A stretch of 64,000 nucleotides of DNA from Gloeomargarita sp. SKYB120 (GCA_025062155.1 JANXAM010000005.1:1-64000); one strand, 5' to 3'. Numbered from the stretch's first letter, positions 1 through 64,000 are shown. Notes: a model not told the origin generated them from the letters alone. Translations and numbers: made by a program.

Positions 1-615
1 CAGAGATTGTGGTATTCTAAGAATACTAGCACTTTTCCTAAGGATTTTCCAGAGTATTGCTTTAGCCAGTGTCTTCGTAGGGTAAAGCGATAAAAACTTT
101 ACACTCTTATCTGGATTAGCATCTGCTTGCTCCACTTGAGTCTTAGGCCAAGCCAACTCAATACGCATCATCTCAACAGCTCGGGTAGCTATTTCTCTGG
201 CAAATGTAACATCAATAGGATAACTCACACTCATCTTTTTTCGCTGATGTGCTTCGTCAAAAAGTTTTATAGCTGAGCAGCTTCGGTTTGTCAGGGCGAT
301 GGCAGGAAACCCCAAGGTAGAGCTGCGCCCTGCGACCCAAGAGCTGACAACCATAGATGGCCCAGCTATATCATGCATTCAGTCATTTGCTCAAGTCTAT
401 AGTATTTACATATACGCTCACAAGCAGAACGCCCCATTTTTTACACTTCTCTGGATTGCTTAACAGAAGTTTAAGTGCCCTTACATAGTCGGAGAACTCC
501 GATGAGCCCCGACGTACTATAGCAGGAAACATTTAGGTTGTCGCGCTTGGGAAGCAACCAATAGCGAAACATGTAGGGTTCCGGTTGCCGCCTATGTCAA
601 GCATTGTGTGCTTAG
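1..615 (-). pseudogene. Decayed 3' part of the glycosyltransferase gene, running off the window
   Basis: This stretch holds the missing C-terminus of the GT2-GT4 gene that stops at 616. On the minus strand, about 430-517 encodes VRRGSSEFSDYVRALKLLL and onward to KKWG, about 371-436 encodes RSACERICKYYRLEQMTECM, and about 1-269 encodes KLFDEAHQRKK and a longer tail that continues past the window edge. The pieces lie in different frames. They are separated by two 99-bp insertions (270-368 and 520-618) and by a T6 run at 437-442 that lacks one base. Without the insertions and with one extra A on the coding strand, the text reads continuously from the upstream GT4 domain. The first ATG of the leftmost open frame lies within an insertion-derived segment and has no clear ribosome binding site, so I do not call it a separate gene. 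Confidence 0.75.
270..368. mobile_element. 99-bp MITE-like element, copy 1
   Basis: A 99-bp segment begins TAGCTGAGC and ends GCCCAGCTA, giving near-perfect terminal inverted repeats. It is flanked on both sides by the dinucleotide TA (268-269 and 369-370), as expected of a TA target duplication. The arms also share a GGTTTGTCAG/GGTTGTCAG internal inverted repeat, so the unit could fold into a long imperfect hairpin. It is too short to encode a transposase. It interrupts a glycosyltransferase frame: excising it with one TA joins TECM to IKLFDEAH. TA targeting is typical of IS630/Tc1-mariner-mobilised MITEs; that link is inference. Confidence 0.75.
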
Positions 616-618
616 CTA
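520..618. mobile_element. 99-bp MITE-like element, copy 2
   Basis: This second segment has exactly the same length as the copy at 270-368, in opposite orientation. On the minus strand it begins TAGCTAAGCA and ends CCTGCTA, and TA flanks it at 518-519 and 619-620. The ends match copy 1, while the interior is strongly diverged but keeps blocks such as GACAACC and GGAAC. Its own TAG supplies the premature stop of the glycosyltransferase at 616-618. Excision with one TA turns ADCGIL-stop into ADCGILVRRGSSEF, which is normal GT4 sequence. Confidence 0.75.
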
Positions 619-2433
619 TAAAATTCCGCAATCAGCTGTTACTAGCTCCCTCTGACCACCAACATCAGCTCCAACCGGCGTCACTCCCATTGCCATAGCT
701 TCGTATATGGCTAATGAGATGCCTTCCTGTAAGGAAGGTAGGAAGAAGATATCGCTAATTGCAAGTAAATCTTTCATGCGTTCGTTACTAACAGAACCCA
801 ACATTCTAATTTCAGACATCCGATACCTTCTGAAGAATGATAGCAGGGTCGAAAAGAATGGCCCATCACCTGCAACTAAACCCGAAAAGGGTATATCAAG
901 CCGCTTAAGTTTGAGAAAAACTTGTGGCATAGGCTGTTTCTGCTCAACTAGGCGACCAGCGTACAGAATAATAGGGTCAGAAACACCGATACCCATTTCT
1001 TTACAAACTTCCTCCCGGTTGTAACGGTCTGGGTTCCAGTCATCCGGGTCAATATTTGTGTAGCAAACTCTTATCTTGCCTTCAGCTGCACCTCGGTCTA
1101 CCATCCATTGCTTGAGGTACTTTGAAGAAACAATTGTAAGACTGAGCTGGGACTGACTAATCATTGAAAGGCGAGGGTAACCACCACCTTTCCATTCCTC
1201 CTGCTCCATGTGCAAGTAATCTACAAATGAAACTTCTGGAAAGCAGCTACGTAGGTAAGGAAGAAGATGGTATGCAAGTTCACTATTAGCTATCAGAACA
1301 GTCTCTATCTGCCGTGACCGAATGAGGTAGCGAATAAAACGAGGATAATCACTCAAGTGAAGAAAATGGTCGAGAATGAAAATATCCGGCGTATACTTGG
1401 CAAATTCATAGTACCATGAGTTGTTCCCAGGGAGGGTGGTCACAATTGAAATTTCATAGTTGTGATAGCTTGTTAGTTGCCTTAGGATGTCTAGGTTGAA
1501 TTTGTCTGCACCGCCCATCTCTAACCAGGCAGTAATTATAAGTAATCGCTTTTTAAAGGCCTTTAGAATGTTATCTGCAGGAAGTTGATCAGATATATCA
1601 TGGTATGGCCTAACTGGATGTCGATAGACCTTAGGCATTCCTTTCTCCCACAAATCCGGATACCGCTCACGTAAGAGCTTGGCAAAGCGAAGCTGACGCT
1701 CAGCTCCATCCCAATTTTTCCACCGTTCTTTATGGTCGTCCCGACGGCGGTACCAACTCAGATACTCTGGGATTGTATCCCCCCAATAACCTTTATTGGC
1801 ACACTTGAGCCAGAAGTCCCAATCTTCTAGTCCATCTCTATTGGTCTCATCAAATCCGCCAACCTCTAGGGCAACCGAACGATGAAACATGGCATTGGGA
1901 GTTACTCGATTTTCTTCTAGGAATTTCTCACGCTCGTGGAATCCCCCCTGCCAGAGATATTCTTGAGCACCAAATCCAAAATTATATCCTTGAACAAAGG
2001 CAAACTGTGGGTAAGATGTTAAGAACCAAAAGTACTTCTCAATAGCCGTCGGTTCGAGCATGTCATCTGAATCAAGATTGATAACGAAATCTGTACTTGC
2101 ATTTTCAATTCCGATGTTCCGAGCGGCACTAAGGCCACGGTTGCTGGGAAGGTCTATAATTTTTATTCTTCTATCAATGCTTCTGTATCCATCTAAGATG
2201 GATAAGGCTTCTGGACTCGATGAACCGTCATTTACTATGATCCACTCCCACTCCTGAAAGGATTGTCCAAGAACCGACTTTGCTGTTTCATGAAAAACCT
2301 GACCTGTGTTGAAGAATGGAGTGATTATAGTAACGCGTGGTTCTCGAATCTCATCTTTCAGCACATACTCGTATTTAGGTCGTTTAGGCGAAACAGGAGT
2401 ATTATCGAAGTCTACAGGTCCTATAGATAGCAT
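616..2433 (-). CDS. Two-domain glycosyltransferase (GT2-GT4), C-terminally truncated by an insertion
   Basis: The protein would transfer sugars onto a surface polysaccharide or similar glycan. Residues about 33-270 form a GT2 (GT-A) domain with the metal-binding DSDD at 121-124 and an EDW motif near 202. Residues about 295-605 form a GT4 (GT-B) domain with the LYAGRL strand and the donor-binding E-rich loop (PSLQEGISLAIYEAMAMG). A GGGGGT motif precedes the ATG. The protein ends abruptly at ADCGIL, before the last GT4 helices, because a 99-bp element inserted at a TA and supplied a TAG. The rest lies in pieces at 1-615. Whether the truncated protein works is unknown. It is the distal gene of a minus-strand operon with a methyltransferase (22 bp away) and another GT fusion. 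The region is AT-richer than the core, suggesting transfer. Confidence 0.85.
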   Translation of the reverse strand: MLSIGPVDFDNTPVSPKRPKYEYVLKDEIREPRVTIITPFFNTGQVFHETAKSVLGQSFQEWEWIIVNDGSSSPEALSILDGYRSIDRRIKIIDLPSNRGLSAARNIGIENASTDFVINLDSDDMLEPTAIEKYFWFLTSYPQFAFVQGYNFGFGAQEYLWQGGFHEREKFLEENRVTPNAMFHRSVALEVGGFDETNRDGLEDWDFWLKCANKGYWGDTIPEYLSWYRRRDDHKERWKNWDGAERQLRFAKLLRERYPDLWEKGMPKVYRHPVRPYHDISDQLPADNILKAFKKRLLIITAWLEMGGADKFNLDILRQLTSYHNYEISIVTTLPGNNSWYYEFAKYTPDIFILDHFLHLSDYPRFIRYLIRSRQIETVLIANSELAYHLLPYLRSCFPEVSFVDYLHMEQEEWKGGGYPRLSMISQSQLSLTIVSSKYLKQWMVDRGAAEGKIRVCYTNIDPDDWNPDRYNREEVCKEMGIGVSDPIILYAGRLVEQKQPMPQVFLKLKRLDIPFSGLVAGDGPFFSTLLSFFRRYRMSEIRMLGSVSNERMKDLLAISDIFFLPSLQEGISLAIYEAMAMGVTPVGADVGGQRELVTADCGIL

Positions 2434-2455
2434 ATCAGTACCCCCAAATGCCCGT

Positions 2456-3136
2456 TCATCGCAGTAACAAGGTTAGAGCATTGTTATTCCAGAAGGGTTG
2501 ACTGTCAATCACCTGAAATCCGACTGAGCAGCACATTGCTCTTAGAGCAGTCGCCGTGGGTAACCACCACCACGCGCCAAAATTATCCGTAGAGAAATTA
2601 ACGGCTTCAGTAATTCCGCGTGCAACAGTTACTCCAGCATTAGTAGTCCAGTAAGTTTTCAAACAGTTCCTTTCTGTATCGCTAAGAGCAGGCACAAATA
2701 TCACTCCCGAAGGCGGGAGAGCATAGTAACCGTCCTCGTTTTTGATAACCTCTGGGGTAACTGCTGATGTCAAAATCAGATATTCTTTAGTAATAGAGCG
2801 TAGCACGGTTAACATAAGCATTGGGTTGGGCAAATGATACAAAGCCCCTGAGCAATGAACTATATCGAAGGGGGTACCTATCTCAGCAGGGTTTACTGTA
2901 CATATGTCTCCGATAAATGCATCATACTTAACTCCTATCTGCGCCATCCGTTCTCTGAAAAAGTCCCACCACTCGCTTTCTGGCGAAGCAACATCTAAAA
3001 TTGCTAGACGATTGGCACCATACTTGTAGGCAACGGATACCTTCTCATTTAGACCACCCCACAAGCCACCAACTTCTAAGAATGATTTTCCTTCAACCAC
3101 TTGAGCTATGTAGTTATCTCTGGGGTCTATAGACAT
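2456..3136 (-). CDS. SAM-dependent class I methyltransferase
   Basis: A 226-residue cytosolic protein with a Rossmann methyltransferase fold. FLEVGGLWGGL near residues 19-29 is a motif I variant for AdoMet binding. AILDVASPE supplies the acidic residue after the second strand, and DIVHCSGALYHLPNP is the usual motif IV region, as in Methyltransf_11/23 proteins. It sits between two fused glycosyltransferases with short gaps (36 and 22 bp), so it most likely methylates a glycan or a lipid-linked sugar; the substrate is inferred from context only. A GGTGG sequence lies just before the ATG. Confidence 0.75.
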   Translation of the reverse strand: MSIDPRDNYIAQVVEGKSFLEVGGLWGGLNEKVSVAYKYGANRLAILDVASPESEWWDFFRERMAQIGVKYDAFIGDICTVNPAEIGTPFDIVHCSGALYHLPNPMLMLTVLRSITKEYLILTSAVTPEVIKNEDGYYALPPSGVIFVPALSDTERNCLKTYWTTNAGVTVARGITEAVNFSTDNFGAWWWLPTATALRAMCCSVGFQVIDSQPFWNNNALTLLLR

Positions 3137-3172
3137 GATGCCACCGCTTAGTTAGAAGTTCTTAGCCCACTG

Positions 3173-5410
3173 CTATACTGGCAATCTAGCTAAAGCGTAC
3201 ATAGTTAAAATGCCCAAGCGCCCAAATAGCTCCTTTAGCTTATCTCTTTGGGATTGAGGTACACCTAACAAATTAGCTAGCTTTTTCAAGACTTGCCAGA
3301 TAGATGATCTTCCATGGGATGGAAACAACAAGTGATAGTCTTTTGCTGGATTAGTCCAGTAAATTGGCGATACCCAGTTCTGGTTGCATAAGTTAAACAC
3401 GTCCTTCCCATAGAGCCGGTACAAGTCTAGATGTAAATTTGCGATTTGCTGAGCCAACGAATTATGATTCTGCAAACTTAAAGAACGGTACATAGAACCT
3501 TTCCTGACCCTATACCAAAAATATAATTCAGGTATTACAGTACACAGCCAACCTCTCCCGTTCATATTAACATACCCTTCCCAATCTTCAAAGCCCCCTA
3601 GCTTACTCATGATTACTTTTTGACCACCCACCTGCAAGTAGGCTGACTTTCTTACCACAACTGCTGAACCAATCATGTTGTGGCACAATAGGTAGGGAAA
3701 TTCAGTTTGCCAGGCAATCCACTTACCATGAGAATCCCCAAAGTGTTGCACCCACGCACTCACCATACCGACGTTATCATAGTTTTGTAGGATTTGGACA
3801 GCTTTGGGGTAATAATCGGGATGAATTTTGTCATCAGCATCTAAAAAAGCTAGAAACTCCCCCGTTGCCACTTGGGCTAAACTGTTACGCGCTCCCGCTA
3901 AACCCTGGTTTTCGCCCCGATAGACCTTCAAGCCAGGGTACTCCTTCTCCACCTGCGTCAGCACCTGAAGACTCTCCACATCCGTGCTCCCATCATCCCA
4001 GATGATGACTTCCAAGTCATGATAGTTAACCTGGTAAACCGAGTCAAGCGTCTCCCGGATGTAGCGGCCCATGTTGTAGTAGGGAATACACACGCTCACT
4101 CGCCCCGGCACCCCCACCGGCCCCAGTTTCGGCGGATAGTCTATCTGACCCGTGGGCTTGTAGTTCAACGACGGATAGATGCGCCTGCTAGTCGCCTGGG
4201 TGCTCTCTATCACCCGTTGAAAATGCTCTATCCGCAGCGGAATAATCCGCTCTGGCGCACACATGCGCAACACCGCGTCTCGCGCATTTTGACCAATGCT
4301 TAGGTTCTCTTGCTCACTCAGGTTCAGCACTTGCTGAAGCTTGTTAGCAAAGTCGCCTGGAACATCCCAATCGAACACAAAACCGGCGGGTTTGTCGGTG
4401 TAATGAATCATTTCTTGCATCCCGCCATTGCGACTGGCCAGGACAACTTTTTGCAACAGCATCGCTTCCATGCACACGTTGGGAAAGTTTTCCCACAGGG
4501 ATGGGATCACCACGCACCAAGCCTTGGCAATTCGCTCATACAATGCGGGCTTTTGCATGGCTGGTTCTAACACAAGCAAGCCCTGGTCAATGTATTTTCG
4601 ATAGCGGTTGATGATGAAGTCTTTCATCTCACAGTTGCGCAACGGATAGAAGGTGCTATTGCCAATCAAGGTCAAGCGAAAGTCAACACCACTGTCCCAG
4701 AGTTGCTGGCATTCCCTGAGTAACTCCACCACCCCCTTGCGCACCTCGTACCGGCCAAAATAAACAATGTCTTTGGCTGTAGGGCCTTTTGAAAACCGAG
4801 CTAAGTCAGCTGTGGGAGATGGGTACGGAATGACATCGGAATTTTTCAAGCAGAGTTTCAGTTCCTGTTCAGTCTCGCTCAGGATAAAACTGCTAGGAGC
4901 AACAATACCATCGGAAGCTAAAATGCACCACTTTTCCATACAACCTTCCCACCAAGCCGGTAACTGGTACTCTGGAAAACCATTAATACGCCGAGTTTGA
5001 TACTGGGCGGAATGCAGCGTTAGTACAATGGGGACATTTTCTAGAGCAGGTTCCCCCTGAAGTTTGCGCTGGAGCAAAAAGTAACTGAGAGCTAAGTACT
5101 CCTGAGACTCAATCACATTGGGTTTGCCATTCCGCTGAATGTAATTGATAACGGCTTCCGCTATCTGATAGCTCTGCGCCGGCGCTTGCGACATGTGGGT
5201 ATAAGGAAAATCAAATGGCTTCCTTTTGAGCGGAATAATTGTTACGCCATTGATGGTCAGTTCGCCTGATGAATGGGCACGACGGTCGGAAAACCCAAAC
5301 ACAACCACCTGGTGACCAGCCTTGACCAATGCTTCCGAAATGTTTTTCACATATTGGGCAATCCCACCTGGCGCTGGATAGAGTTCGGAAGTGAGAATAA
5401 AAATCTTCAT
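3173..5410 (-). CDS. Two-domain glycosyltransferase (GT4-GT2)
   Basis: Residues about 1-390 are a GT4 domain: the N-terminal SELYPAPGGIAQYV glycine loop, YFGRYEVRKGV at the start of the second Rossmann domain, and PSLWENFPNVCMEAM as the donor-binding E-x7-E loop. Residues about 425-745 are a GT2 domain with CIPYYNMGRYI, LDADD and an FEDWEGY motif. The domain order is the reverse of the neighbouring GT2-GT4 gene. I start at MKIFILTSELYP (5410) because AGGGGAG lies about 7 nt upstream; an upstream ATG at 5434 lacks this. It is the first gene of a three-gene minus-strand operon, probably for an exopolysaccharide or O-antigen-like glycan. The acceptor is unknown. Confidence 0.85.
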   Translation of the reverse strand: MKIFILTSELYPAPGGIAQYVKNISEALVKAGHQVVVFGFSDRRAHSSGELTINGVTIIPLKRKPFDFPYTHMSQAPAQSYQIAEAVINYIQRNGKPNVIESQEYLALSYFLLQRKLQGEPALENVPIVLTLHSAQYQTRRINGFPEYQLPAWWEGCMEKWCILASDGIVAPSSFILSETEQELKLCLKNSDVIPYPSPTADLARFSKGPTAKDIVYFGRYEVRKGVVELLRECQQLWDSGVDFRLTLIGNSTFYPLRNCEMKDFIINRYRKYIDQGLLVLEPAMQKPALYERIAKAWCVVIPSLWENFPNVCMEAMLLQKVVLASRNGGMQEMIHYTDKPAGFVFDWDVPGDFANKLQQVLNLSEQENLSIGQNARDAVLRMCAPERIIPLRIEHFQRVIESTQATSRRIYPSLNYKPTGQIDYPPKLGPVGVPGRVSVCIPYYNMGRYIRETLDSVYQVNYHDLEVIIWDDGSTDVESLQVLTQVEKEYPGLKVYRGENQGLAGARNSLAQVATGEFLAFLDADDKIHPDYYPKAVQILQNYDNVGMVSAWVQHFGDSHGKWIAWQTEFPYLLCHNMIGSAVVVRKSAYLQVGGQKVIMSKLGGFEDWEGYVNMNGRGWLCTVIPELYFWYRVRKGSMYRSLSLQNHNSLAQQIANLHLDLYRLYGKDVFNLCNQNWVSPIYWTNPAKDYHLLFPSHGRSSIWQVLKKLANLLGVPQSQRDKLKELFGRLGILTMYALARLPV

Positions 5411-5613
5411 GCGACTCCCCTGTTTCCCACGCAATTCACGCCTGTTGCTCCCGAAGGTAAAAACATCTCAGCTCGACATATCTATGCTGCAATTTTGACT
5501 ACATATCCCTTACCACTGAAGTTGCTTATCGTCAAGGTCTAGGAAAAAGCCTGGACAGTTGCTTTGCCCAAGTAGTAACTTAGACGATAGGCCCTACGCA
5601 GGTGTGGAATTGG

Positions 5614-5790
5614 ATGAGCGACGTTCCCCAGCCGAGTCAAACGCCCCAGTTCGATGAACCGAAGTTCGGGTTCAACAGCTACAGCGAGCGGTTGAACGGT
5701 CGAGCGGCAATGGTGGGTTTTGTACTGGCGATCCTGATTGAACTCATCACGGGAAAAGGGGTACTCACCTGGCTGGGGTTGATCCGCTAG
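5614..5790 (+). CDS. hli: High-light-inducible protein (HLIP/Scp)
   Basis: A 58-residue single-helix member of the chlorophyll a/b-binding superfamily. The core ELNGRAAM-like stretch (SERLNGRAAMVGFVLAI) carries the E/R and N ligands typical of HLIPs, followed by one transmembrane helix and the tail TGKGVLTWLGL. HLIPs sit in the thylakoid membrane, bind chlorophyll and carotenoid, quench excess light and help PSII assembly. A GTG at 5602 in the same frame would add MWNW; I prefer the ATG that gives MSDVPQ. About 200 bp upstream separates it from the divergent glycosyltransferase operon. I did not find a clear HLR1 motif there. Confidence 0.85.
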   Translation: MSDVPQPSQTPQFDEPKFGFNSYSERLNGRAAMVGFVLAILIELITGKGVLTWLGLIR

Positions 5791-5826
5791 GGTAGAATTG
5801 AAAAGCCGGCGGTTACAAGGTGGGCA

Positions 5827-6111
5827 ATGTCTTTGGTGCGGCGGATTCGTTCCTACTACAGTCGCTACCCGATGGTCAGTGTGGTGGTCACAGCGGGATT
5901 GATTGATATGGTCATTGGGGGAACGCGACCGGCATGGTCCTTGTTTTGGCTAGGATTGCTGGCGACAACGGGGACGTTGACCTGGCGCTGGCTGGCGTCT
6001 CGACGGACGACGACGCCCCCCGTTCCTGAACCACCCCGGCGCTACCTTACAAGCGAATCGAGCGCAAGTTCGTTGCCGATGCTGCGGATGAACCGGCGGT
6101 CAAATCCATGA
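5827..6111 (+). CDS. Small membrane protein of unknown function
   Basis: A 94-residue protein with two hydrophobic stretches, about residues 17-33 ([16 protein letters not shown]) and 38-56 ([16 protein letters not shown]), and a basic, proline-rich C-terminus. I do not recognise the family. AAGGTGGGC precedes the ATG. Its TGA overlaps the ATG of prfC (ATGA at 6108-6111), so the two genes are probably translationally coupled. It lies 36 bp after the HLIP gene in the same direction. Confidence 0.6.
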
Positions 6112-7715
6112 CGGAAACGGAAGCGCTCATCGCTGAAATCCGCCAGGCGGTGCAGAAACGGCGCAATTTTGCCATTATCTCCCACCCAGATGCCGGTAAA
6201 ACGACCCTGACAGAAAAACTCCTGCTCTACGGGGGAGCGATCCAAGAAGCAGGAGCTGTGCGCGCGCGCCGCAACCAACGTCATGCCACATCGGACTGGA
6301 TGGAACTGGAACAACAACGGGGGATTTCCATCACGTCCACTGTGCTGCAATTTGAGTACAATGGCTTTACAATCAATTTGCTGGACACGCCGGGTCACCA
6401 GGACTTTAGCGAGGATACGTATCGCACTTTGGCGGCGGCGGATAATGCAGTCATGTTGATTGATGTGGCCAAGGGGCTGGAACCTCAGACCCGCAAGTTG
6501 TTCGAGGTGTGCCGGTTGCGGAAATTGCCGATTTTTACGTTTGTGAATAAGCTGGACCGGCCAGGACGTTCGCCGCTGGAGCTGCTGGATGAAATTGAGC
6601 GGGAGCTGGGTTTGACGCCCTACGCCATGAATTGGCCGATTGGGATGGGGGACCAGTTCCAAGGGGTCTATGACCGGCAAGCGCATCGCTTCCATCTGTT
6701 TCAACGTGGGGAACGGGGACAAGCGGCAACCGAAACGGTTATCGCTCAGGGCGACCCACGTATCGAAACCCATCTAGACCGGGATTTGTATTACCCGTTG
6801 AAAGACGACTTGGAATTGCTGGATGAGCTGATGCCGGCTTTGGACCAACAGGCGCTCTGGCGAGGCGATATGACGCCGGTGTTTTTCGGCAGCGCCATGA
6901 ACAATTTTGGGGTGGAGTTATTCCTGCGCTATTTTTTGGAATTAGCAGCGCCGCCGGGAGGCCATGACAGTAGCCAGGGATTCATTCCGCCGGACTATCC
7001 CGAATTCAGCGGGTTCGTGTTTAAATTGCAGGCAAATATGGACCCCAAACATCGAGACCGGGTGGCGTTTGTGCGCGTGTGTTCGGGCAAGTTTGTGAAG
7101 GATATGACGGTACTCCATACCCGCACGGGGAAAACCATTCGCCTGAGCCGACCCCAGAAACTCTTTGCCCAGGAGCGGGAGTCGCTGGCGGTAGCCTATC
7201 CGGGGGATGTGATTGGACTCAATAATCCGGGGGTCTTTGCCATTGGCGATACGATTTCCACTAGCGGCAAATTACGGTTTCCGGGGATTCCCAGCTTTTC
7301 GCCGGAGTTGTTTGCCTACCTAAAAAACCCCAACCCAGCGAAAGCGAAATCCTTTCAAAAAGGGGTGACCCAATTAGCGGAAGAGGGGGCGGTGCAGATT
7401 CTTTATTCCACCGATGACAGCCGGCGCGACCCCATCATCGCGGCAGTGGGGCAATTGCAGTTTGAAGTGGTGCAGTTTCGCTTGCAGAGTGAGTATGGGG
7501 TAGAGACGATCTTGGAGCCGTTGCCGTACAGCCTGGCGCGGTGGGTGGTGGGGGGATGGCCAGCCCTAGCCAAAGCCGGACGCTTGTTTAATACGGTTGT
7601 GGTCAAGGACGGACGGGAGCGACCCGTTTTGTTGTTCAAAAATGCCTGGAATCTCCAGCAAGTGCAGGAGGATCATCCGGATTTAGACCTGAGTCCAGTG
7701 TCGCCTTTGGATTGA
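6108..7715 (+). CDS. prfC: Peptide chain release factor 3
   Basis: A class II translational GTPase of 535 residues that recycles RF1/RF2 from the ribosome after peptide release. It has the G1 loop SHPDAGKTT (25-32), the switch region [22 protein letters not shown] (G3), NKLD (G4), an EF-Tu-like domain 2 and the RF3-specific C-terminus ([22 protein letters not shown]). Length is normal. The DFSEDTYR form of G3 separates RF3 from EF-G and LepA. Its start overlaps the stop of the preceding membrane protein gene. It is followed on the opposite strand, 3 bp after its stop, by a convergent gene. Confidence 0.95.
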
Positions 7716-7718
7716 TGT

Positions 7719-8339
7719 TTACTGATCGAGTGTGCGATAGCTGCTGGGCACCATGACATCGGATAACCCAGCGAGAGCCCGGAGATTTTGGGTGCGTACC
7801 AACTCGGTGAAATTGAGACCCCGGCGCTCCAATTGGGCTTGACGTTCGATAGCTTCGAGTAGAGCGCGGGCCGCTTCTGCTTCGGTGTACCCCCGGCGTT
7901 GCGCCCAGGTCAGCGCCGCCTCGTCGGCCTGAAGTTCATAGGCAGGGGAACGGTAATAGCGCCACAGTTGCCGGACAGCGACCGCCGTTAGCCCAGCCCC
8001 CACTAGGACGCCCACGGCATCCCCCTGGACCCCTTGGGCAAAGACCGCAAAACTGCCCGCCAGGGCCAGTCCTTGGGACCAACCAGGCCGGAGCCAGGCA
8101 ATTCCCCGCAACCACCGGTCCATGCGTAAAAACAATAAATCCCGTTGGGGAGACGTCAGGTTTTGCCACAGTTCAAAGTTGATGTGGACTGGTAGTTCCC
8201 AACGCCAGGGCCAGGGAAATGGCGCCGTGATCACCTGCGACTGCTGGGGACGGGAGAGAATGTGCACCCGCATCCGGCTACTGGCGGGCAACAAGTCCAT
8301 CAGGCGGGCAATTTCCGCATCCCGGTCAAATGCATCCAT
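7719..8339 (-). CDS. DUF3318-like cyanobacterial protein
   Basis: A 206-residue protein matching my memory of cyanobacterial DUF3318: SSRMRVHILSRPQQSQ, APFPWPWRWELPV and INFELWQNLTSPQRDLLFL, then two hydrophobic segments (about 85-130) and an ELQADEAALTWAQRRGY stretch. The last resembles the third zinc-ligand region of M48-like metalloproteases, but no HExxH is present, so catalysis is unlikely. The function is unknown. Its ATG overlaps the TGA of the upstream substrate-binding protein (ATGA at 8338-8341 on the coding strand), so they are co-translated. It converges on prfC. Confidence 0.75.
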   Translation of the reverse strand: MDAFDRDAEIARLMDLLPASSRMRVHILSRPQQSQVITAPFPWPWRWELPVHINFELWQNLTSPQRDLLFLRMDRWLRGIAWLRPGWSQGLALAGSFAVFAQGVQGDAVGVLVGAGLTAVAVRQLWRYYRSPAYELQADEAALTWAQRRGYTEAEAARALLEAIERQAQLERRGLNFTELVRTQNLRALAGLSDVMVPSSYRTLDQ

Positions 8340-9559
8340 CAGGACCCCTGGACAGTGATGGTCTCCAACACCTTTATTGTGCCATCGGGATTGACCGTCC
8401 AGATTTCATAGGCCCCTAGCACATCCCCCTGCGGGTCAAAATCCACCACGCTGCTGGCGCCCTGGAAATTGATGTCCTGGCCTTCCCGCAGCAACCGCAA
8501 CCCTTCGCACACATCGGTCACTTCAACGCCAGGAGGATTTGCGACTGCACGGATCTTGTCGCGAATTTGAGCGCCTTGGTTCGATTGAGCCGCTTGGGCA
8601 GCGAGCACGAGCACGGCTGCAGCGTCCCAGGTGTTGGGAGCAAAGACATTGGGTTCTCGGTTAAACGCCTGCTGGTAGCGTTTTTGGAAATCCTGCAACC
8701 CCGGTCCACCGGCGGCTGGCGCTGTGCCCACCACGCCGGCAATAATCCAGCGTCCCTGGGGCGTTTTGCCCACGAGTTCCGCTAGTTTGGCTTCCTTCAT
8801 GCCGTCGGTCAACACTAGGGGAATGCGCGGCACAAATCCCTGTTGGAACGCCGAGCGGATGATGACAGTGCCGGTTTCGGGGTAGCCCACCAGCACCACT
8901 GCCTGGGGATTGCGCCCAAACACCGCTCGCACCTCCGAATCGAAGCTGGCCGCCTGGGCTTCATAAAACTGGGTGACCACCACCTGCCCACCCCGCTGTT
9001 GCATTGCCTGCTGGGTCGCCTGGGCCAGTCCTCGGCCATAGTCGTTGTTGATGGCCAGAATCCCCACCCGTTGCCAGCCGCGTTTTTTCATCAGTTCCGC
9101 TAAGGCTTGCCCCTGGAACGAGTCCGGCGGGGCGGTGCGAAACCAAAACCCCTGCAGTTCCCCTTTCTTGGCCCGTTCGGTAAAGACCGGACTGGTGCTG
9201 GCAGGCGAAATCATCACCACTTGCCCTCGCACGGCAATATCGACAGCGGCGCCCGACACGGCGCTCCCTGCGGCTCCCACCACGCCAGCTACCCGGTCCA
9301 CGTCCACTAGCTTGGTCATGGCGGCAGCGCCGGCGGTCGGTTGGGTTTGGTCATCTTCAGAAACCAACTGCACCGGTTGGCCATTGACCCCCCCACATTC
9401 ATTCACGGTTTTCACCAGTAGGCTGGCGGCATCCTGCATCCCCGGCCCGAATTGCGCCAGGTCGCCACTTAGGGGCAACAGGGTGCCCACCTTGACAGCG
9501 CCTCCCCCCGCTTGACAAGCGGTCAAACCCAACAGCAACAACCACCACCCGCGTTTCAC
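8339..9559 (-). CDS. Branched-chain amino-acid-type ABC transporter substrate-binding lipoprotein
   Basis: A periplasmic type I binding protein of the LivJ/Peripla_BP_6 family, 406 residues. The start is a GTG giving VKRGWWLLLLGLTACQAGGG: GGAGG lies 7 nt upstream, and a lipobox LTAC follows the short hydrophobic segment. The mature part has GTLLPLSGDLAQFGPGM, GVVGAAGSAVSGAAVDIA and INNDYGRGLAQA, all standard for the family. Transport partners are not adjacent; a LivM-type permease lies far away at the right edge. The ligand is uncertain (amino acid, urea or amide). A longer frame upstream to 9646 lacks the signal sequence at its N-terminus and is rejected. Confidence 0.85.
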   Translation of the reverse strand: MKRGWWLLLLGLTACQAGGGAVKVGTLLPLSGDLAQFGPGMQDAASLLVKTVNECGGVNGQPVQLVSEDDQTQPTAGAAAMTKLVDVDRVAGVVGAAGSAVSGAAVDIAVRGQVVMISPASTSPVFTERAKKGELQGFWFRTAPPDSFQGQALAELMKKRGWQRVGILAINNDYGRGLAQATQQAMQQRGGQVVVTQFYEAQAASFDSEVRAVFGRNPQAVVLVGYPETGTVIIRSAFQQGFVPRIPLVLTDGMKEAKLAELVGKTPQGRWIIAGVVGTAPAAGGPGLQDFQKRYQQAFNREPNVFAPNTWDAAAVLVLAAQAAQSNQGAQIRDKIRAVANPPGVEVTDVCEGLRLLREGQDINFQGASSVVDFDPQGDVLGAYEIWTVNPDGTIKVLETITVQGS

Positions 9560-9602
9560 GGCCACACCTCCACCACCAATGGATTTGCCATTGCCATAAT
9601 CA

Positions 9603-9983
9603 TCACCGCCCGTTGACCCACGTCGCCACCAGTTGAATAAACCCAAAAATCGCCAGCAGGACCACCACCAGCAGAAACATCAAAAACAGCAGCGGCAAGC
9701 GTACCAACAGCAGGGACAACCCACTCAAGGGCGTCATCCGGCCCCAGACGTGATACAGGCGTTGCCACGATTGACCGTCCCAGTACCAGGCCCGTTGCGC
9801 CGGATAGGTACTCCCCAGTTGCTCCAAGACCTGGTCCCCTTCCTTGAGAATGAAGATTTGTTGACAACGCTCGCAGCCAAAGGCATCGGTCAGGGTAATC
9901 CGGCGTAAACGACCGGCCCGACGACAACAGGGACATGGATAAATCCGGTCCAGTTCAATCTTTTGGGCACTCCATTTGCCCAT
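9603..9983 (-). CDS. Zinc-ribbon membrane protein, conserved type
   Basis: A 126-residue protein. The N-terminal part has two Cys pairs (CPCC at 19-22 region and CERC about 25 residues later), a probable zinc ribbon. A middle region (YPAQRAWYWDGQSWQRLYH) is followed by a strong hydrophobic segment, LLLVRLPLLFLMFLLVVVLL, that is one long or two short membrane spans. I believe this is a conserved cyanobacterial type but cannot name a function. The start MGKWSAQKIEL fits because the frame upstream of it reads as non-protein and overlaps the start of the divergent hydantoinase gene. Confidence 0.65.
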   Translation of the reverse strand: MGKWSAQKIELDRIYPCPCCRRAGRLRRITLTDAFGCERCQQIFILKEGDQVLEQLGSTYPAQRAWYWDGQSWQRLYHVWGRMTPLSGLSLLLVRLPLLFLMFLLVVVLLAIFGFIQLVATWVNGR

Positions 9984-10037
9984 CAGAGTGGTTCCCTTCC
10001 CGATAACATCATTGTAAGCATCCTTGCCAGGCAGGGG

Positions 10038-12131
10038 ATGACCAGCACAACCGGCATCAAAATTGGCATTGATGTGGGGGGAACGTTTACCCATGCCGTG
10101 GCGGTGGATACCCAAACCCACCGGCTCCTGGGCAAGGTACGGGTGCCCACCACCCACCGCGCCGCGATGGGCGTAGCAGCAGGCGTTGTCCAGGCGCTCC
10201 AGGAACTCCTGCGGGTCACGGGTCTCTCGCCCGCCCAGATCCAGTTGATTGCCCACAGCACCACCCAGGCTACCAACGCCCTGCTGGAGGGGGACGTGGC
10301 TACTGTCGGTATCATCGCCCTAAGTAGTCGGCTGCTGGGCTGGGTGACCCAGGCGCAAACTCGTCTCCCCGATATCGAACTCGCGCCCGGTCAATACCTC
10401 CCGACGCGGCACGGCTGGCTCTGTACCGATGGGGGCGTGCATCTCCCGGATTTGGCGCGGTTGGTGACCCGCTTGCAACAACAGGGCGCGGAGGTTTTTG
10501 CAGTCAGCGGCGCGTTTGCCGTGGACGACCCGGAACCCGAACGCCAGGTGGTGACGTGGCTGCGGCAACAGGGGTATCTGGCAACAGCGGGTTGCGAACT
10601 CTCGCAACTCTACGGTCTCGGGCTGCGTACCCGCACAGCAGTCATCAACGCCGCCATCTTGCCCCGGATGCTGGCGACGGCTGAATGCACGGAACAGGCG
10701 GTGCGGGCGGCAGGAATCACGGCGCCGGTGATGGTCATGCGCAGCGACGGGGGGATTATGACCCTGGAGGAGATGCGCCAGCGCCCAATTTTGACGATTC
10801 TCTCTGGCCCGGCGGCGGGTGTCGCTGCGGCCTTGAGCTATGCGCGCGTGGCCGATGGGATATTCCTGGACGTGGGGGGCACCAGCACCGATATTTCCGT
10901 CATCCGCCAGGGCCGTCCCCAGGTGAAAACCGCAGAAGTGGCCGGTAAACGTCTCTACCTGAAGGCGCTCGATATCCGCACGGTGGGCATCGGGGGAGGG
11001 TCGGTGCCCAGACTCCAGGGCAAACGCATCACCGATGTCGGTCCTCGCAGCGCCCACATTGCCAACTTGCAATACATCAGCTTTACGGACGCGCAACCCA
11101 ACCCCGACCATCTCCAGCGGCAAACCGTTTCCCCGCAGCGCTATTTAGTCATCGCCCACCAGGGACACCCCACCTGGACCTTGACACCGACCGATGCAGC
11201 GCTGGTGTTGGAGGGGACGCTCTCGGCAACGGCCAAAACCCTGGTGTCCTGGTTGGCCGCCGATTTGGGGATGACGCCAACGACAATGGCCGAGCGGGTA
11301 TTGCGGCTCGCCAGCCGGAAGGTGCGACGGGTGCTCGAGCGGTTGGTGGCGGAGTACGAGCTGGACCGGCGCGCCGTGGTCTTGGTCGGTGGCGGTGGCG
11401 GGGCCGCCGCACTGGTGCCCTACGTTGCCCAGCAGATGGGGCTACGGTGCTGGCTCGCGCCCGATGCCGAGGTGATTGCCGCGATTGGTGTCGCCCTGGG
11501 ATTGCTCCAGGAAACCTTGGAACGGAGCGTTGTCAACCCGACGCCGGCGGATATCCAGGAATTGCGGCAACAGGTGGTGCAGGCGGTCAAGCGCATGGGC
11601 GCCCATCCGGCTACCATTCAGGTGCGGGTGGCGGTGGACCAGCGACAGCATCGGGTCGTCGCAACGGCCACTGGCGCGCTCGAGCTGCAAATCCCCGCCA
11701 TGGGTGCCGAGACGACGCCTCAGGAACGGCAACTGCTGGCGGCCCAGGCGTTGAGATGTGCGCCGCCTCAAGTCGCGCTGGTGACGGAACTGGGGAACTA
11801 CAGCCTGTACCAAAAACAGGGGCGTTCCCCGTATCGGCCCCTGCGGGTGATTCACAAAAACGGCGGGATTCACCTGGCGATGAGCCGCGCGGTGGCCTAT
11901 GCGAGTACGGTGGGGGAACTGGGGCAAAAGCTGCGCACCTGGCTAGAGACCCACAAAACCTACGGCGACGGCGGCGAACTCTACCCGGCCCTGTGGGTGC
12001 TGCTGCCAGACCGCTTGGTCGATAGCTCTGGGTTGGTGACGCCGGAGCAAGTGTGGGCGTTTCTCCAGATGGAGCTGGCCAGCGAACCGCCTGAACAACC
12101 AGTGATAGCCCTGTTGGAGGTCCGTCGCTAG
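10038..12131 (+). CDS. Hydantoinase/oxoprolinase family protein (HyuA-like)
   Basis: A 697-residue cytosolic ATP-dependent amidohydrolase of the HyuA/OPLAH type. The N-terminal ASKHA fold shows IGIDVGGTFTHAVAV, then HSTTQATNALLEG; the main Hydantoinase_A domain shows SGPAAGVAAALSY, FLDVGGTSTDISVI and GIGGGSVP. Such enzymes cleave 5-oxoproline or hydantoins, usually with a HyuB partner; none is next to it here, so the substrate is open. I start at MTSTTGIKIG (10038), just after AGGGG, rather than at 9963. Its TAG overlaps the stop codon of the convergent ychF gene (CTAG at 12128-12131). Confidence 0.85.
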   Translation: MTSTTGIKIGIDVGGTFTHAVAVDTQTHRLLGKVRVPTTHRAAMGVAAGVVQALQELLRVTGLSPAQIQLIAHSTTQATNALLEGDVATVGIIALSSRLLGWVTQAQTRLPDIELAPGQYLPTRHGWLCTDGGVHLPDLARLVTRLQQQGAEVFAVSGAFAVDDPEPERQVVTWLRQQGYLATAGCELSQLYGLGLRTRTAVINAAILPRMLATAECTEQAVRAAGITAPVMVMRSDGGIMTLEEMRQRPILTILSGPAAGVAAALSYARVADGIFLDVGGTSTDISVIRQGRPQVKTAEVAGKRLYLKALDIRTVGIGGGSVPRLQGKRITDVGPRSAHIANLQYISFTDAQPNPDHLQRQTVSPQRYLVIAHQGHPTWTLTPTDAALVLEGTLSATAKTLVSWLAADLGMTPTTMAERVLRLASRKVRRVLERLVAEYELDRRAVVLVGGGGGAAALVPYVAQQMGLRCWLAPDAEVIAAIGVALGLLQETLERSVVNPTPADIQELRQQVVQAVKRMGAHPATIQVRVAVDQRQHRVVATATGALELQIPAMGAETTPQERQLLAAQALRCAPPQVALVTELGNYSLYQKQGRSPYRPLRVIHKNGGIHLAMSRAVAYASTVGELGQKLRTWLETHKTYGDGGELYPALWVLLPDRLVDSSGLVTPEQVWAFLQMELASEPPEQPVIALLEVRR

Positions 12132-13219
12132 ACGTTAAACCGGAAGACAATCACATCCCCTTCCTGCACCACGTAGTCCTTGCCTTCGCTGCGGATCAGG
12201 CCCTTGTCCCGCGCTGCCGCCATCGAACCGGCTCGCACCAGGTCCTCGTAGCCAATCACCTCGGCGCGGATAAAGCCCCGTTCAAAGTCCGAGTGAATGA
12301 CGCCTGCTGCCTGAGGCGCCAATGTCCCCGCTTTGATGGTCCAGGCGCGGGTTTCCGTTTCCCCCGTGGTCAAGAAGGTGCGCAACCCCAGCAGTTCGTA
12401 GGTCGCCCGGATCAAGGATTTCAGTCCACCTTCGGTCACCCCCAAGCTCGCCAAATAGGCTGCCCGTTCCTGCGGGGGCAATTCTATCAATTCGGCTTCT
12501 AGTCGGGCAGAGACTCGCACCACCTTGGCGTTTTCTTGGGCAGCCAACGCCTCCACCTGGGCAGTCCAGGCATTGCCGGTGGCCAAGTCCGCTTCGCTGA
12601 CGTTGACGGCGTAGATCATGGGCTTGGCAGTGAGCAAATCCAAGGGCCGCAACAGCGCCCGCTGCTCCTGGTTCAGGGGCATTTGCCGCACCAGCGTGCC
12701 GGTGTTTAACGCCGCCGCCACCTCCTCCAGCAGTGCCACCTCCGCCTGGGCGTTCTTCTGGGTGCGGGCCAGCTTTTTCTGTTTCTCCCGGCGGCGTTCC
12801 ACCTGCTCCAGATCCGCCAGCGCCAGCTCCAGGTTGATCACCTGGATATCCCGCACCGGGTCCACCGAGCCGCTGACGTGGACAATATCGGGGTCGTCGA
12901 AGCAGCGCACCACCTGCACAATCGCATCCACCTGGCGGATGTGGGAGAGAAACTGGTTACCTCGGCCCGCGCCGCGACTGGCTCCCTCTACCAACCCGGC
13001 GATGTCCACAAATTCAATCTGGGTCGGCACGATCTGGCGCGAGCGGGAGAGTTTCGCCAACACCTCTAGACGCTCATCCGGCACGTTCACCACACCCCGG
13101 TTTGGCTCAATCGTGCAGAACGGATAGTTGGCCGCTTCCGCCTTGGCGTTTTCCACCAGGGCGTTAAACAGGGTGGACTTGCCCACGTTCGGCAACCCAA
13201 CAATCCCAGCTTTCAACAT
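12128..13219 (-). CDS. ychF: Ribosome-binding ATPase YchF
   Basis: An Obg-family P-loop NTPase of 363 residues that binds ATP rather than GTP and associates with ribosomes. It has G1 GLPNVGKST (8-16), the G2/G3 region VDIAGLVEGASRGAGRGNQFLSHIR, the NVSEAD segment in place of NKxD, a coiled coil (EQVERRREKQKKLARTQKNAQ) and a C-terminal TGS-like domain ending VQEGDVIVFRFNV. Length and order are typical. It is a single gene transcribed from the petJ intergenic region, and its stop overlaps that of the convergent hydantoinase gene. Confidence 0.95.
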   Translation of the reverse strand: MLKAGIVGLPNVGKSTLFNALVENAKAEAANYPFCTIEPNRGVVNVPDERLEVLAKLSRSRQIVPTQIEFVDIAGLVEGASRGAGRGNQFLSHIRQVDAIVQVVRCFDDPDIVHVSGSVDPVRDIQVINLELALADLEQVERRREKQKKLARTQKNAQAEVALLEEVAAALNTGTLVRQMPLNQEQRALLRPLDLLTAKPMIYAVNVSEADLATGNAWTAQVEALAAQENAKVVRVSARLEAELIELPPQERAAYLASLGVTEGGLKSLIRATYELLGLRTFLTTGETETRAWTIKAGTLAPQAAGVIHSDFERGFIRAEVIGYEDLVRAGSMAAARDKGLIRSEGKDYVVQEGDVIVFRFNV

Positions 13220-13356
13220 GGCGGTTGTCCTGCTTTCCTAGGGAATCGGAACATTTCTGAACATCTTCTAAACTTTGTGGGACGGGGTCAAAAAGATTCT
13301 GTAGGATACAGAAGGAATGTTTTGCCCATCTTTATTGTTGTTCAGGCGAGGAGAAC

Positions 13357-13683
13357 ATGCGCGCGTTATTAACGGTGGTATTGACGACGGTGCTAGCGCT
13401 GGTGACCTGGGTGCTGCCGGCGCAGGCGGCGGACCTAGCGCACGGGGCTAAGGTGTTTGCGGCCAACTGTGCTGCTTGCCACGCCGGAGGACGCAACGTG
13501 GTAGTGGCTAGCAAATCCCTGAAGAAAGAAGACCTAGAAAAATACGGCATGGACTTGCAGGCCATCATTTACCAGGTCACCAACGGGAAAAACGCCATGC
13601 CCGCGTTTAAGGGTCGTCTAAGTCCCACCGATATTGAAGACGTGGCCTACTACGTGCTCGACCAGGCGGAAAAGGGCTGGTAA
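13357..13683 (+). CDS. petJ: Cytochrome c6
   Basis: A soluble thylakoid-lumen electron carrier between cytochrome b6f and photosystem I (and terminal oxidases), 108 residues. It begins with a signal peptide ([23 protein letters not shown], cleavage after residue 24). The mature protein has the haem-binding CAACH at 38-42, [14 protein letters not shown] and the axial Met in [11 protein letters not shown]. The C-terminus [16 protein letters not shown] is characteristic of PetJ. AGGAGAAC lies directly before the ATG. The following FHA-domain gene starts 10 bp after its stop, so they may share a transcript. Confidence 0.95.
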
Positions 13684-13693
13684 AACAAGGGGC

Positions 13694-15199
13694 ATGGGCG
13701 GCGGGCGTTGGTTGGTCACAGCGCTGTTGCTGGCAAGCCGGACTCACCTCGTTATGGCGCAGGAGACGCCGGAGCAGTGGCGACAGTGGTGGCAACCAGC
13801 GCTCGTGTATCTCACCAGCGGTTATCGCGCCCAATGGCGGTACGACCAGCGCACCTGGACCACCCAGTTTACTGCCCAAGGCACAGGCATCCTGGTGCAT
13901 CCGGATGGGGTAGTTCTTACAGCAGCATCGGCGCTCCAGGCCACTCGGCAACCGCCAGCGCAGGTTCAACAAGGGCTCCTGACCGACCTGGCTCGCCAGC
14001 GTCTAGAACTCCACAATCAAGCGTTTCCCGCTCGCAAAGTCCCCCTCACGCCGGCCAACCTGCAGGAGGCCGTGACCCTCATCCGTCCGCACGCCCGACT
14101 AGAACAACGGGAGCAGGTGCAGGACCTGTGGATGGCGGGTAGTCCGGCGGAGCACGCGCTCAGGTTTCAAATTCAACACCAAATTCAACACATAGATCCC
14201 AAAGCAAGTCTGGCGCTGGTCACAGTGCCCTTGACGGCAACACCAACGCTGCGGTTGACCGCGACGCCACCACCACCGCCAGGGGTGCCCATTTACGCCT
14301 TGACCCAACCCTCTCCCACTGTCAGCCCAAGGGCGGTCTTGCACAAAGGCACGTGGACCGGCCAGGGTCCCCAGTTTTCTCAACCGGCCCTGCTCAACGG
14401 TGCCCTGGTTTTTACGGCTGAGGGGAACGTCCTCGGGATGCTAGTGCGGCACAACCAGCAGGTTCGACTTGTGCCCACCCAGGTGCTCCAGGGATTTTTG
14501 CAGAGGGCGGGAGTCATCAACACTGACAGTCCCGTCAACAGGCTGTGGCAACAGGGCTTGCAGGCCTTCTGGCGTGGGCATTACCGTCGCGCCCGTTCCC
14601 AGTTTCGCCAAGTGCTGCATCTGTACCCGCATCACTACCCCGCCCAGGCGTTACTGGCGGAGGCCGAGGTCGCGATTCGCCAGGGCAAAGACCGCTCCCC
14701 TTGGGACGGCTGGTTTTGGGTGGTCCTGGGAGGAGGCCTTAGCGCTCTCGTGGCGATGGGATTCGTGCGCCGCCAGCGGCGTGCTCGGCGGATTCCCCCA
14801 GGGCAGCCTGTAGACCCGACCCAACCCTTGGGAACCCTTGAGGAGATGCCCACGCGGCTGGTGATGCCACCGGCAACCTCGTTGAGCCGGTCTAGGTGCT
14901 TGGTGGCGCTCGCAGGTCCGCTCCAGGGTGCGACATTTCCGCTGACCGGCGATTGTTACCTTGGGCGCGACAGCCAGCGCTGCCAGATTGTCATTCCCGA
15001 TCCCCACGTTTCCGGCCAGCACGCTTGGATCCGTCTGGAGGGCGACCGGGTGTTCCTGCGGGACTGCGGCTCTACCAACGGCACCTTTCTCAACAGCGTC
15101 CACACGCCCCGGATTACCGAAGTCGAATTGCGCGACCAGGACGTGATCATCCTGGGCCAGCAGGGCACGGTGCAATTCCGCTTCTGCGTCGGTCAGTAG
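13694..15199 (+). CDS. Trypsin-fold pseudoprotease with membrane anchor and FHA domain
   Basis: A 501-residue protein with three parts. After a signal-like N-terminus (WLVTALLLASRTHLVMAQ) comes a trypsin/HtrA-like fold: GTGILVHPDGVVLTAASAL matches the GSGFxxxxxGxxLTNxHV strand but has Ser in place of the catalytic His, and the usual GNSGG site reads LLNGALVF, without Ser. A TPR-like helical piece (WRGHYRRARSQFRQVLHLYP) and one transmembrane helix (WVVLGGGLSALVAMGFV) follow. The last about 95 residues are an FHA domain (LGRD, HVSGQHAWI, DCGSTNGTFLN). The orientation suggests a lumenal/periplasmic sensor joined to a cytosolic phosphothreonine reader. I start at ATG 13694, with AAGGGG upstream. 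It sits 10 bp after petJ. Confidence 0.75.
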   Translation: MGGGRWLVTALLLASRTHLVMAQETPEQWRQWWQPALVYLTSGYRAQWRYDQRTWTTQFTAQGTGILVHPDGVVLTAASALQATRQPPAQVQQGLLTDLARQRLELHNQAFPARKVPLTPANLQEAVTLIRPHARLEQREQVQDLWMAGSPAEHALRFQIQHQIQHIDPKASLALVTVPLTATPTLRLTATPPPPPGVPIYALTQPSPTVSPRAVLHKGTWTGQGPQFSQPALLNGALVFTAEGNVLGMLVRHNQQVRLVPTQVLQGFLQRAGVINTDSPVNRLWQQGLQAFWRGHYRRARSQFRQVLHLYPHHYPAQALLAEAEVAIRQGKDRSPWDGWFWVVLGGGLSALVAMGFVRRQRRARRIPPGQPVDPTQPLGTLEEMPTRLVMPPATSLSRSRCLVALAGPLQGATFPLTGDCYLGRDSQRCQIVIPDPHVSGQHAWIRLEGDRVFLRDCGSTNGTFLNSVHTPRITEVELRDQDVIILGQQGTVQFRFCVGQ

Positions 15200-15326
15200 G
15201 CCCCACCCGTCAAGCCACTTGAGTTTGCCAGCATACGACCCGCGCGATGACCAGCCGATTAGGCCGCCCCTAGCCCGTGTCCGCCTAGCCTGACCCCTGG
15301 GCAACTCACTATACTGGAGGCAGGTG

Positions 15327-15803
15327 ATGCGATGGGCGACGGCCATGACGCCTGTGAAGGAAGGGATGCCTGCGCCAGACTTCCAACTGCCCGATACGGA
15401 CGGGCGGCTGGTTAGTCTTTCCCAGTTTCGAGGGCAATGGGTGGTTTTGTACTTTTATCCCAAGGACGACACCCCCGGCTGTACGGCGGAGGCCTGCGCC
15501 TTTCGAGACAGCTATGAGGCCTTTCGCGCGGCAGGGGCAGTGGTGATTGGCGTCAGCGGCGACGATACTCCCAGTCACCAGCGCTTTAAAAGTAAGTACA
15601 ATTTACCTTTTATCCTGCTCAGCGATGCGGGCAACCAACTGCGGCGCACCTACGGCGTACCGGCTACCTTTGGGTTGATTCCGGGACGCGTCACCTACGT
15701 CATTGACCCGGAGGGCGTGGTGCGGTTGGTGTTTGACTCCCAGTTCAATTTCCGCGCCCACGTGGACAAAGCCCTGGCAACCATCCAAGCAGCAACCCGA
15801 TGA
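15327..15803 (+). CDS. bcp: Peroxiredoxin, BCP/PrxQ type
   Basis: A thiol peroxidase of about 158 residues reducing H2O2 and organic hydroperoxides with electrons from thioredoxin. FYPKDDTPGCTAEACAFRD carries the peroxidatic Cys and the resolving Cys five residues later, the BCP/PrxQ arrangement. APDFQLPDTDG at the start and YGVPATFGLIPGRVTYVIDPEG near the end are family typical. GGAGG lies 6 nt before ATG 15327; the in-frame ATG at 15345 (MTPVKEG) is a possible alternative. Its stop overlaps the ATG of the next gene (ATGA), suggesting coupling. Confidence 0.93.
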   Translation: MRWATAMTPVKEGMPAPDFQLPDTDGRLVSLSQFRGQWVVLYFYPKDDTPGCTAEACAFRDSYEAFRAAGAVVIGVSGDDTPSHQRFKSKYNLPFILLSDAGNQLRRTYGVPATFGLIPGRVTYVIDPEGVVRLVFDSQFNFRAHVDKALATIQAATR

Positions 15804-16087
15804 ACGAAACATTCTTGACCCGGGAAGAGTCGGCTCAGGTAGATGCGGCGCTCCTATCTTCCCACGAAAAATTTTTGACCCGCTTGACCATTTCCTCCCT
15901 GCGCCTGCTCATCCACATCGCCCAGTGTTACCAGGTGCCAGTGGAACAATTGACCCCTCGCCAGATCATTGCCTGGTTTGAGCAGGACAGTAAAAAGCGG
16001 CGCGAGCAGGGTCCTGAAGCCGCCTTTCTCAAATGGGGAGATGTGAGGAGTGAATCCGAAGGGTTGGACGACAACGCTGACGCTTAA
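15800..16087 (+). CDS. Small soluble protein of unknown function
   Basis: A 95-residue, probably helical and soluble protein without Cys-rich motifs, signal peptide or membrane segment. The sequence FLTRLTISSLRLLIHIAQCYQVPVEQLTPRQIIAWFEQD looks like a compact helical domain. I do not recognise it. It is coupled to bcp through an ATGA overlap and its 3' end overlaps the convergent gene at 16084 by 4 bp. Confidence 0.6.
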   Translation: MNETFLTREESAQVDAALLSSHEKFLTRLTISSLRLLIHIAQCYQVPVEQLTPRQIIAWFEQDSKKRREQGPEAAFLKWGDVRSESEGLDDNADA

Positions 16088-16605
16088 CCCCGGCCCCGAA
16101 TCGGTGGGGGTGGCGCAAAGGGTTCCACCGGAACGTCCACAGCGGGCGTGGGAGGATAAAACACGCCTTCACGGACGCACTCGGGTCGCTTAACGGGCCG
16201 ACAATTCAGGTCGAACAGGGACGTGGTGTAGGGGTTGGGCAAATCCTGCACCCGCAAGGTCGGCTCCGGAATCTGACCCTGGATGTCCATGATGTTGACG
16301 TTCAGCTCTGAGACGTTGCGAACGTCAGTCTGCACCGCAATTTCGGGACCCCCCGGCGCAGTTTTTAGGCGGCCAATGTGCAAGTTAAACAGGGTCTGGG
16401 CTTGACCCGCCAGCCAGGACTGGTAGTAGTAGCCCCCCGTATTCCCGAAATACACCTCGTTGTAGAGACGCTGCAGGGGCAACGTGTTGGGGCCTGCCGT
16501 GAAATGGGGATAACCGTTGGGATAAATCCTGAAAAAATCCGCTCTTGCCGGCGCGGCCACCCCCATCACCAGACCGCCGACCGCCAGCATCAGTAATCGT
16601 TTCAT
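16084..16605 (-). CDS. Exported protein of unknown function
   Basis: A 173-residue protein with a clear signal peptide (KRLLMLAVGGLVMGVAAPARA, cleavage after residue 22). The mature part is rich in aromatic residues and Asn/Gly (FRIYPNGYPHFTAGPNTLP, FGNTGGYYYQSWLAGQAQT) and has two Cys (DLNCRPVKRPEC), probably disulfide-bonded. It ends in a proline-rich tail (PFAPPPPIRGRG). No family is recognised. It would act in the periplasm or lumen. It is a single gene, convergent with the small gene after bcp. Confidence 0.65.
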   Translation of the reverse strand: MKRLLMLAVGGLVMGVAAPARADFFRIYPNGYPHFTAGPNTLPLQRLYNEVYFGNTGGYYYQSWLAGQAQTLFNLHIGRLKTAPGGPEIAVQTDVRNVSELNVNIMDIQGQIPEPTLRVQDLPNPYTTSLFDLNCRPVKRPECVREGVFYPPTPAVDVPVEPFAPPPPIRGRG

Positions 16606-16721
16606 AGGCCAAATTCACTCCTCAAAATGCGGGGATTACACAAACCTGCTGTCTTCACTATAGTGGAGTTCCTGGGTCTTGCAAAGCCCCTAGAATGGAA
16701 GGGGAATCCGGGCAAGGCGGC

Positions 16722-16973
16722 ATGACTGTCGAAGTGCGTTTCCTACCCGATGGGGTAACGGTGACGGCAACGCCAGGGGAATCCCTCCTTAGCGTGGCGC
16801 AGCGGGCGGGTGTGGTGATCCCCACCGGTTGCTTGATGGGAGCCTGTCACGCCTGCGTGGTGGACTGGGAATCCCCAACGACTGAACTGGAAACGGTGCA
16901 GGCCTGTTTGACCAGCATCCCGGCGGGCGTGACCCACCTGACGGTCTATCTCGACCAGGACCCCACCTGGTAA
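16722..16973 (+). CDS. [2Fe-2S] ferredoxin, plant type
   Basis: A ferredoxin-fold electron carrier of 83 residues. The cluster ligands are visible as CLMGACHAC (C-x4-C-x2-C) plus the Cys of VQACLTS about 25 residues later. The start MTVEVRFLPDG follows AAGGCGG; an in-frame ATG at 16695 would add nine residues of unlikely sequence. It differs from photosynthetic PetF in its short C-terminus and its GCLMGAC cluster loop, so it is a divergent ferredoxin, perhaps serving a specific oxygenase or reductase. Its partner is not evident nearby. Confidence 0.8.
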   Translation: MTVEVRFLPDGVTVTATPGESLLSVAQRAGVVIPTGCLMGACHACVVDWESPTTELETVQACLTSIPAGVTHLTVYLDQDPTW

Positions 16974-17052
16974 TAATTCTTAAGCACTGAGGCGGTGGCA
17001 TAAAAACGGGGTTGGCCTTAAGCTAAAAACAGCCTGTGTATGGGAGGAAGCG

Positions 17053-17283
17053 ATGATCCAACGGGGTTCAAAGGTGAAGATCCTGCGTAAGGAGTCCTAC
17101 TGGTACCAGGACGTGGGGACAGTCGCCTCGATTGACCAAAGCGGCAACATCAAATATCCCGTGATTGTGCGGTTTGACAAGGTGAACTACACCGGCTACA
17201 GCGGCGAGCAGGGCGGCGTCGCCACCAACAACTTTGCCCTAGACGAACTGGTGGAGGTCGAACCGCCCCCGAAGAAAGGCTAA
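17053..17283 (+). CDS. psaE: Photosystem I subunit IV
   Basis: A 76-residue stromal (cytosolic-side) PSI subunit with an SH3-like barrel that helps dock ferredoxin and supports cyclic electron flow. [44 protein letters not shown] and [12 protein letters not shown] are diagnostic of PsaE. GGGAGGAAGCG precedes the ATG. About 79 bp of AT-richer leader separates it from the ferredoxin gene. mutM starts 5 bp after the stop. Confidence 0.97.
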
Positions 17284-17287
17284 GTCT

Positions 17288-18109
17288 TTGCCGGAACTGC
17301 CGGAGGTTGAAATCGTTCGCCGGGGCCTGGCGCACCTGACCCTTGGCCAGCCAATTCGTGAGGTTGTGCTCCTGCGCCCAGACTGTGTGGCGGGTTGCGC
17401 ATCGGCGTTGCAACGTGAACTTGTGGGTCAAGCGCTGGACCAGTGGGAGCGCCGAGGCAAGTATCTGCTGGGGCGTTTGGGCAACGGCGGGCGCTGGGTG
17501 ATCCACCTGCGCATGACGGGGCAATTGCTGTGGTTACCCCAGCCCCAACCGATAACCAAGCACACGCGGGCGCGGGTGTGGTTTCAAAACGGTGCCGAGC
17601 TGCGGTTTGTGGACCAGCGCACCTTTGGCCGGTGGTGGTGGGTGCCCCCTGGTCAAGCCGTGACGGACGTGGTAACGGGTTTACGGGGTTTGGGACCCGA
17701 ACCTTGGGACTGCGACGTGGACATTCTCTGGCGCCGTTGCCAGCAAACCCACCGCCCTATCAAAACCGCTCTGTTGGACCAGACCTGGATTGCTGGGCTA
17801 GGGAATATCTACGCCGACGAGAGTCTCTTTCTCAGCGGTATCCGCCCCCAGACCCCCTGCGCTCAACTGGCTTATGACCAGGTGGCGCGGTTGCATCAAG
17901 CCATCTGCCGCGTTTTGGAGGCCAGCATCGCCCTGGGCGGAACGACTTTTTCCCACTTTCGCCATGTGCAAGGGATGAACGGCCATTACCTGGACCAAGC
18001 CTGGGTCTACGGGCGAGCGGGGCAACCCTGCCGGGTCTGCGGGACGCCCATCCATCGCAGCCGCATCGCCGGACGTTCGAGCTACTGGTGTCCCCGTTGT
18101 CAGGCGTAA
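17288..18109 (+). CDS. mutM: Formamidopyrimidine-DNA glycosylase
   Basis: A base-excision repair enzyme of 273 residues that removes 8-oxoguanine and FapyG and nicks by beta/delta elimination. The N-terminus after a TTG start is PELPEVEIVRRGL, giving the catalytic Pro2 and Glu3; this fixes the start. The helix-two-turn-helix region (LLDQTWIAGLGNIYADE) and the C-terminal zinc finger (CRVCGTPI...CPRC) are complete. It follows psaE by 5 bp, consistent with a shared transcript. It converges on the cyclase-FHA gene and overlaps its 3' end by 10 bp. Confidence 0.95.
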   Translation: MPELPEVEIVRRGLAHLTLGQPIREVVLLRPDCVAGCASALQRELVGQALDQWERRGKYLLGRLGNGGRWVIHLRMTGQLLWLPQPQPITKHTRARVWFQNGAELRFVDQRTFGRWWWVPPGQAVTDVVTGLRGLGPEPWDCDVDILWRRCQQTHRPIKTALLDQTWIAGLGNIYADESLFLSGIRPQTPCAQLAYDQVARLHQAICRVLEASIALGGTTFSHFRHVQGMNGHYLDQAWVYGRAGQPCRVCGTPIHRSRIAGRSSYWCPRCQA

Positions 18110-18996
18110 ACGGCGGGGCCGACCAGGCACTGGTACTGAATGCTCTCCACCTGCGGACTGCCGGGGTGGATGGTGCCCGCGTCCGTCAACACGTACTCGT
18201 CACGCCGGATATGCAGGGGCGCCTGGCCCAGCGGGTAGATGTAGGTGCCGTTGGCGCTCTGGTCCACCAGGACAAACTTGCCGCGTCGCCACTCAATTCG
18301 CCCGTGCTGGCGGGAGACCTGGTCACAGCGAATCACCAGGTCATTGTCCGGTGCCCGGCCCAAGCTGAGGGTGGGGTGCTGCTCATCGAGGTAATACACC
18401 TGGTTTTGGAATTGCAGGCGCAGGCGGGTCACGGTCGGCGTTGGTGGCAGGGGCACAGCGCTGGTCCCTACAATCGTGGCGTCGGACGGGTGGGCCACGA
18501 TTTCGTAGACTTCGATGGGTCCGCTTTTGCCCCGCACCAGCGTCCGGTCCACCAGCCGCTTTTGCAGCGACAGGGACGGCTCTATCTGTTGCAAGGTCGC
18601 TGCTGGCACCAGGATTTGATTGCGCTTGGCCAGTTGCACCATGCGCGCCGCCACGTTCACGGCATCCCCAAACAGGTCCCCATCCGCCTGTTCGAGCACT
18701 GGCCCGTGATTGAACCCGACCTTCAACCCGGAAATCACCTGGCGTTTGTGGAAAAACTGGGTGGCCTGGTCGAGCATCTCGAAAGCGGCCTGGGCGGCTA
18801 ACACGGGCTTGGGAAACCGGAGCATGATTTCATCGCCGATGGTTTTGACGACCCGCCCCTGGTACTTTTTCCCCACCTGCTGGAGCAGTTGCAGGCAATC
18901 GCTGATCAGCACCAAAGCCGCCTCATCCCCCAACGTTTCGTAGAGCCTGGTACTACCGCTGATGTCGGCAAAAAGAACAGTGGCCTGATTGTCCAT
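18100..18996 (-). CDS. Class III adenylate/guanylate cyclase with FHA domain
   Basis: A 298-residue cytosolic protein. The N-terminal cyclase homology domain shows the two metal-binding aspartates (FADISGSTRL, D11; KTIGDEIMLRF, D55) and FGDAVNVAARM, with the Asn and Arg that stabilise the transition state, so it is probably active. The substrate-specifying residues are not resolvable by eye. After the linker PLPPTPT comes an FHA domain (LSLGRAPDNDLVI, QVSRQHGRIEW, DQSANGTYI), which binds phosphothreonine. It would make cAMP or cGMP in response to a phosphorylated partner. The gene stands alone and is convergent with mutM. Confidence 0.88.
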   Translation of the reverse strand: MDNQATVLFADISGSTRLYETLGDEAALVLISDCLQLLQQVGKKYQGRVVKTIGDEIMLRFPKPVLAAQAAFEMLDQATQFFHKRQVISGLKVGFNHGPVLEQADGDLFGDAVNVAARMVQLAKRNQILVPAATLQQIEPSLSLQKRLVDRTLVRGKSGPIEVYEIVAHPSDATIVGTSAVPLPPTPTVTRLRLQFQNQVYYLDEQHPTLSLGRAPDNDLVIRCDQVSRQHGRIEWRRGKFVLVDQSANGTYIYPLGQAPLHIRRDEYVLTDAGTIHPGSPQVESIQYQCLVGPAVYA

Positions 18997-19057
18997 GCCT
19001 TGGGGGGTTGAAAGTCTCCCAAAATATCATAGCCCAAGGGGTTGAGACTACGGCTCT

Positions 19058-19084
19058 GCGACTTTCCCCCGATTTGACTATAAT
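19058..19084 (+). promoter_or_regulatory. Candidate promoter upstream of the small ORF and aroQ
   Basis: A perfect -10 hexamer TATAAT lies at 19079-19084, about 44 bp before the ATG of the small ORF at 19128. The upstream hexamer at the right spacing (TGCGAC, 16 bp) is a poor -35, which is common for cyanobacterial SigA promoters. The call rests on the -10 box and on the position in a divergent intergenic gap. Confidence 0.45.
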
Positions 19085-19127
19085 AAAAAATACCGGCGTT
19101 TCGGGCTGTTGATTGAGGGAAGACCCT

Positions 19128-19241
19128 ATGGAGAGCATCCTTGCCAAGTTGAGAGAGTGGCTACGACGTCTGTTGGATGTCTTGTTGGGGCCGCAGCCTG
19201 AACCCGAGCCGGTGCCGGTTCCTGTAGATGACCGCCGCTAG
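19128..19241 (+). CDS. 37-residue small protein ahead of aroQ
   Basis: ATG with AGGGA 7-8 nt upstream opens a 37-codon frame. The first half (ESILAKLREWLRRLLDVLLG) is a likely amphipathic helix and the second half (PQPEPEPVPVPVDD) is acidic and proline-rich. The stop codon TAG is followed immediately by the GTG start of aroQ, so translation of the two is likely coupled. It could be a genuine small protein or a leader peptide. The clear promoter -10 box and ribosome binding site support expression. Confidence 0.5.
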   Translation: MESILAKLREWLRRLLDVLLGPQPEPEPVPVPVDDRR

Positions 19242-19700
19242 GTGCGCATTCTGGTGCTCCACGGCCCAAACCTCAACCTGCTGGGCCAGCGAGAGCCCCA
19301 TATTTACGGAACGTGGACGTTGACGGCTATCAATGAACAGTTGCAGGCCCAGGCGCAGGAATTGGGAATAGCCATCGAATGCCGTCAGTCCAATCACGAA
19401 GGGGTTCTGGTGGATTGGATCCAGCAGGCGGCGGGAGTATTTGACGGCTTGCTCATCAACCCAGGGGCCTACACCCACACCAGCCTGGCGATTGCCGATG
19501 CCATTCGTGCCACAGGCTTGCCGACGGTGGAGGTGCATATGAGCAATATCTATGCGAGGGAGACCTACCGCCACCACTCCTGGATTGCGCCGGTGGCCCT
19601 TGGCCAGGTCAGCGGGTTTGGGGCGGCTAGCTATCGCTGGGGACTGGCAGCCCTGGTGCAGTACCTGCGGCAATCGCCTGCACATTCTCTGCCAGCGTAA
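19242..19700 (+). CDS. aroQ: 3-dehydroquinate dehydratase, type II
   Basis: A shikimate-pathway enzyme of 152 residues forming a dodecamer in the cytosol. [17 protein letters not shown] at the start carries the catalytic Tyr loop, [11 protein letters not shown] and NPGAYTHTS bind substrate, and [17 protein letters not shown] holds the catalytic His region. It starts with GTG directly after the stop of the 37-residue ORF. Its last 74 bp overlap the 3' end of the convergent bestrophin gene; the overlap covers the non-conserved tail. Confidence 0.95.
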
Positions 19701-20565
19701 GGCAGATTTGGTCCAGGGGCAAATCGTCTGGGTCGAGGCCAAAGGGGTCCTCCAGTTGGTGGCCCAGCTCCTCAATGCCAAAGAGAATAAAACCCACCAG
19801 CAGAGCCACCGGGGCCGTCCACAGCCCCACCTTGGTCACCAGCACCACCGGCAAGCACAGGCAATACAGCAGGATCAACCGCCGCAGGTACACCACGTAG
19901 GGGCGCGGCAGGGGAGTTTGGCGAATCCGCTCGCAGGCGGTCAGGCCCTGGATTAGGGTGTTGAGCAACTGGTTTAGCTCCAGCAGCCGCACCGTGTCCA
20001 TCCGTCCTTGTTGAAACTCCTGCTGCAAGTAGTCCTGAATCCACAGCACTACCTGCAGGGGCCGGTGGGAACTCTGGGCCAATTGCTGGAGTTCGCGCGG
20101 GGAAAAGTAGGGCGCCAGAGCTTGGTTATCGGGGTCATTGCGCAGGTGCAATTTCACCGCCACCGCAAACCCTGGCAACATCTGCAAAACCGCCTGGCGT
20201 CGCTCTTTTTCCAGTTCGGTCGTCACTGGAACGCACAACTGCAGGGTGCGCGCCAGATTGCGCACGTTCACCACAATGTCGCCCCAGGCCTTGCGCCCCT
20301 CCCAGAACCGGTCGTAGGAGCTATTGGTGCGAAAGACCAGCAACAAGCCCAGCACCAGGTTATAGACCACGCTGTTGGTAAGTTCCCCCAGCGCTCCCAG
20401 GGGCAAGGGCCACTGCTGCCGCCAGGCCCAGACAATGCCAGCGGCATACAGAGTAAAGACAATTAGCAGGGGCAAGATACGGGACAACACCGACCCCCGC
20501 CAGGCGACCACTGTGCGGAACCACATGCGGAGCTTCTCCAGCGGCGCGGGCGATTTAGCCGTCAT
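19627..20565 (-). CDS. Bestrophin-family anion channel protein, copy 2
   Basis: A 312-residue membrane protein of the bestrophin/UPF0187 family. It has hydrophobic segments near the N-terminus ([47 protein letters not shown]) and a late pair around [18 protein letters not shown] and [32 protein letters not shown] and [21 protein letters not shown] are hallmark motifs. Such proteins form pentameric anion channels; some photosynthetic homologues act in the thylakoid. The start MTAKSPAP (20565) overlaps the end of the paralogous upstream gene by 11 bp, so the pair is one operon. The 3' end overlaps aroQ. Confidence 0.88.
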
Positions 20566-21460
20566 CGGTTGTCCGAAACTGGCCAATCATTTCCATACTA
20601 CGGTGGATGGTCTGACACAGCTCCTCCAGGGGCAAATCGTTCACGTCCAACCCAAAGGGATTTTCGATCTCGCAGGCCAGCTCCTCCACCCCCATCAAAA
20701 TAAAGGCCACGATGCCGACAATGGCCACCACCGCCCAGCCCAGTTCCGGTTTCAGGCCCAGGGGCAACGCCAGGCAATAGACCAAGATCAACTGCTTCAG
20801 GTAGATGACGTAGGCCAAGGGCACTGGCGTCTGCAAAATCCGCTCGCAGGTGGCTAGGCCCTGGATCAACTGGTTGAGGGCGTCGTCCAACTCCCAAGCG
20901 CGATTCGAGTCCAACCGCTGCTGCCGCAGCTGCTGCTGAAAATAGTCCTGCAACCAAAGAGTGATATACAGCGGGCGATTGGAGGCGTGGGCAATTTCCG
21001 CCTGCTCCGCCGGGGTAAGAAAATCCGCCAGTTCGCTGTTGTCGGGGTTTTGGCGCAGGTGGAGCTTGACCGCCACGGGAAACGCCATCAGCAGCCGCAG
21101 GGCCCGCTTTTTCGCTCGCCATTCCGCCTCCGTTGGGGCCGGGATACTCACCTGCACCGTGCGGGCCAGGTTACGCAGGGCAATGATCATCTGACCCCAG
21201 GCTTTGCGCCCTTCCCAGTAGCGGTCGTAGGAACTGTTGGTGCGAAACACCAACAGCAGCCCCAGCACCAGGTTGTAGGCCACGTTGGCGGTGACTTCCC
21301 CCAGGATGCTGATGGGCAGGGACCAGCCCCTTTGCCGGGTCCAGACCACGACCGCGCTGTAGCCCATAAACAGCAGGACGCGGGGCGCAACCTGAGGCAA
21401 GACCGACCCCCGCAGTTGGAACGCCAGCCGAAACCAGGCCTGTCTGGCTAGGACACTCAA
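20555..21460 (-). CDS. Bestrophin-family anion channel protein, copy 1
   Basis: A 301-residue bestrophin/UPF0187 protein, clearly paralogous to its downstream neighbour: both share [27 protein letters not shown] and EDPFGL/ENPFGLD-type C-termini in the same order. Membrane segments are at about 25-45, 60-80 and 215-260. It probably assembles as an anion channel, alone or as a hetero-oligomer with the second copy. The end overlaps the next gene's start by 11 bp. It is divergent from trpS, with 77 bp between. Confidence 0.88.
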   Translation of the reverse strand: MSVLARQAWFRLAFQLRGSVLPQVAPRVLLFMGYSAVVVWTRQRGWSLPISILGEVTANVAYNLVLGLLLVFRTNSSYDRYWEGRKAWGQMIIALRNLARTVQVSIPAPTEAEWRAKKRALRLLMAFPVAVKLHLRQNPDNSELADFLTPAEQAEIAHASNRPLYITLWLQDYFQQQLRQQRLDSNRAWELDDALNQLIQGLATCERILQTPVPLAYVIYLKQLILVYCLALPLGLKPELGWAVVAIVGIVAFILMGVEELACEIENPFGLDVNDLPLEELCQTIHRSMEMIGQFRTTDDG

Positions 21461-21537
21461 CCGTTGCCCTTCCGCCCAATCGCTTCCATTATGACGCCTG
21501 GCCGGTACAATAAATCCCAGTCCGTTTCGGGAAGGTT

Positions 21538-22548
21538 ATGGGCCGTCCACGGGTGCTTTCGGGGGTGCAACCCACCGGCAACTTGCATCTGGGCAACTAC
21601 CTGGGGGCGATTCGCCACTGGGTCGCCGGTCAGCAGGAGCGGGAAAACTACTTTTGCGTGGTGGATTTGCACGCCATGACCGTGCCCTACCAGCCGGCGG
21701 AATTGGCGCAAAACACCTACACCGTGGCGGCGCTGTACCTAGCCTGCGGGTTAGACCCCCAGCAAAGCGTGATTTTCATCCAGTCCCACGTGCCCGCTCA
21801 CAGCCAACTGGCCTGGCTGCTCAACTGCATCACCCCCCTGAACTGGTTGGAGCGCATGATCCAGTTCAAGGAAAAGGCCCTCAAGCAGGGGGAGGATGTG
21901 GGAGTTGGGCTGCTGGATTACCCCGTATTGATGGCCGCCGACATTTTGCTCTACCAGGCGGACTTGGTGCCAGTGGGAGAAGACCAGAAACAGCACTTGG
22001 AACTCACACGGGATATTGCCCAACGGTTTAACTACCTGTTTGCCAGTCCCGAAACACCCATTCTGAAGCTGCCCCAGCCCTTGATTCCGACAACCGGCGC
22101 GCGCGTGATGAGCCTCACCGACGGCACCAGCAAAATGTCCAAGTCGGACCCCTCCGACATGAGCCGGATCAACCTGCTCGACCCCCCCGACCTGATCCAC
22201 AAAAAAATTAAACGCTGCAAAACTGACCCGATTCGCGGCCTGGAGTTTGACAACCCCAACCGTCCCGAGTGCCACAACCTGCTGACGCTGTACCAGCTCC
22301 TAAGCGGCAAGGACAAAGCCGTCGTCGCCGAAGAGGTCAAGGACATGGGCTGGGGGGAATTCAAGCCCCTATTGGCGGAGGTGGTCATCGAGCACCTGCG
22401 TCCCATCCAGGCCAAGTACCACGAACTTATGAACGCCAAGGATTACCTCCACCAGGTCTTGCGCGAGGGGCGTGAACGGGCGAATCAAGTGGCCCAGACG
22501 ACCCTGGAGCGGGTGCAAAAAGCGATGGGGATGGCCTTGCCCCTATGA
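21538..22548 (+). CDS. trpS: Tryptophanyl-tRNA synthetase
   Basis: A class I aminoacyl-tRNA synthetase of 336 residues that charges tRNA-Trp. SGVQPTGNLHLGNYLGA holds the HIGH-equivalent HLGN (17-20), DYPVLMAADILLY is the tryptophan pocket region, GEDQKQHLELTRDIA is typical, and KMSKS is at about 199-203. Length is normal. Its stop overlaps the ATG of the following metF gene (ATGA at 22545-22548). Confidence 0.97.
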   Translation: MGRPRVLSGVQPTGNLHLGNYLGAIRHWVAGQQERENYFCVVDLHAMTVPYQPAELAQNTYTVAALYLACGLDPQQSVIFIQSHVPAHSQLAWLLNCITPLNWLERMIQFKEKALKQGEDVGVGLLDYPVLMAADILLYQADLVPVGEDQKQHLELTRDIAQRFNYLFASPETPILKLPQPLIPTTGARVMSLTDGTSKMSKSDPSDMSRINLLDPPDLIHKKIKRCKTDPIRGLEFDNPNRPECHNLLTLYQLLSGKDKAVVAEEVKDMGWGEFKPLLAEVVIEHLRPIQAKYHELMNAKDYLHQVLREGRERANQVAQTTLERVQKAMGMALPL

Positions 22549-23519
22549 ACGACGGAGCCCTCAGCCGTCTCCAGCAGGGGATTCAGCGGGGGGAGTTTCT
22601 CATCACCGCCGAGGTGATGCCCCCCAAAGGCAGCAATCCCCAGCACCTGTTGCGCATGGCCCGTTTGCTCCAGCCTTGGGTGCATGGGATCAACGTTACC
22701 GACGGCAGCCGGGCGGTGTTGCGCATGAGTTCCCTGGCGGCGGCGGCTCTCCTGCGCCAGCATCACCTGGAACCCATTTACCAACTGGCCTGCCGCGACC
22801 GCAATCGCATCGCCCTCCAGGCGGACCTACTCGGTGCTGCGGCGCTGGGAATCCGCAACGTGCTGGCGCTGACGGGAGACCCAGTCCACGCCGGCGACCA
22901 TCCCACCGCCAAACCCGTGTACGAATACGAGTCCGTGCGCCTGTTGCAAACGATTCAAAAGCTCAACCAGGGATTGGACAGCGAAGGCCAGCCGCTACCG
23001 GACGGGGCGACCTGCCTGTTTCCTGGCGCGGCGGTGGACCCCCAGTGCCCCAGTTGGTCGGGATTGCAACGCCGGTTTGAGCGCAAGGTGCAAGCGGGCG
23101 CTCAGTTCTTTCAAAGCCAGATGATTGTGGACTTTGACCGTCTGGAAAAATTCATGACCCAGATTGCCAAGGGGTGTGGCCGTCCCATCCTAGCGGGGAT
23201 TTTTCTGCTCAAGTCCGCCAAAAACGCCCGCTACATCAACAAGTACGTGCCGGGGGTGCAAATCCCCGAAGCCCTGATTCAACGCCTGGAACGGGCAGAC
23301 CATCCCCTTGAGGAGGGCATTGCCATTGCCAGTGAACAGGTGCAGTGGGCGCGGCAACTCTGTCAAGGGGTGCATCTGATGGCGGTCAAGCGGGAGGACT
23401 TGATTCCTGAAATCCTGACGCGCGCGGGTCTATCGCCCACCAACCCGCCTCTGTACACACCGCCTGCACCGGTTGGTCCCAGGGGTCCCGCGGAAGCACA
23501 GGCACCAGAAATGCGCTGA
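22545..23519 (+). CDS. metF: Methylenetetrahydrofolate reductase
   Basis: A flavoenzyme of 324 residues reducing 5,10-methylene-THF to 5-methyl-THF for methionine synthesis. The TIM-barrel text includes FLITAEVMPPKGSNP, HGINVTDGSRA, YQLACRDRNRIALQADLLGA and NVLALTGDPV, which are the MTHFR signatures for folate and FAD binding. Catalysis by the NADH-type bacterial family is expected. It is coupled to trpS by ATGA. Its last 134 bp, encoding a proline-rich tail (PLYTPPAPVGPRGPAEAQ), overlap the 3' end of the convergent 5-formyl-THF cyclo-ligase gene. Confidence 0.9.
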   Translation: MNDGALSRLQQGIQRGEFLITAEVMPPKGSNPQHLLRMARLLQPWVHGINVTDGSRAVLRMSSLAAAALLRQHHLEPIYQLACRDRNRIALQADLLGAAALGIRNVLALTGDPVHAGDHPTAKPVYEYESVRLLQTIQKLNQGLDSEGQPLPDGATCLFPGAAVDPQCPSWSGLQRRFERKVQAGAQFFQSQMIVDFDRLEKFMTQIAKGCGRPILAGIFLLKSAKNARYINKYVPGVQIPEALIQRLERADHPLEEGIAIASEQVQWARQLCQGVHLMAVKREDLIPEILTRAGLSPTNPPLYTPPAPVGPRGPAEAQAPEMR

Positions 23520-23967
23520 AGACCACGCCCACCCGATGGACGCCCTGCCACTGGGGTTCAGCCAGCAATCGGTCGAAATAGCCACCCCCATAACCCAAAC
23601 GATAGCCCTGGCGGTCGTAGGCCAAGGCCGGAAGCAGGAGCAAATCCCCTGGCTGGGGAGTCAACGGCGGCGCATCGGGAAACGGTTCCGGCAACCACCC
23701 CGTCGTCAAAGGCAAACCAGGTTGCCAGCGGTGCCAGACCAGCCGGTCACCTTCCCGACGTGGTAACCCCCACACGGGCGCCTGTTCCCAGAGCGGGCGC
23801 AAATCTGGCTCCCCCGCCAAACTCACGTAGCCAAAGACCTGCTGAGCGCTCCGCCACCAGGGATGTCGTTGCAAATACGCCTGCAGTTGCCGACTCTGCT
23901 GCCGGCAGGTCTCCGGCGACAGTTCAGCCCGTTGCTGGCGAAACTGCGCGCGTAACGTCTTTTTCAA
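23386..23967 (-). CDS. 5-formyltetrahydrofolate cyclo-ligase
   Basis: An ATP-dependent enzyme (MTHFS, YgfA-like) of 193 residues converting 5-formyl-THF to 5,10-methenyl-THF. KKTLRAQFRQQRAELSPE is the N-terminal helix, LLLLPALAYDRQGYRLGYGGGYFDRLL is the ATP/folate-binding signature, and PWDQPVQAVCTEAGW ends the conserved part. No ATG is suitable: I start at TTG 23967, which overlaps the upstream stop codon as TTGA and begins where homology begins. The frame upstream of this point is the antisense of the neighbouring gene and reads as non-protein. It is the fourth gene of the atpD-atpC run and its 3' end overlaps metF. Confidence 0.85.
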   Translation of the reverse strand: MKKTLRAQFRQQRAELSPETCRQQSRQLQAYLQRHPWWRSAQQVFGYVSLAGEPDLRPLWEQAPVWGLPRREGDRLVWHRWQPGLPLTTGWLPEPFPDAPPLTPQPGDLLLLPALAYDRQGYRLGYGGGYFDRLLAEPQWQGVHRVGVVFSAFLVPVLPRDPWDQPVQAVCTEAGWWAIDPRASGFQESSPPA

Positions 23968-24661
23968 GCCTGACTTTTGGGTTCCACTGGCGGTGCCGAC
24001 TTTTTCGGCGGTACAGGGCGCGAAGGCCGCGACTTGGGACGCGACCGCTTGGCCTTCTTGGTGGGGAGGATAGCCGCCACCTTGTGGGCCTGGCGGATGA
24101 CCAGATCCGTGCCCTGGCGTTGCACCTGCAAATCCCAAAACATCCCCTTGCCGGGTTGGGGCAATGTCCCCTTCAGGTCCAATTTGAACGTCTCTGCCGC
24201 ACCGGTGAGGGTCATGGGCGCCCGGCGAATTCGCACCGTCACCCGCTCCAATTGCTGGTTCTGGCGCACCACCTCGCCGCGAATCGAAAAGTAATCCTCT
24301 TCCACCCACACCGTGTCAGCCCCGAGATTCTCCTCAGGATGGAGCGCTTCGGGTTCCCACACCCCCATGATCTGCACGTGCAAGGGGAGAAAGGGAGTTT
24401 CTGGCTTGGCCTGGGACTGTTTGCGGGTGCGGGGATAGACCACCCACAGGTGTTCCCGAGACAAATCCAGACGCTTTTTCACCAGGCTCATCAACCGCCC
24501 CAGCAGCACCGCGTCCACTTGCACCCCGTCGTGGGTCACCAGCAGCCCCTTGGTAAATTGTTCCTCCGACGGCTGGTAGCGTCCCCGTAACACCCCAATC
24601 GCCCGGTACTGCAGGGGTTCCGTCGGAGGAGGAATCGGGTGGACGTAACTGGCAACGGCAA

Positions 24662-24665
<4 letters not shown>
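23964..24665 (-). CDS. Conserved-looking protein of unknown function behind atpC
   Basis: A 233-residue cytosolic protein. The N-terminal part (YRAIGVLRGRYQPSEEQFTKG, VDAVLLGRLMSLVKKRLDL, LWVVYPRTR) looks well folded and I recall similar cyanobacterial proteins, without a known role. The middle is beta-rich and the last about 35 residues are Lys/Arg/Pro/Ser-rich and probably disordered, possibly nucleic-acid binding. The start overlaps the atpC stop by ATGA and the stop overlaps the next start by TTGA, so it is locked into the ATP synthase transcript. Confidence 0.65.
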
Positions 24666-26721
<2,056 letters not shown>

Positions 26722-26734
26722 TTAAGGCCAATCA

Positions 26735-27967
26735 ATGACCTACCGTTCCACCTGGTGGCGGCCCTGGCAGGACACGGACCGGACCCTGTGGGGAGCTGTG
26801 CTGGGCTTGACCGTAATCGGCGTGACGGCCATTTTCAGCACTGGCTTGACCAGCAAGGCCAACGACTGGTGGCAACAGACCCTGATTGTCCTGCTGGGGT
26901 CGGTCATCGCGCTGGGGCTGGCCCGCTGGCCCTACGAAACCCTGCGGCGGTGGCATTGGGTCACCTACGCCTTGGCAAATGCCCTGCTGGTGGCCGTGAT
27001 GATGGTGGGCACCTCGGCGCTGGGAGCAGAACGCTGGATCGCCATTGGGGGATTCCACCTCCAGCCCTCGGAATTTGCCAAGGTGGCGGTGATTGTGACG
27101 CTAGCAGCCCTTTTGGAGCACTCGCGGGCGCCGGCCCTGTGGACAATCCTGCAAGCGGCGGCTGTGGTCCTTCCCCCTGGGGTGCTGGTGTTCATCCAGC
27201 CCAACCTGGGGACAGCCTTGATTTTTGCGGCGATCACCCTGGGGATGCTCTACTGGGCCAACATTCCCCTGGCTTGGATTGGGTTGCTGCTGTCGCCCTT
27301 GGTGTCAGCTATCTTGCTATTCCTGTCGCTGCCGGCCTGGGGCCTGTGGGTCGCCGCCATGACCCTCGTGGGATGGTGGGCGTTGCCCTGGCCGCGTTGG
27401 GGTGCGTTGACCGCGCTGGTGGTGAATTTGCTATCAGGCCGCCTAGGGCAATTTTTCTGGGGACTGTTGAAGGACTACCAGCGCGACCGGCTGATTCTGT
27501 TCCTGGACCCCGATAAGGACCCCCTTGGCGGTGGCTATCACCTGATCCAATCCCGCATCGCCATCGGGTCGGGCGGCCTGTGGGGCCAAGGGTTATTTCA
27601 GGGAACACAAACCCAGTTGAGTTTTATCCCGGAGCAGAACACGGACTTTATCTTCTCGGTCATTGGCGAGGAGCTGGGGTTTGTGGGGTCCATGCTCGTG
27701 GTGTTTTTGTTTTGGTTGGTGGCGTTGCGGCTGGTGCTGATCGCCCGGAGCGCCCGCGATGGGTTTGGCTCGCTGATTGCCATCGGCGTGCTGAGCATGT
27801 GGATGTTCCAGGCGGTGATCAATATCGGCATGACGGTGGGTCTGGCGCCGATCACGGGGATTCCGTTGCCGTTTTTGAGCTATGGCCGCTCGGCGATGCT
27901 GGCAAATTTGATCGCCCTGGGGCTGGTGCAATCGGTGGCCAATCACCGCCGCCAATCCCTTTACTGA
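26735..27967 (+). CDS. rodA: Rod-shape-determining SEDS peptidoglycan glycosyltransferase
   Basis: A polytopic membrane protein of 410 residues with about ten transmembrane helices that polymerises lipid II for side-wall peptidoglycan. GAERWIAIGGFHLQPSEFAKVAV is the SEDS signature loop, and the late loop shows GGGYHLIQSRIAIGSGGLWGQG, TQTQLSFIPEQNTDFIFSVIGEELGF and GLAPITGIPLPFLSYGRSAML, all diagnostic of RodA/FtsW. RodA is preferred over FtsW by the IPEQNTDFIF and GIPLPF forms. It follows tRNA-Ser by 19 bp. Confidence 0.92.
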   Translation: MTYRSTWWRPWQDTDRTLWGAVLGLTVIGVTAIFSTGLTSKANDWWQQTLIVLLGSVIALGLARWPYETLRRWHWVTYALANALLVAVMMVGTSALGAERWIAIGGFHLQPSEFAKVAVIVTLAALLEHSRAPALWTILQAAAVVLPPGVLVFIQPNLGTALIFAAITLGMLYWANIPLAWIGLLLSPLVSAILLFLSLPAWGLWVAAMTLVGWWALPWPRWGALTALVVNLLSGRLGQFFWGLLKDYQRDRLILFLDPDKDPLGGGYHLIQSRIAIGSGGLWGQGLFQGTQTQLSFIPEQNTDFIFSVIGEELGFVGSMLVVFLFWLVALRLVLIARSARDGFGSLIAIGVLSMWMFQAVINIGMTVGLAPITGIPLPFLSYGRSAMLANLIALGLVQSVANHRRQSLY

Positions 27968-28020
27968 CCGCCGATTGATGATTTAATAACTAGAGACGGC
28001 GACGGGAGCGCTCGCAGCGG

Positions 28021-29025
28021 ATGAGTATGGCAGCGTGGCAACAGGGATTGACCTTGTTTTTCAGCCTGCTGGTAGAGGCTTTGCCGTTTTTGTTGTTAGG
28101 CGTTCTGTTTTCCAGTCTATTGCTGGGATGGGTGGAACCGGAAAAGGTGGTGCGGTTGTTGCCTCGGCATCCCCTAGCGGGCGCGGTGGCGGGCGCGCTG
28201 TTGGGTTGCCTGCTCCCGGTGTGCGAGTGCGGGAATGTCCCGGTGGCGCGGCGACTGTTGACTCAAGGACTACCCGCGTCCGTGGCGGTGGGGTTTCTGC
28301 TGGGCGCGCCGACGATTAACCCCATCGTGCTCTGGTCCACCTGGGTCGCGTTTCGGGACCAACCTCTGATGGTGGTAGGACGCCTGGTTTTAACGCTGGT
28401 GGTGGCGGTGGTGGTAGGCTGGGTATTTTCGGTGCAGCGGGATTTGCGCCCGTTTCTGCAACCGGCGGTGGCCCAGGCCATGCCCGTGCCGATGTCGCAG
28501 CGACCGCAGCGGGAACTGGCGCTGGTAAGTGTGCCGACTGGTCATTTCTGGGCGGTGGCGGGGCGTCAGCCGATTCCCCTAGATAGCAGCGGTTGGAGTG
28601 CGTTGCGGTTGTTGTCCTGGCGGGGGCGCTGGCGCTTGGTGTGGGTGAACGCTCTGACGGAATTGCGGGAGTTAGGAGCCGTGTTGATCCTGGGCACGGC
28701 GGTTGCGGCGGCGATTCAGGTGTTGGCCCCGCGCGAGCTGATCTTGAGCTTGGGACAAGGCCCAGCGACCTCGGTGCTGGCGATGCTGGCACTGGGCACG
28801 GTGGTGTCCATCTGCTCGACGGTGGATGCGTTTTTTGCCCTGTCGTTTGCGGGGAGTTTTACCGCTGGTGCGCTGCTGGCGTTTCTGGTGTTTGGGCCGA
28901 TGGTGGATTTGAAGGGGGTGAGTTTGCTGTTGACCGTCTTTCGCCCCCGCGCCGTGCTGTACCTATTTCTGCTGGCGGCGTCCCTGACGTTTGTGCTGAC
29001 CCTGGCGATGAACCTGTACCTGTGA
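28021..29025 (+). CDS. ArsP/DUF318-type permease
   Basis: A 334-residue integral membrane protein of the UPF0718 (DUF318/ArsP_1) permease family. Eight or so hydrophobic segments occur in two bundles, and the signature LLGCLLPVCECGNVPVARRL plus LLGAPTINPIVLWST is present; a matching loop (LGTVVSICSTVDAFFALSF) occurs in the second half. Some relatives export organoarsenicals, but the substrate here is unknown. The next gene (TIGR03943-like) starts inside the stop codon (TGATG), and this pairing is common for the family. Confidence 0.85.
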   Translation: MSMAAWQQGLTLFFSLLVEALPFLLLGVLFSSLLLGWVEPEKVVRLLPRHPLAGAVAGALLGCLLPVCECGNVPVARRLLTQGLPASVAVGFLLGAPTINPIVLWSTWVAFRDQPLMVVGRLVLTLVVAVVVGWVFSVQRDLRPFLQPAVAQAMPVPMSQRPQRELALVSVPTGHFWAVAGRQPIPLDSSGWSALRLLSWRGRWRLVWVNALTELRELGAVLILGTAVAAAIQVLAPRELILSLGQGPATSVLAMLALGTVVSICSTVDAFFALSFAGSFTAGALLAFLVFGPMVDLKGVSLLLTVFRPRAVLYLFLLAASLTFVLTLAMNLYL

Positions 29026-29747
29026 TGAACGGTTGGGATTTGCTGGCGCTTGGGCTATGGGGCGCGCTGCTGGTCAAGTACTGGCTGACGGGGCAATTGG
29101 CGGTGCTGATCCACCCCAACTATTTCCCCTTAACGGTGAGCGCGGGGCTGCTGTTGCTGGGACTAACGGGCTGGCAAGGCTGGCAGCAGTGGCGCGAGCG
29201 AGGACGTTTGCGGCAGTTGGTGCCCGAAAGCGGCGGGCTGCTTCCCCGCCCCTGGAGCCGCTTTTTGTTGATGAGCACGGCGATGGTGGGGCTGCTGGTC
29301 ACGCCCCAGCCCTTTAATAGCCAGGTGGCCATCGCTAGAGGTGACCTGCTGACCTTGACCCGCCCGATGCCCCAACGGTTTCGCCTGCGCCAACGTCCCG
29401 AGGACCGCTCGCTCGTGGACTGGGTGCGTTTGCTCCAGGTCTATCCCGAACCCGATGCCTACCAGGGCCAAAAAGCGCGGGTGGAGGGGTTTGTAGTGCG
29501 TCCCCCCGGCAGCCCAGCCCGCCAGTTTCTGCTGGCCCGGTTTGTGGTCACCTGTTGCGCGGCGGATGCCTACCCGGTGGGTTTGCCGGTGGAGGTGCCC
29601 AGTGCAGGCAAGACCTACCCGGCAGACACCTGGTTGCGCGTCGAAGGGCGGATGACGACTGGGCATATCCAGGGCCAACGCCGGTTAGTGCTGCGGGCCG
29701 AAACCCTCACGCCGATTCCCCGTCCTGCCAACCCCTACCTGTACTGA
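29025..29747 (+). CDS. TIGR03943/DUF1980-like permease partner protein
   Basis: A 240-residue protein with two or three N-terminal hydrophobic segments (ALGLWGALLVKYWLTGQL, LTVSAGLLLLGLTGWQGW, FLLMSTAMVGLLVTPQPF), then an extracytoplasmic beta-rich domain (KARVEGFVVRP, FVVTCCAADAYPVGLPVEVP, DTWLRVEGRMT). The CC pair within RFVVTCCAADA is the family mark. These proteins occur beside DUF318 permeases, as here, and probably form one transporter. The ATG overlaps the permease stop. The longer frame opening at 28593 is an antiregister read of the permease and is rejected. Confidence 0.8.
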   Translation: MNGWDLLALGLWGALLVKYWLTGQLAVLIHPNYFPLTVSAGLLLLGLTGWQGWQQWRERGRLRQLVPESGGLLPRPWSRFLLMSTAMVGLLVTPQPFNSQVAIARGDLLTLTRPMPQRFRLRQRPEDRSLVDWVRLLQVYPEPDAYQGQKARVEGFVVRPPGSPARQFLLARFVVTCCAADAYPVGLPVEVPSAGKTYPADTWLRVEGRMTTGHIQGQRRLVLRAETLTPIPRPANPYLY

Positions 29748-29748
29748 G

Positions 29749-30723
29749 ATGGGCTTTGCCGTGCTGGGCTATGGGTTTGCGCTGTGGGACTTGCTGGCAG
29801 ACCAGTTGGGGGTGCCGCGGGAGCAGGTGGTTTCCTGGACGCCCTACCCCGGCGGAGCAGGGCTGAACGTGGCCTGTCACTTGGGGCGCCTGGGCGTGCC
29901 CACGGCCCTTGTCAGCGCGGTGGGTCAGGACCCGTGGGGAACCCAGGTCCTCCAGGTTCTCCAGTCCTACAACGTCTGTACGGATTACCTGCAGCGGTTG
30001 CCCTACCCCACTCGTCTGGTGGAGGTACTGCGCCGCCAGGATGGGGAGCGGGAATTTGCGGGCTTTCGTCCTGCCGATTGCCCTGCCTTTGCCGACGCCT
30101 TTATCGCGTTTCAACCACCGCCCTGGCGGCCCGCCTGTCTCTACATTGAAGGGGTGGTGCTGGCTTTTCCCCAGTCCCGCGCAACGGCTTTCGCCCTGGT
30201 GGATTGGGCGTCCCAGCAGGAGGTCATGACGCTGGTGGACGTGAACTGGCGTCCGACACTGTGGACGGACGAGGCGTTGGCGCGGTCGGTCACCCAAGCG
30301 CTGGTGCAGCGGGTCCAGGGCGTGAAGTTAACGGCAGACGAGGCCCAGTGGTTGTTTGGCACGGACGACCCCGACGTTCTCCACCGGCAATGCCCCAACT
30401 TGGCGGTGGTCCTGGTGACCCAGGGAGCCCAAGGCTGCGCATACCGCGTTGGCTCCCACAGCGGGCATTCCCCGGCGTTTCCGGTGACGGCGGTGGACAC
30501 AACGGGCGCCGGCGATGCCTTTGTGGCCGGTTGGCTGCACCAGTGGGTGACCCAGGGACCCGCCCTGACCCAGGACCGGGAGCGTCTCCAGGCCGCCCTG
30601 CGTTGGGCCAATGCCGTGGCGGCCATTTCCACGACAGCACCGGGCGCCATCACCCGCGCGCCGACGTCTCTGGAAGTTGCCCAATTCCTGGCCGCCCATC
30701 GCCCTGAACCCACCAGCGCCTGA
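29749..30723 (+). CDS. PfkB-family carbohydrate kinase
   Basis: A ribokinase-fold sugar kinase of 324 residues. PGGAGLNVACHLGRLGVPTALVSAVGQDPWG is the N-terminal PfkB signature for substrate binding, and VDTTGAGDAFVAGWLH carries the catalytic Asp and anion hole. The family includes fructokinases, adenosine kinases and other sugar kinases; FAVLGYGFALWD and the 324-residue length fit fructokinase-like proteins, but specificity cannot be read by eye. The ATG lies 1 bp after the stop of the permease partner gene. Confidence 0.85.
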   Translation: MGFAVLGYGFALWDLLADQLGVPREQVVSWTPYPGGAGLNVACHLGRLGVPTALVSAVGQDPWGTQVLQVLQSYNVCTDYLQRLPYPTRLVEVLRRQDGEREFAGFRPADCPAFADAFIAFQPPPWRPACLYIEGVVLAFPQSRATAFALVDWASQQEVMTLVDVNWRPTLWTDEALARSVTQALVQRVQGVKLTADEAQWLFGTDDPDVLHRQCPNLAVVLVTQGAQGCAYRVGSHSGHSPAFPVTAVDTTGAGDAFVAGWLHQWVTQGPALTQDRERLQAALRWANAVAAISTTAPGAITRAPTSLEVAQFLAAHRPEPTSA

Positions 30724-30766
30724 TCTCGTCTAACGGAGTAGATACGGTTCAGGGGAGTCACCACGG

Positions 30767-31186
30767 ATGCGTTTCTTTGTTGTATTACCGGTTTTGTTAG
30801 GCGTTCTGTCGGCCATGCCAGTCTTGGCAGTTGAATTTACAGGGGTCAGCGAACTTGCCCAGGCCTCCAAGCGGCGGGGGTTCTGGTCAGAACTCCAACT
30901 CACCCCAGAGCAACTGCAGCGGATCCAGCAAATTCGGGCCAACGCGCGGCAACAGATGCAGCAAGTACTCACGCCAGCGCAGCGCCAGCAGTTGCGTCAA
31001 GCCCAGACCCCAGCCGAGCGGCGCCAGATCCTGCGCCGTCTCCAGTTGACCGAGGCCCAGAAAGCCCAAATTCGCCAAATTCGCGCCAACACCCGCCAGC
31101 AAATCGAAGCCATCCTCACCCCGGAACAACGCCAGCGACTGGAGGCACGGCGGCAACAGCAGCGGCGTGTTCCCAAACCGATGTAA
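30767..31186 (+). CDS. Periplasmic LTxxQ (Spy/CpxP-like) protein with internal duplication
   Basis: A 139-residue secreted protein: signal peptide (RFFVVLPVLLGVLSAMPVLA), then two similar helical units. Unit one reads LQLTPEQLQRIQQIRANARQQ...VLTPAQRQQL; unit two reads LQLTEAQKAQIRQIRANTRQQ...ILTPEQRQRL. LTPEQ-type repeats are the mark of Spy/CpxP chaperones, which sense or buffer envelope stress. The high Gln/Arg content suits an extended helical hairpin. It stands between the PfkB kinase and psb27 with its own upstream gaps. Confidence 0.7.
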   Translation: MRFFVVLPVLLGVLSAMPVLAVEFTGVSELAQASKRRGFWSELQLTPEQLQRIQQIRANARQQMQQVLTPAQRQQLRQAQTPAERRQILRRLQLTEAQKAQIRQIRANTRQQIEAILTPEQRQRLEARRQQQRRVPKPM

Positions 31187-31252
31187 TGCGGATTGCTTCG
31201 GCACCCCACCAGTGCCACAATATAGAGAAATACGGGCGTGGAGGAACGTAGG

Positions 31253-31654
31253 GTGCGAAAGCGACTGGGAGCAATCGTGGTTGGTTTGGTACTGGTGGTG
31301 AGCTTGCTACTGACCGGATGCAGCGGTGCGATGGGGACCCTATCGGGCGATTATGTCCAGGACACGCTGCAACTGGTGCAAACACTCCGCCGCGCTGTTG
31401 CCCTTTCCGAAGATGACCCCAACAAGGCCGCCATCCAGAGCGAAACCCGCCAGCGGATCAACGACTTTGCCGCCCATTATCGCCGCGACAGTCGCGTCTC
31501 TAGCCTGTTGTCCTTCACGACCCTGCGGACCGTGCTGAATTCCCTGGCGGGCCACTACAGCTCCTATCCTGGGCGGCCCTTGCCGGAGAAACTGAAAAAC
31601 CGCATCAACGAGCAGCTCGACCAGGTGGAACTGGCTTTGAAACGGGGCAACTGA
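31253..31654 (+). CDS. psb27: Photosystem II assembly lipoprotein Psb27
   Basis: A lumenal four-helix lipoprotein that binds CP43 during PSII assembly and repair. The start is GTG at 31253, with GGAGG 8 nt upstream; this gives VRKRLGAIVVGLVLVVSLLLTGCSG with the lipobox LTGC. The mature part shows GDYVQDTLQLVQTLRRAV, DDPNKAAIQSETRQRINDFAAHYRR and the C-terminal YSSYPGRPLPEKLKNRINEQ, all typical of Psb27. A GTG at 31238 would add five residues. A cofG gene follows within 8 bp. Confidence 0.92.
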   Translation: MRKRLGAIVVGLVLVVSLLLTGCSGAMGTLSGDYVQDTLQLVQTLRRAVALSEDDPNKAAIQSETRQRINDFAAHYRRDSRVSSLLSFTTLRTVLNSLAGHYSSYPGRPLPEKLKNRINEQLDQVELALKRGN

Positions 31655-31661
31655 CATCCCG

Positions 31662-32615
31662 ATGGCGACAGTCATCACCTACAGCCCGGCAGTGACCCTG
31701 GTGCCCACCTACGAATGTTTCAATGCCTGCACCTATTGCAACTTTCGGGTCGCACCTGGAACCGGAACTTGGCTCAGTCTCGACCAGGCTCGCCAGCGGT
31801 TGGACCATCTCCGGCGCCATCACCCCGAGGTGACCGAAATTTTGCTGTTGAGTGGTGAAGTCCATCCGCGCAGTCCCGAACGCACGCGCTGGGTGGAGCA
31901 TCTGTACCAACTGGCGAAACTGGCTTGGGAGCATGGCTTTTGGCCCCATACCAACTGTGGTCCGCTGAGTGAACCCGAAATGCGCCGCTTGCAGGCGGTG
32001 AATGTTTCGATGGGGTTGATGCTGGAGCAACTGCGGGCGGACTTGGCGGTGCATCGTCACGCCCCTAGTAAGGACCCCGCTCTACGCTTGGCGCAACTGG
32101 AGCAAGCGGGACGCCTGGGGATTCCCTTCACCACCGGCCTGCTGCTGGGCATCGGGGAAACGCCCCAGGATTGGGAGGCGACGTTGCAGGCCATTGCCGA
32201 CGTACACCGGCGCTGGGGCCATATCCAGGAGGTCATCTTGCAACCTTACCGGCGGGGCAGTCGCCAGCCCACACCGCTCCCGGATTTTCCCTTGGCGCGG
32301 TTGCCAGCCGTGGTAGCCTTGGCGCGGGAGATTTTGCCCGACGACATTACCATCCAGGTCCCGCCGAATTTGATTACCCAACCCGCTGTACTGCTTGACT
32401 GTTTAGCCGCCGGTGCGCGGGATTTGGGGGGTCTCGGGCCGCGCGACGAGGTCAACCCGGATTACGCCTACCCGTCCTTGGCGACGCTGGAGACCCTGTT
32501 GGCCCCGCACGGTTATCGCTTGCAACCCCGCTTGCCGATTTATCCCAAATGGTTGCATTCTCAACGCGTTTGGCCCCGTTCTAGCCAATCCCCTCAATTT
32601 GGTGTAAGGTATTAG
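31662..32615 (+). CDS. cofG: 7,8-didemethyl-8-hydroxy-5-deazariboflavin synthase subunit CofG
   Basis: A radical SAM enzyme of 317 residues that, with CofH, makes the deazaflavin Fo, the chromophore of F420 and of some photolyases. ECFNACTYCNFR gives the CxxxCxxC cluster ligands. TEILLLSGEVHP, FWPHTNCGPLSEPEM and TTGLLLGIGETPQDW followed by HIQEVILQPY identify CofG rather than CofH or MqnC. In cyanobacteria Fo usually serves DNA photolyase as antenna; no photolyase or cofH is in the window. It lies 7 bp after psb27. Confidence 0.9.
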   Translation: MATVITYSPAVTLVPTYECFNACTYCNFRVAPGTGTWLSLDQARQRLDHLRRHHPEVTEILLLSGEVHPRSPERTRWVEHLYQLAKLAWEHGFWPHTNCGPLSEPEMRRLQAVNVSMGLMLEQLRADLAVHRHAPSKDPALRLAQLEQAGRLGIPFTTGLLLGIGETPQDWEATLQAIADVHRRWGHIQEVILQPYRRGSRQPTPLPDFPLARLPAVVALAREILPDDITIQVPPNLITQPAVLLDCLAAGARDLGGLGPRDEVNPDYAYPSLATLETLLAPHGYRLQPRLPIYPKWLHSQRVWPRSSQSPQFGVRY

Positions 32616-32672
32616 GTGTTTAACCGTTCCACAGCTTGGTTGGTCGTGGTTCCCCAGCGGGGTAGGTCTTTT

Positions 32673-32984
32673 ATGTCGGAAACGCTGCTCAATACCCATG
32701 ACAACGAAACCCTTTCGCGGGAAAGTCGCATTAGCCAACTGCGTCTCTTACTGGAGACCTTGCGCACAGCAGATATTGTGGCCAAGCAGGGATATTTCAT
32801 TACCAGTTCCGAACTGGCGGCGTTGATGGATGTAAACGCCAGTGCCGTTACCAGTCGCGGGGAAACCTGGGCCTGGCGCAACTGGATCGTCTCGCGGGTG
32901 CGGCGGGAAGGCAATCAAATCCTTTGGCAACTGGAGCGGATTGACGGCCCAGCTCCCAACAGTGACCTGACCGACATGAACTAA
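32673..32984 (+). CDS. Small protein of unknown function, possible DNA-binding fold
   Basis: A 103-residue soluble protein. SRESRISQLRLLLETLRTADIVAKQGYFITSSELAALMDVNASAVTSRGETWAWRNWIVSRVRREGNQILWQLERID reads as a winged-helix-like unit: helix, helix (SSELAALMDVNASAVTSRG) and a beta hairpin (VRREGNQILWQLER). I take MSETLLNTHD as the start; the upstream ATG-like start at 32616 has no clear signal. The function is unknown; I think it is conserved in cyanobacteria. Its 3' end overlaps the convergent J-domain gene by 4 bp. Confidence 0.65.
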   Translation: MSETLLNTHDNETLSRESRISQLRLLLETLRTADIVAKQGYFITSSELAALMDVNASAVTSRGETWAWRNWIVSRVRREGNQILWQLERIDGPAPNSDLTDMN

Positions 32985-33607
32985 AAACCCGCCCGTCGCG
33001 CGGCTTGCCAAGCCTGTTGACGCTGTTCACCGGCTCGCTGGAACAGGGCTTCGCTGGTCTGGAGGTAGTGTTCGCTATAGCTCTGGGTAAACCAGTGCAG
33101 TTCCTCCAGCGCGTCCTGCAAGTGGTTCAAGCAGTGATACAGGCTGCTGGCGACTCCGGCCAGTACCGGTGGGTTGGCCTGGCTGCGAAACAGGGTTTCC
33201 GCTTCGTGCAGGGTGCGGCGACAGGCCCGCAGGTAGCGGTGGAATGCCGCCATGCAGGTCTCGTCAAAGGGGTCGGCGGCCAGGCGTTCCAGTTGCCGGT
33301 GGCGACTGGTCAAAATGCGGCACACTCGCTGGTCCACGGGTTGAAACACCTGTTGCCACCACCCGTGCGGCGGCGGACTTGGTTCAGGGGTTTGGGAAAC
33401 CGTTTGCTGCTGGTACTGCTGGTCGTAGGCCCGGCGTTGTTCGGGGTCGCTCAACACCTCGTAGGCGAGGTTCAAAGCGATCATCTGTTCGTGGCCGTTG
33501 GGGTTGGTGTCGGGATGGCAGAGTTTGACCAACCGGCGGTAGGCGGCCTTGACTTGAGCGGGCGTGGCATCGGGTCGCAAACCCAGCGTGCGGTAGTGGT
33601 CTCTCAT
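32981..33607 (-). CDS. J-domain (DnaJ-like) co-chaperone
   Basis: A 208-residue protein with an N-terminal J domain (residues 1-66) containing the HPD triad at 31-33 and [17 protein letters not shown]. It lacks the G/F region, zinc fingers and C-terminal substrate domain of DnaJ, so it is a type III J protein that would recruit Hsp70 to a specific client. The C-terminal helical region ([20 protein letters not shown] and after) is unrecognised. Its ATG overlaps the pcyA stop (ATGA), so a link to bilin or phycobiliprotein biogenesis is possible but only contextual. Confidence 0.85.
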
Positions 33608-34344
33608 GCGTAGGGCAAATCAAACAACACTGTACTCATATAGCGTTCGGTCCAATCGCTGCCGAAGGCCCGTTCCAGCACCCGCCGCGTTTTGTCGTTT
33701 TGCTGCTGTTGCCGACAGTAGTAGCTCTGCTGCGAATGGTGCTGCTGTTGCAAAGGGGGGGATAAGGGCGTCGCCGTCTGCGCCTGCTGACAATGAAACT
33801 CGAGGATACGGACAACGTAATCCACGAAACGCTGTTGCTCCGCTTCGTTCACGGGCCGAATGAACAGGCAAAATTCCGAGAAAATATCCCCCCAAGGCGG
33901 CAAAGGACGGGGTTGTTCAAAGTCACCTGGGGTGTGGGTGGAGAGGTAATCCACATACGCTGCCGGTAAGGAGTGGTCAATCCGCGTGGGCGACAAATCC
34001 ACAATTGCCGCGCTCACCTGGCCCCGTCCCGCCACGATATCAGCCCCAAATATCGGCAGGTCGTAGCAGGGTCGGGGAAACATCACGCAGTGCAGGATGT
34101 CCAAACTCCCCCCCACCTGGGCCAATTCCAGATGCAACTTGCGAAAGTGGGTGCTTTGGTAGCAGATGTTGCGGATTTGCAGCCGTTCCCCCTCCAACTG
34201 CCCCTCTACGTAGCCCAAATCCGACGGCAGTGGGTACGGTTCCAGGGGCAAATAGGTCTGCCAACCCTGGCGAATCACCTGCGTCAGTCGCTCAATCAAC
34301 GGATGCAGAATCACCCCAGCGTGCAACGCTCCACTCTCTAGCAT
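33604..34344 (-). CDS. pcyA: Phycocyanobilin:ferredoxin oxidoreductase
   Basis: A ferredoxin-dependent bilin reductase of 246 residues that converts biliverdin IXalpha to phycocyanobilin, the chromophore of phycobilisomes and phytochromes. [35 protein letters not shown] contains the catalytic Glu, His and Asp of PcyA (E in LELA, H in ILHC, D in GADIV). [16 protein letters not shown] and the C-terminal [12 protein letters not shown] are also typical. The stop overlaps the downstream J-domain gene start. It is divergent from the DUF445 gene, with about 50 bp between. Confidence 0.95.
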
Positions 34345-34393
34345 AGCCAGCCGGTCCCACCGTTTATGATCGAAAGAAAACGCGGTTGGAGCT

Positions 34394-35632
34394 GTGGCGC
34401 TTTCTCTTACCTACGTCTTACCGCCGGTTCTGGGCGCGGTCATCGGCTATTTCACCAACGACATCGCTATTCGCATGCTGTTTCGACCCTACCGCGCCTG
34501 GTACATTGGTCGCTATCGGGTGCCCTTTACCCCGGGCTTGATCCCCAGCAACCAGAGTCGTTTGGCCGGTCGCATCGCCGATACCATTACTAGCTCCTTG
34601 CTCACCCCAGAAGAATTACAAAAGATTGCCCGCCGGTTATTGCAACTCGAGCGCACCCAGGCCGCCATTTATTGGCTATTGCAAACAGCGCTCAACCAGG
34701 TCAAACTGGACGCCTACAAAGCCCGCACCGCCAAAATTCTCGCTGGCATTTTGCACGATTTTCTCGGTCAATCCCTGCCCCGCTTGGTGCGCATCTTGGC
34801 CCGCCAGGAAGATTTTTTAGCCGAACAGGTGAACCAGATTTTTGATCGGTTTTTGCTGGAATTTCGCCTGTCGCCTGCCCAAGCTGAACAGCTAGCCGAT
34901 TGGTTACTCGAAACGGTTTTAACGCCTGATTTCCTGCGCCAAACCCTGGTGGATTTTCTAACCGATGAAGCGATTGACGTGATTGACCAGGATTTGCGGG
35001 AACAAACCACAGGGACGTACTGGGTCGTGGCTAATTTATTCGGGGTGCGCAATGGGTTGCTGCGGCTGCGCCAATTTTGTATCGAAGAACCGGAGGTTGC
35101 CAACCAACGCTTGGCCAAGCTGATGAACTCGCTCCAGTTGCGCCACCGCTTGACCGAATTATTCCAGGAATTGTCGCTCCAAAACTTGCCGGTGGTCACG
35201 GTGCATCGCCTGCGTAAACAACTGCGGGAGCTGGTGCGCGAATACCTGCAAACCGACGGCCCCCTGCTCATTCAAAACCTGAGCAACTCGCTGAATTGGG
35301 ATGAAATTGCCCATTTAATTCTCACCCGCCTGCGCAATTCACCGGTGATGAATACGTCCCTGAGTTTGATCAGCGAAGAACTCGCCCTAATTATCGAACG
35401 CTATCTCGAAAAAGACCTGGAGCAATTGATTGCCCGGGTAATTCCCATCTTGGATATTGACCAGGCCATTATTGACCGGGTTAATGCCACATCGCCTGCC
35501 GATCTAGAAGCAGGGATTCAGGGGATTGTGCGCAGTGAATTACAGGCGATTGTGAATCTAGGGGGCATCCTGGGTTTCCTGGTGGGACTAGGGCAATCCC
35601 TGTTGCTCTGGTGGCAAGCAAACCTGGTATAG
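34394..35632 (+). CDS. DUF445-family membrane protein
   Basis: A 412-residue protein of the DUF445 (YheB-like) family. The N-terminal transmembrane helix is [25 protein letters not shown], followed by the family mark [21 protein letters not shown]; the C-terminus has another membrane helix ([19 protein letters not shown]). Between them is a long amphipathic helical region. The role is unknown in all members. I take a GTG start ([11 protein letters not shown]) because no ATG precedes the membrane segment. The HAD phosphatase gene follows after 28 bp. Confidence 0.85.
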
Positions 35633-35660
35633 TGACAGTGGCCCTTTACGTTTCTTTACC

Positions 35661-36494
35661 ATGCCGGACGTCCGCCTGCTGGTGCTGGATTTAGACGGTA
35701 CCATCGTGGGTGAAGACAACTGCATTACGCCAGCCGTTAAAGCTGCGATTCAACAAGTCCGCGAGCGGGGAATCAAAGTGGCGATTGCGACAGGTCGGAT
35801 GTACCGGTCAGCATTACGGTTTCATCAGGAGCTGGGGTTGACGTTACCGCTGTTGAGTTATCAGGGCGCTTGGATTCAGGACCCCCACACCGGTTATCAG
35901 CATCGCCACTGGCCGATTGACCCCCAGCGAGCCTTGGAGTTGCTGGACTACTTTGAACAAGCCGATTTACGACCCCATTTGTCCATTCATTTCTATCTCA
36001 ATGACCAGCTTTATGTGCAGGAGATGCGTCCCGATACAGATCAATACGCCAAGCGCACCTTAATCGAACCCATTTTGGTCGAAGATTTGCGCGAGGTGGT
36101 CGCAGCGGTCAAGGTAGCCCCAACGAAAGTTTTGGCGGTCAGTGAAAATCCGCAGGTGATTGAAGCGCTGCTCCACACCCTACAGAAACGGTATCGCCGG
36201 GATGAATTGTATTTAACGCGCTCAGCGCCCATTTATTTTGAAGCGGCCAATCCCCAGGTGAACAAGGGTGTGGCGGTGCAGTATCTGGCGGAGGAATTGT
36301 TAGGTCTGACGCGCGAGCAAGTGGTGGCAATTGGCGACAATTACAACGACCTGGAAATGTTGCAGTATGCGGGGGTGGGAATTGCCATGGGCAATGCGCC
36401 ATTGGATGTACAGAGACAGGCGGATTGGGTGGCTCCCAGCGTGGAAGAAGACGGAGTGGTGGCCGCTATTGAAACCTGGGTTTTGCCGGGATGA
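35661..36494 (+). CDS. Cof-type HAD-IIB family hydrolase
   Basis: A phosphatase of 277 residues of the HAD superfamily with a C2B cap. Motif I LDLDGTIVG gives the nucleophile and acid Asp (D10, D12), motif II is ATGR, the Lys of motif III is in QVNKGVAVQYL, and motif IV is GDNYNDLEML. GVGIAMGNAP and ADWVAPSVEEDGVVAAIE finish the typical Cof/YwpJ pattern. Relatives dephosphorylate sugar phosphates, FMN or phosphorylated cofactors; the substrate here is unknown. The stop overlaps the next gene as ATGA. Confidence 0.9.
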   Translation: MPDVRLLVLDLDGTIVGEDNCITPAVKAAIQQVRERGIKVAIATGRMYRSALRFHQELGLTLPLLSYQGAWIQDPHTGYQHRHWPIDPQRALELLDYFEQADLRPHLSIHFYLNDQLYVQEMRPDTDQYAKRTLIEPILVEDLREVVAAVKVAPTKVLAVSENPQVIEALLHTLQKRYRRDELYLTRSAPIYFEAANPQVNKGVAVQYLAEELLGLTREQVVAIGDNYNDLEMLQYAGVGIAMGNAPLDVQRQADWVAPSVEEDGVVAAIETWVLPG

Positions 36495-37537
36495 ATCGCA
36501 CCTATTGCACCAGTGCCTTTCTGCAACGAACGGGCCAGAAAACGCAGGCGGTCTTTGGGTGGAGCCAGCGGGAACCAATGGATTTGCCATTACCCGCCCA
36601 ATGGGCCATTCTGGAGTGTTTTTTGCAGCCGCAAACACCCGCGTCTGCCTACGAGATATATCGCGCGCGCCAAACCCAATCCCCCAAGATGAACCTGTCG
36701 CAATTCGGTGAGCCGTTGTTGCTCAAAATGATGCAGGGGGAGGTGGTCTATTTGGCCCAGGGGTTCGCCAGTTATTTGGAACCGGAGCAGCAGGCCAATT
36801 TAACCCAGGAAGTTCCCCTATTTGCCCCTTATCCAGCACTGGCGTTTGCAGAATTTGAACAGTTGTTTCAAGAGCTGGTGATGCAGGGGTTGATTGTACC
36901 GGCAGTGGGACAAGTGGCCTGGGGAGATATACGCCGTTGGACGCCGATTTGTGCGATTACGGGATTTTCCCGTGGGACGCCCATTGACCGTTATTATCAA
37001 AAGCAATTTCTACAGCAGGTGAAAGAGAGAGTGAGGGGTAACGTTTTAGAGATTGGCGGCGTCGCAAAAGATTGGGAATTTTACCCGTTTGACCGCCAAC
37101 AGATGACGGTTTACTGCTGCATGAATTTGACGGCGGGCGCTGGGGTGGATGTGGTTGCCGATGCCCACGACCCGCAAGCCACGACTGCTAATTTCTGGGA
37201 TGTGGTTTTAATCTTTAATGTTTTGGAGCATTGTTACGACCCAGCGCGGGTCATTGCCAATATCCATACCTGGTTAAAACCGGGCGGCTGGTGTCTCGCG
37301 CTGGTTCCTACGGCGCAACGATTGCATGACCGACCGGCGGATTACTGGCGGTTGTTGCCGGATGGTTTGCGCTATTTGTTCCGGCATTACTCTCGCTGCG
37401 AGCTATACACCTACGGCAACACGTTAACAGTTGTGGCGACCTTTTTGGGTGTTGCCGCTGAGGAATTAACCGTTGCCGAACTGGACCAACATCACCCGGA
37501 TTACCCCGTCATTGCCTGTGTGGCGGCGCAGAAATGA
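36491..37537 (+). CDS. Two-part protein with C-terminal SAM methyltransferase domain
   Basis: A 348-residue cytosolic protein. Residues about 1-170 are unrecognised (NLSQFGEPLLLKMMQGEVVYL, PYPALAFAEFEQLFQELVMQG). From about 175 on it is a class I methyltransferase: NVLEIGGVAKDW is motif I, VVADAHDPQ the acidic loop, WDVVLIFNVLEHCYDPARVI motif IV, and WLKPGGWCLALVP motif V. The presence of EHCYDP places it near Methyltransf_11 enzymes of small molecules or glycans. It is linked by ATGA overlaps to both the HAD gene before it and the binding-protein gene after it. Confidence 0.75.
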   Translation: MNRTYCTSAFLQRTGQKTQAVFGWSQREPMDLPLPAQWAILECFLQPQTPASAYEIYRARQTQSPKMNLSQFGEPLLLKMMQGEVVYLAQGFASYLEPEQQANLTQEVPLFAPYPALAFAEFEQLFQELVMQGLIVPAVGQVAWGDIRRWTPICAITGFSRGTPIDRYYQKQFLQQVKERVRGNVLEIGGVAKDWEFYPFDRQQMTVYCCMNLTAGAGVDVVADAHDPQATTANFWDVVLIFNVLEHCYDPARVIANIHTWLKPGGWCLALVPTAQRLHDRPADYWRLLPDGLRYLFRHYSRCELYTYGNTLTVVATFLGVAAEELTVAELDQHHPDYPVIACVAAQK

Positions 37538-38775
37538 AACAGTTAGTTATCGGGTTACTCTTACTGTTTTTACTGCTGGGATGTCAACGGACAGAGACAC
37601 CAGGGCCATTGGTTTTGACGTTATGGCATGGCATTAACCCACCAGCTAACCGGGTGGTTTTTGAGCAGTTGGTCACCGACTTTAATGCCCGTCATACGGA
37701 CATAAAAATCCAGCCCATCTACATTGGCCAAGCTGACCAGCAATTTCCCAAAATTCTGACGGCCATTGTTGGCAATAGCCCGCCCGATTTGCTCTGGTTT
37801 GACAGTTTATTGACGGGACGTTTGGTAGATTTACAGGGTGTGATTCCCCTGACCGATTGGTTGCAAGATGGGGGGTATTTGGACAACCTTGACCCAGCGC
37901 TGATCCCAGGCATGGAATTTGAAGGCGAATTGTGGTCAGTTCCGTTTACTACGAGCAATTTGGGGATTTTTTATCGCCCGGATTTGTTCGCTGAAGCTGG
38001 AATTAAAACCTTGCCCCGCACCTGGGAGGAATTGGCGCAGGTCGCACAGAAATTGACGCAAGACCGGGATGGGGATGGCCGGCTGGACCAGTATGGGTTG
38101 CTGTTGCCCTTGGGGAAAGGGGAATGGACGGTCTTTTCCTGGTTGCCCTTTTGGTTTAGCGCTGGGGGAGAGGTGGCGAACCAAAGAATGCCGCTGCTGA
38201 CCACGGCGAGTCTCAAGGCGTTGCGTTTCTGGCAAGAGTTGCTGCAAAGGGGTGTCGCAGTGCTATCGGCACCGGAGCGGGGGTACGAGCAGGAGTGGTT
38301 TATCCAGGGACGGGTGGCGATGCAGATTACCGGGCCGTGGACGCTGGGGTATCTCACGCAGACGGGCGTGCCATTTGCCGTGATGCCGATTCCCCAAGCA
38401 GAACGTCCAGCCACCATTGTTGGCGGGGCAAATGTGTTTGTTATGCGCACCGATCCCCTTCGCCAACGGGCGGCGCTGCAGTTTTTGGACTATATTTTGA
38501 GTGATGAATTTCAGGTGGCCTGGGCGGTGCAGACGGGGGCGTTACCAGTGACCCAATCGGCGCGACGGGACCCCACGTATCAGGCCTTTTTAACAAACCA
38601 TCCCCTGCTGCAAGTGTTCCTAGACCAGATGCCGTTTGCCTATTCCCGTCCCAACGGTCCGAATTACAACCGCGTGTCGAACTGCCTAGGGCGGGCGATT
38701 GAAGCGACATTGTTGGGGCAGGCGCCGGAGGTGGCCTTGGAGCGCTACGTCCGTTTCTGTCCAGGGGGGTCCTGA
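37534..38775 (+). CDS. Extracellular sugar-type ABC substrate-binding lipoprotein
   Basis: A family 1 solute-binding protein (MalE/UgpB-like) of 413 residues. The lipoprotein signal is KQLVIGLLLLFLLLGCQ, with Cys17. The mature part shows LTLWHGINPPANRVVFEQLVTDFNARH, GNSPPDLLWFD, WSVPFTTSNLGIFYRPDLF and RVAMQITGPWTLGYL, typical of carbohydrate-binding members. No permease or ATPase gene is adjacent, so it must use transporter parts encoded elsewhere. ATGA overlap couples it to the methyltransferase gene. Confidence 0.88.
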   Translation: MKQLVIGLLLLFLLLGCQRTETPGPLVLTLWHGINPPANRVVFEQLVTDFNARHTDIKIQPIYIGQADQQFPKILTAIVGNSPPDLLWFDSLLTGRLVDLQGVIPLTDWLQDGGYLDNLDPALIPGMEFEGELWSVPFTTSNLGIFYRPDLFAEAGIKTLPRTWEELAQVAQKLTQDRDGDGRLDQYGLLLPLGKGEWTVFSWLPFWFSAGGEVANQRMPLLTTASLKALRFWQELLQRGVAVLSAPERGYEQEWFIQGRVAMQITGPWTLGYLTQTGVPFAVMPIPQAERPATIVGGANVFVMRTDPLRQRAALQFLDYILSDEFQVAWAVQTGALPVTQSARRDPTYQAFLTNHPLLQVFLDQMPFAYSRPNGPNYNRVSNCLGRAIEATLLGQAPEVALERYVRFCPGGS

Positions 38776-38776
38776 G

Positions 38777-39556
38777 GTGACGGAGCATCCTGTTGCCCTA
38801 GGGACCTTTGCCAGCCTGGTGGCTGGTTTAGGAAGTGGCCTAGGGGCCTTACCCGTGTTGCTCCCTATCGCGCTCACCGTCGGTCTCCAGGCCCTGCTTT
38901 TGGGATTTGGGGGCGGGGTGATGCTGGCGGCAACGGCGTTTTCGCTGGTGATTCCCGGAACTGAAGCGGCCTTGCAGTTAGGCTATCCCCAGGCTTGGGC
39001 GGCGGTGAGCATGGCCATCGGGATTTTGGTGGGGGGTGTGTTATTGGAACTGGCCCATAACTTTTTTCCCCATGAGCACTTTTTCAAGGGGCTAGAAGGA
39101 GGCCGGGCTGGTCATCTGAAACGCATCTGGCTGTTTGTCCTAGCGATTACCCTGCACAACTTTCCCGAGGGGCTGGCGGTGGGGGTCGGGTTCGGCGATG
39201 TGGAGGTGGGAAATCCCCTGGCGTTAACCGTGGGGATTGCCCTGCAAAATATCCCGGAGGGTTTGATAGTGGCGACATCGCTGCGGGGATTGGGATACGG
39301 GCGCTGGTTTGCGGTGGGAATTGCCCTGTTGACGGGATTGGTAGAACCGGTTGGCGGTTTGGTGGGCGCAGCGCTCGTCAGCCTCAGCCGGCAAATTCTC
39401 CCCTGGGGTATGGCGCTGGCCGCAGGCGCAATGTTGTTTGTAATCAGCGACGAAATTATCCCAGAGTCGCACCGGCGCGGCTTAGAACGACAGGGGACTG
39501 CAGGCGTCATGCTGGGGTTTGTGGTGATGCTGGTGCTGGATGTGGCCTTGGCGTGA
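38777..39556 (+). CDS. ZIP-family metal transporter
   Basis: A 259-residue membrane protein of the ZIP (ZupT-like) family with about eight transmembrane helices. TLHNFPEGLAVGVGFGDV and VGIALQNIPEGLIVATSL are the two helix motifs that hold the metal-binding site. A His-containing loop (HNFFPHEHFFKG) lies between helices 3 and 4. Likely substrates are zinc, iron or manganese. I start at GTG 38777 (VTEHPVALGTF), one base after the preceding stop, with GGGGGG upstream. Confidence 0.85.
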   Translation: MTEHPVALGTFASLVAGLGSGLGALPVLLPIALTVGLQALLLGFGGGVMLAATAFSLVIPGTEAALQLGYPQAWAAVSMAIGILVGGVLLELAHNFFPHEHFFKGLEGGRAGHLKRIWLFVLAITLHNFPEGLAVGVGFGDVEVGNPLALTVGIALQNIPEGLIVATSLRGLGYGRWFAVGIALLTGLVEPVGGLVGAALVSLSRQILPWGMALAAGAMLFVISDEIIPESHRRGLERQGTAGVMLGFVVMLVLDVALA

Positions 39557-39572
39557 CCCCCCGTACTACATA

Positions 39573-39663
39573 ATTTTCGAGCCGGTTACTGTCAAGGTTT
39601 TTGTAAAAAATTGCAGGATTGGTTGCAATAAAATGAAACGGATTTTCGCGCCGGTATCGGTCA
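39573..39663 (+). repeat. Imperfect 22-nt direct repeat in the leader of the ferritin-like gene
   Basis: ATTTTCGAGCCGGTTACTGT and onward at 39573-39594 recurs as ATTTTCGCGCCGGTATCGGT and onward at 39642-39663, matching 18 of 22 positions, with starts 69 bp apart. Both copies lie between the ZIP transporter gene and the ferritin-like gene, about 50-140 bp before the latter's ATG. They could be paired operator sites for a metal- or redox-responsive regulator; no regulator is known. Confidence 0.4.
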
Positions 39664-39695
39664 TAATGCTGATGGCAACCTGTAGTCCATCGTGA
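39633..39695 (+). CDS. Possible 20-residue lipopeptide ORF
   Basis: An ATG-TGA frame encodes MKRIFAPVSVIMLMATCSPS, which looks like a lipoprotein signal with a Cys after LMAT. It lies in the leader of the ferritin-like gene and contains one copy of a direct repeat. The upstream ribosome binding site is weak. It may be a chance frame or a leader peptide. Confidence 0.15.
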   Translation: MKRIFAPVSVIMLMATCSPS

Positions 39696-39709
39696 TGTAG
39701 GAGCTGAAC

Positions 39710-40252
39710 ATGAGTCTGAGCCATTTCCAAGAGGATTTCATGGGGATTGACCGGTTCTTCCAGGAAGCGGTGTACCACGATGAAACGGACTTGAACGCCG
39801 CCTCGACCGTGGAAGTGGAGATGTACGAGCACGAGTGTATGTACCCCACGTTTGCGGAAATTGCCCGCCAGGCCGGTCACCCGGAAATTGGGGCCATGTT
39901 TGATGCAATTGCCCGCGAGGAGGGAGAACACGCGGAACTGGTGCGCCGGCTGTACAAGGACCTGGAGGTGAAGGACAGCCCGCAAACACTGGAGGCTAAG
40001 CGGCTGGTGGCGCAAATCCAAGCCCAGATGGAAGTGGTGGCCAAGGACCCGCGGGGGCTGCGGCGAGCGCTGGAAACAGCTCTGGAGGTGGAAACCATCG
40101 AGAGCGAAAAGACCTATCCGGCGTTTGTGGAACTGGCCCGCAGGCAAGGCAAAGAAGAAGTGGCGCGGGTGTTTGAAGAAATCGTCCGCTCGGAAACCCG
40201 GCACGCAGCTTGGGTGCGGCGGGCGCTAGAGTCCTTGCCGGCCCACGTCTAG
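39710..40252 (+). CDS. Rubrerythrin/ferritin-like diiron protein
   Basis: A 180-residue four-helix bundle protein. The two helix pairs carry metal-ligand patterns: EVEMYEHECMYPTFAEIARQ with AREEGEHAELVRRL, and EVETIESEKTYPAFVELARRQ with VRSETRHAAWVRRAL. This matches the erythrin domain of rubrerythrins, without the rubredoxin domain. Rubrerythrins reduce peroxide. The internal similarity of its halves is strong. It has its own upstream region with repeats. It converges on the PSII S4 gene. Confidence 0.85.
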   Translation: MSLSHFQEDFMGIDRFFQEAVYHDETDLNAASTVEVEMYEHECMYPTFAEIARQAGHPEIGAMFDAIAREEGEHAELVRRLYKDLEVKDSPQTLEAKRLVAQIQAQMEVVAKDPRGLRRALETALEVETIESEKTYPAFVELARRQGKEEVARVFEEIVRSETRHAAWVRRALESLPAHV

Positions 40253-40270
40253 ATTCCTGGGGGTTTTTGG

Positions 40271-41020
40271 TCAGGTCAAGCGGGTCAAGGTCACTCGGTA
40301 GCGGTCCTTCTTGGTGAGGGCAATCGCTCCGACAATCAGCCGCCCTTTCCCTCGGATAGCGACCACATCGCCAGTTTTGAGCAGGTGACTGGGTTGGGTG
40401 ACGGTTTGCCAGTTGACCCGCACCTCCCCCTGTTTGATCCACGCCACCATCTTGGTACGGGATAACCCAAAACCGGCGGACGCTAGGGCATCCAGGCGCA
40501 GGGATGCCTCGACGGTGGTTAATTCTTTGGTGCGGGGTTCGGGCACCCGCAGTTCCGACCAGTCCAGGCGGCTGACGGTCACAGGGACAGAGCGCACCTG
40601 GGTGAGATGGGCGCAGAGAAAATCGGCCAATTCCGGTACGACGATGACCTGAGCGCCTCGTTCCCCTAGCACCAACAGGTCGCCTACCTTGTCTCGCACA
40701 ATGCCGGTGGCAAGGATGGCGCCAAGAAAATCGCGGTGGCTGGCGGGGTCAAAGAGAAAGTTGCCCTGAATGCCCAGCAGCGCTAGGGGCACATCTGCGG
40801 TTGACAGAGACATCGCTGCCGGCGCTAGGGCGACACGCACGCGCTCGGCTTGGGGATACCCACCCCAGGCGACCCACTGCACTGTACTCAAGCGGCGGCA
40901 GTAATCTTCTACCACCTGGACATCGGGGGGGCTGAGCATATCGCTGACCACCACTTGCCAGGTGCGTTCAGCGCGGTCAATCCAGTCCTCCAAACGGGCT
41001 AGCAGGTCGGGAGCAGCCAT
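40271..41020 (-). CDS. Photosystem II S4-domain protein
   Basis: A 249-residue protein of the cyanobacterial/plastid PSII S4 (TIGR03069) family. The N-terminal two thirds are a family-specific domain (DMLSPPDVQVVEDYCRRL, ALLGIQGNFLFDPASHRDFLGAILATGI, KVGDLLVLGERGAQVIV), and the C-terminal S4 RNA-binding motif (LRLDALASAGFGLSRTKMVAWIKQGEVRVNWQ) fits an RNA-binding role. It is 1 bp after a pentapeptide-repeat gene on the same strand, so the two are probably co-transcribed. Confidence 0.88.
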   Translation of the reverse strand: MAAPDLLARLEDWIDRAERTWQVVVSDMLSPPDVQVVEDYCRRLSTVQWVAWGGYPQAERVRVALAPAAMSLSTADVPLALLGIQGNFLFDPASHRDFLGAILATGIVRDKVGDLLVLGERGAQVIVVPELADFLCAHLTQVRSVPVTVSRLDWSELRVPEPRTKELTTVEASLRLDALASAGFGLSRTKMVAWIKQGEVRVNWQTVTQPSHLLKTGDVVAIRGKGRLIVGAIALTKKDRYRVTLTRLT

Positions 41021-41021
41021 C

Positions 41022-42110
41022 TCACGACGACGGCGGGGCGGCGTAGGTTACCACGCCATTGGGCATGATGGTTCCCTTGAAAATCGTGTCCCGGAGATAG
41101 GTTCCCTGCATCTGGGCGTGGTTGAGACTGGCCTCGGATAGGTCGGCCCGCTCCAGATTCGTGCGCAGCAGGTTGCTCCAGGTCAAATCAGCGGCGGTCA
41201 AGTTGGCCTGGGAGAGGTTTGCATCGGCGAGGTAGGCGCCGCTTAGGTTGGCCCGCGATAGGTCGGCCTGCACCAGCTTCGCCTCCGTCAGGTTGGTTTG
41301 GGACAGGTCGGCTCGGCTCAAGTCAGCCCGGCTCAAGTCGGCTCCGGCAAAGTTAGCTCCTGTGGCCATGACCCGGCTCAAGGTCGCCTCGGTAAATTGA
41401 GCCAGGCGGGCATCGGCTTGGCGGAGATTGGTAATGCTGCGGGGTTCGCTGGCCAGGATCGCCCGGTTGAGATTGGCCCGCACCAGGCGGGTTCCTGTTA
41501 AATTAGCCCCCCGCAAGTTGGCCTGGGACAAATCCGCATCCGTCAGGTCACAGCCCTGTAAGTTCGCCTGGGACAAATCGGCGCCCCGGAAACACGTCTC
41601 CCGTAAATTCAGCTCACTCAAGTCCACACCACTCAGGTTAGCCTGGCTAAAGTTGCGTTCCCCCTGCTGCAGGCGGTGGCGTATCTCCGCTGTGGCAACG
41701 GTCTGGGTTGGCGACTGGAAACGTTGCGGTGGAATCGTCTGGGGACGCAGGGTATCTATCTGTTCTCGGACCCGTTGGCCGATTTGGGATTGCTGTTGCA
41801 GGGTTTCCCGCAGCCGAGCGAGACGTTCCTGCACCGATTGGCCCCGCATGGCTGGAGTTACGGTCAAAGTTTCGGCCCAGCGGGGGATCTCTTCGCCGCG
41901 AACCCGGCCAAACACGAGCAACGAACGGATGTCCATCTCCCGCAGGCGCGGCAAATTTTCCCGCAGGCACGTCATGGTTTGGGTCACCGGCGGCACCGTT
42001 GCACCCTCCACCAGGAGGCGCAACTGTCCATTGTCTAAAACCCCCTGGCCCGTACAGTCCAGCGGGGCGAGGCTGGTCCGTAACCAGTCCGTTAACTCCG
42101 GAGTCGTCAT
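41022..42110 (-). CDS. Pentapeptide-repeat protein with N-terminal extension
   Basis: A 362-residue protein. The first about 140 residues are a folded-looking extension ([40 protein letters not shown]) plus a coiled region. From about 180 on the text is a run of A(D/N)LxX units ([40 protein letters not shown]), forming a right-handed quadrilateral beta helix. I start at MTTPELTDW (42110); the frame upstream to 42239 reads as non-protein. The antisense open frames here are artefacts of the repeat. The function is unknown. Confidence 0.8.
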
Positions 42111-42222
42111 ACCGGTAGCTCTAGCATAGGTTTGTGCGCATGGGGATCCATCCTTCAACGTAACCCAACCACCCAGGCCGTCCCAATGAGCGAAATCACT
42201 CGGCCAAATGCTAGCACGATTC

Positions 42223-42939
42223 TCAGCCCACTGCGGCATCCATCACCCGGCCATCGGGCAAGGTCGCGCCGGTCAGGTCCACATCTGTGAGAATCGCCCG
42301 TTGCCAATCCACCTCGAGCAGGTAGGCCTCCCGCAAGTTGGCCCCCTGGAGTATCGCCCCGTTCAAACTAGCCCCCTTCAAATTGGCGCCCTGAAGATTG
42401 GCCGCCCGCAGGACCGCCCGCGAGAGGTCCACCTCCCGGAGGCTGGCTCCCGCCAGGTTGGCTTCCCGCAGAACCGCCCGGCAGAGGTCTCCTTGCCAAA
42501 AATTGGCCCCCCGCGCGTCCAACTGGTAGAGGTACGCCCCGCTCAGGTCCACGTTGGTTAAATCGGCATGGAGGAGCAACGCCCCACTCAAATCGGCCCG
42601 GCTTAGGTTCGCGCCGCTGAGATCCGCCCGCGTCAAGTCCGCCCCCGCTAATACCGCCCCTACCAGCTTTGCCAGGGCCAGATTGGCCTCCACCAAGCGG
42701 CAATCACTCAAATCCGCCTCGCGCAACACCGCCTGTTTGAGTTTCGCCTGGGTCAAATTCGCGCCAGCTAGATAAGCTCCGGTCAAGCGCGCCCCGCTCA
42801 GATCGGCACCGGCGAGATTGGCCTCGCTCAAGTTCACCCCGTTGAGGGCGGCTCGGTACAAATCCGCCCCCTGCAAATCCAGGCCGCTAAACTCGCGCTC
42901 TCCAGCTTGGTAGCGTTCCAGCAGTTCCTCGGCATTCAT
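42223..42939 (-). CDS. Pentapeptide-repeat protein
   Basis: A 238-residue protein almost entirely of pentapeptide repeats, from [18 protein letters not shown] to the end ([20 protein letters not shown]). It is predicted to be a rigid beta-helix rod without signal peptide or membrane segments. A short N-terminal helix ([14 protein letters not shown]) precedes it. It lies 3 bp after purQ and upstream of a second repeat protein on the same strand, so it may be read from the purS-purQ transcript. Confidence 0.88.
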
Positions 42940-42942
42940 GGC

Positions 42943-43629
42943 TCAACGACCCCGACCGGTAGCCCCAGCATACCACGCCAGCAGGCTCTGAAACAGTCCG
43001 AGCCCATCGGTGGCCCCCAAGTCGGCGTCGCTGGCTCGCTCCGGGTGGGGCATCATTCCCAGCACGTTCCCCCGACGGTTACAAATGCCGGCGATGTCGG
43101 CCACTGAACCGTTGGGATTGGGAGGTAGATAACGAAATACCACCTGCTGATGCCGTTCTAAATCCTGTAGAACCGCCGGTTCCGCGTAGTAACACCCCTC
43201 GCCGTGAGCAATCGGCAATGTCAACACCTGGTGGCGCTGGTAGCGGCACGTCCAGGGCAAATCCACCCGCTCCACCCGCACAGGCACCCGGTCGCAGATA
43301 AACTGCAAATCCCGATTGCGCATCAGGGCCCCTGGCAACAGACCCACCTCCGTCAGGATTTGGAATCCATTGCACACGCCCAACACCCAGCCGCCCGCTT
43401 CCGCATGGCGGAGAACCGCTGGCATCACCGGCGAGAACCGAGCCAGGGCGCCGCAACGCAAGTAGTCCCCGTAGCTGAACCCGCCAGGCAGGACCACGAC
43501 CTCCACATCTCCCAACTCCGTCTCCTCATGCCAGATAAAGCGCGTGGGCTGACCGAGCAGATGCTGCGTGACCCAGGCCATATCGCGGTCGCAGTTTGAC
43601 CCCGGAAACACGACAATGCCCCACTTCAC
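42943..43629 (-). CDS. purQ: Phosphoribosylformylglycinamidine synthase subunit PurQ
   Basis: The glutaminase subunit of FGAM synthase in purine synthesis, 228 residues. It supplies ammonia to PurL through PurS. The start is a GTG ([16 protein letters not shown]) with GGAGG 7 nt upstream. [20 protein letters not shown] carries the nucleophile Cys, and GMMPHPER supplies the His-Glu dyad. It overlaps the purS stop by GTGA. purL is not in the window. Confidence 0.95.
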
Positions 43630-43880
43630 ACCTTTGCCTCCACAGTGAACCGGTAGGTCTCCATCACCGGGTTGGCCAACACCTCGCGGCACATCCGTTC
43701 AACCTGGGTTTTGGCCTGTTCCAGGTCAGGGGCGGTCAAGGTTAATTCGATGAATTTGCCGATGCGCACCTGCTGCACACCCTCGTAGTGTTGTTGTAAC
43801 GCTTTGGTGACGGCGGTACCGGCAGGGTCGAGCACCGAGGGTTTCAGGGTAATTTGGATTTCGGCCCGGTAGGTGGTCAT
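43626..43880 (-). CDS. purS: Phosphoribosylformylglycinamidine synthase subunit PurS
   Basis: An 84-residue small subunit that bridges PurL and Pur[24 protein letters not shown] and [13 protein letters not shown] are characteristic, and YRFTVEAKV ends it. The start at 43880 overlaps the stop of the upstream 72-residue ORF (ATGA); the frame above it to 44036 is rejected. It overlaps the purQ start as GTGA. Confidence 0.93.
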
Positions 43881-44095
43881 GGGTCGCCGAAGACCTCCGC
43901 TTCCCGACCGACCCACCATTCCCCCAACTGCATTAAATCCTGGTGAATGTCCTGCAGGCGTTGCAGGTACACCTCCGGCGGCAAATGGGGCCGCTCCTCT
44001 TGCAGTTTGAGTAACCGCAACTGGATCAATAGCCAAGGTTGGGCCACGCGGCCTGTAGCTTCCATGTACCGCGCTAGAGTTTCGGGCGTCATCAC
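43877..44095 (-). CDS. 72-residue protein of unknown function ahead of purS
   Basis: A small, helix-rich soluble protein (ETLARYMEATGRVAQPWLLIQLRLLKLQEERPHLPPEVYLQRLQDIHQDLMQLGEWWVG, whole sequence shortened here to its main block). It has no cysteines or membrane segment. Its stop overlaps the ATG of purS, and it is the first gene of the purS-purQ run. I do not recognise a family; the tight coupling suggests a role with purine synthesis, but that is only context. Confidence 0.6.
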   Translation of the reverse strand: MMTPETLARYMEATGRVAQPWLLIQLRLLKLQEERPHLPPEVYLQRLQDIHQDLMQLGEWWVGREAEVFGDP

Positions 44096-44126
44096 ATCCC
44101 CTACAACATCCCTTTCATTCTACCGG

Positions 44127-44143
44127 CCTGGGGCTAACCCCGG
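44127..44143. promoter_or_regulatory. Short hairpin in the gap between the purS operon and the M20 gene
   Basis: CCTGGGGCTAACCCCGG can fold into a stem of CC/GG plus GGGG/CCCC with a one-base bulge and a four-base loop. It lies between divergent genes, about 30 bp from one start and 50 bp from the other. No T-run follows, so it is not a terminator. It may be a leader structure or a chance palindrome. Confidence 0.25.
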
Positions 44144-44192
44144 ATTATCCCATCTTCTACCATAGAAATCGTTGTCCCGTCCTGCGTGAGCT

Positions 44193-45392
44193 ATGGTGGC
44201 AGTCGCCCCTTCAGTCCCCAACGTTCGACCCGAGATTCGTGCGCTCCAACCTTGGCTCGTGGAATGGCGGCGGGCCATCCACCGGCGACCGGAACTGGGA
44301 TTTCAAGAAGTGCAAACGGCGGCGCGGGTCACGCAACTTCTGCGCCAGTGGGGGTACCAACCCCAGACGGGGATTGCTCAGACGGGCGTGATGGCGGTTT
44401 TGGAGGGCGGGCGACCGGGACCGGTGCTGGCATTGCGGGCGGATATGGACGCCCTGCCGATCCAGGAACTAAACGAGGTACCCTACTGCTCGGAAATTGA
44501 TGGGGTGATGCACGCCTGTGGGCACGATGGGCACACCGCTATCCTGCTGGGGGTGGCTTACTACTTAGCGCAACACCGCCATCACTGGCGCGGCACGGTG
44601 AAGCTTCTCTTTCAACCGGCGGAGGAAGGCCCTGGCGGTGCCAAACCCATGATTGAAGCCGGCGTCCTGGAAAACCCGCCGGTCGAAGCGATTTTTGGGC
44701 TGCACCTGTGGAATGACTTGCCGGCGGGAACGGTGGGCGTGCGGTCAGGGCCGTTGATGGCGGCGTCGGACTTTTTCTCCTGCCGGATTCAAGGGCGCGG
44801 TGGGCACGGGGCGAAACCTGAACAGACCATTGACGCCCTGGTGATCGGCGCTCAGGTGGTCGTGGCGCTGCAAACAGTCGTGGCGCGGCAGGTCAATCCC
44901 CTGGAACCGGTGGTGGTGACGGTGGGGGAATTCCATGCAGGTTCGGCGCGCAACGTGATTGCCGACCAAGCGTACCTAGGAGGAACGGTGCGCTATTTTC
45001 AGCCGGATTTAGCGCCCGTGTTGCCCCAAAAGCTAGAGGCAATCGTGCGGGGGATTTGCACGGCCTACGGCGCGCAGTACACCTGGCAATACGACTATCT
45101 CTATCCCCCTTTGGTCAACGACCCGGCGATGGCGGACTTGGTGCGGGCGGTGGCGGAGCAAGTGGTGGAACCGGCCCTGGGCGTGGTTCCCAATTGTCAG
45201 ACGCTAGGAGGTGAAGACATGGCGTTTTTCCTGCAGCAGGTGCCGGGGTGTTATTTCTTCTTGGGGTCGGCCAATCCCGCCAAGGGTTTAGATTTTCCCC
45301 ATCACCATCCCCGCTTTGATTTCGACGAAAGTGTGCTCAGTTTAGGGGTAGAATTGCTGGTGCGCTGTCTAGAGCAGTACCTCCAGCGATGA
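44193..45392 (+). CDS. M20-family amidohydrolase
   Basis: A zinc-dependent amidohydrolase of 399 residues of the M20D family (hippurate/N-acyl-amino-acid/IAA-amino-acid hydrolase-like). MHACGHDGHTAILLGVA carries metal ligands, QPAEEGPGGAKPMIEAG the catalytic Glu, HLWNDLPAGTVGV the third region, and TLGGEDMAFFLQQVPGCYFFLG the last. It cleaves an acyl group from an N-acyl amino acid or a related compound; the exact substrate is unclear. The next gene (DUF4340) overlaps its stop by ATGA. Confidence 0.92.
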   Translation: MVAVAPSVPNVRPEIRALQPWLVEWRRAIHRRPELGFQEVQTAARVTQLLRQWGYQPQTGIAQTGVMAVLEGGRPGPVLALRADMDALPIQELNEVPYCSEIDGVMHACGHDGHTAILLGVAYYLAQHRHHWRGTVKLLFQPAEEGPGGAKPMIEAGVLENPPVEAIFGLHLWNDLPAGTVGVRSGPLMAASDFFSCRIQGRGGHGAKPEQTIDALVIGAQVVVALQTVVARQVNPLEPVVVTVGEFHAGSARNVIADQAYLGGTVRYFQPDLAPVLPQKLEAIVRGICTAYGAQYTWQYDYLYPPLVNDPAMADLVRAVAEQVVEPALGVVPNCQTLGGEDMAFFLQQVPGCYFFLGSANPAKGLDFPHHHPRFDFDESVLSLGVELLVRCLEQYLQR

Positions 45393-45988
45393 AACTGTCC
45401 ACGAGTACGGTTGTGGTTCTGGTCCTGGCCATTGCGTTGGGGGGAAGCGTTGCCTACTGGGAGTTCGTGGGCAAACCCCAGCGCCAGGAACAGCTGAACC
45501 GGCAGGCTCGGCTGTTTAACTTTACAGAAAAACAGGTGACAGCGATTACCATCCAGAAGCGGAACGAAACCTTGCAATTTGAGCGGGTGAAGCTGGGGGA
45601 ATGGCAGATGGTGAAACCGCAAAAAAAACCGGCCAATGAAGCGCCCATTGCCTTTCTCCTGGGGCAAATGACCACGGCGCAACGGGTGCAGGACCAAGAC
45701 ATCACCATTGCCGCACATGAAAAGGCGAAATTTGGGCTGGATAAACCGCTAGCAACGGTCCAAGTAACGTTGGAAAACGGCAATCAACACCGCTTGGTGC
45801 TGGGGAATCCTGATTTTACAGGCGTCGCCTTATACGCCCAGATTGACCCACCGGTGGAAGCGCCCACGCTGCAGGTGGCCTTGGTGCCCATTGACCTACG
45901 CAATGCGGTGGACCGCTCTCTGTCTGAATGGCTAGCGGTGCCAAAAAAAGAAGAGTCCAAGAAGGCTCAACCAAGTCCCAAACCGTGA
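45389..45988 (+). CDS. DUF4340-like membrane-anchored protein
   Basis: A 199-residue protein with one N-terminal transmembrane helix (TVVVLVLAIALGGSVAYWEF) and a beta-rich extracytoplasmic domain. FTEKQVTAITIQKRNETLQFER, WQMVKPQKKPANEAPIAFLLG and KFGLDKPLATVQVTLENG are typical of DUF4340, a family of unknown function. The Lys/Pro tail is probably flexible. Its start overlaps the M20 stop, and its stop overlaps the GTG start of cobK (GTGA). Confidence 0.75.
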   Translation: MKLSTSTVVVLVLAIALGGSVAYWEFVGKPQRQEQLNRQARLFNFTEKQVTAITIQKRNETLQFERVKLGEWQMVKPQKKPANEAPIAFLLGQMTTAQRVQDQDITIAAHEKAKFGLDKPLATVQVTLENGNQHRLVLGNPDFTGVALYAQIDPPVEAPTLQVALVPIDLRNAVDRSLSEWLAVPKKEESKKAQPSPKP

Positions 45989-46740
45989 CGCTGTGGTTGA
46001 TCGGTGGCACTTGCGAGAGCGCAGAATTGGCGGCGCAGTTGGGGGCGGATATGCTCTGCGTGATTACGGTGACCACTGAGCGGGCCAAACGCCTGTACGG
46101 CAACTTAACTGTGTTGGTGACCCATTTAACGCCAGAAAACATTCATGGATTTGTGCGGGATTACCAAATCACCCGTATTTTAGATATGTCTCATCCCCAT
46201 GCGGCTCAAATTTCTCAGCTAGCGATTGCCTGTGCTGCGCAATACCATTTGCCCTATTTGCGCTATGAACGTCCGCCGGTGCCCGACAGCTCCTCCCATT
46301 GCTTTTACTGGCGGGATTTAGATGAGTTATTCAGCCGTTATTCCTTTGGTCGCGAGCGCATTTTGGTTACGTTAGGGTATCGGCAATTGCCCCGCTTAAA
46401 ACCCTACTGGGGCGAGCACAGTTGGTTTGTGCGGATTTTGCCGGACCCTGTAGCATTAACAACTGCTTTGGAGGTAGGATTTTTACCGCAGCACATCATT
46501 GCGCTGTGGCCACCGGTGAGTTATGAGCTAGAGCGTGCTCTCTGGCAACAATGGGGGATTACCCAGGTGATTGCCAAAGCATCAGGCGCCCCAGGCGGGG
46601 AAGCGGTCAAACACCAGGTGGCTCAGGAGTTGGGAGTGGTTTTGCATCTGTTGCAGCGTCCGGCAGTGTCGTATCCCCAGCAGACGGATGATCTGGCGGT
46701 GGCGCTGGCGTTTGCTCGTGGGGAGACGACGCCTGGGTGA
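45985..46740 (+). CDS. cobK: Precorrin-6A reductase (CobK/CbiJ)
   Basis: An NAD(P)H-dependent enzyme of the cobalamin (corrin ring) pathway, 251 residues. The start GTG gives VTLWLIGGTCESAELAAQL, and the text continues DMSHPHAAQISQLAIACAAQYHLPYLRYERPP, RILVTLGYRQL and QVIAKASGAPGGEAVKHQVAQ, all CobK/CbiJ patterns. It overlaps the upstream stop by GTGA. Its last 134 bp overlap the 3' end of the convergent HD gene. That tail (LHLLQRPAVSYPQQTDDLA) still looks like the family's C-terminus, so the extension is on the HD side. Confidence 0.85.
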   Translation: MTLWLIGGTCESAELAAQLGADMLCVITVTTERAKRLYGNLTVLVTHLTPENIHGFVRDYQITRILDMSHPHAAQISQLAIACAAQYHLPYLRYERPPVPDSSSHCFYWRDLDELFSRYSFGRERILVTLGYRQLPRLKPYWGEHSWFVRILPDPVALTTALEVGFLPQHIIALWPPVSYELERALWQQWGITQVIAKASGAPGGEAVKHQVAQELGVVLHLLQRPAVSYPQQTDDLAVALAFARGETTPG

Positions 46741-47311
46741 CTAAAGCCTGCACAACGGCCTGTAATTCCTGGGCCAGAGGACTAGGGTGACGGCGCTGGA
46801 ACAGGTCGGCTAAGCGCTGGTAGTACCACAGAGTCCCCTGCTTGCCCGTACTGAAGCGTTGCCACACAGCTTCCCCCACCTGTTGATAGTCGCGCCAGAT
46901 GGTTTGGGCGTTGTGGAGCTTGTCGGCGTTGGATACCAGCAGGACGTCCCCATCAACCTGTTCCAAGTGGTGTAAATAGGCCTGCTTGCGGGTCCACCAA
47001 TCCCGTGTGTCCGCGTCTTGTCGGTCTGTGCATCCTTCAACAATGCGCAAAACCCGCTCACCGAACTGGGCGGCAATGTCTGCGGCAATTTGAGCGCGAG
47101 TGTAGGTGCTGTAGCGGGGGCCATCTTCCAAACTGTCGTGCAGCAGAGCCGCAATGGCCTGGTCTTCATCGCCGCCATTTTCCAGCACCAGGGCGCTGAC
47201 GGCCAGGAGATGGCTGAGATAGGGAATGGTGGTGCCTTTGCGGACCTGCTTTTGGTGCAGTTGATGGGCATAGGTCAGAGCGCGGGCAAAGCGTTCGCTC
47301 AACATGGTCAT
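46607..47311 (-). CDS. HD-domain phosphohydrolase, MESH1/SpoT-hydrolase-like
   Basis: A 234-residue protein whose first about 175 residues form an HD hydrolase: FARALTYAHQLHQKQVRKGTTIPYLSHLLAVSALVLENGG, then the HD of ALLHDSLEDG, then LVSNADKLHNAQTI. This resembles the (p)ppGpp hydrolase domain of SpoT and MESH1, so a role in alarmone turnover is a fair guess. The C-terminal about 40 residues are Pro/Thr-rich (QTPAPPPDHPSAGDTT) and overlap cobK. The ATG at 47311 overlaps the upstream NYN gene stop. Confidence 0.75.
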   Translation of the reverse strand: MTMLSERFARALTYAHQLHQKQVRKGTTIPYLSHLLAVSALVLENGGDEDQAIAALLHDSLEDGPRYSTYTRAQIAADIAAQFGERVLRIVEGCTDRQDADTRDWWTRKQAYLHHLEQVDGDVLLVSNADKLHNAQTIWRDYQQVGEAVWQRFSTGKQGTLWYYQRLADLFQRRHPSPLAQELQAVVQALVTQASSPHEQTPAPPPDHPSAGDTTLPDAATDAKPLPTPEPPGV

Positions 47312-48297
47312 CACCCCGCCACCGCCGCCGTTTGTTTGGCCGGTAAAGGCACCACTGAACCCCCGGGCGGACATAGCTTGCGCAGGTCCCGGAAGGGAAA
47401 GTGGCTCTTTAACTGATGGTGGGTATCGGGACCAAACGCAGCCACCTCTACCTGCACCCCCTGCTGCTGGAGCCAGTGCAACGCTGGTAAAAAGTCGCCA
47501 TCGCCACTGAGCAGAATCACCTGAGTAAATAGACTTGTCAACATGTCCACAATCATCTGCCCGTCCATATTCGCTTTCGCACCTCCATCGGCAAAGCGGA
47601 CAACTGGTTTGGTATGCACCTGTACCCCCAACTGCTGGAGTTCCTGGTGCAGTTGCCGTTGCTGGGGATGGTGGGGGTAGTGACCGCTGTAGAAATGCAC
47701 CGTAGCGGGGACATCCGAGGGCACCAGCCGGCGCAGGAGTTTCGCATAGTCTAGCGCAACCCCCAACCGGCGGGCGCTTTCGTGGAGATTGGCCCCGTCA
47801 ATAAAGACGCCCACCCCCTGGCGCACCACCAGCCCTTGGCTCAATTGATGCACCTGTTGCTGGAGTTGGTCCAGTTGGGCAACGAGAGCATCCACCCGGG
47901 GAGCAGTTTGGAGTTCGAGTCGCTTCAGGCGGTCGTGGGCATCGTGAACCTCTTGTAAAATCGCTGCCCGTTGCTGCCGGGTTTGGAGAACCACTTGGTC
48001 CAACTGGTTCTGCATGTCCTGTAACTGGCTCAACAGATGGTCTATCCGTTGCTGCTGCTGGCCTAGTGGCCCGACCAGGTCGCTCACTTGAGCGCACTGG
48101 GTTTGCAACTGTTGTAGTTGGGCCAGCGCATAATCGAGCTGCTTTGTCTGCTGATGCACGGTTCGGCTGACCTGGGCCATCTGCCGCCGTTGCCAATGAA
48201 CTGCTAGCGGGATGAACCCGAAGGCCACCTGCCGCGTGCATAAGGTCAACAGCAAAGCGCCGCCCCACCACCATCCGATTGGTATTGTGCTGTTCAT
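47311..48297 (-). CDS. Membrane-anchored coiled-coil NYN-domain protein
   Basis: A 328-residue protein. An N-terminal hydrophobic segment (GWWWGGALLLTLCTRQVAFG) is followed by a long Gln-rich coiled coil (about 40-155), then a NYN/LabA-like domain: GVGVFIDGANLHESARRLGV holds the first acidic cluster, ANMDGQMIVDMLTS the second, and VILLSGDGDFLPALHWLQQQGVQVEVAAFG the third. The conserved Asp residues of the PIN-like nuclease fold are all present, so RNase activity is likely. It precedes the HD gene with an ATGA overlap and neighbours the CRISPR-signalling cluster across a palindrome. Confidence 0.75.
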   Translation of the reverse strand: MNSTIPIGWWWGGALLLTLCTRQVAFGFIPLAVHWQRRQMAQVSRTVHQQTKQLDYALAQLQQLQTQCAQVSDLVGPLGQQQQRIDHLLSQLQDMQNQLDQVVLQTRQQRAAILQEVHDAHDRLKRLELQTAPRVDALVAQLDQLQQQVHQLSQGLVVRQGVGVFIDGANLHESARRLGVALDYAKLLRRLVPSDVPATVHFYSGHYPHHPQQRQLHQELQQLGVQVHTKPVVRFADGGAKANMDGQMIVDMLTSLFTQVILLSGDGDFLPALHWLQQQGVQVEVAAFGPDTHHQLKSHFPFRDLRKLCPPGGSVVPLPAKQTAAVAG

Positions 48298-48324
48298 CGG
48301 TCGCTAGTCTTCCAACTCAACCAT

Positions 48325-48340
48325 CCCTTTTATAAAAGGG
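48325..48340. repeat. Perfect 16-bp palindrome
   Basis: CCCTTTTATAAAAGGG reads identically on both strands. It lies in the 52-bp gap between the start of the NYN gene and the stop of the Csx3-AAA gene, both on the minus strand. The centre is AT-only. It could be a weak terminator for the Csx3 gene or a dimeric regulator site for the NYN-HD operon. Confidence 0.5.
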
Positions 48341-48349
48341 ACTAGAAAA

Positions 48350-49273
48350 CTACTTTTCCAACGGCAGCGCTAAGCTCTTCAAGCGGTCGAGCAGGCCAGC
48401 CGGCACCGTCACGGGTTGGTCGTCTAGCAAGCCAAGTTCCAGTTCTAGATAGAGTGCTGATTGCCGCAGGTGTTCCCCTTGACCTAGGTACGTATGGACA
48501 ATACCCAGCAATTGTAAGTTACCCCGGTCGGCGCAGAATTCATGCCAAGCAGGAATGGCTTCCGGGTCGCGGCTGACGACTAGGTAGTGGGTGCAGGCTT
48601 CTAGCAAGGGTTGTTTGGCTGGGTCCACTTTGCCCCCCACATCCACCAGCACCAGTTGTTTTTGGCGGCGCAATTGCAGAATGGCTTGGGCCTGCCAGGG
48701 GAAAAACTCGCTGGTCGGTTGACCTCGATACCGGTCTTTCAACATTTTTCCCTGGTCGGCATCGTGAATTTCCAACAACCAGTTACCTTCGCCATCCCAG
48801 TGTGCCCGTTGTAAGTACACCTCTGGACAGGCAGGTAGCAGGGCTTGAAACAGGGCATGGGCCAGACGACTTTTACCGCTGTGGGGTGGACCGACAATCA
48901 TCACTGCCGGCGCTAGGCGGTTTTGTAGGGTTGGCAGAACTATGCGCAACACTTGCCCCACGCGTACCTCTGGGTGATGGGTGTTGACGACAACGGCCCC
49001 CAAACGCGGGTCGTAGCAGGCCACCCAGCGCGTGTGATGACAGGCATGAACCAACCAGCCGTACAGCCAAATCGGCGCGCGACCACTAATCACCACGCCC
49101 TTGGTTGGGTCCAGTTGGTTCGGAAGATGCAGGGTCGCCAAATCTTCCGGAAACATCAACCGGTCTGGACGCACTAGCTCAATTTCTAGGACTTGGCAAT
49201 CCAAACCGCTCTGGGTGGTCGCGGCTCGCCAGTGTAAGACAACAGTTGGAGATGTCATTGCTTCATCATGCAT
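48350..49273 (-). CDS. Csx3-AAA fusion (CRISPR-associated, putative ring-nuclease module)
   Basis: A 307-residue protein. Residues about 26-112 match the Csx3/Crn3 fold: VLEIELVRPDRLMFPEDLATL, VVISGRAPIWLYGWLVHACHH and WVACYDPRLGAVVVNTHHPEV. Csx3/Crn3 binds and degrades cyclic tetra-adenylate made by type III CRISPR complexes. From about 120 comes a P-loop NTPase domain with Walker A GPPHSGKS (128-135) and Walker B KQLVLVDVGG. Csx3 fused to AAA is known in cyanobacteria; the ATPase role is unclear. The start is either 49273 or ATG 49258 (MTSPTVVL), neither with a good ribosome binding site. It is divergent from the CARF-RelE gene. Confidence 0.75.
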   Translation of the reverse strand: MHDEAMTSPTVVLHWRAATTQSGLDCQVLEIELVRPDRLMFPEDLATLHLPNQLDPTKGVVISGRAPIWLYGWLVHACHHTRWVACYDPRLGAVVVNTHHPEVRVGQVLRIVLPTLQNRLAPAVMIVGPPHSGKSRLAHALFQALLPACPEVYLQRAHWDGEGNWLLEIHDADQGKMLKDRYRGQPTSEFFPWQAQAILQLRRQKQLVLVDVGGKVDPAKQPLLEACTHYLVVSRDPEAIPAWHEFCADRGNLQLLGIVHTYLGQGEHLRQSALYLELELGLLDDQPVTVPAGLLDRLKSLALPLEK

Positions 49274-49369
49274 GGATTGGGTACGCTATCAATCCTAAAT
49301 TCTTTTGGAAACTTACCCTTCGAGTCAGCCACAGACTGCACATAATGTAAAGTGTTTTGGGAGATGAAC

Positions 49370-50479
49370 ATGCCATACACGTTGATGGTATCCCCTTGCG
49401 GCACAAGCACCTTAACCAACCAGGCCGGTGAACACGTTCGTTCGTTGTTGACACGCACAGCCAATGCTCGTGAACAGGACTTAAGCTTCCCAGGTAAGCA
49501 AACGATAGACCAGTACCTCTCTCAGCGGGAACAGGACATTTTATCCGCAGACGTGAATCAGGTTCGGCGTTGGAGTGCGGAACTCAACGGCATTCTGGCC
49601 TATTACGATGGGCAACTCCCTCCTCAGACAGACATTCATCTGTTGCTGGCTACTGCTACCTACCAGGGACAAAAGACTGCGGACCTGATTGCTCGCTGGT
49701 TGCAAGCCCACGGTTGCCATGCAGAAGTCCACCCCATTTCCCGTGACTTAAATGTAGGAAGTGCGGAAGCATTTCGGGTGGCCATGGCCGAGTTGGTGCA
49801 GTGGGTGGAAGACACCATTCCTGGTTATCGCCAGCATCAATACCAGGTTGTCTTTAACCTCACCGGCGGCTTTAAAAGTGTGAACGGTTTTTTGCAGACA
49901 ATTGGGATGTTCTACGCCGATGAGTGTGTGTATATCTTCCAAGACTCACGAGAGTTGATTCGCATTCCACGTTTGCCAGTCAAGCTAGATGCTGAGAGCA
50001 TTATCGGAGAACATTTGCTGCTTTTCCGGCGTTTAGGGGTAGGTGCAACCCTGCCGCTAGAGGACTGTCGGTCAATTCCCGAAACGCTGTTATTCATCCA
50101 TGGAAATCAGGCAGTGCTTTCCGAGTGGGGAAAACTAGTTTGGAATCGTTGTAAAGCATCCTTCTACTCTCAGGGCTTACTCGAACCGTTGAGCGCCAAG
50201 ATTCGCTATTCTGAAGCCTTTCAAAAAGCGGTTCATGAACTGCCACCTGAGCGCCAAGCAATCATCAATGAGCGCTTGGACCAATTGAGTCGCTATTTAG
50301 ATGACCCTAAAGCTCGTTACAATCCCTCATCGTTGGATTTCAAACCGCTGCGGGGGAACCCGTGTCCCCCTTCGACCCATGAATGCGACGCTTGGAGTGA
50401 TTTAGATGCTAAACGCATTTTTGGTCATTTTGAAGAAGGAGTCTTTGTGATTGATCGGCTAGATAAGGGGTTGCACTGA
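49370..50479 (+). CDS. CARF-RelE fusion, Cami1-like CRISPR ancillary RNase
   Basis: A 369-residue protein. The N-terminal CARF domain has VSPCGTSTLTN (7-17) and FNLTGGFKSVNGFLQTIGMFYADECVYIF (LTGGFKS from about 164), as in the APE2256/TIGR02619 CARF group. A middle part links to residues about 265-369, which read as a RelE/ParE toxin fold: KIRYSEAFQKAVHELPPERQ, LDFKPLRGNP and the final RIFGHFEEGVFVIDRL. The domain order matches Cami1, a cA4-activated, ribosome-dependent mRNA interferase. GGGAG lies 6 nt before ATG 49370. The next gene starts at its last stop base, so they are coupled. Confidence 0.65.
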   Translation: MPYTLMVSPCGTSTLTNQAGEHVRSLLTRTANAREQDLSFPGKQTIDQYLSQREQDILSADVNQVRRWSAELNGILAYYDGQLPPQTDIHLLLATATYQGQKTADLIARWLQAHGCHAEVHPISRDLNVGSAEAFRVAMAELVQWVEDTIPGYRQHQYQVVFNLTGGFKSVNGFLQTIGMFYADECVYIFQDSRELIRIPRLPVKLDAESIIGEHLLLFRRLGVGATLPLEDCRSIPETLLFIHGNQAVLSEWGKLVWNRCKASFYSQGLLEPLSAKIRYSEAFQKAVHELPPERQAIINERLDQLSRYLDDPKARYNPSSLDFKPLRGNPCPPSTHECDAWSDLDAKRIFGHFEEGVFVIDRLDKGLH

Positions 50480-51825
50480 TGGAATTCCACCTCCCTTTGA
50501 CCGTTGCTGTTCTAAATGAATTGTCAGGTTATCACCTGAGTGAGCGCTTGGGACTGGCTGTACGGCTATGGGTTGTGTTGCACAAGCTGTATGGGGAAGA
50601 AGACGACCTTTTTCGTGACTTACCAAATCCCTTTAGCTATACAGCGATTCGTGACCGGTTGCTTTCGCCGCTGCATCCTAAAAATGACCCACCAGCAGGC
50701 GAGTCTGTAACCTGTCCTGACCAGGAATGTATTTGTCATTTGCCCCTGAGTCATTGGATTGATGAAACGATTGGTAGCGAGTTGCAAAGAGCACTGGGAT
50801 TTTCGGATGATATTTGGCAGGAGAAATTGCAAGAAAAACCATTCGGTCATTCCCATCGCACGTTACGTAAAATACTTCCCGCTCTTGTGAGTCTGGGTTA
50901 TTTGAAAACGAGAGGTTATGCTAAATTTTATCGCCTACCTCTCGACAGTCTTCCAGTATTACCGAGCCAAAACCACGGGAAGTCACTATCTGTTATTCAA
51001 AGCCTGGATATTCTCAATGACATTAGTTTTATGGACCCACGGTTATCCGTCGTCCTAGCGGAATTGCAACAGGATTATCCAGCAAACAAGCGCTTCTTTT
51101 TGCATCTGGATTTCATTCTCCCGCCTAATAAGCAGGAACAGGTGGATGACCTGCAACAGCAGTTGAACGAGTTGTGGGCATCACCTGAGATAACACCTGT
51201 GCGTTTTGATTACCACACGAGAGAGAAGGGAGTGCAACGTCTCGTAGCTTACCCTGTGTGTTTGTTCTATGCGCGACGGGCTAAATACCTCAGTGCGTAT
51301 GGTCAAACGCCTAGTGGTTCGATTGGCTGGCACAACTTTCGTATGGACCGGGTTACGTCTGAAAAATTTGAGATATTGACCTGGAAACACACTGCAATCC
51401 CTGGCGAGTTGGTACGCCTGAAAAAACAAAACCAGTTGCCGACTCCCGAGGATGTAGAACTGGCCTGGCAAGAAGCATGGGGCACCGATTTTTATCTTCC
51501 TAAGGCCCTAATGATTCTGCGGTTTGAACCCGCCTTTGCCCAGCGGTATATCGAAGGGACGGAACGCCATCCCACCTTCCGCCGCGTGGATTATTACAAA
51601 ATTCCCACTCTACTGCGCCACAGCCCTGAACGACAGCAGGTGCAACGAATTTTGGCGCAGCGCTCCCCTGACGATGCCTACTACCAAGCCTGGGTGCGAG
51701 TAGGAGATACGAACTTGACCATGCGCTTGCGGGATTGGCGGCCCAATGGCGAAGTAATTGCCCCCTTGCAATTGCGGGAACAAATGCGCCAAGAAGCGGA
51801 AAAAGAACTGAGTTTTTATCGTTAA
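50479..51825 (+). CDS. WYL-like CRISPR-associated protein, TIGR03985-like
   Basis: A 448-residue protein. The N-terminal half contains a helix-rich region with a likely winged-helix piece (HRTLRKILPALVSLGYLKTRGYAKFYRL). The second half contains a WYL-like ligand-binding domain (RLVAYPVCLFYARRAKYLSAYG, then YLPKALMILRFEPAFAQRYIEGTERHP). I recognise the pattern of the cyanobacterial TIGR03985 CRISPR-associated family. WYL proteins usually regulate defence genes in response to nucleotide ligands, so this is a candidate transcriptional regulator of the cluster. It overlaps the CARF-RelE stop by one base. Confidence 0.65.
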   Translation: MEFHLPLTVAVLNELSGYHLSERLGLAVRLWVVLHKLYGEEDDLFRDLPNPFSYTAIRDRLLSPLHPKNDPPAGESVTCPDQECICHLPLSHWIDETIGSELQRALGFSDDIWQEKLQEKPFGHSHRTLRKILPALVSLGYLKTRGYAKFYRLPLDSLPVLPSQNHGKSLSVIQSLDILNDISFMDPRLSVVLAELQQDYPANKRFFLHLDFILPPNKQEQVDDLQQQLNELWASPEITPVRFDYHTREKGVQRLVAYPVCLFYARRAKYLSAYGQTPSGSIGWHNFRMDRVTSEKFEILTWKHTAIPGELVRLKKQNQLPTPEDVELAWQEAWGTDFYLPKALMILRFEPAFAQRYIEGTERHPTFRRVDYYKIPTLLRHSPERQQVQRILAQRSPDDAYYQAWVRVGDTNLTMRLRDWRPNGEVIAPLQLREQMRQEAEKELSFYR

Positions 51826-51843
51826 TCTGATAGGGGCTACGCC

Positions 51844-53079
51844 ATGACAATTCTCATCACAACTATAGGCACAACTGAGTACGATACAACAACGTATTAC
51901 TTTCCCGATGAAGCCAAATACTGCACCTGTTATGTAGCTGAGGCGATTGCCCTGATGCGTCATGTGAATCGAGTAATCTTTTTACTAACAGAGCAAGCCC
52001 GCCAGAAGCATTGGTAGCATTTACAACAGCGTTTTAAGGACTGTCAAATTGCAATTACTGTTGAAGCTCGCGCTATTCCTGACGGTCAGACGGAAGCAGA
52101 AATCTGGCAAATTTTCGATGTTCTTGTGGATGCAGTTCCAGCGAATGCCAATGTAATTTTTGACATTACTCATGCATTTCGCTCGATACCAGTCCTGGTG
52201 TTGCTGGGGGCGGCCTTTTTACGCCGGGCAAAAAATGTCAATATCCGAGGTTTGTACTACGGTCTATACCGGCCTGGTCAGGCAAAAACTCCCATTATTG
52301 ACCTAACGCCGGCGCTGCGCTTGCTGGATTGGTTGACGGCGACGGATAAGTTTATTAGCACTGGCTCGGCGGTGGAACTAGGGCAATTGCTCAACACCAT
52401 TCAACAGGACTTCTACCGCTCGCAACGGCCACAAAAAGAAGACCCCCGCCCCACAACCCTTAAGCGCTTTGGCACCGCTATCCAACAGGTGTCGCGTTCC
52501 CTGGAACTGGTGCGCCCCATGAGTTTACTCAAAGAGGATTTGCCGAAATTGGTCCATGTTTCGACAGACCAGCTTGCCCAAGAAGTGGGTCAATTTGCCC
52601 AGCCGTTTGGATTATTGCTGGATGCAGTACAACAGAGTTATTTACCGCTGGCGCTGGCTGGTGAAAATGCAACTCCTGATGACCAGGTCCGAAAACAATT
52701 TCGCCTGTTGCAGTGGTATGTAGATAAGGGTTTGACCTTGCAGGCGCTGTTGCTGGCTAGGGAATGGACAATCTTGGCGCTGTGCCTGCTAGCTGGGTAT
52801 GCGGATTACCTTGACCGCGATAGCCGGGAGGCGATTGAGGAACAACTGAAGGCAATGATTGGGTATGGGGAACGTCCGGGTTTGGACCAGCCGATTGCTG
52901 CTTATGTGCCCGATGCAAAAAAGCTGGCGGATTTTTGGTCCTGTTTGACGGAGTACCGCAATGACCTGGCCCATGTGCAGATGCGCAAGAATTTCCTAAA
53001 CAGTGGTACCCTGGAGAACTTTGCCCTGAACGACCTGCTGCCGACTTTACAGGCGCTTTTCCCTAGCTTTTGCCAATGA
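51844..53079 (+). pseudogene. CARF-HEPN (TIGR02221/Csx-type) RNase gene interrupted by in-frame TAG
   Basis: With AGGGG upstream, ATG 51844 opens a frame encoding TILITTIGTTEYDTTTYYF, a CARF start, up to QARQKHW, then TAG at 52015-52017 (codon 58). The same frame continues without another stop: HLQQRFKDCQIAITV, NVIFDITHAFRSIPVLVLLG (DxTHG-like motif at about 107-112), and ends at 53079. The C-terminal domain contains RNDLAH (R-x4-H, about 372-377), the HEPN RNase motif. So a Csx1/Csm6-like cyclic-nucleotide-activated RNase of about 411 residues is split by one nonsense codon. An internal ATG at 52126 could give a 317-residue product lacking the N-terminal CARF part. Confidence 0.75.
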
Positions 53080-53156
53080 CAAGATTTTGGAAGGGACAAG
53101 TTCTAAGGGTGGTTATGCTGAAGGTGTCTTTCGCTGTCGGGGTATGGAGGTAACCG

Positions 53157-55457
53157 ATGTTTGCCGTTGCTCCTGTCACTGCTGGGTTGCAAACGCCAGA
53201 AGGCGCGCCGATTCCATTGCGGGGCGTGGATTTTGACGTGACGATTCGGGATATAGGCGCTCAGGTGACGGTTTCTCAGCATTTCCAGAATGTGGAATCC
53301 CAGCCTATCGAAGCGGTGTACTCGTTTCCCTTGCCGGAAGGGGCGGCCATCTGCGGGTTTGAGGTGCGCTTGGGGGAGCGGGTGATCACGGGGCGGGTAG
53401 AAGAAAAAGAAACAGCCTTTGTCCAGTACGACGAAGCTCTGAAGGAAGGTCAGGGCGCCTATCTCATTGACCAGGACCGGCCCAACATCTTCACCATCTC
53501 GGTGGGGAATCTGTTGCCCCAGCAGTCGGTGGTGATTCGGATTCGCTATGTGCAAGAGCTGGAAACACACGCCACAGGTGGCCGGCTGGTGATTCCCACG
53601 ACCATTTCCCCCCGCTATGTGCCGCTGGAACAATTGCAAACGGCGCCAGCCAGTGAACTGATGCACATCAATCCCCCAACGGTTCTAGGTCCTTTACCTT
53701 ACGGGATGCGGCTGCGCGTGGAGGTGGTCACCAGCAGTCCCTTGGTGAGTGTAGAATCCCCTTCGCACCCCATCCGCTGTACGCTGGCCGATGGTCGCGC
53801 TCAGGTGGAACTGGTGGGGGACCAGGTGCAACTGGACCAGGACTTTGTGCTGAACTATACGGTGCAAAAGCCACACGCGCCCCAGGTGCGCATCGCCCGC
53901 GATATCGGGTCTGATGGGTTTGTGGCGATGGTGAGTTTTTGGCCGGAATTTCAGGTCTCATCTCGGTCACCCCAAGAGTACATCTTTGTGCTGGATCGGT
54001 CGGCTTCAATGACCGGCGAGAGCATCCAGCAGGCGAAAACGGCGTTGCTTCTTTGCCTGAAATCCATGCAGCCGGGGGACCAGTTCAATATCTATGGCTT
54101 CGGTTCAACCTATGAAAAGCTCTTTCCCCGCAGCCAGCCCTATACACCAGAAAACCTGACGACAGCGACGAGCCATGTGCAACGGTTGGATGCCGATTTA
54201 GGCGGTACAAAAATCTATTCCGTTTTGCAAGATGCCTTGGCCCACGCTGGCAGTTTGCCCAGTAGCCAGGTGATTGTGCTGACCGATGGGCAGATAGGCA
54301 ATGAAGCGCAGGTCATCGAATTGGCGCAGCGCTATCGAGGTCGGGTGCGTGTGTTTCCCTTTGGGATTGGGCGGGGACCCAATGAGTATTTCATTCGAGC
54401 GCTGGCGCGGGTGACAGACGGGGCAGCAGAGTTCATCTTTCCAGGGGAGCGTATCGAACCCAAGGTCATGCAGCAATTTGCCCGCATGGGAATGCCCTAC
54501 GCTGAACAACAGGTGCGCCTGGATTGGGGTGGCTTGCCGGTCAATCTCGTGACGCCCCGCGTGTTGCCTCCTTTGTTTAGCGGTCAGCGCTGGACTGTTT
54601 ATGGACGCCTGGATGCCCTGAAACCGGCGCAAATACGGCTGGAGGCGGTTATCGCTGGACAAACCTACACCTGGGAATTGCCGGTGGACCCTAACCAGCT
54701 AGACGACACGCCGATTGTTACGCTGCTGTTTGCCCGCAGCGCGATTCGTGATTGGGAAGAGCATCCCCAAGAATGGACGGGTTCCCAACAACGGGAGCGG
54801 AAGGCCGAGTCGCGTGCTCGTCAGGAAGCGCTGGTGGAACTGGGGTGTCGTTACCAGTTGCTGTCGTCCCAAACCAGCTTTGTGGCCATCGAGCAGCGAC
54901 CCGACGGGGATAAAACGGTGGAAATCAAACTGCGGCGGGTGCCGGTTGCCCTGACACGAGGTTGGGGTGGCACTCCTACAGTTAGCTCCGCTGAACTTTC
55001 AACTTCTTGCTATGGTATTGACTTCCGTTTTTGCGATGATGATGATATTGACTTCCGTCATCGTACTTATCCCGCTGCCAGAACGACACTCGTCTCAGGT
55101 GACTCGGATAACACTGCGTTCACAAAGCTCATTGCCGCTCAGGATTTTGAGGGATTTTGGCCGCTGAGTTCTGAGCTGATGCGGTTATTGGGCTGGGACA
55201 AAGCGAAGAAGGCAAAACGTGCGATTGCGGCGCTCAAAAACGCTGGTATTGCTAAGGAAATAGCCGAAAAAATAGTGGCGACGTTGTTGGCCCTAGACGC
55301 ACTCCAGCAGCGTTTTGGGCACAGGCAGGTCGAATGGCAGCTTCTGGCCCAGAAAGCAGAATGCTGGTTGCAGCAACTCGCTTTGACACCCCCTGGCGCT
55401 GGGAGTCAACCGGCAGACCTAGTGACCCGTTGGCGGCAGTGGTATGAGCGGCTGTGA
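53157..55457 (+). CDS. VIT and von Willebrand factor A domain protein
   Basis: A 766-residue protein. Residues about 1-135 are a VIT domain (RGVDFDVTIRDIGAQVTVSQ, YSFPLPEGAAICGFEVRLGE). A VWA domain follows from about 275, with an intact MIDAS motif DRSASMTGES (D280) and later VIVLTDGQIGNE. The C-terminal helical region (WPLSSELMRLLGWDKAKKAK) resembles the ends of VWA5/PARP4-like proteins. A short acidic insert (FCDDDDIDFRH) comes from a 30-bp in-frame duplication. There is no signal peptide, so it is probably cytosolic. GGAGG precedes the ATG. The function is unknown; similar proteins often scaffold with ATPases. Confidence 0.82.
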   Translation: MFAVAPVTAGLQTPEGAPIPLRGVDFDVTIRDIGAQVTVSQHFQNVESQPIEAVYSFPLPEGAAICGFEVRLGERVITGRVEEKETAFVQYDEALKEGQGAYLIDQDRPNIFTISVGNLLPQQSVVIRIRYVQELETHATGGRLVIPTTISPRYVPLEQLQTAPASELMHINPPTVLGPLPYGMRLRVEVVTSSPLVSVESPSHPIRCTLADGRAQVELVGDQVQLDQDFVLNYTVQKPHAPQVRIARDIGSDGFVAMVSFWPEFQVSSRSPQEYIFVLDRSASMTGESIQQAKTALLLCLKSMQPGDQFNIYGFGSTYEKLFPRSQPYTPENLTTATSHVQRLDADLGGTKIYSVLQDALAHAGSLPSSQVIVLTDGQIGNEAQVIELAQRYRGRVRVFPFGIGRGPNEYFIRALARVTDGAAEFIFPGERIEPKVMQQFARMGMPYAEQQVRLDWGGLPVNLVTPRVLPPLFSGQRWTVYGRLDALKPAQIRLEAVIAGQTYTWELPVDPNQLDDTPIVTLLFARSAIRDWEEHPQEWTGSQQRERKAESRARQEALVELGCRYQLLSSQTSFVAIEQRPDGDKTVEIKLRRVPVALTRGWGGTPTVSSAELSTSCYGIDFRFCDDDDIDFRHRTYPAARTTLVSGDSDNTAFTKLIAAQDFEGFWPLSSELMRLLGWDKAKKAKRAIAALKNAGIAKEIAEKIVATLLALDALQQRFGHRQVEWQLLAQKAECWLQQLALTPPGAGSQPADLVTRWRQWYERL

Positions 55458-55770
55458 ACCAATCCATCCACCGACGGTGAGGGTTAGTACTACGACGACC
55501 CCAGCAAGGGCGTTTACCGCGAGCCGTTTGTGCTTGGAACGGACGAACTGATTGAAAAGGTCTGTCGCTTGCTGGGAGTCCCTACCCTCAAGGCGATTGA
55601 GTTCTGGGAGGGAAACAGCCAGGAGCGTGAAGATACCCACACCTTCAAAGGAAAATGGCGGTGCCTGGTACTATTGTGACCGAATGCAGCAACATTTTTG
55701 GCCCTGTGCGCACCTGTTTGACTACTTTGATACTGCCCCTGCAGTATTGATGGTGGGAGTGTTTGTCTAA
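55458..55770 (+). pseudogene. Remnant of a small DUF6717-like gene
   Basis: Right after the VWA stop, the same frame reads TNPSTDGEG, then TAG (55485-55487), then YYDDPSKGVYREPFVLGTDE and onward. After a shift of one frame near 55645-55660 it continues GGAWYYCDRMQQHFWPCAHL, then FDYFDTAPAVLMVGVFV and a stop at 55770. From memory this matches small proteins with a G-W-x-Y/F-DDP start and an LFxYFDxAPEVL end (DUF6717-type). It has no start codon, one amber at a usual Trp position and one frameshift, so it is a decayed gene. It accounts for most of the gap before the methyltransferase. Confidence 0.65.
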
Positions 55771-55796
55771 GGCAGTCATTGCTACATCTCAAAAAA

Positions 55797-55828
55797 CCCG
55801 TTGGCCTTAGGCTGGCGGGATTTTTTTT
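55797..55828 (+). terminator. Intrinsic terminator
   Basis: CCCGTTGGCC (55797-55806), loop TTA and GGCTGGCGGG (55810-55819) form a 10-bp stem with a few G-T wobbles, followed by A and eight T's (55821-55828). It ends the transcript of the CARF/VWA cluster and its remnant gene, and so insulates the restriction-modification locus. Confidence 0.85.
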
Positions 55829-55830
55829 AT

Positions 55831-55858
55831 GAGCTAAAAAGAGCTAATGGTGTATAAT
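55831..55858 (+). promoter_or_regulatory. Candidate promoter with tandem GAGCTAA repeat before the methyltransferase
   Basis: GAGCTAA occurs twice, at 55831-55837 and 55841-55847, exactly 10 bp apart (one helical turn). A perfect -10 box TATAAT follows at 55853-55858, and the methyltransferase frame opens about 20 bp later. No good -35 is seen. Such a repeat could be an operator for a controller protein or for the methyltransferase itself. Confidence 0.45.
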
Positions 55859-55878
55859 CAACATACTTAGAAAGCGTT

Positions 55879-58329
55879 TTGGTCGCCCTGAGTGTGAATC
55901 ACGAAGCATTGTTTTACCAAGCACTCGAACAGCTTTTTATTGGTGTTCCCGTTGAAGGACAATCGGGTTATATTAATCTCATGAGCATCAAATCTCGCTA
56001 TTACCGCGAAATTTTTGCTCCAGGGCTACGTCAGTATGTTGATGAACAACTGGTAAACTTCCCCACTTTTCGGGAAGAACTCTACGACAAGCTGTATGCT
56101 TTTTTCAAGCGTTATTTTTCAGCCAATGGTTCGCTTGGTTTTTTCTTCACCCCCTGCCATGAGAGCCTATACGAGCGAGTCTACACCGACGACCAGGACG
56201 TTATGCTGTTCTGGAAAACGTCGCGCCTTTACTACATCAAAACTGAGCGATTGTTTCGCAGTATGACCTTAGAAATAAACGGTTATCATCTCCACTTTGA
56301 TGTCTCACGAATGGAACATAAAAAAGCCAATGAGAAGCGACAGCTAACCTACTCCCTGGACAGTCTAGATGGCGCGATCCGCTTCCAGGTCTCCTATGCC
56401 GAAGGCAGTAAAAAAACTGACAAAAAGAGTATGATAAAAATGTTGCGCTCACGTGGCATCAACCTGAATGAAGACGACTTAGAAAAAGCCTTTAATCTGT
56501 TTGAAAGGCAAGCGGAGATAGACTATTTTCTGTGCAAGGATGCCAGATCTTTCTTGCGCGAGCAGTTTGACTTGTGGTTATTTCAGTATCTTCTCAGGGA
56601 ACCAGACAACCAGTTCAGCCAAACCCGACTCACCCAACTGCAAGTGCTCAAAAAGGTTGCATATCGGGTTATTGATTTTATTGCCGCATTTGAAGATGAA
56701 CTGGTCAAGATCTGGAATAAACCAAAATTTGCTTTACATTCTCATTATGTCATTACCCTTGACCAGCTCTGGGCAAAGAGTCCTGCGATGGTTGACCGGT
56801 TACTCACCCACCCTAGCATGGAAACACAGGTGCAGGAGTGGCAAGCCCTCGGATTAGTTGACGCTGATTTTACCCCCACCAAAATCTGGGATACAAGTAG
56901 CCTGTTTCGAGACTTGCATCGTGATTTTCAATTCTTGCCGGTAGACACACGCTATTTTGCCGATATAGAGTTAGAGATTTTAGACCTGTTTGATCAGTTG
57001 GATAGCACCCTTGACGGCTGGTTAGTTAAGAGTGAGAATTACCAGGCCTTGAATACGTTACTTCCCAAGTGGCGTGGGAAGGTCAAGTGTATCTACATTG
57101 ATCCCCCCTTTAACAAGGACCAGGAGGCAGACTACCAGTACATGGTTCATTACAAAGACGCTACTTGGTTGACAATGTTAGAAAATCGTCTATCAATTGC
57201 CCGTCATTTTTTGCGTCCGGATGGTCATTTGTTTGTGCGCTGCGATTACTGTGGCAATGCCTATGTCCGACTGCTGCTCAATCATCTCTTAGGGCCAGAG
57301 AATTTTCGCAATGAAATTGTGGTCAAACGCGGCGCAAGTAAAGCTGGATTGATGGGCCAATTCCGGGGTATTCGTTCAATGGCTGTAGGGTATGACAATC
57401 TCTACTGGTACACGCGGCATCCTGATACACGCATTGCAGGCTTCTTTAAGCCGGCATCACCAAAGCAGCGTGCATCTGGTTCTTGGGTAGATTTTCACAA
57501 GGGTGAGCATTATGACCGCCCTACGATGCGCTATGAAATACTAGGCGTCTCCATTGAAGTCGGACAGTGGAAATGGAGTCGGGAGCGTGCAATGCGAGCT
57601 GTGGAAAACTACCAGCGGTACCTAGAAGAAAGCCGCTTCACAGGTGAGACCCTGGAGCAGTACTGGTACCGGCATGGGTGCAACTTGGAGTTTATCCGTC
57701 GGGAAGGGGACCGGATTAAGTATTGGGTTCACCCCCGCGAAGAAGTGCTTTTGGATAATGTGTGGCTCGATATTGCCGGCTACAGCGCTAATTGGGGATT
57801 TTTGACCGAAAATGCGGAAGCACTGCTGACGCGCGTGTTGTCTCACGTGACAGAAGTTGGCGATGTGGTGATGGACTTCTTCCTAGGTTCGGGGACCACA
57901 GTTGCGGTAGCGCACAAACTTAAACGCAGATGGATTGGTATTGAAATGGGAGAGCACTTCTACACCGTTGTTTTGCCGCGCATGAAAAAAGTTATTTTTG
58001 AAAGTAAGGGCGGTTTTTTCAAGTATTTTGAACTTGAACAGTATGAGCAAACCTTAGCGCGATGTAAGTATGACCCTAATCCAAGTATTTTCGGTGATGA
58101 ACCACCCCTGATGAACCATCTCAAGCTGCTGGACACTGTAGAGTTAAAGGAGAATGAGGTCAATCTAAAGCTAGAACAACTCTATGAGGGGATTGACCGA
58201 GCAGAGACTATTTCGTTGCTGTCGGGTGTTTCCATTAAAAATCTTTCCCCACGGGGAGGAACGCTCGAAGATGGCACGAAAGTAGAAACAATTAGTCCAA
58301 GGCAATGGTTGAAACTGTTGTGGTGGTAG
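55879..58329 (+). CDS. Type III-like DNA methyltransferase (Mod)
   Basis: An 816-residue adenine-N6-type DNA methyltransferase. Motif IV is CIYIDPPFN (about 407-412) and motif I is MDFFLGSGTTVAVAHKLKRRWIGIE (about 664-690). Motif IV precedes motif I, which is the beta-class order seen in type III Mod subunits. About 370 residues precede the catalytic domain, with YFLCKDARSFLREQFDLWLF and similar helical text, longer than in classical Mod. The start is TTG 55879 or GTG 55894. It probably modifies the recognition site of the downstream nuclease/helicase. The region is AT-richer than the core. Confidence 0.85.
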   Translation: MVALSVNHEALFYQALEQLFIGVPVEGQSGYINLMSIKSRYYREIFAPGLRQYVDEQLVNFPTFREELYDKLYAFFKRYFSANGSLGFFFTPCHESLYERVYTDDQDVMLFWKTSRLYYIKTERLFRSMTLEINGYHLHFDVSRMEHKKANEKRQLTYSLDSLDGAIRFQVSYAEGSKKTDKKSMIKMLRSRGINLNEDDLEKAFNLFERQAEIDYFLCKDARSFLREQFDLWLFQYLLREPDNQFSQTRLTQLQVLKKVAYRVIDFIAAFEDELVKIWNKPKFALHSHYVITLDQLWAKSPAMVDRLLTHPSMETQVQEWQALGLVDADFTPTKIWDTSSLFRDLHRDFQFLPVDTRYFADIELEILDLFDQLDSTLDGWLVKSENYQALNTLLPKWRGKVKCIYIDPPFNKDQEADYQYMVHYKDATWLTMLENRLSIARHFLRPDGHLFVRCDYCGNAYVRLLLNHLLGPENFRNEIVVKRGASKAGLMGQFRGIRSMAVGYDNLYWYTRHPDTRIAGFFKPASPKQRASGSWVDFHKGEHYDRPTMRYEILGVSIEVGQWKWSRERAMRAVENYQRYLEESRFTGETLEQYWYRHGCNLEFIRREGDRIKYWVHPREEVLLDNVWLDIAGYSANWGFLTENAEALLTRVLSHVTEVGDVVMDFFLGSGTTVAVAHKLKRRWIGIEMGEHFYTVVLPRMKKVIFESKGGFFKYFELEQYEQTLARCKYDPNPSIFGDEPPLMNHLKLLDTVELKENEVNLKLEQLYEGIDRAETISLLSGVSIKNLSPRGGTLEDGTKVETISPRQWLKLLWW

Positions 58330-58341
58330 AGGTCAAAGCCA

Positions 58342-59148
58342 ATGTCCCCTGAAGAAGTTATCGAATTTTGCCTGGAGCCGGACGTCTACAGTCAGATCTG
58401 CCGCTCTGCGGTACATTATGCCCTGCTCTCTTTGCCCTTTACAACCAACCGGATGCAGATCAATGACTTGCAACAACGAGTTGTCAACATCGCCAAGGGT
58501 AAGATTGCTGAGGGGATGGTCAGGGAGTTTTGCCGACGATATGCACCATCGGCTGATTTCGAGACGACAGCGACTCCTTACTACCAGGTGGATAAACGCG
58601 ATTTTTTATTCAGATGTCTAGAGTGGGACATCAAGACCAATTTTTACTCAATCGAGAACCCATCGTCTGAACAGGTAATGGATTTTCCGGCATTGGTACC
58701 TAACAGATCAGACTAGGACCAGTGGAGCAAACGCACAACTACCTATTTCTCAAGTACCGCCCGGAATGGTGTGGCTTTTCTATTTGCATTTCTTCCACAA
58801 AACTCTTTGACAAAAGACCTAGTACATCTACCGGATAAAGCCGTTTCGATCATTAAAAAGTATGAACGTATTTACTGTGGCAAACCACAGTCTACGCCAC
58901 CTTCAAAAATCTATGAACAGGAAATGGAAGACCTATGGCGTCAAACTGTGATTGAAGACCCATTGGTATGGCCAACCATTCTCATCACTGCCTATGCAAA
59001 ATCCGACCACTTTGAAAAGTTTCACACCGTTGAACCTCAAACTTTCCACACAAGGAATGGACAAGAGATTTTGAGAACAGCTATCAGAAATGCCTATTGT
59101 CGAGTCGGAGACTTACCAGCGTTCAAAACACTCATTAGTACACCTTGA
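58342..59148 (+). pseudogene. PD-(D/E)xK-like restriction nuclease gene interrupted by in-frame TAG
   Basis: The frame encodes 124 residues, TAG at 58714-58716, then another 143 residues in the same frame, from DQWSKRTTTYFSSTARNG to KTLISTP. The first part has AEGMVREFCRR, then YQVDKRDFLFRC and LEWDIKTNF; D84/D87 with E94/D96 and K98 fit a PD-(D/E)xK active site. I propose the endonuclease of the system, carried on its own gene. It lies 12 bp after the methyltransferase and overlaps the helicase TTG. An internal ATG at 58771 gives only the C-terminal half, without the active site. Confidence 0.6.
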
Positions 59149-59150
59149 AG

Positions 59151-61223
59151 ATGAATTTATCTACATTCTCATTGACCAAAACGCTGTGGCCCTACCAGCA
59201 GGAAGCTCTAGAAACGGCTGTGGAGTTTTTACGGCAATACTATGCCGACCTGACCCTTTCCACCGACGAACGGAAACAACGACTTTGGCGCACTTATCTT
59301 GCCAATGGCATTGACCCCAAAGCCTATGACGAGCGTTTTCCTGAACAGCAACGCCTGAGCAGTACCCAGCGGCAAATTGGCCAGCTTTATCGGGCTTATG
59401 GTCTCTTAGATGCGGAGAACTGTCTCCCCTTTTGGCGTATCTGTAACCGGGCCGGTTTTTGGATGGCAACCGGCAGCGGTAAAACACTGATCATCGTTAA
59501 GTTGGTTGAGCAACTGGCAAAGTTAATGAGTGACCAGACGATTCCCCAAAATGATATTTTGCTCCTTTCTCATCGGGAAGAATTATTAAACCAAATCCGA
59601 GCGCATGTTGCGGAATATAACCAAGCGCTTCCTGAATACCAGATTGTGCTAGAAGATTTGAAACAATTTCCAGAAATTAAGCGTTTCCAGCCGTCACTAC
59701 CAAGCCGGGCCGTCACGGTATTTATTGCTAATGCCGACCACTTAACTCTTGAGCAAAAGCAAAAAGAACTGGATTTTCGCAACTATGAAAATGGCGGTCG
59801 CTGGTATATCATCCTGGATGAAGCGCACCGGGGAGATAGTAAGGACTCACTTCGCAAGGCAATTTTCAATATCATGAGTCGTAATGGATTTTTGTTTAAC
59901 TTCAGCGCCACCTTCACGGACCCTAAAGACCAATTGACGACCATCTACAATCTGAATCTCTCGGAGTTTGTCCGACAGGGATATGGAAAGCATATTGCTA
60001 TCTTGCCGGACGACACAAGTGCTTATTCTGCAGGTGATTACACCAATGAACGAAAACAGGAAATTGTTTTGCAGGCGCTCTTGTTGCTCACTTACCTCAA
60101 GCGTATCCGGGCGGAATTACCAGTATCACTTCCTTATCACTCGCCGTTGCTGGTGGTCTTTGTTAACTCGGTTCAGGCGGCAAATTCAGATTTGGAATTG
60201 TTTTTCCGGGAGCTGGAGCGCGTGGGACGGGGCCAGGTGCCCCCAACCTGTCTGGAACAGGCCAAACGCATGTTAGTCCAGCATTTGCAAAGCCTTAGCA
60301 CTCCCTTCAGTGGAGAAAAGCATGTGGCCCCACCCAGGGTTACATGGTTGACCACTTTCCAACTGCAGGACATTCTCCAGCACGTCTATCACGCTGAGAG
60401 TCCTGGCCTGACGGAGGTAATTATTTCAGCGCAGGACCAGCGGGAAATGGCCCTGAAGCTGAAGACGGGGGAACGGCCTTATGCGCTCATCCGTATTGGG
60501 GAGACAAAGAACTGGTTGCAAAAGCAGCTGCGGGGTGTCGAGATTTTGGAATCAGTGCAGGAACAAACATTTTTTGCGTCCCTGAACCAGGAAGACTCAC
60601 CTATCAATATCCTGCTTGGTTCTCGGATGTTCTATGAAGGGTGGGATTCCAGTCGGCCCAATATCGCGCTGTACGTCAACATTGGCAAACAGCAGGAAGC
60701 GCGAAAATTTGTGTTGCAGTCAATCGGGCGTGGGGTGCGAATCTCGCCCGCTCCGGGTGTGCGTGGGCGCTTGGAAAAACATCCGCATTTACAAGCTCAG
60801 GTAGCTGACTCTCACTGGGTCGAACCACTCGAAACACTGTTCATTTGCGCTGCATCTCGACCGGCCATGCACCACATCTTGGCAACACTAGATGCAGTTC
60901 AGCAACCGGTATCGTCCTTCAACCAGCGAGTCAAAAGAGTACTGTCACCGCCCAAACTGCCGCAGAATCTGTCGCCTTTTGCCATCACGCCAGAAGACCT
61001 GCATCGGCTGCAAAGGTACGTAGCTCACGTAGACCCACGCATTCTCTGGGCTGCTCACGGTTACCAACCCTGCGAGATTCGCTTACTGCATAAGGTATTA
61101 AATCGGGCGCGGGATTATTTCCAACTGCACAACGCCCAACCTGTGCCCAGCATCCGTCAACTTTTGAGCAAGTTGCACCTTTATTTGGTGACCTATGGCC
61201 ACCTTTTGGATGATGGAAATTGA
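59151..61223 (+). CDS. Type III Res-like DEAD/DEAH helicase without visible nuclease domain
   Basis: A 690-residue superfamily 2 helicase. Walker A is WMATGSGKT (ending about 112), motif Ia LLSHREELLNQI, motif II DEAH (IILDEAHRGDSKDSLR), motif III FSATFTD, and motif VI QSIGRGVRISPAPG. These match type III restriction Res subunits, but the usual C-terminal PD-ExK endonuclease of about 200-300 residues is absent. After motif VI only a helical tail follows (HRLQRYVAHVDPRILWAAHG). The separate nuclease gene just upstream may replace it. The start is ATG 59151, or TTG 59145 overlapping the previous stop. Its stop lies 5 bp from the convergent TonB-like gene. Confidence 0.8.
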   Translation: MNLSTFSLTKTLWPYQQEALETAVEFLRQYYADLTLSTDERKQRLWRTYLANGIDPKAYDERFPEQQRLSSTQRQIGQLYRAYGLLDAENCLPFWRICNRAGFWMATGSGKTLIIVKLVEQLAKLMSDQTIPQNDILLLSHREELLNQIRAHVAEYNQALPEYQIVLEDLKQFPEIKRFQPSLPSRAVTVFIANADHLTLEQKQKELDFRNYENGGRWYIILDEAHRGDSKDSLRKAIFNIMSRNGFLFNFSATFTDPKDQLTTIYNLNLSEFVRQGYGKHIAILPDDTSAYSAGDYTNERKQEIVLQALLLLTYLKRIRAELPVSLPYHSPLLVVFVNSVQAANSDLELFFRELERVGRGQVPPTCLEQAKRMLVQHLQSLSTPFSGEKHVAPPRVTWLTTFQLQDILQHVYHAESPGLTEVIISAQDQREMALKLKTGERPYALIRIGETKNWLQKQLRGVEILESVQEQTFFASLNQEDSPINILLGSRMFYEGWDSSRPNIALYVNIGKQQEARKFVLQSIGRGVRISPAPGVRGRLEKHPHLQAQVADSHWVEPLETLFICAASRPAMHHILATLDAVQQPVSSFNQRVKRVLSPPKLPQNLSPFAITPEDLHRLQRYVAHVDPRILWAAHGYQPCEIRLLHKVLNRARDYFQLHNAQPVPSIRQLLSKLHLYLVTYGHLLDDGN

Positions 61224-61228
61224 GCGTT

Positions 61229-62005
61229 TTATTCCGCTCCTGAACAGGTGTTTTCCCACGCCACCTCCACCATAAGGGCTTGGGGCGTTTCGGCGGCGTA
61301 GGTTTTGAAATCATAGCCAGTCACCAGGCGGCGGGCTTTTTGGTTCAGGGTGGCGTAGCCGGAAGAGCGCAACAGTTCGGGTGGTTCAGCCAACTCACCC
61401 TGGGGATTCACCAGGACGCCCCAAACAGTCGGGCCGGCCTGCTCCCACGGGCAACCCTGGGTGGGCAATAGCTCCGTCAACCGCAGAAGCTGAGGAGACC
61501 GACTCAGTTCGGGTTGCAGGCGGGCAATCCAACGGCTGAGATTGGCTAGGCCATCGCTCGTGCTGGTATTGGCGGGGTCAAAGGTTTCCCGTCGGGGTGT
61601 GGGCGTATCCACTGGCGGCGGCAAGGGTACAGGTGGTGGGGGCGTCGGTTGCACTGGAACTGGACGGAGGGCTGATGGTTTCACCGCAGGAGCCGAAGAA
61701 GGTGGTGGTGGCAACGGCGGTAGATTTGGACTCGGCGGCAATTGCCCCAAGACCGGCGGTGGCGGCGGCAACGGAGCACCAAGCGGAACAATCGGCTGGG
61801 GTTTGGTCGCCAGCGCAGGCGGGTCCACCAGCGTCACTTCAATGGGTGGCGGGAGCAGGACGACCGGTTCAGGGGAAACGTCCACCTGTCGCAAGCCGTA
61901 CAACAGCCCGCTGTGGACCAGCAGCGATACTCCGAAGCACCACACCAGTGGCTCGCTCAACCAGCGGCGCAACGGTTGCGGCCAATCTAGCTTGGAAAGC
62001 CTCAT
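61229..62005 (-). CDS. TonB-like energy transducer
   Basis: A 258-residue protein with one N-terminal membrane anchor (LVWCFGVSLLVHSGLLYGL), a long proline-rich periplasmic spacer (about 50-140, PPPPPVLGQLPPSPNLPPLP and similar) and a C-terminal globular domain (GCPWEQAGPTVWGVLVNPQG, SGYATLNQKARRLVTGYDF). This is the TonB/TolA-type layout, although the C-terminal YP motif is not seen. It may transmit energy to an outer-membrane receptor. I take ATG 62005 (MRLSKLDWP) as the start. ExbB/ExbD are not in the window. Confidence 0.7.
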   Translation of the reverse strand: MRLSKLDWPQPLRRWLSEPLVWCFGVSLLVHSGLLYGLRQVDVSPEPVVLLPPPIEVTLVDPPALATKPQPIVPLGAPLPPPPPVLGQLPPSPNLPPLPPPPSSAPAVKPSALRPVPVQPTPPPPVPLPPPVDTPTPRRETFDPANTSTSDGLANLSRWIARLQPELSRSPQLLRLTELLPTQGCPWEQAGPTVWGVLVNPQGELAEPPELLRSSGYATLNQKARRLVTGYDFKTYAAETPQALMVEVAWENTCSGAE

Positions 62006-62096
62006 GGTTGCCAACGACGTACCCCCACCGCCCATTGTGGCATGACCCGCCGCCCACCTTGAGATTTTCTGTAATCTGGCGGGTGACGGCACTGGC

Positions 62097-62115
62097 CTAG
62101 CTAATCTAAAGCTAG
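62097..62115. promoter_or_regulatory. Inverted repeat upstream of zwf
   Basis: CTAGCT, seven bases (AATCTAA), AGCTAG form a perfect 6-bp inverted repeat 20 bp before the zwf ATG and within the 130-bp gap to the divergent TonB-like gene. It could be a regulator site. It does not fit the NtcA consensus GTA-N8-TAC. Confidence 0.35.
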
Positions 62116-62135
62116 AAGGGGCGTGAGAGAGACCA

Positions 62136-63668
62136 ATGATCTCATTGCGGGAAAATCCGCTGCGGGTGGGTCTGCAGCAGGAGCGGTTGCCAGAACCTTT
62201 TCTCATCGTGATTTTTGGAGCGTCAGGGGACCTGACCCAGCGCAAACTCGTACCGGCACTATATAAGCTGCGAGTGCAACGCCGCTTGCCCCCCGAAACC
62301 ACCATCATTGGCTTTGCACGCCGGCCCTGGAGCCATGACTACTTCCGGGAACAGATGCGCGAAGGTGTCGAACAATTTGGGGGCGGCATCGAAAACCCAG
62401 CGGTGTGGGACGAATTTGCCCAGGGGTTGTTCTACCACGCAGGCGACATGGACAACCCCGACAGCTACCAGTCTCTGAAAGCTTTCATTACTGAGTTGGA
62501 GACCCAGCGGCGTACTCTGGGCAACCGGGCCTATTACCTAGCGGTTTCACCTAACTTTTTCCCCGAAGCGATTCGCCAATTGGGGGCCGCCGGCTTGTTG
62601 AATGACCCACGCAAGCATCGCCTGGTGATTGAAAAACCCTTTGGCCGGACTCTGGCGACCGCCCAGGCCCTCAACCGGGTGGTACAGCAGGTGTGTCACG
62701 AGGAACAGGTCTATCGGATTGACCATTATCTGGGAAAAGAAACCGTCCAGAATTTGTTGGTGTTTCGCTTTGCCAACACCATTTTTGAACCGCTGTGGAA
62801 CCGCCAGTTTGTGGACCATGTGCAGATTACAGTGGCAGAGGCTGTCGGGGTTGAGGACCGGGCGGGCTACTATGAAACGGCGGGGGCGCTGCGGGACATG
62901 GTGCAAAACCACGTGATGCAGTTGCTGTGCTTGACCACGATGGAGCCTCCCAGCTCCCTCAGTGCCGATAGCATCCGCAACGAGAAAGTAAAAGTCCTGC
63001 AGGCAACTCGCCTGGCTCACCAGGGCTTTAACCTGAGCAAAGCGGCGGTGCGGGCGCAGTACACGGCGGGCTGGATACATGGCAAACCGGTGGTGGGCTA
63101 CCGCCAGGAACCAAAGGTGCATCCCGAATCGGTGACGCCGACCTACGTGGCCATGCACCTGCAAATTGACAACTGGCGCTGGCAAGGGGTGCCCTTTTTC
63201 CTGCGCACCGGCAAACGGATGCCCAAAAAGGTGACCGAGATTGCCATCCAATTTCGCGAACCGCCCCTCACCATCTTCCCATCGGTGGCGCAACAGGCCA
63301 ACCCCAACGTGCTGGTGCTGCGCATCCAACCTGATGAGGGCATTGCCCTGCGCTTTGAAGCGAAAATGCCGGGGCCGGAGTTGCGGGCGCGCTCGGTCCA
63401 TATGGATTTTCAGTATGGCAAGACCTTTGGCATGGCCAGCTCCGAGGCCTACGAGCGCCTGCTGCTGGATTGCCTGCTAGGGGACCAGACCCTGTTTACC
63501 CGCGCCGATGAGGTGGAAGAGGCCTGGCGGGTGATCACGCCGGCGTTGAACGTGTGGGACAACACACCCCTCGGGACGCCGATTCCCCAGTACGAAGCGG
63601 GCACCTGGGGACCTCTGGAGGCCGAGCAAATGCTCACGGAACTGGGGCGACATTGGCGGCGACCCTAA
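62136..63668 (+). CDS. zwf: Glucose-6-phosphate dehydrogenase
   Basis: The first enzyme of the oxidative pentose phosphate pathway, 510 residues, supplying NADPH in the dark. [20 protein letters not shown] is the NADP-binding loop, [21 protein letters not shown] the active-site region with the catalytic His, and [31 protein letters not shown] and [12 protein letters not shown] are typical. Length is normal. It stands 3 bp from the convergent permease gene; opcA is not adjacent. Confidence 0.96.
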
Positions 63669-63670
63669 AC

Positions 63671-64000
63671 TCAATTCAGCACTAGCTCCTCCTTCTTGCC
63701 CAGCAGCCCTTGAGGACGCCACACCAGCACCAGAATTAGCAATATCCCAATGATCATCACCCGCAAGGCTCCCAGGCGCGCCCCATCCAACGGAAGCAAG
63801 GCGGGTAGCACAAAGCGGGTCACCGAGTCGTACAGCCAAAAAATCAATGCTCCCAGCAGCGTTCCGGCGTGGTTGCCGCCCCCGCCAATGATCACAATCA
63901 TCCAGGCTTGAAATGTAATCAAAGGTACAAAGGACTCGGGGTTGATAAACGTCAATTGCCAGGCGTAAAACGCACCGCTCAGCCCGCCGATAATTCCCCC
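63671..64000 (-). CDS. LivM-type branched-chain amino acid ABC permease (partial)
   Basis: The last 109 residues of a membrane permease run off the right edge, since the open frame continues to 64000 with GGIIGGLSGAFYAWQLTF. MIVIIGGGGNHAGTLLGALIF is the EAA-like loop typical of LivM/UrtC permeases, and LVLVWRPQGLLGKKEELVLN is a typical C-terminus. The substrate is branched-chain amino acids, urea or related compounds. Its stop lies 2 bp after the convergent zwf stop. Confidence 0.85.
   Translation of the reverse strand, partial: GGIIGGLSGAFYAWQLTFINPESFVPLITFQAWMIVIIGGGGNHAGTLLGALIFWLYDSVTRFVLPALLPLDGARLGALRVMIIGILLILVLVWRPQGLLGKKEELVLN

Follow-up and report, generated by a model that had tools for sequence, protein, structure and literature searches.

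A cluster of cyclic-oligoadenylate (cOA) response genes in Gloeomargarita sp. SKYB120 is very probably an accessory module, part of an ordinary type III-B CRISPR-Cas system, that has been relocated away from its cas10-cmr operon and answers it in trans. The cluster lies in the window, the whole stretch of 64,000 nucleotides that was analysed (G000:C5:1-64000), which comes from an assembly of 2.48 Mb in 91 contigs. The basis in hand consists of gene families, conserved residues, the gene order of relatives, a stop codon and the presence of Cas10 elsewhere in the genome. From these we infer the ligand, activation in trans, RNase activity and control by the WYL protein. The module is of a known kind, set in an unusual place and partly broken, and an HD protein is a plausible additional partner.

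Composition of the module

The first-pass annotation had described four gene families standing together, and all four were recovered by HMM searches with strong scores. Its reading of a cOA response module, with two CARF RNases, a ring nuclease-AAA protein and a WYL regulator, was confirmed at the level of families. Genes for a CARF effector and a ring nuclease lie side by side, as in a type III accessory module.

The csx3-AAA gene (48350-49273, minus strand; PADLOC Csx3-AAA 1.3e-96, TIGR02579 3.8e-36) encodes a Crn3 ring nuclease domain joined to an AAA/kinase-like domain and is divergent from the CARF-RelE gene. When an operator was sought in the gap between the two, just one weak shared block was found. 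No gap interrupts the alignment of the Csx3 domain with Csx3 of A. fulgidus (AF_1864) over the stretch holding S44-G45-R46, I49, H57, H60, D69, R71 and H80, and all of these residues are kept. They are given as the cA4 binding and cleavage residues of Crn3/Csx3, whose longer Csx3' form is common in cyanobacteria and whose genes adjoin III-B operons and Csx1 (PMC7371418). Next on the minus strand is the gene for a NYN (LabA-like) nuclease-family protein (47311-48297; Pfam NYN 8.2e-24, PADLOC NYN 4e-21) with a hydrophobic and coiled-coil N-terminal part. By synteny, this gene stays with csx3 in siblings and in a genome of another family (G101). It is overlapped by the gene for a predicted HD hydrolase (HD_4; 46607-47374, minus strand; Pfam HD_4 7.9e-22), which is discussed below. 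A CARF-HEPN-Csx3 fusion is encoded elsewhere in the genome, near a contig end (G000:C21, L075 9901-11436; PADLOC 2.5e-160), and represents a third cOA-response locus or gene of this organism.

The CARF-RelE gene (49370-50479, plus strand) encodes a full-length match to PADLOC CARF7--CARF_RelE (3e-131), in which CARF7 is joined to RelE. The ORF is open from GTG 49352. Since the sibling proteins align from ATG 49370 onwards, this codon, preceded by GGGAG, is the more likely start. The protein is 46.5% identical over its whole length to Sll7062 (SyCsm6) of Synechocystis 6803, its closest characterised relative, which belongs to a type III locus. Sll7062 was shown to degrade cOA and had no RNase activity in vitro (PMC9676260). 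In a structure search with a moderately confident model (pLDDT 73), Cami1 ranked first (8phb, E 1.1e-14), the match running along the whole length. By these similarities the protein would be a Cami1/SyCsm6-like RNase or ring nuclease, and it is probably the working effector of the module. No match to CARF-RelE was found in the phage collection searched.

The stop codon of CARF-RelE overlaps the start of the following gene as TGATG, so translational coupling of the two is plausible. The second gene (50479-51825, plus strand) encodes a TIGR03985 HTH-WYL protein (1e-96; 323 bits against a curated cut-off of 60), a predicted DNA-binding regulator of the module. Its structure model (pLDDT 78) matches DriD, PafBC, CapW and BrxR, which are wHTH-WYL regulators. 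The TIGR03985 protein sll7078 has been called a potential regulator, and no account of TIGR03985 beyond that one was found in the literature searched. In one relative (G005), only a short piece of the WYL gene is left between CARF-RelE and CARF-HEPN (G005:C41, L018 4491-4736), and another WYL piece lies elsewhere (L079 8044-8199). Going by these pieces, the regulator may be dispensable.

At the far edge of the module is the gene for a VIT-VWA protein (53157-55457, plus strand; Pfam VIT 2.4e-34, VWA), a neighbour for which no functional part is claimed. An ORF at 58342-59145 carries an in-frame TAG (58714-58716) and had no Pfam or PADLOC match. It is flanked by a type III methylase gene (55879-58329) and a helicase/nuclease gene (59145-61223) in a restriction locus. 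The only RNA element found in the window was a single tRNA-Ser.

The interrupted CARF-HEPN gene

Two candidate cOA-activated RNases had been proposed in the cluster. Both CARF families were confirmed, but the CARF-HEPN gene (Csx1; 51844-53079, plus strand; TIGR02221 7e-23, PADLOC CARF2--CARF_HEPN 5.6e-80) carries a premature stop. The ORF first annotated (52126-53079) was assigned to the right family, yet it opens at an internal GTG and is only the stretch after the stop; the gene begins at ATG 51844. The in-frame TAG is codon 58 (52015-52017, plus strand). This position is read through in G001, G003, G004 and G005, and the codon of G001, which encodes Gln, is one base away from TAG. The TAG as a recoded sense codon was ruled out, since csx3-AAA in the same module terminates with TAG. 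The protein keeps the HEPN motif RNDLAH (Rx4-6H) and DITHA, a CARF DxTHG-like motif, and scores 35.6 bits with TIGR02549 (cut-off 21). Without the intact reading frame of a Csx1, the CARF-HEPN effector as assembled is broken. Translation from a downstream start would give a product that lacks the beginning of its CARF domain, and the assembled sequence is therefore not expected to yield a Csx1 under cOA control.

Is the module then a decaying remnant, non-functional after parting from cas10 and heading for loss? The nonsense codon fits such a course, as do the stop in the ORF of the neighbouring restriction locus, an extra base in one cas10 of the genome, the WYL gene of G005 in pieces and the deletion of the module in another relative (G002). 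On the other side, Csx3-AAA, CARF-RelE and the WYL protein are intact with their motifs kept, and G006 has a Csx3-AAA that is 98% identical to the window protein over the 228 residues present. The lesions could be assembly errors. Decay of the whole module is rather unlikely, and a relocated module that still answers Cas10 is the preferred reading.

Cas10 elsewhere in the genome

The cluster had been called an orphan whose signal source lies elsewhere. Locally the term is correct: a Cas10 palm search gave no match on the contig of the window (C5), and no CRISPR-type repeat spacing was found in the window or in the tested parts of that contig. Genome-wide it is false. The search of the genome gave two Cas10 matches above cut-off, both type III-B and both bearing GGDD. 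They lie on other contigs (C55 and C59) rather than in a normal locus just beyond the window, and the signal source is outside the window, as had been suggested.

Contig C55 (7.3 kb) holds Cas10, Cmr3, Cmr4, Cmr5 and Cmr6 together with an 11-copy repeat array. Contig C59 (4.9 kb) holds Cmr3, Cmr4 and a Cas10 truncated by the contig end. Compared with G006, a TATATA run near the end of the C55 cas10 (L003 ~5449) contains an additional base, which brings the ORF down to 429 aa and is an assembly error or a mutation. The activity of both Cas10 synthases is not certain because one cas10 is cut and the other has an extra base.

A candidate cmr gene on the window's contig (L005 16440-17105) had given a match to a gene located within the cmr operon of the siblings. 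It was rejected, as it has paralogues in several places and its sequence reads as Uma2-type. Genes that are Uma2-like by sequence lie inside the siblings' cas10-cmr operon (L080 2627-3304 and 6361-7026 in G001), and the window's contig carries paralogues of them between 80 and 82 kb (L005 16440-17836).

Gene order in relatives

The host belongs to a Gloeomargarita-like genus. In Gloeomargaritales cyanobacterium VI4D9 (G001, OV696605.1), the genes for HD, NYN and Csx3-AAA on the minus strand are followed by CARF-RelE, WYL, CARF-HEPN, cas10, cmr3 and cmr4 on the plus strand. G003 has the same order plus one additional ORF between WYL and CARF-HEPN, and its VIT-VWA gene sits past the cas10-cmr operon. 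The module is next to cas10 in these two genomes and not in that of the window. In G004, a single-contig genome, the VIT-VWA gene comes next after the module, as it does in the window, and a C-terminal HEPN fragment is located 40 bp upstream of cas10, ~15 kb from the module. G006 shares proteins with the window's genome that are mostly 90-98% identical. Its contig with the same left flank terminates inside csx3, and its cas10 is on another contig with an unrelated gene upstream. G002 (99% complete) has no Cas10 match, and profile searches of it gave no match to CARF-RelE, TIGR03985, Csx3 or TIGR02221. Its left flank is kept: the HD gene is followed ~210 bp on by decayed VIT-VWA pieces, so that the outer flanks are ~210 bp apart. 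The simplest history, read from a single case rather than from a statistical test, is that the module was once joined to cas10, parted from it in some lineages and disappeared with Cas10 in one.

How common is this arrangement? CARF-RelE was found in 27 of the 390 genomes of the class (in G388 as a partial match only). Cas10 scored above cut-off in 25 of the 27 and was located <=20 kb from CARF-RelE in 18 of those 25. CARF-RelE was found without Cas10 above cut-off in G005 (83% complete) and G343. In the latter (99% complete), CARF-RelE and TIGR03985 lie on one contig (G343:C117, L188). Sets of WYL, Csx3-AAA and CARF-RelE far from the nearest Cas10 were found in two species of one genus, at 338 kb in G028 (L021 2730-9179) and at 759 kb in G183 (L190 6541-12998). 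Separation of the module from cas10 is a minority arrangement, yet recurrent.

Could the module instead be a self-contained orphan unit, one that hears some synthase other than Cas10 (a CD-NTase or an unknown cyclase) or works independently of CRISPR? A contig without Cas10 would suit this reading, as would the modules distant from Cas10 in G028 and G183 and the CARF-RelE and TIGR03985 genes of G343. However, the genome has two Cas10 genes, the module adjoins cas10 in G001 and G003, and it is lost in the sibling without Cas10 (G002). The independent unit was dropped because Cas10 was found in the genome, and it is very improbable. The claim that the cluster forms a complete signal-response unit also failed, given this Cas10, the siblings' modules beside or near cas10 and the premature stop in one RNase. 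Least credible is a misassembly that pulled apart a module and cas10 lying side by side on the true chromosome: the assembly has 91 contigs and one of them, of 4.9 kb, is cut within cas10, but CARF-HEPN runs into VIT-VWA in the window as in single-contig G004, the stretch lost from G002 stops at the same VIT-VWA gene, and the cas10 of the near relative G006 has a different upstream neighbour.

A predicted HD hydrolase next to the module

The HD protein matches small alarmone hydrolases in the PDB (best 1.8e-41) and keeps HDSLED and ADKLHN, which correspond to the HDxxED and ADKxxN motifs. It is predicted to be a hydrolase of the small-alarmone-hydrolase type. Among 18 plasmid records with a TIGR03985 gene, 14 have a gene for a relative of this protein alongside it; several of these are near-identical Synechocystis records. 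The pair occurs in Synechocystis 6803 (SGL_RS00990, by position sll7077), 6714, 7338 and 7339, and also in Nostoc, Sphaerospermopsis, Gloeothece 7424, Lyngbya BL J and G169. In Allocoleopsis, HD is within 2 kb of TIGR03985. No HD gene adjoined TIGR03985 in Anabaena cylindrica, Pseudanabaena galeata, Microcystis NIES-2481 or Nostoc edaphicum. The string HD-NYN-Csx3AAA is present in Gloeomargarita relatives and in G101. HD_4 genes next to TIGR03985 or NYN-Csx3 span several cyanobacterial genera (L208 22879-23460; L210 6343-6915; L214 6287-6871; L110 6020-6604; L196 2108-2698). Solitary HD homologues also exist, for instance in Gloeothece verrucosa. Grouping of the linked HD proteins in one CRISPR-specific clade was rejected (AU p 0.013; 18 rows, long branches). 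Thus, HD and the module became associated on more than one occasion, or the link was lost in between.

PADLOC includes no dedicated model for the HD protein. The literature searched contained no mention of sll7077 and no account with both type III CRISPR and an alarmone hydrolase. No description of the HD-TIGR03985 pairing was found, and an earlier notice in Shah 2019 or Shmakov 2018 is possible. As a tentative proposal, the HD hydrolase could be a recurrent, functionally linked part of cyanobacterial TIGR03985-containing type III accessory modules and might degrade a nucleotide sensed by the WYL protein, timing recovery from the RNase response. This nucleotide may be linear cOA cleavage products or (p)ppGpp. 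TIGR03985 and the alarmone-hydrolase-like HD protein are a concrete gene pair that is testable in Synechocystis 6803.

Proposed mechanism and implications

Csx1, Cami1 and Crn3 have been described as cA4 proteins (PMC11229360, PMC12409355), and for this reason we infer cA4 as the likely signal. A Cmr complex from another locus would detect foreign RNA, and its Cas10 would make cyclic oligoadenylate, most likely cA4. This would diffuse and activate CARF-RelE to cut mRNA on ribosomes. Alternatively, CARF-RelE might at least bind and degrade cA4, like its Synechocystis relative. Csx3-AAA would remove cA4 and reset the cell. The HTH-WYL protein, whose gene overlaps CARF-RelE, would set the expression of the divergent module.

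Close relatives show intact adjacency, a scar and a deletion: the accessory module of a type III system can part from its cas10 and persist. In the relative without Cas10, the module is absent. Surveys restricted to a few kb around cas10 will overlook such effectors; a survey of ring nucleases examined <=6 kb from type III loci (PMC12409355).

Comparison with known systems

The module can be compared with several known systems. The CARF-RelE protein Cami1 (Mogila et al., 2023, cited in PMC11229360) shares its fold with the window protein over the full length. In contrast, sequence identity is ~20%, and the nearest characterised relative, Sll7062, cleaved cOA without RNase activity in vitro. 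Every cA4 binding and cleavage residue of Crn3/Csx3 of A. fulgidus is present in Csx3-AAA (PMC7371418), whereas the window protein carries the fused AAA/kinase-like domain of the Csx3' form. The type III-B locus of VI4D9 has the same HD-NYN-Csx3AAA / CARF-RelE-WYL-HEPN order at ~48-73% protein identity. It differs in that its CARF-HEPN is intact and cas10-cmr3-cmr4 comes directly after. The type III genes on pSYSA of Synechocystis 6803 include the same four families (PMC9676260). Beside Sll7062 (46.5%), the identities to the window proteins are 31% for the Csx1 Slr7061, 29% for the TIGR03985 protein Sll7078 and 28% (181 residues) for the Csx3-AAA protein Slr7080. On pSYSA, the CARF genes are in the 51-62 kb locus (III-D in PMC9676260), while TIGR03985 and Slr7080 are near the III-B locus, ~20 kb apart. 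In the window, the genes form one cluster without cas10.
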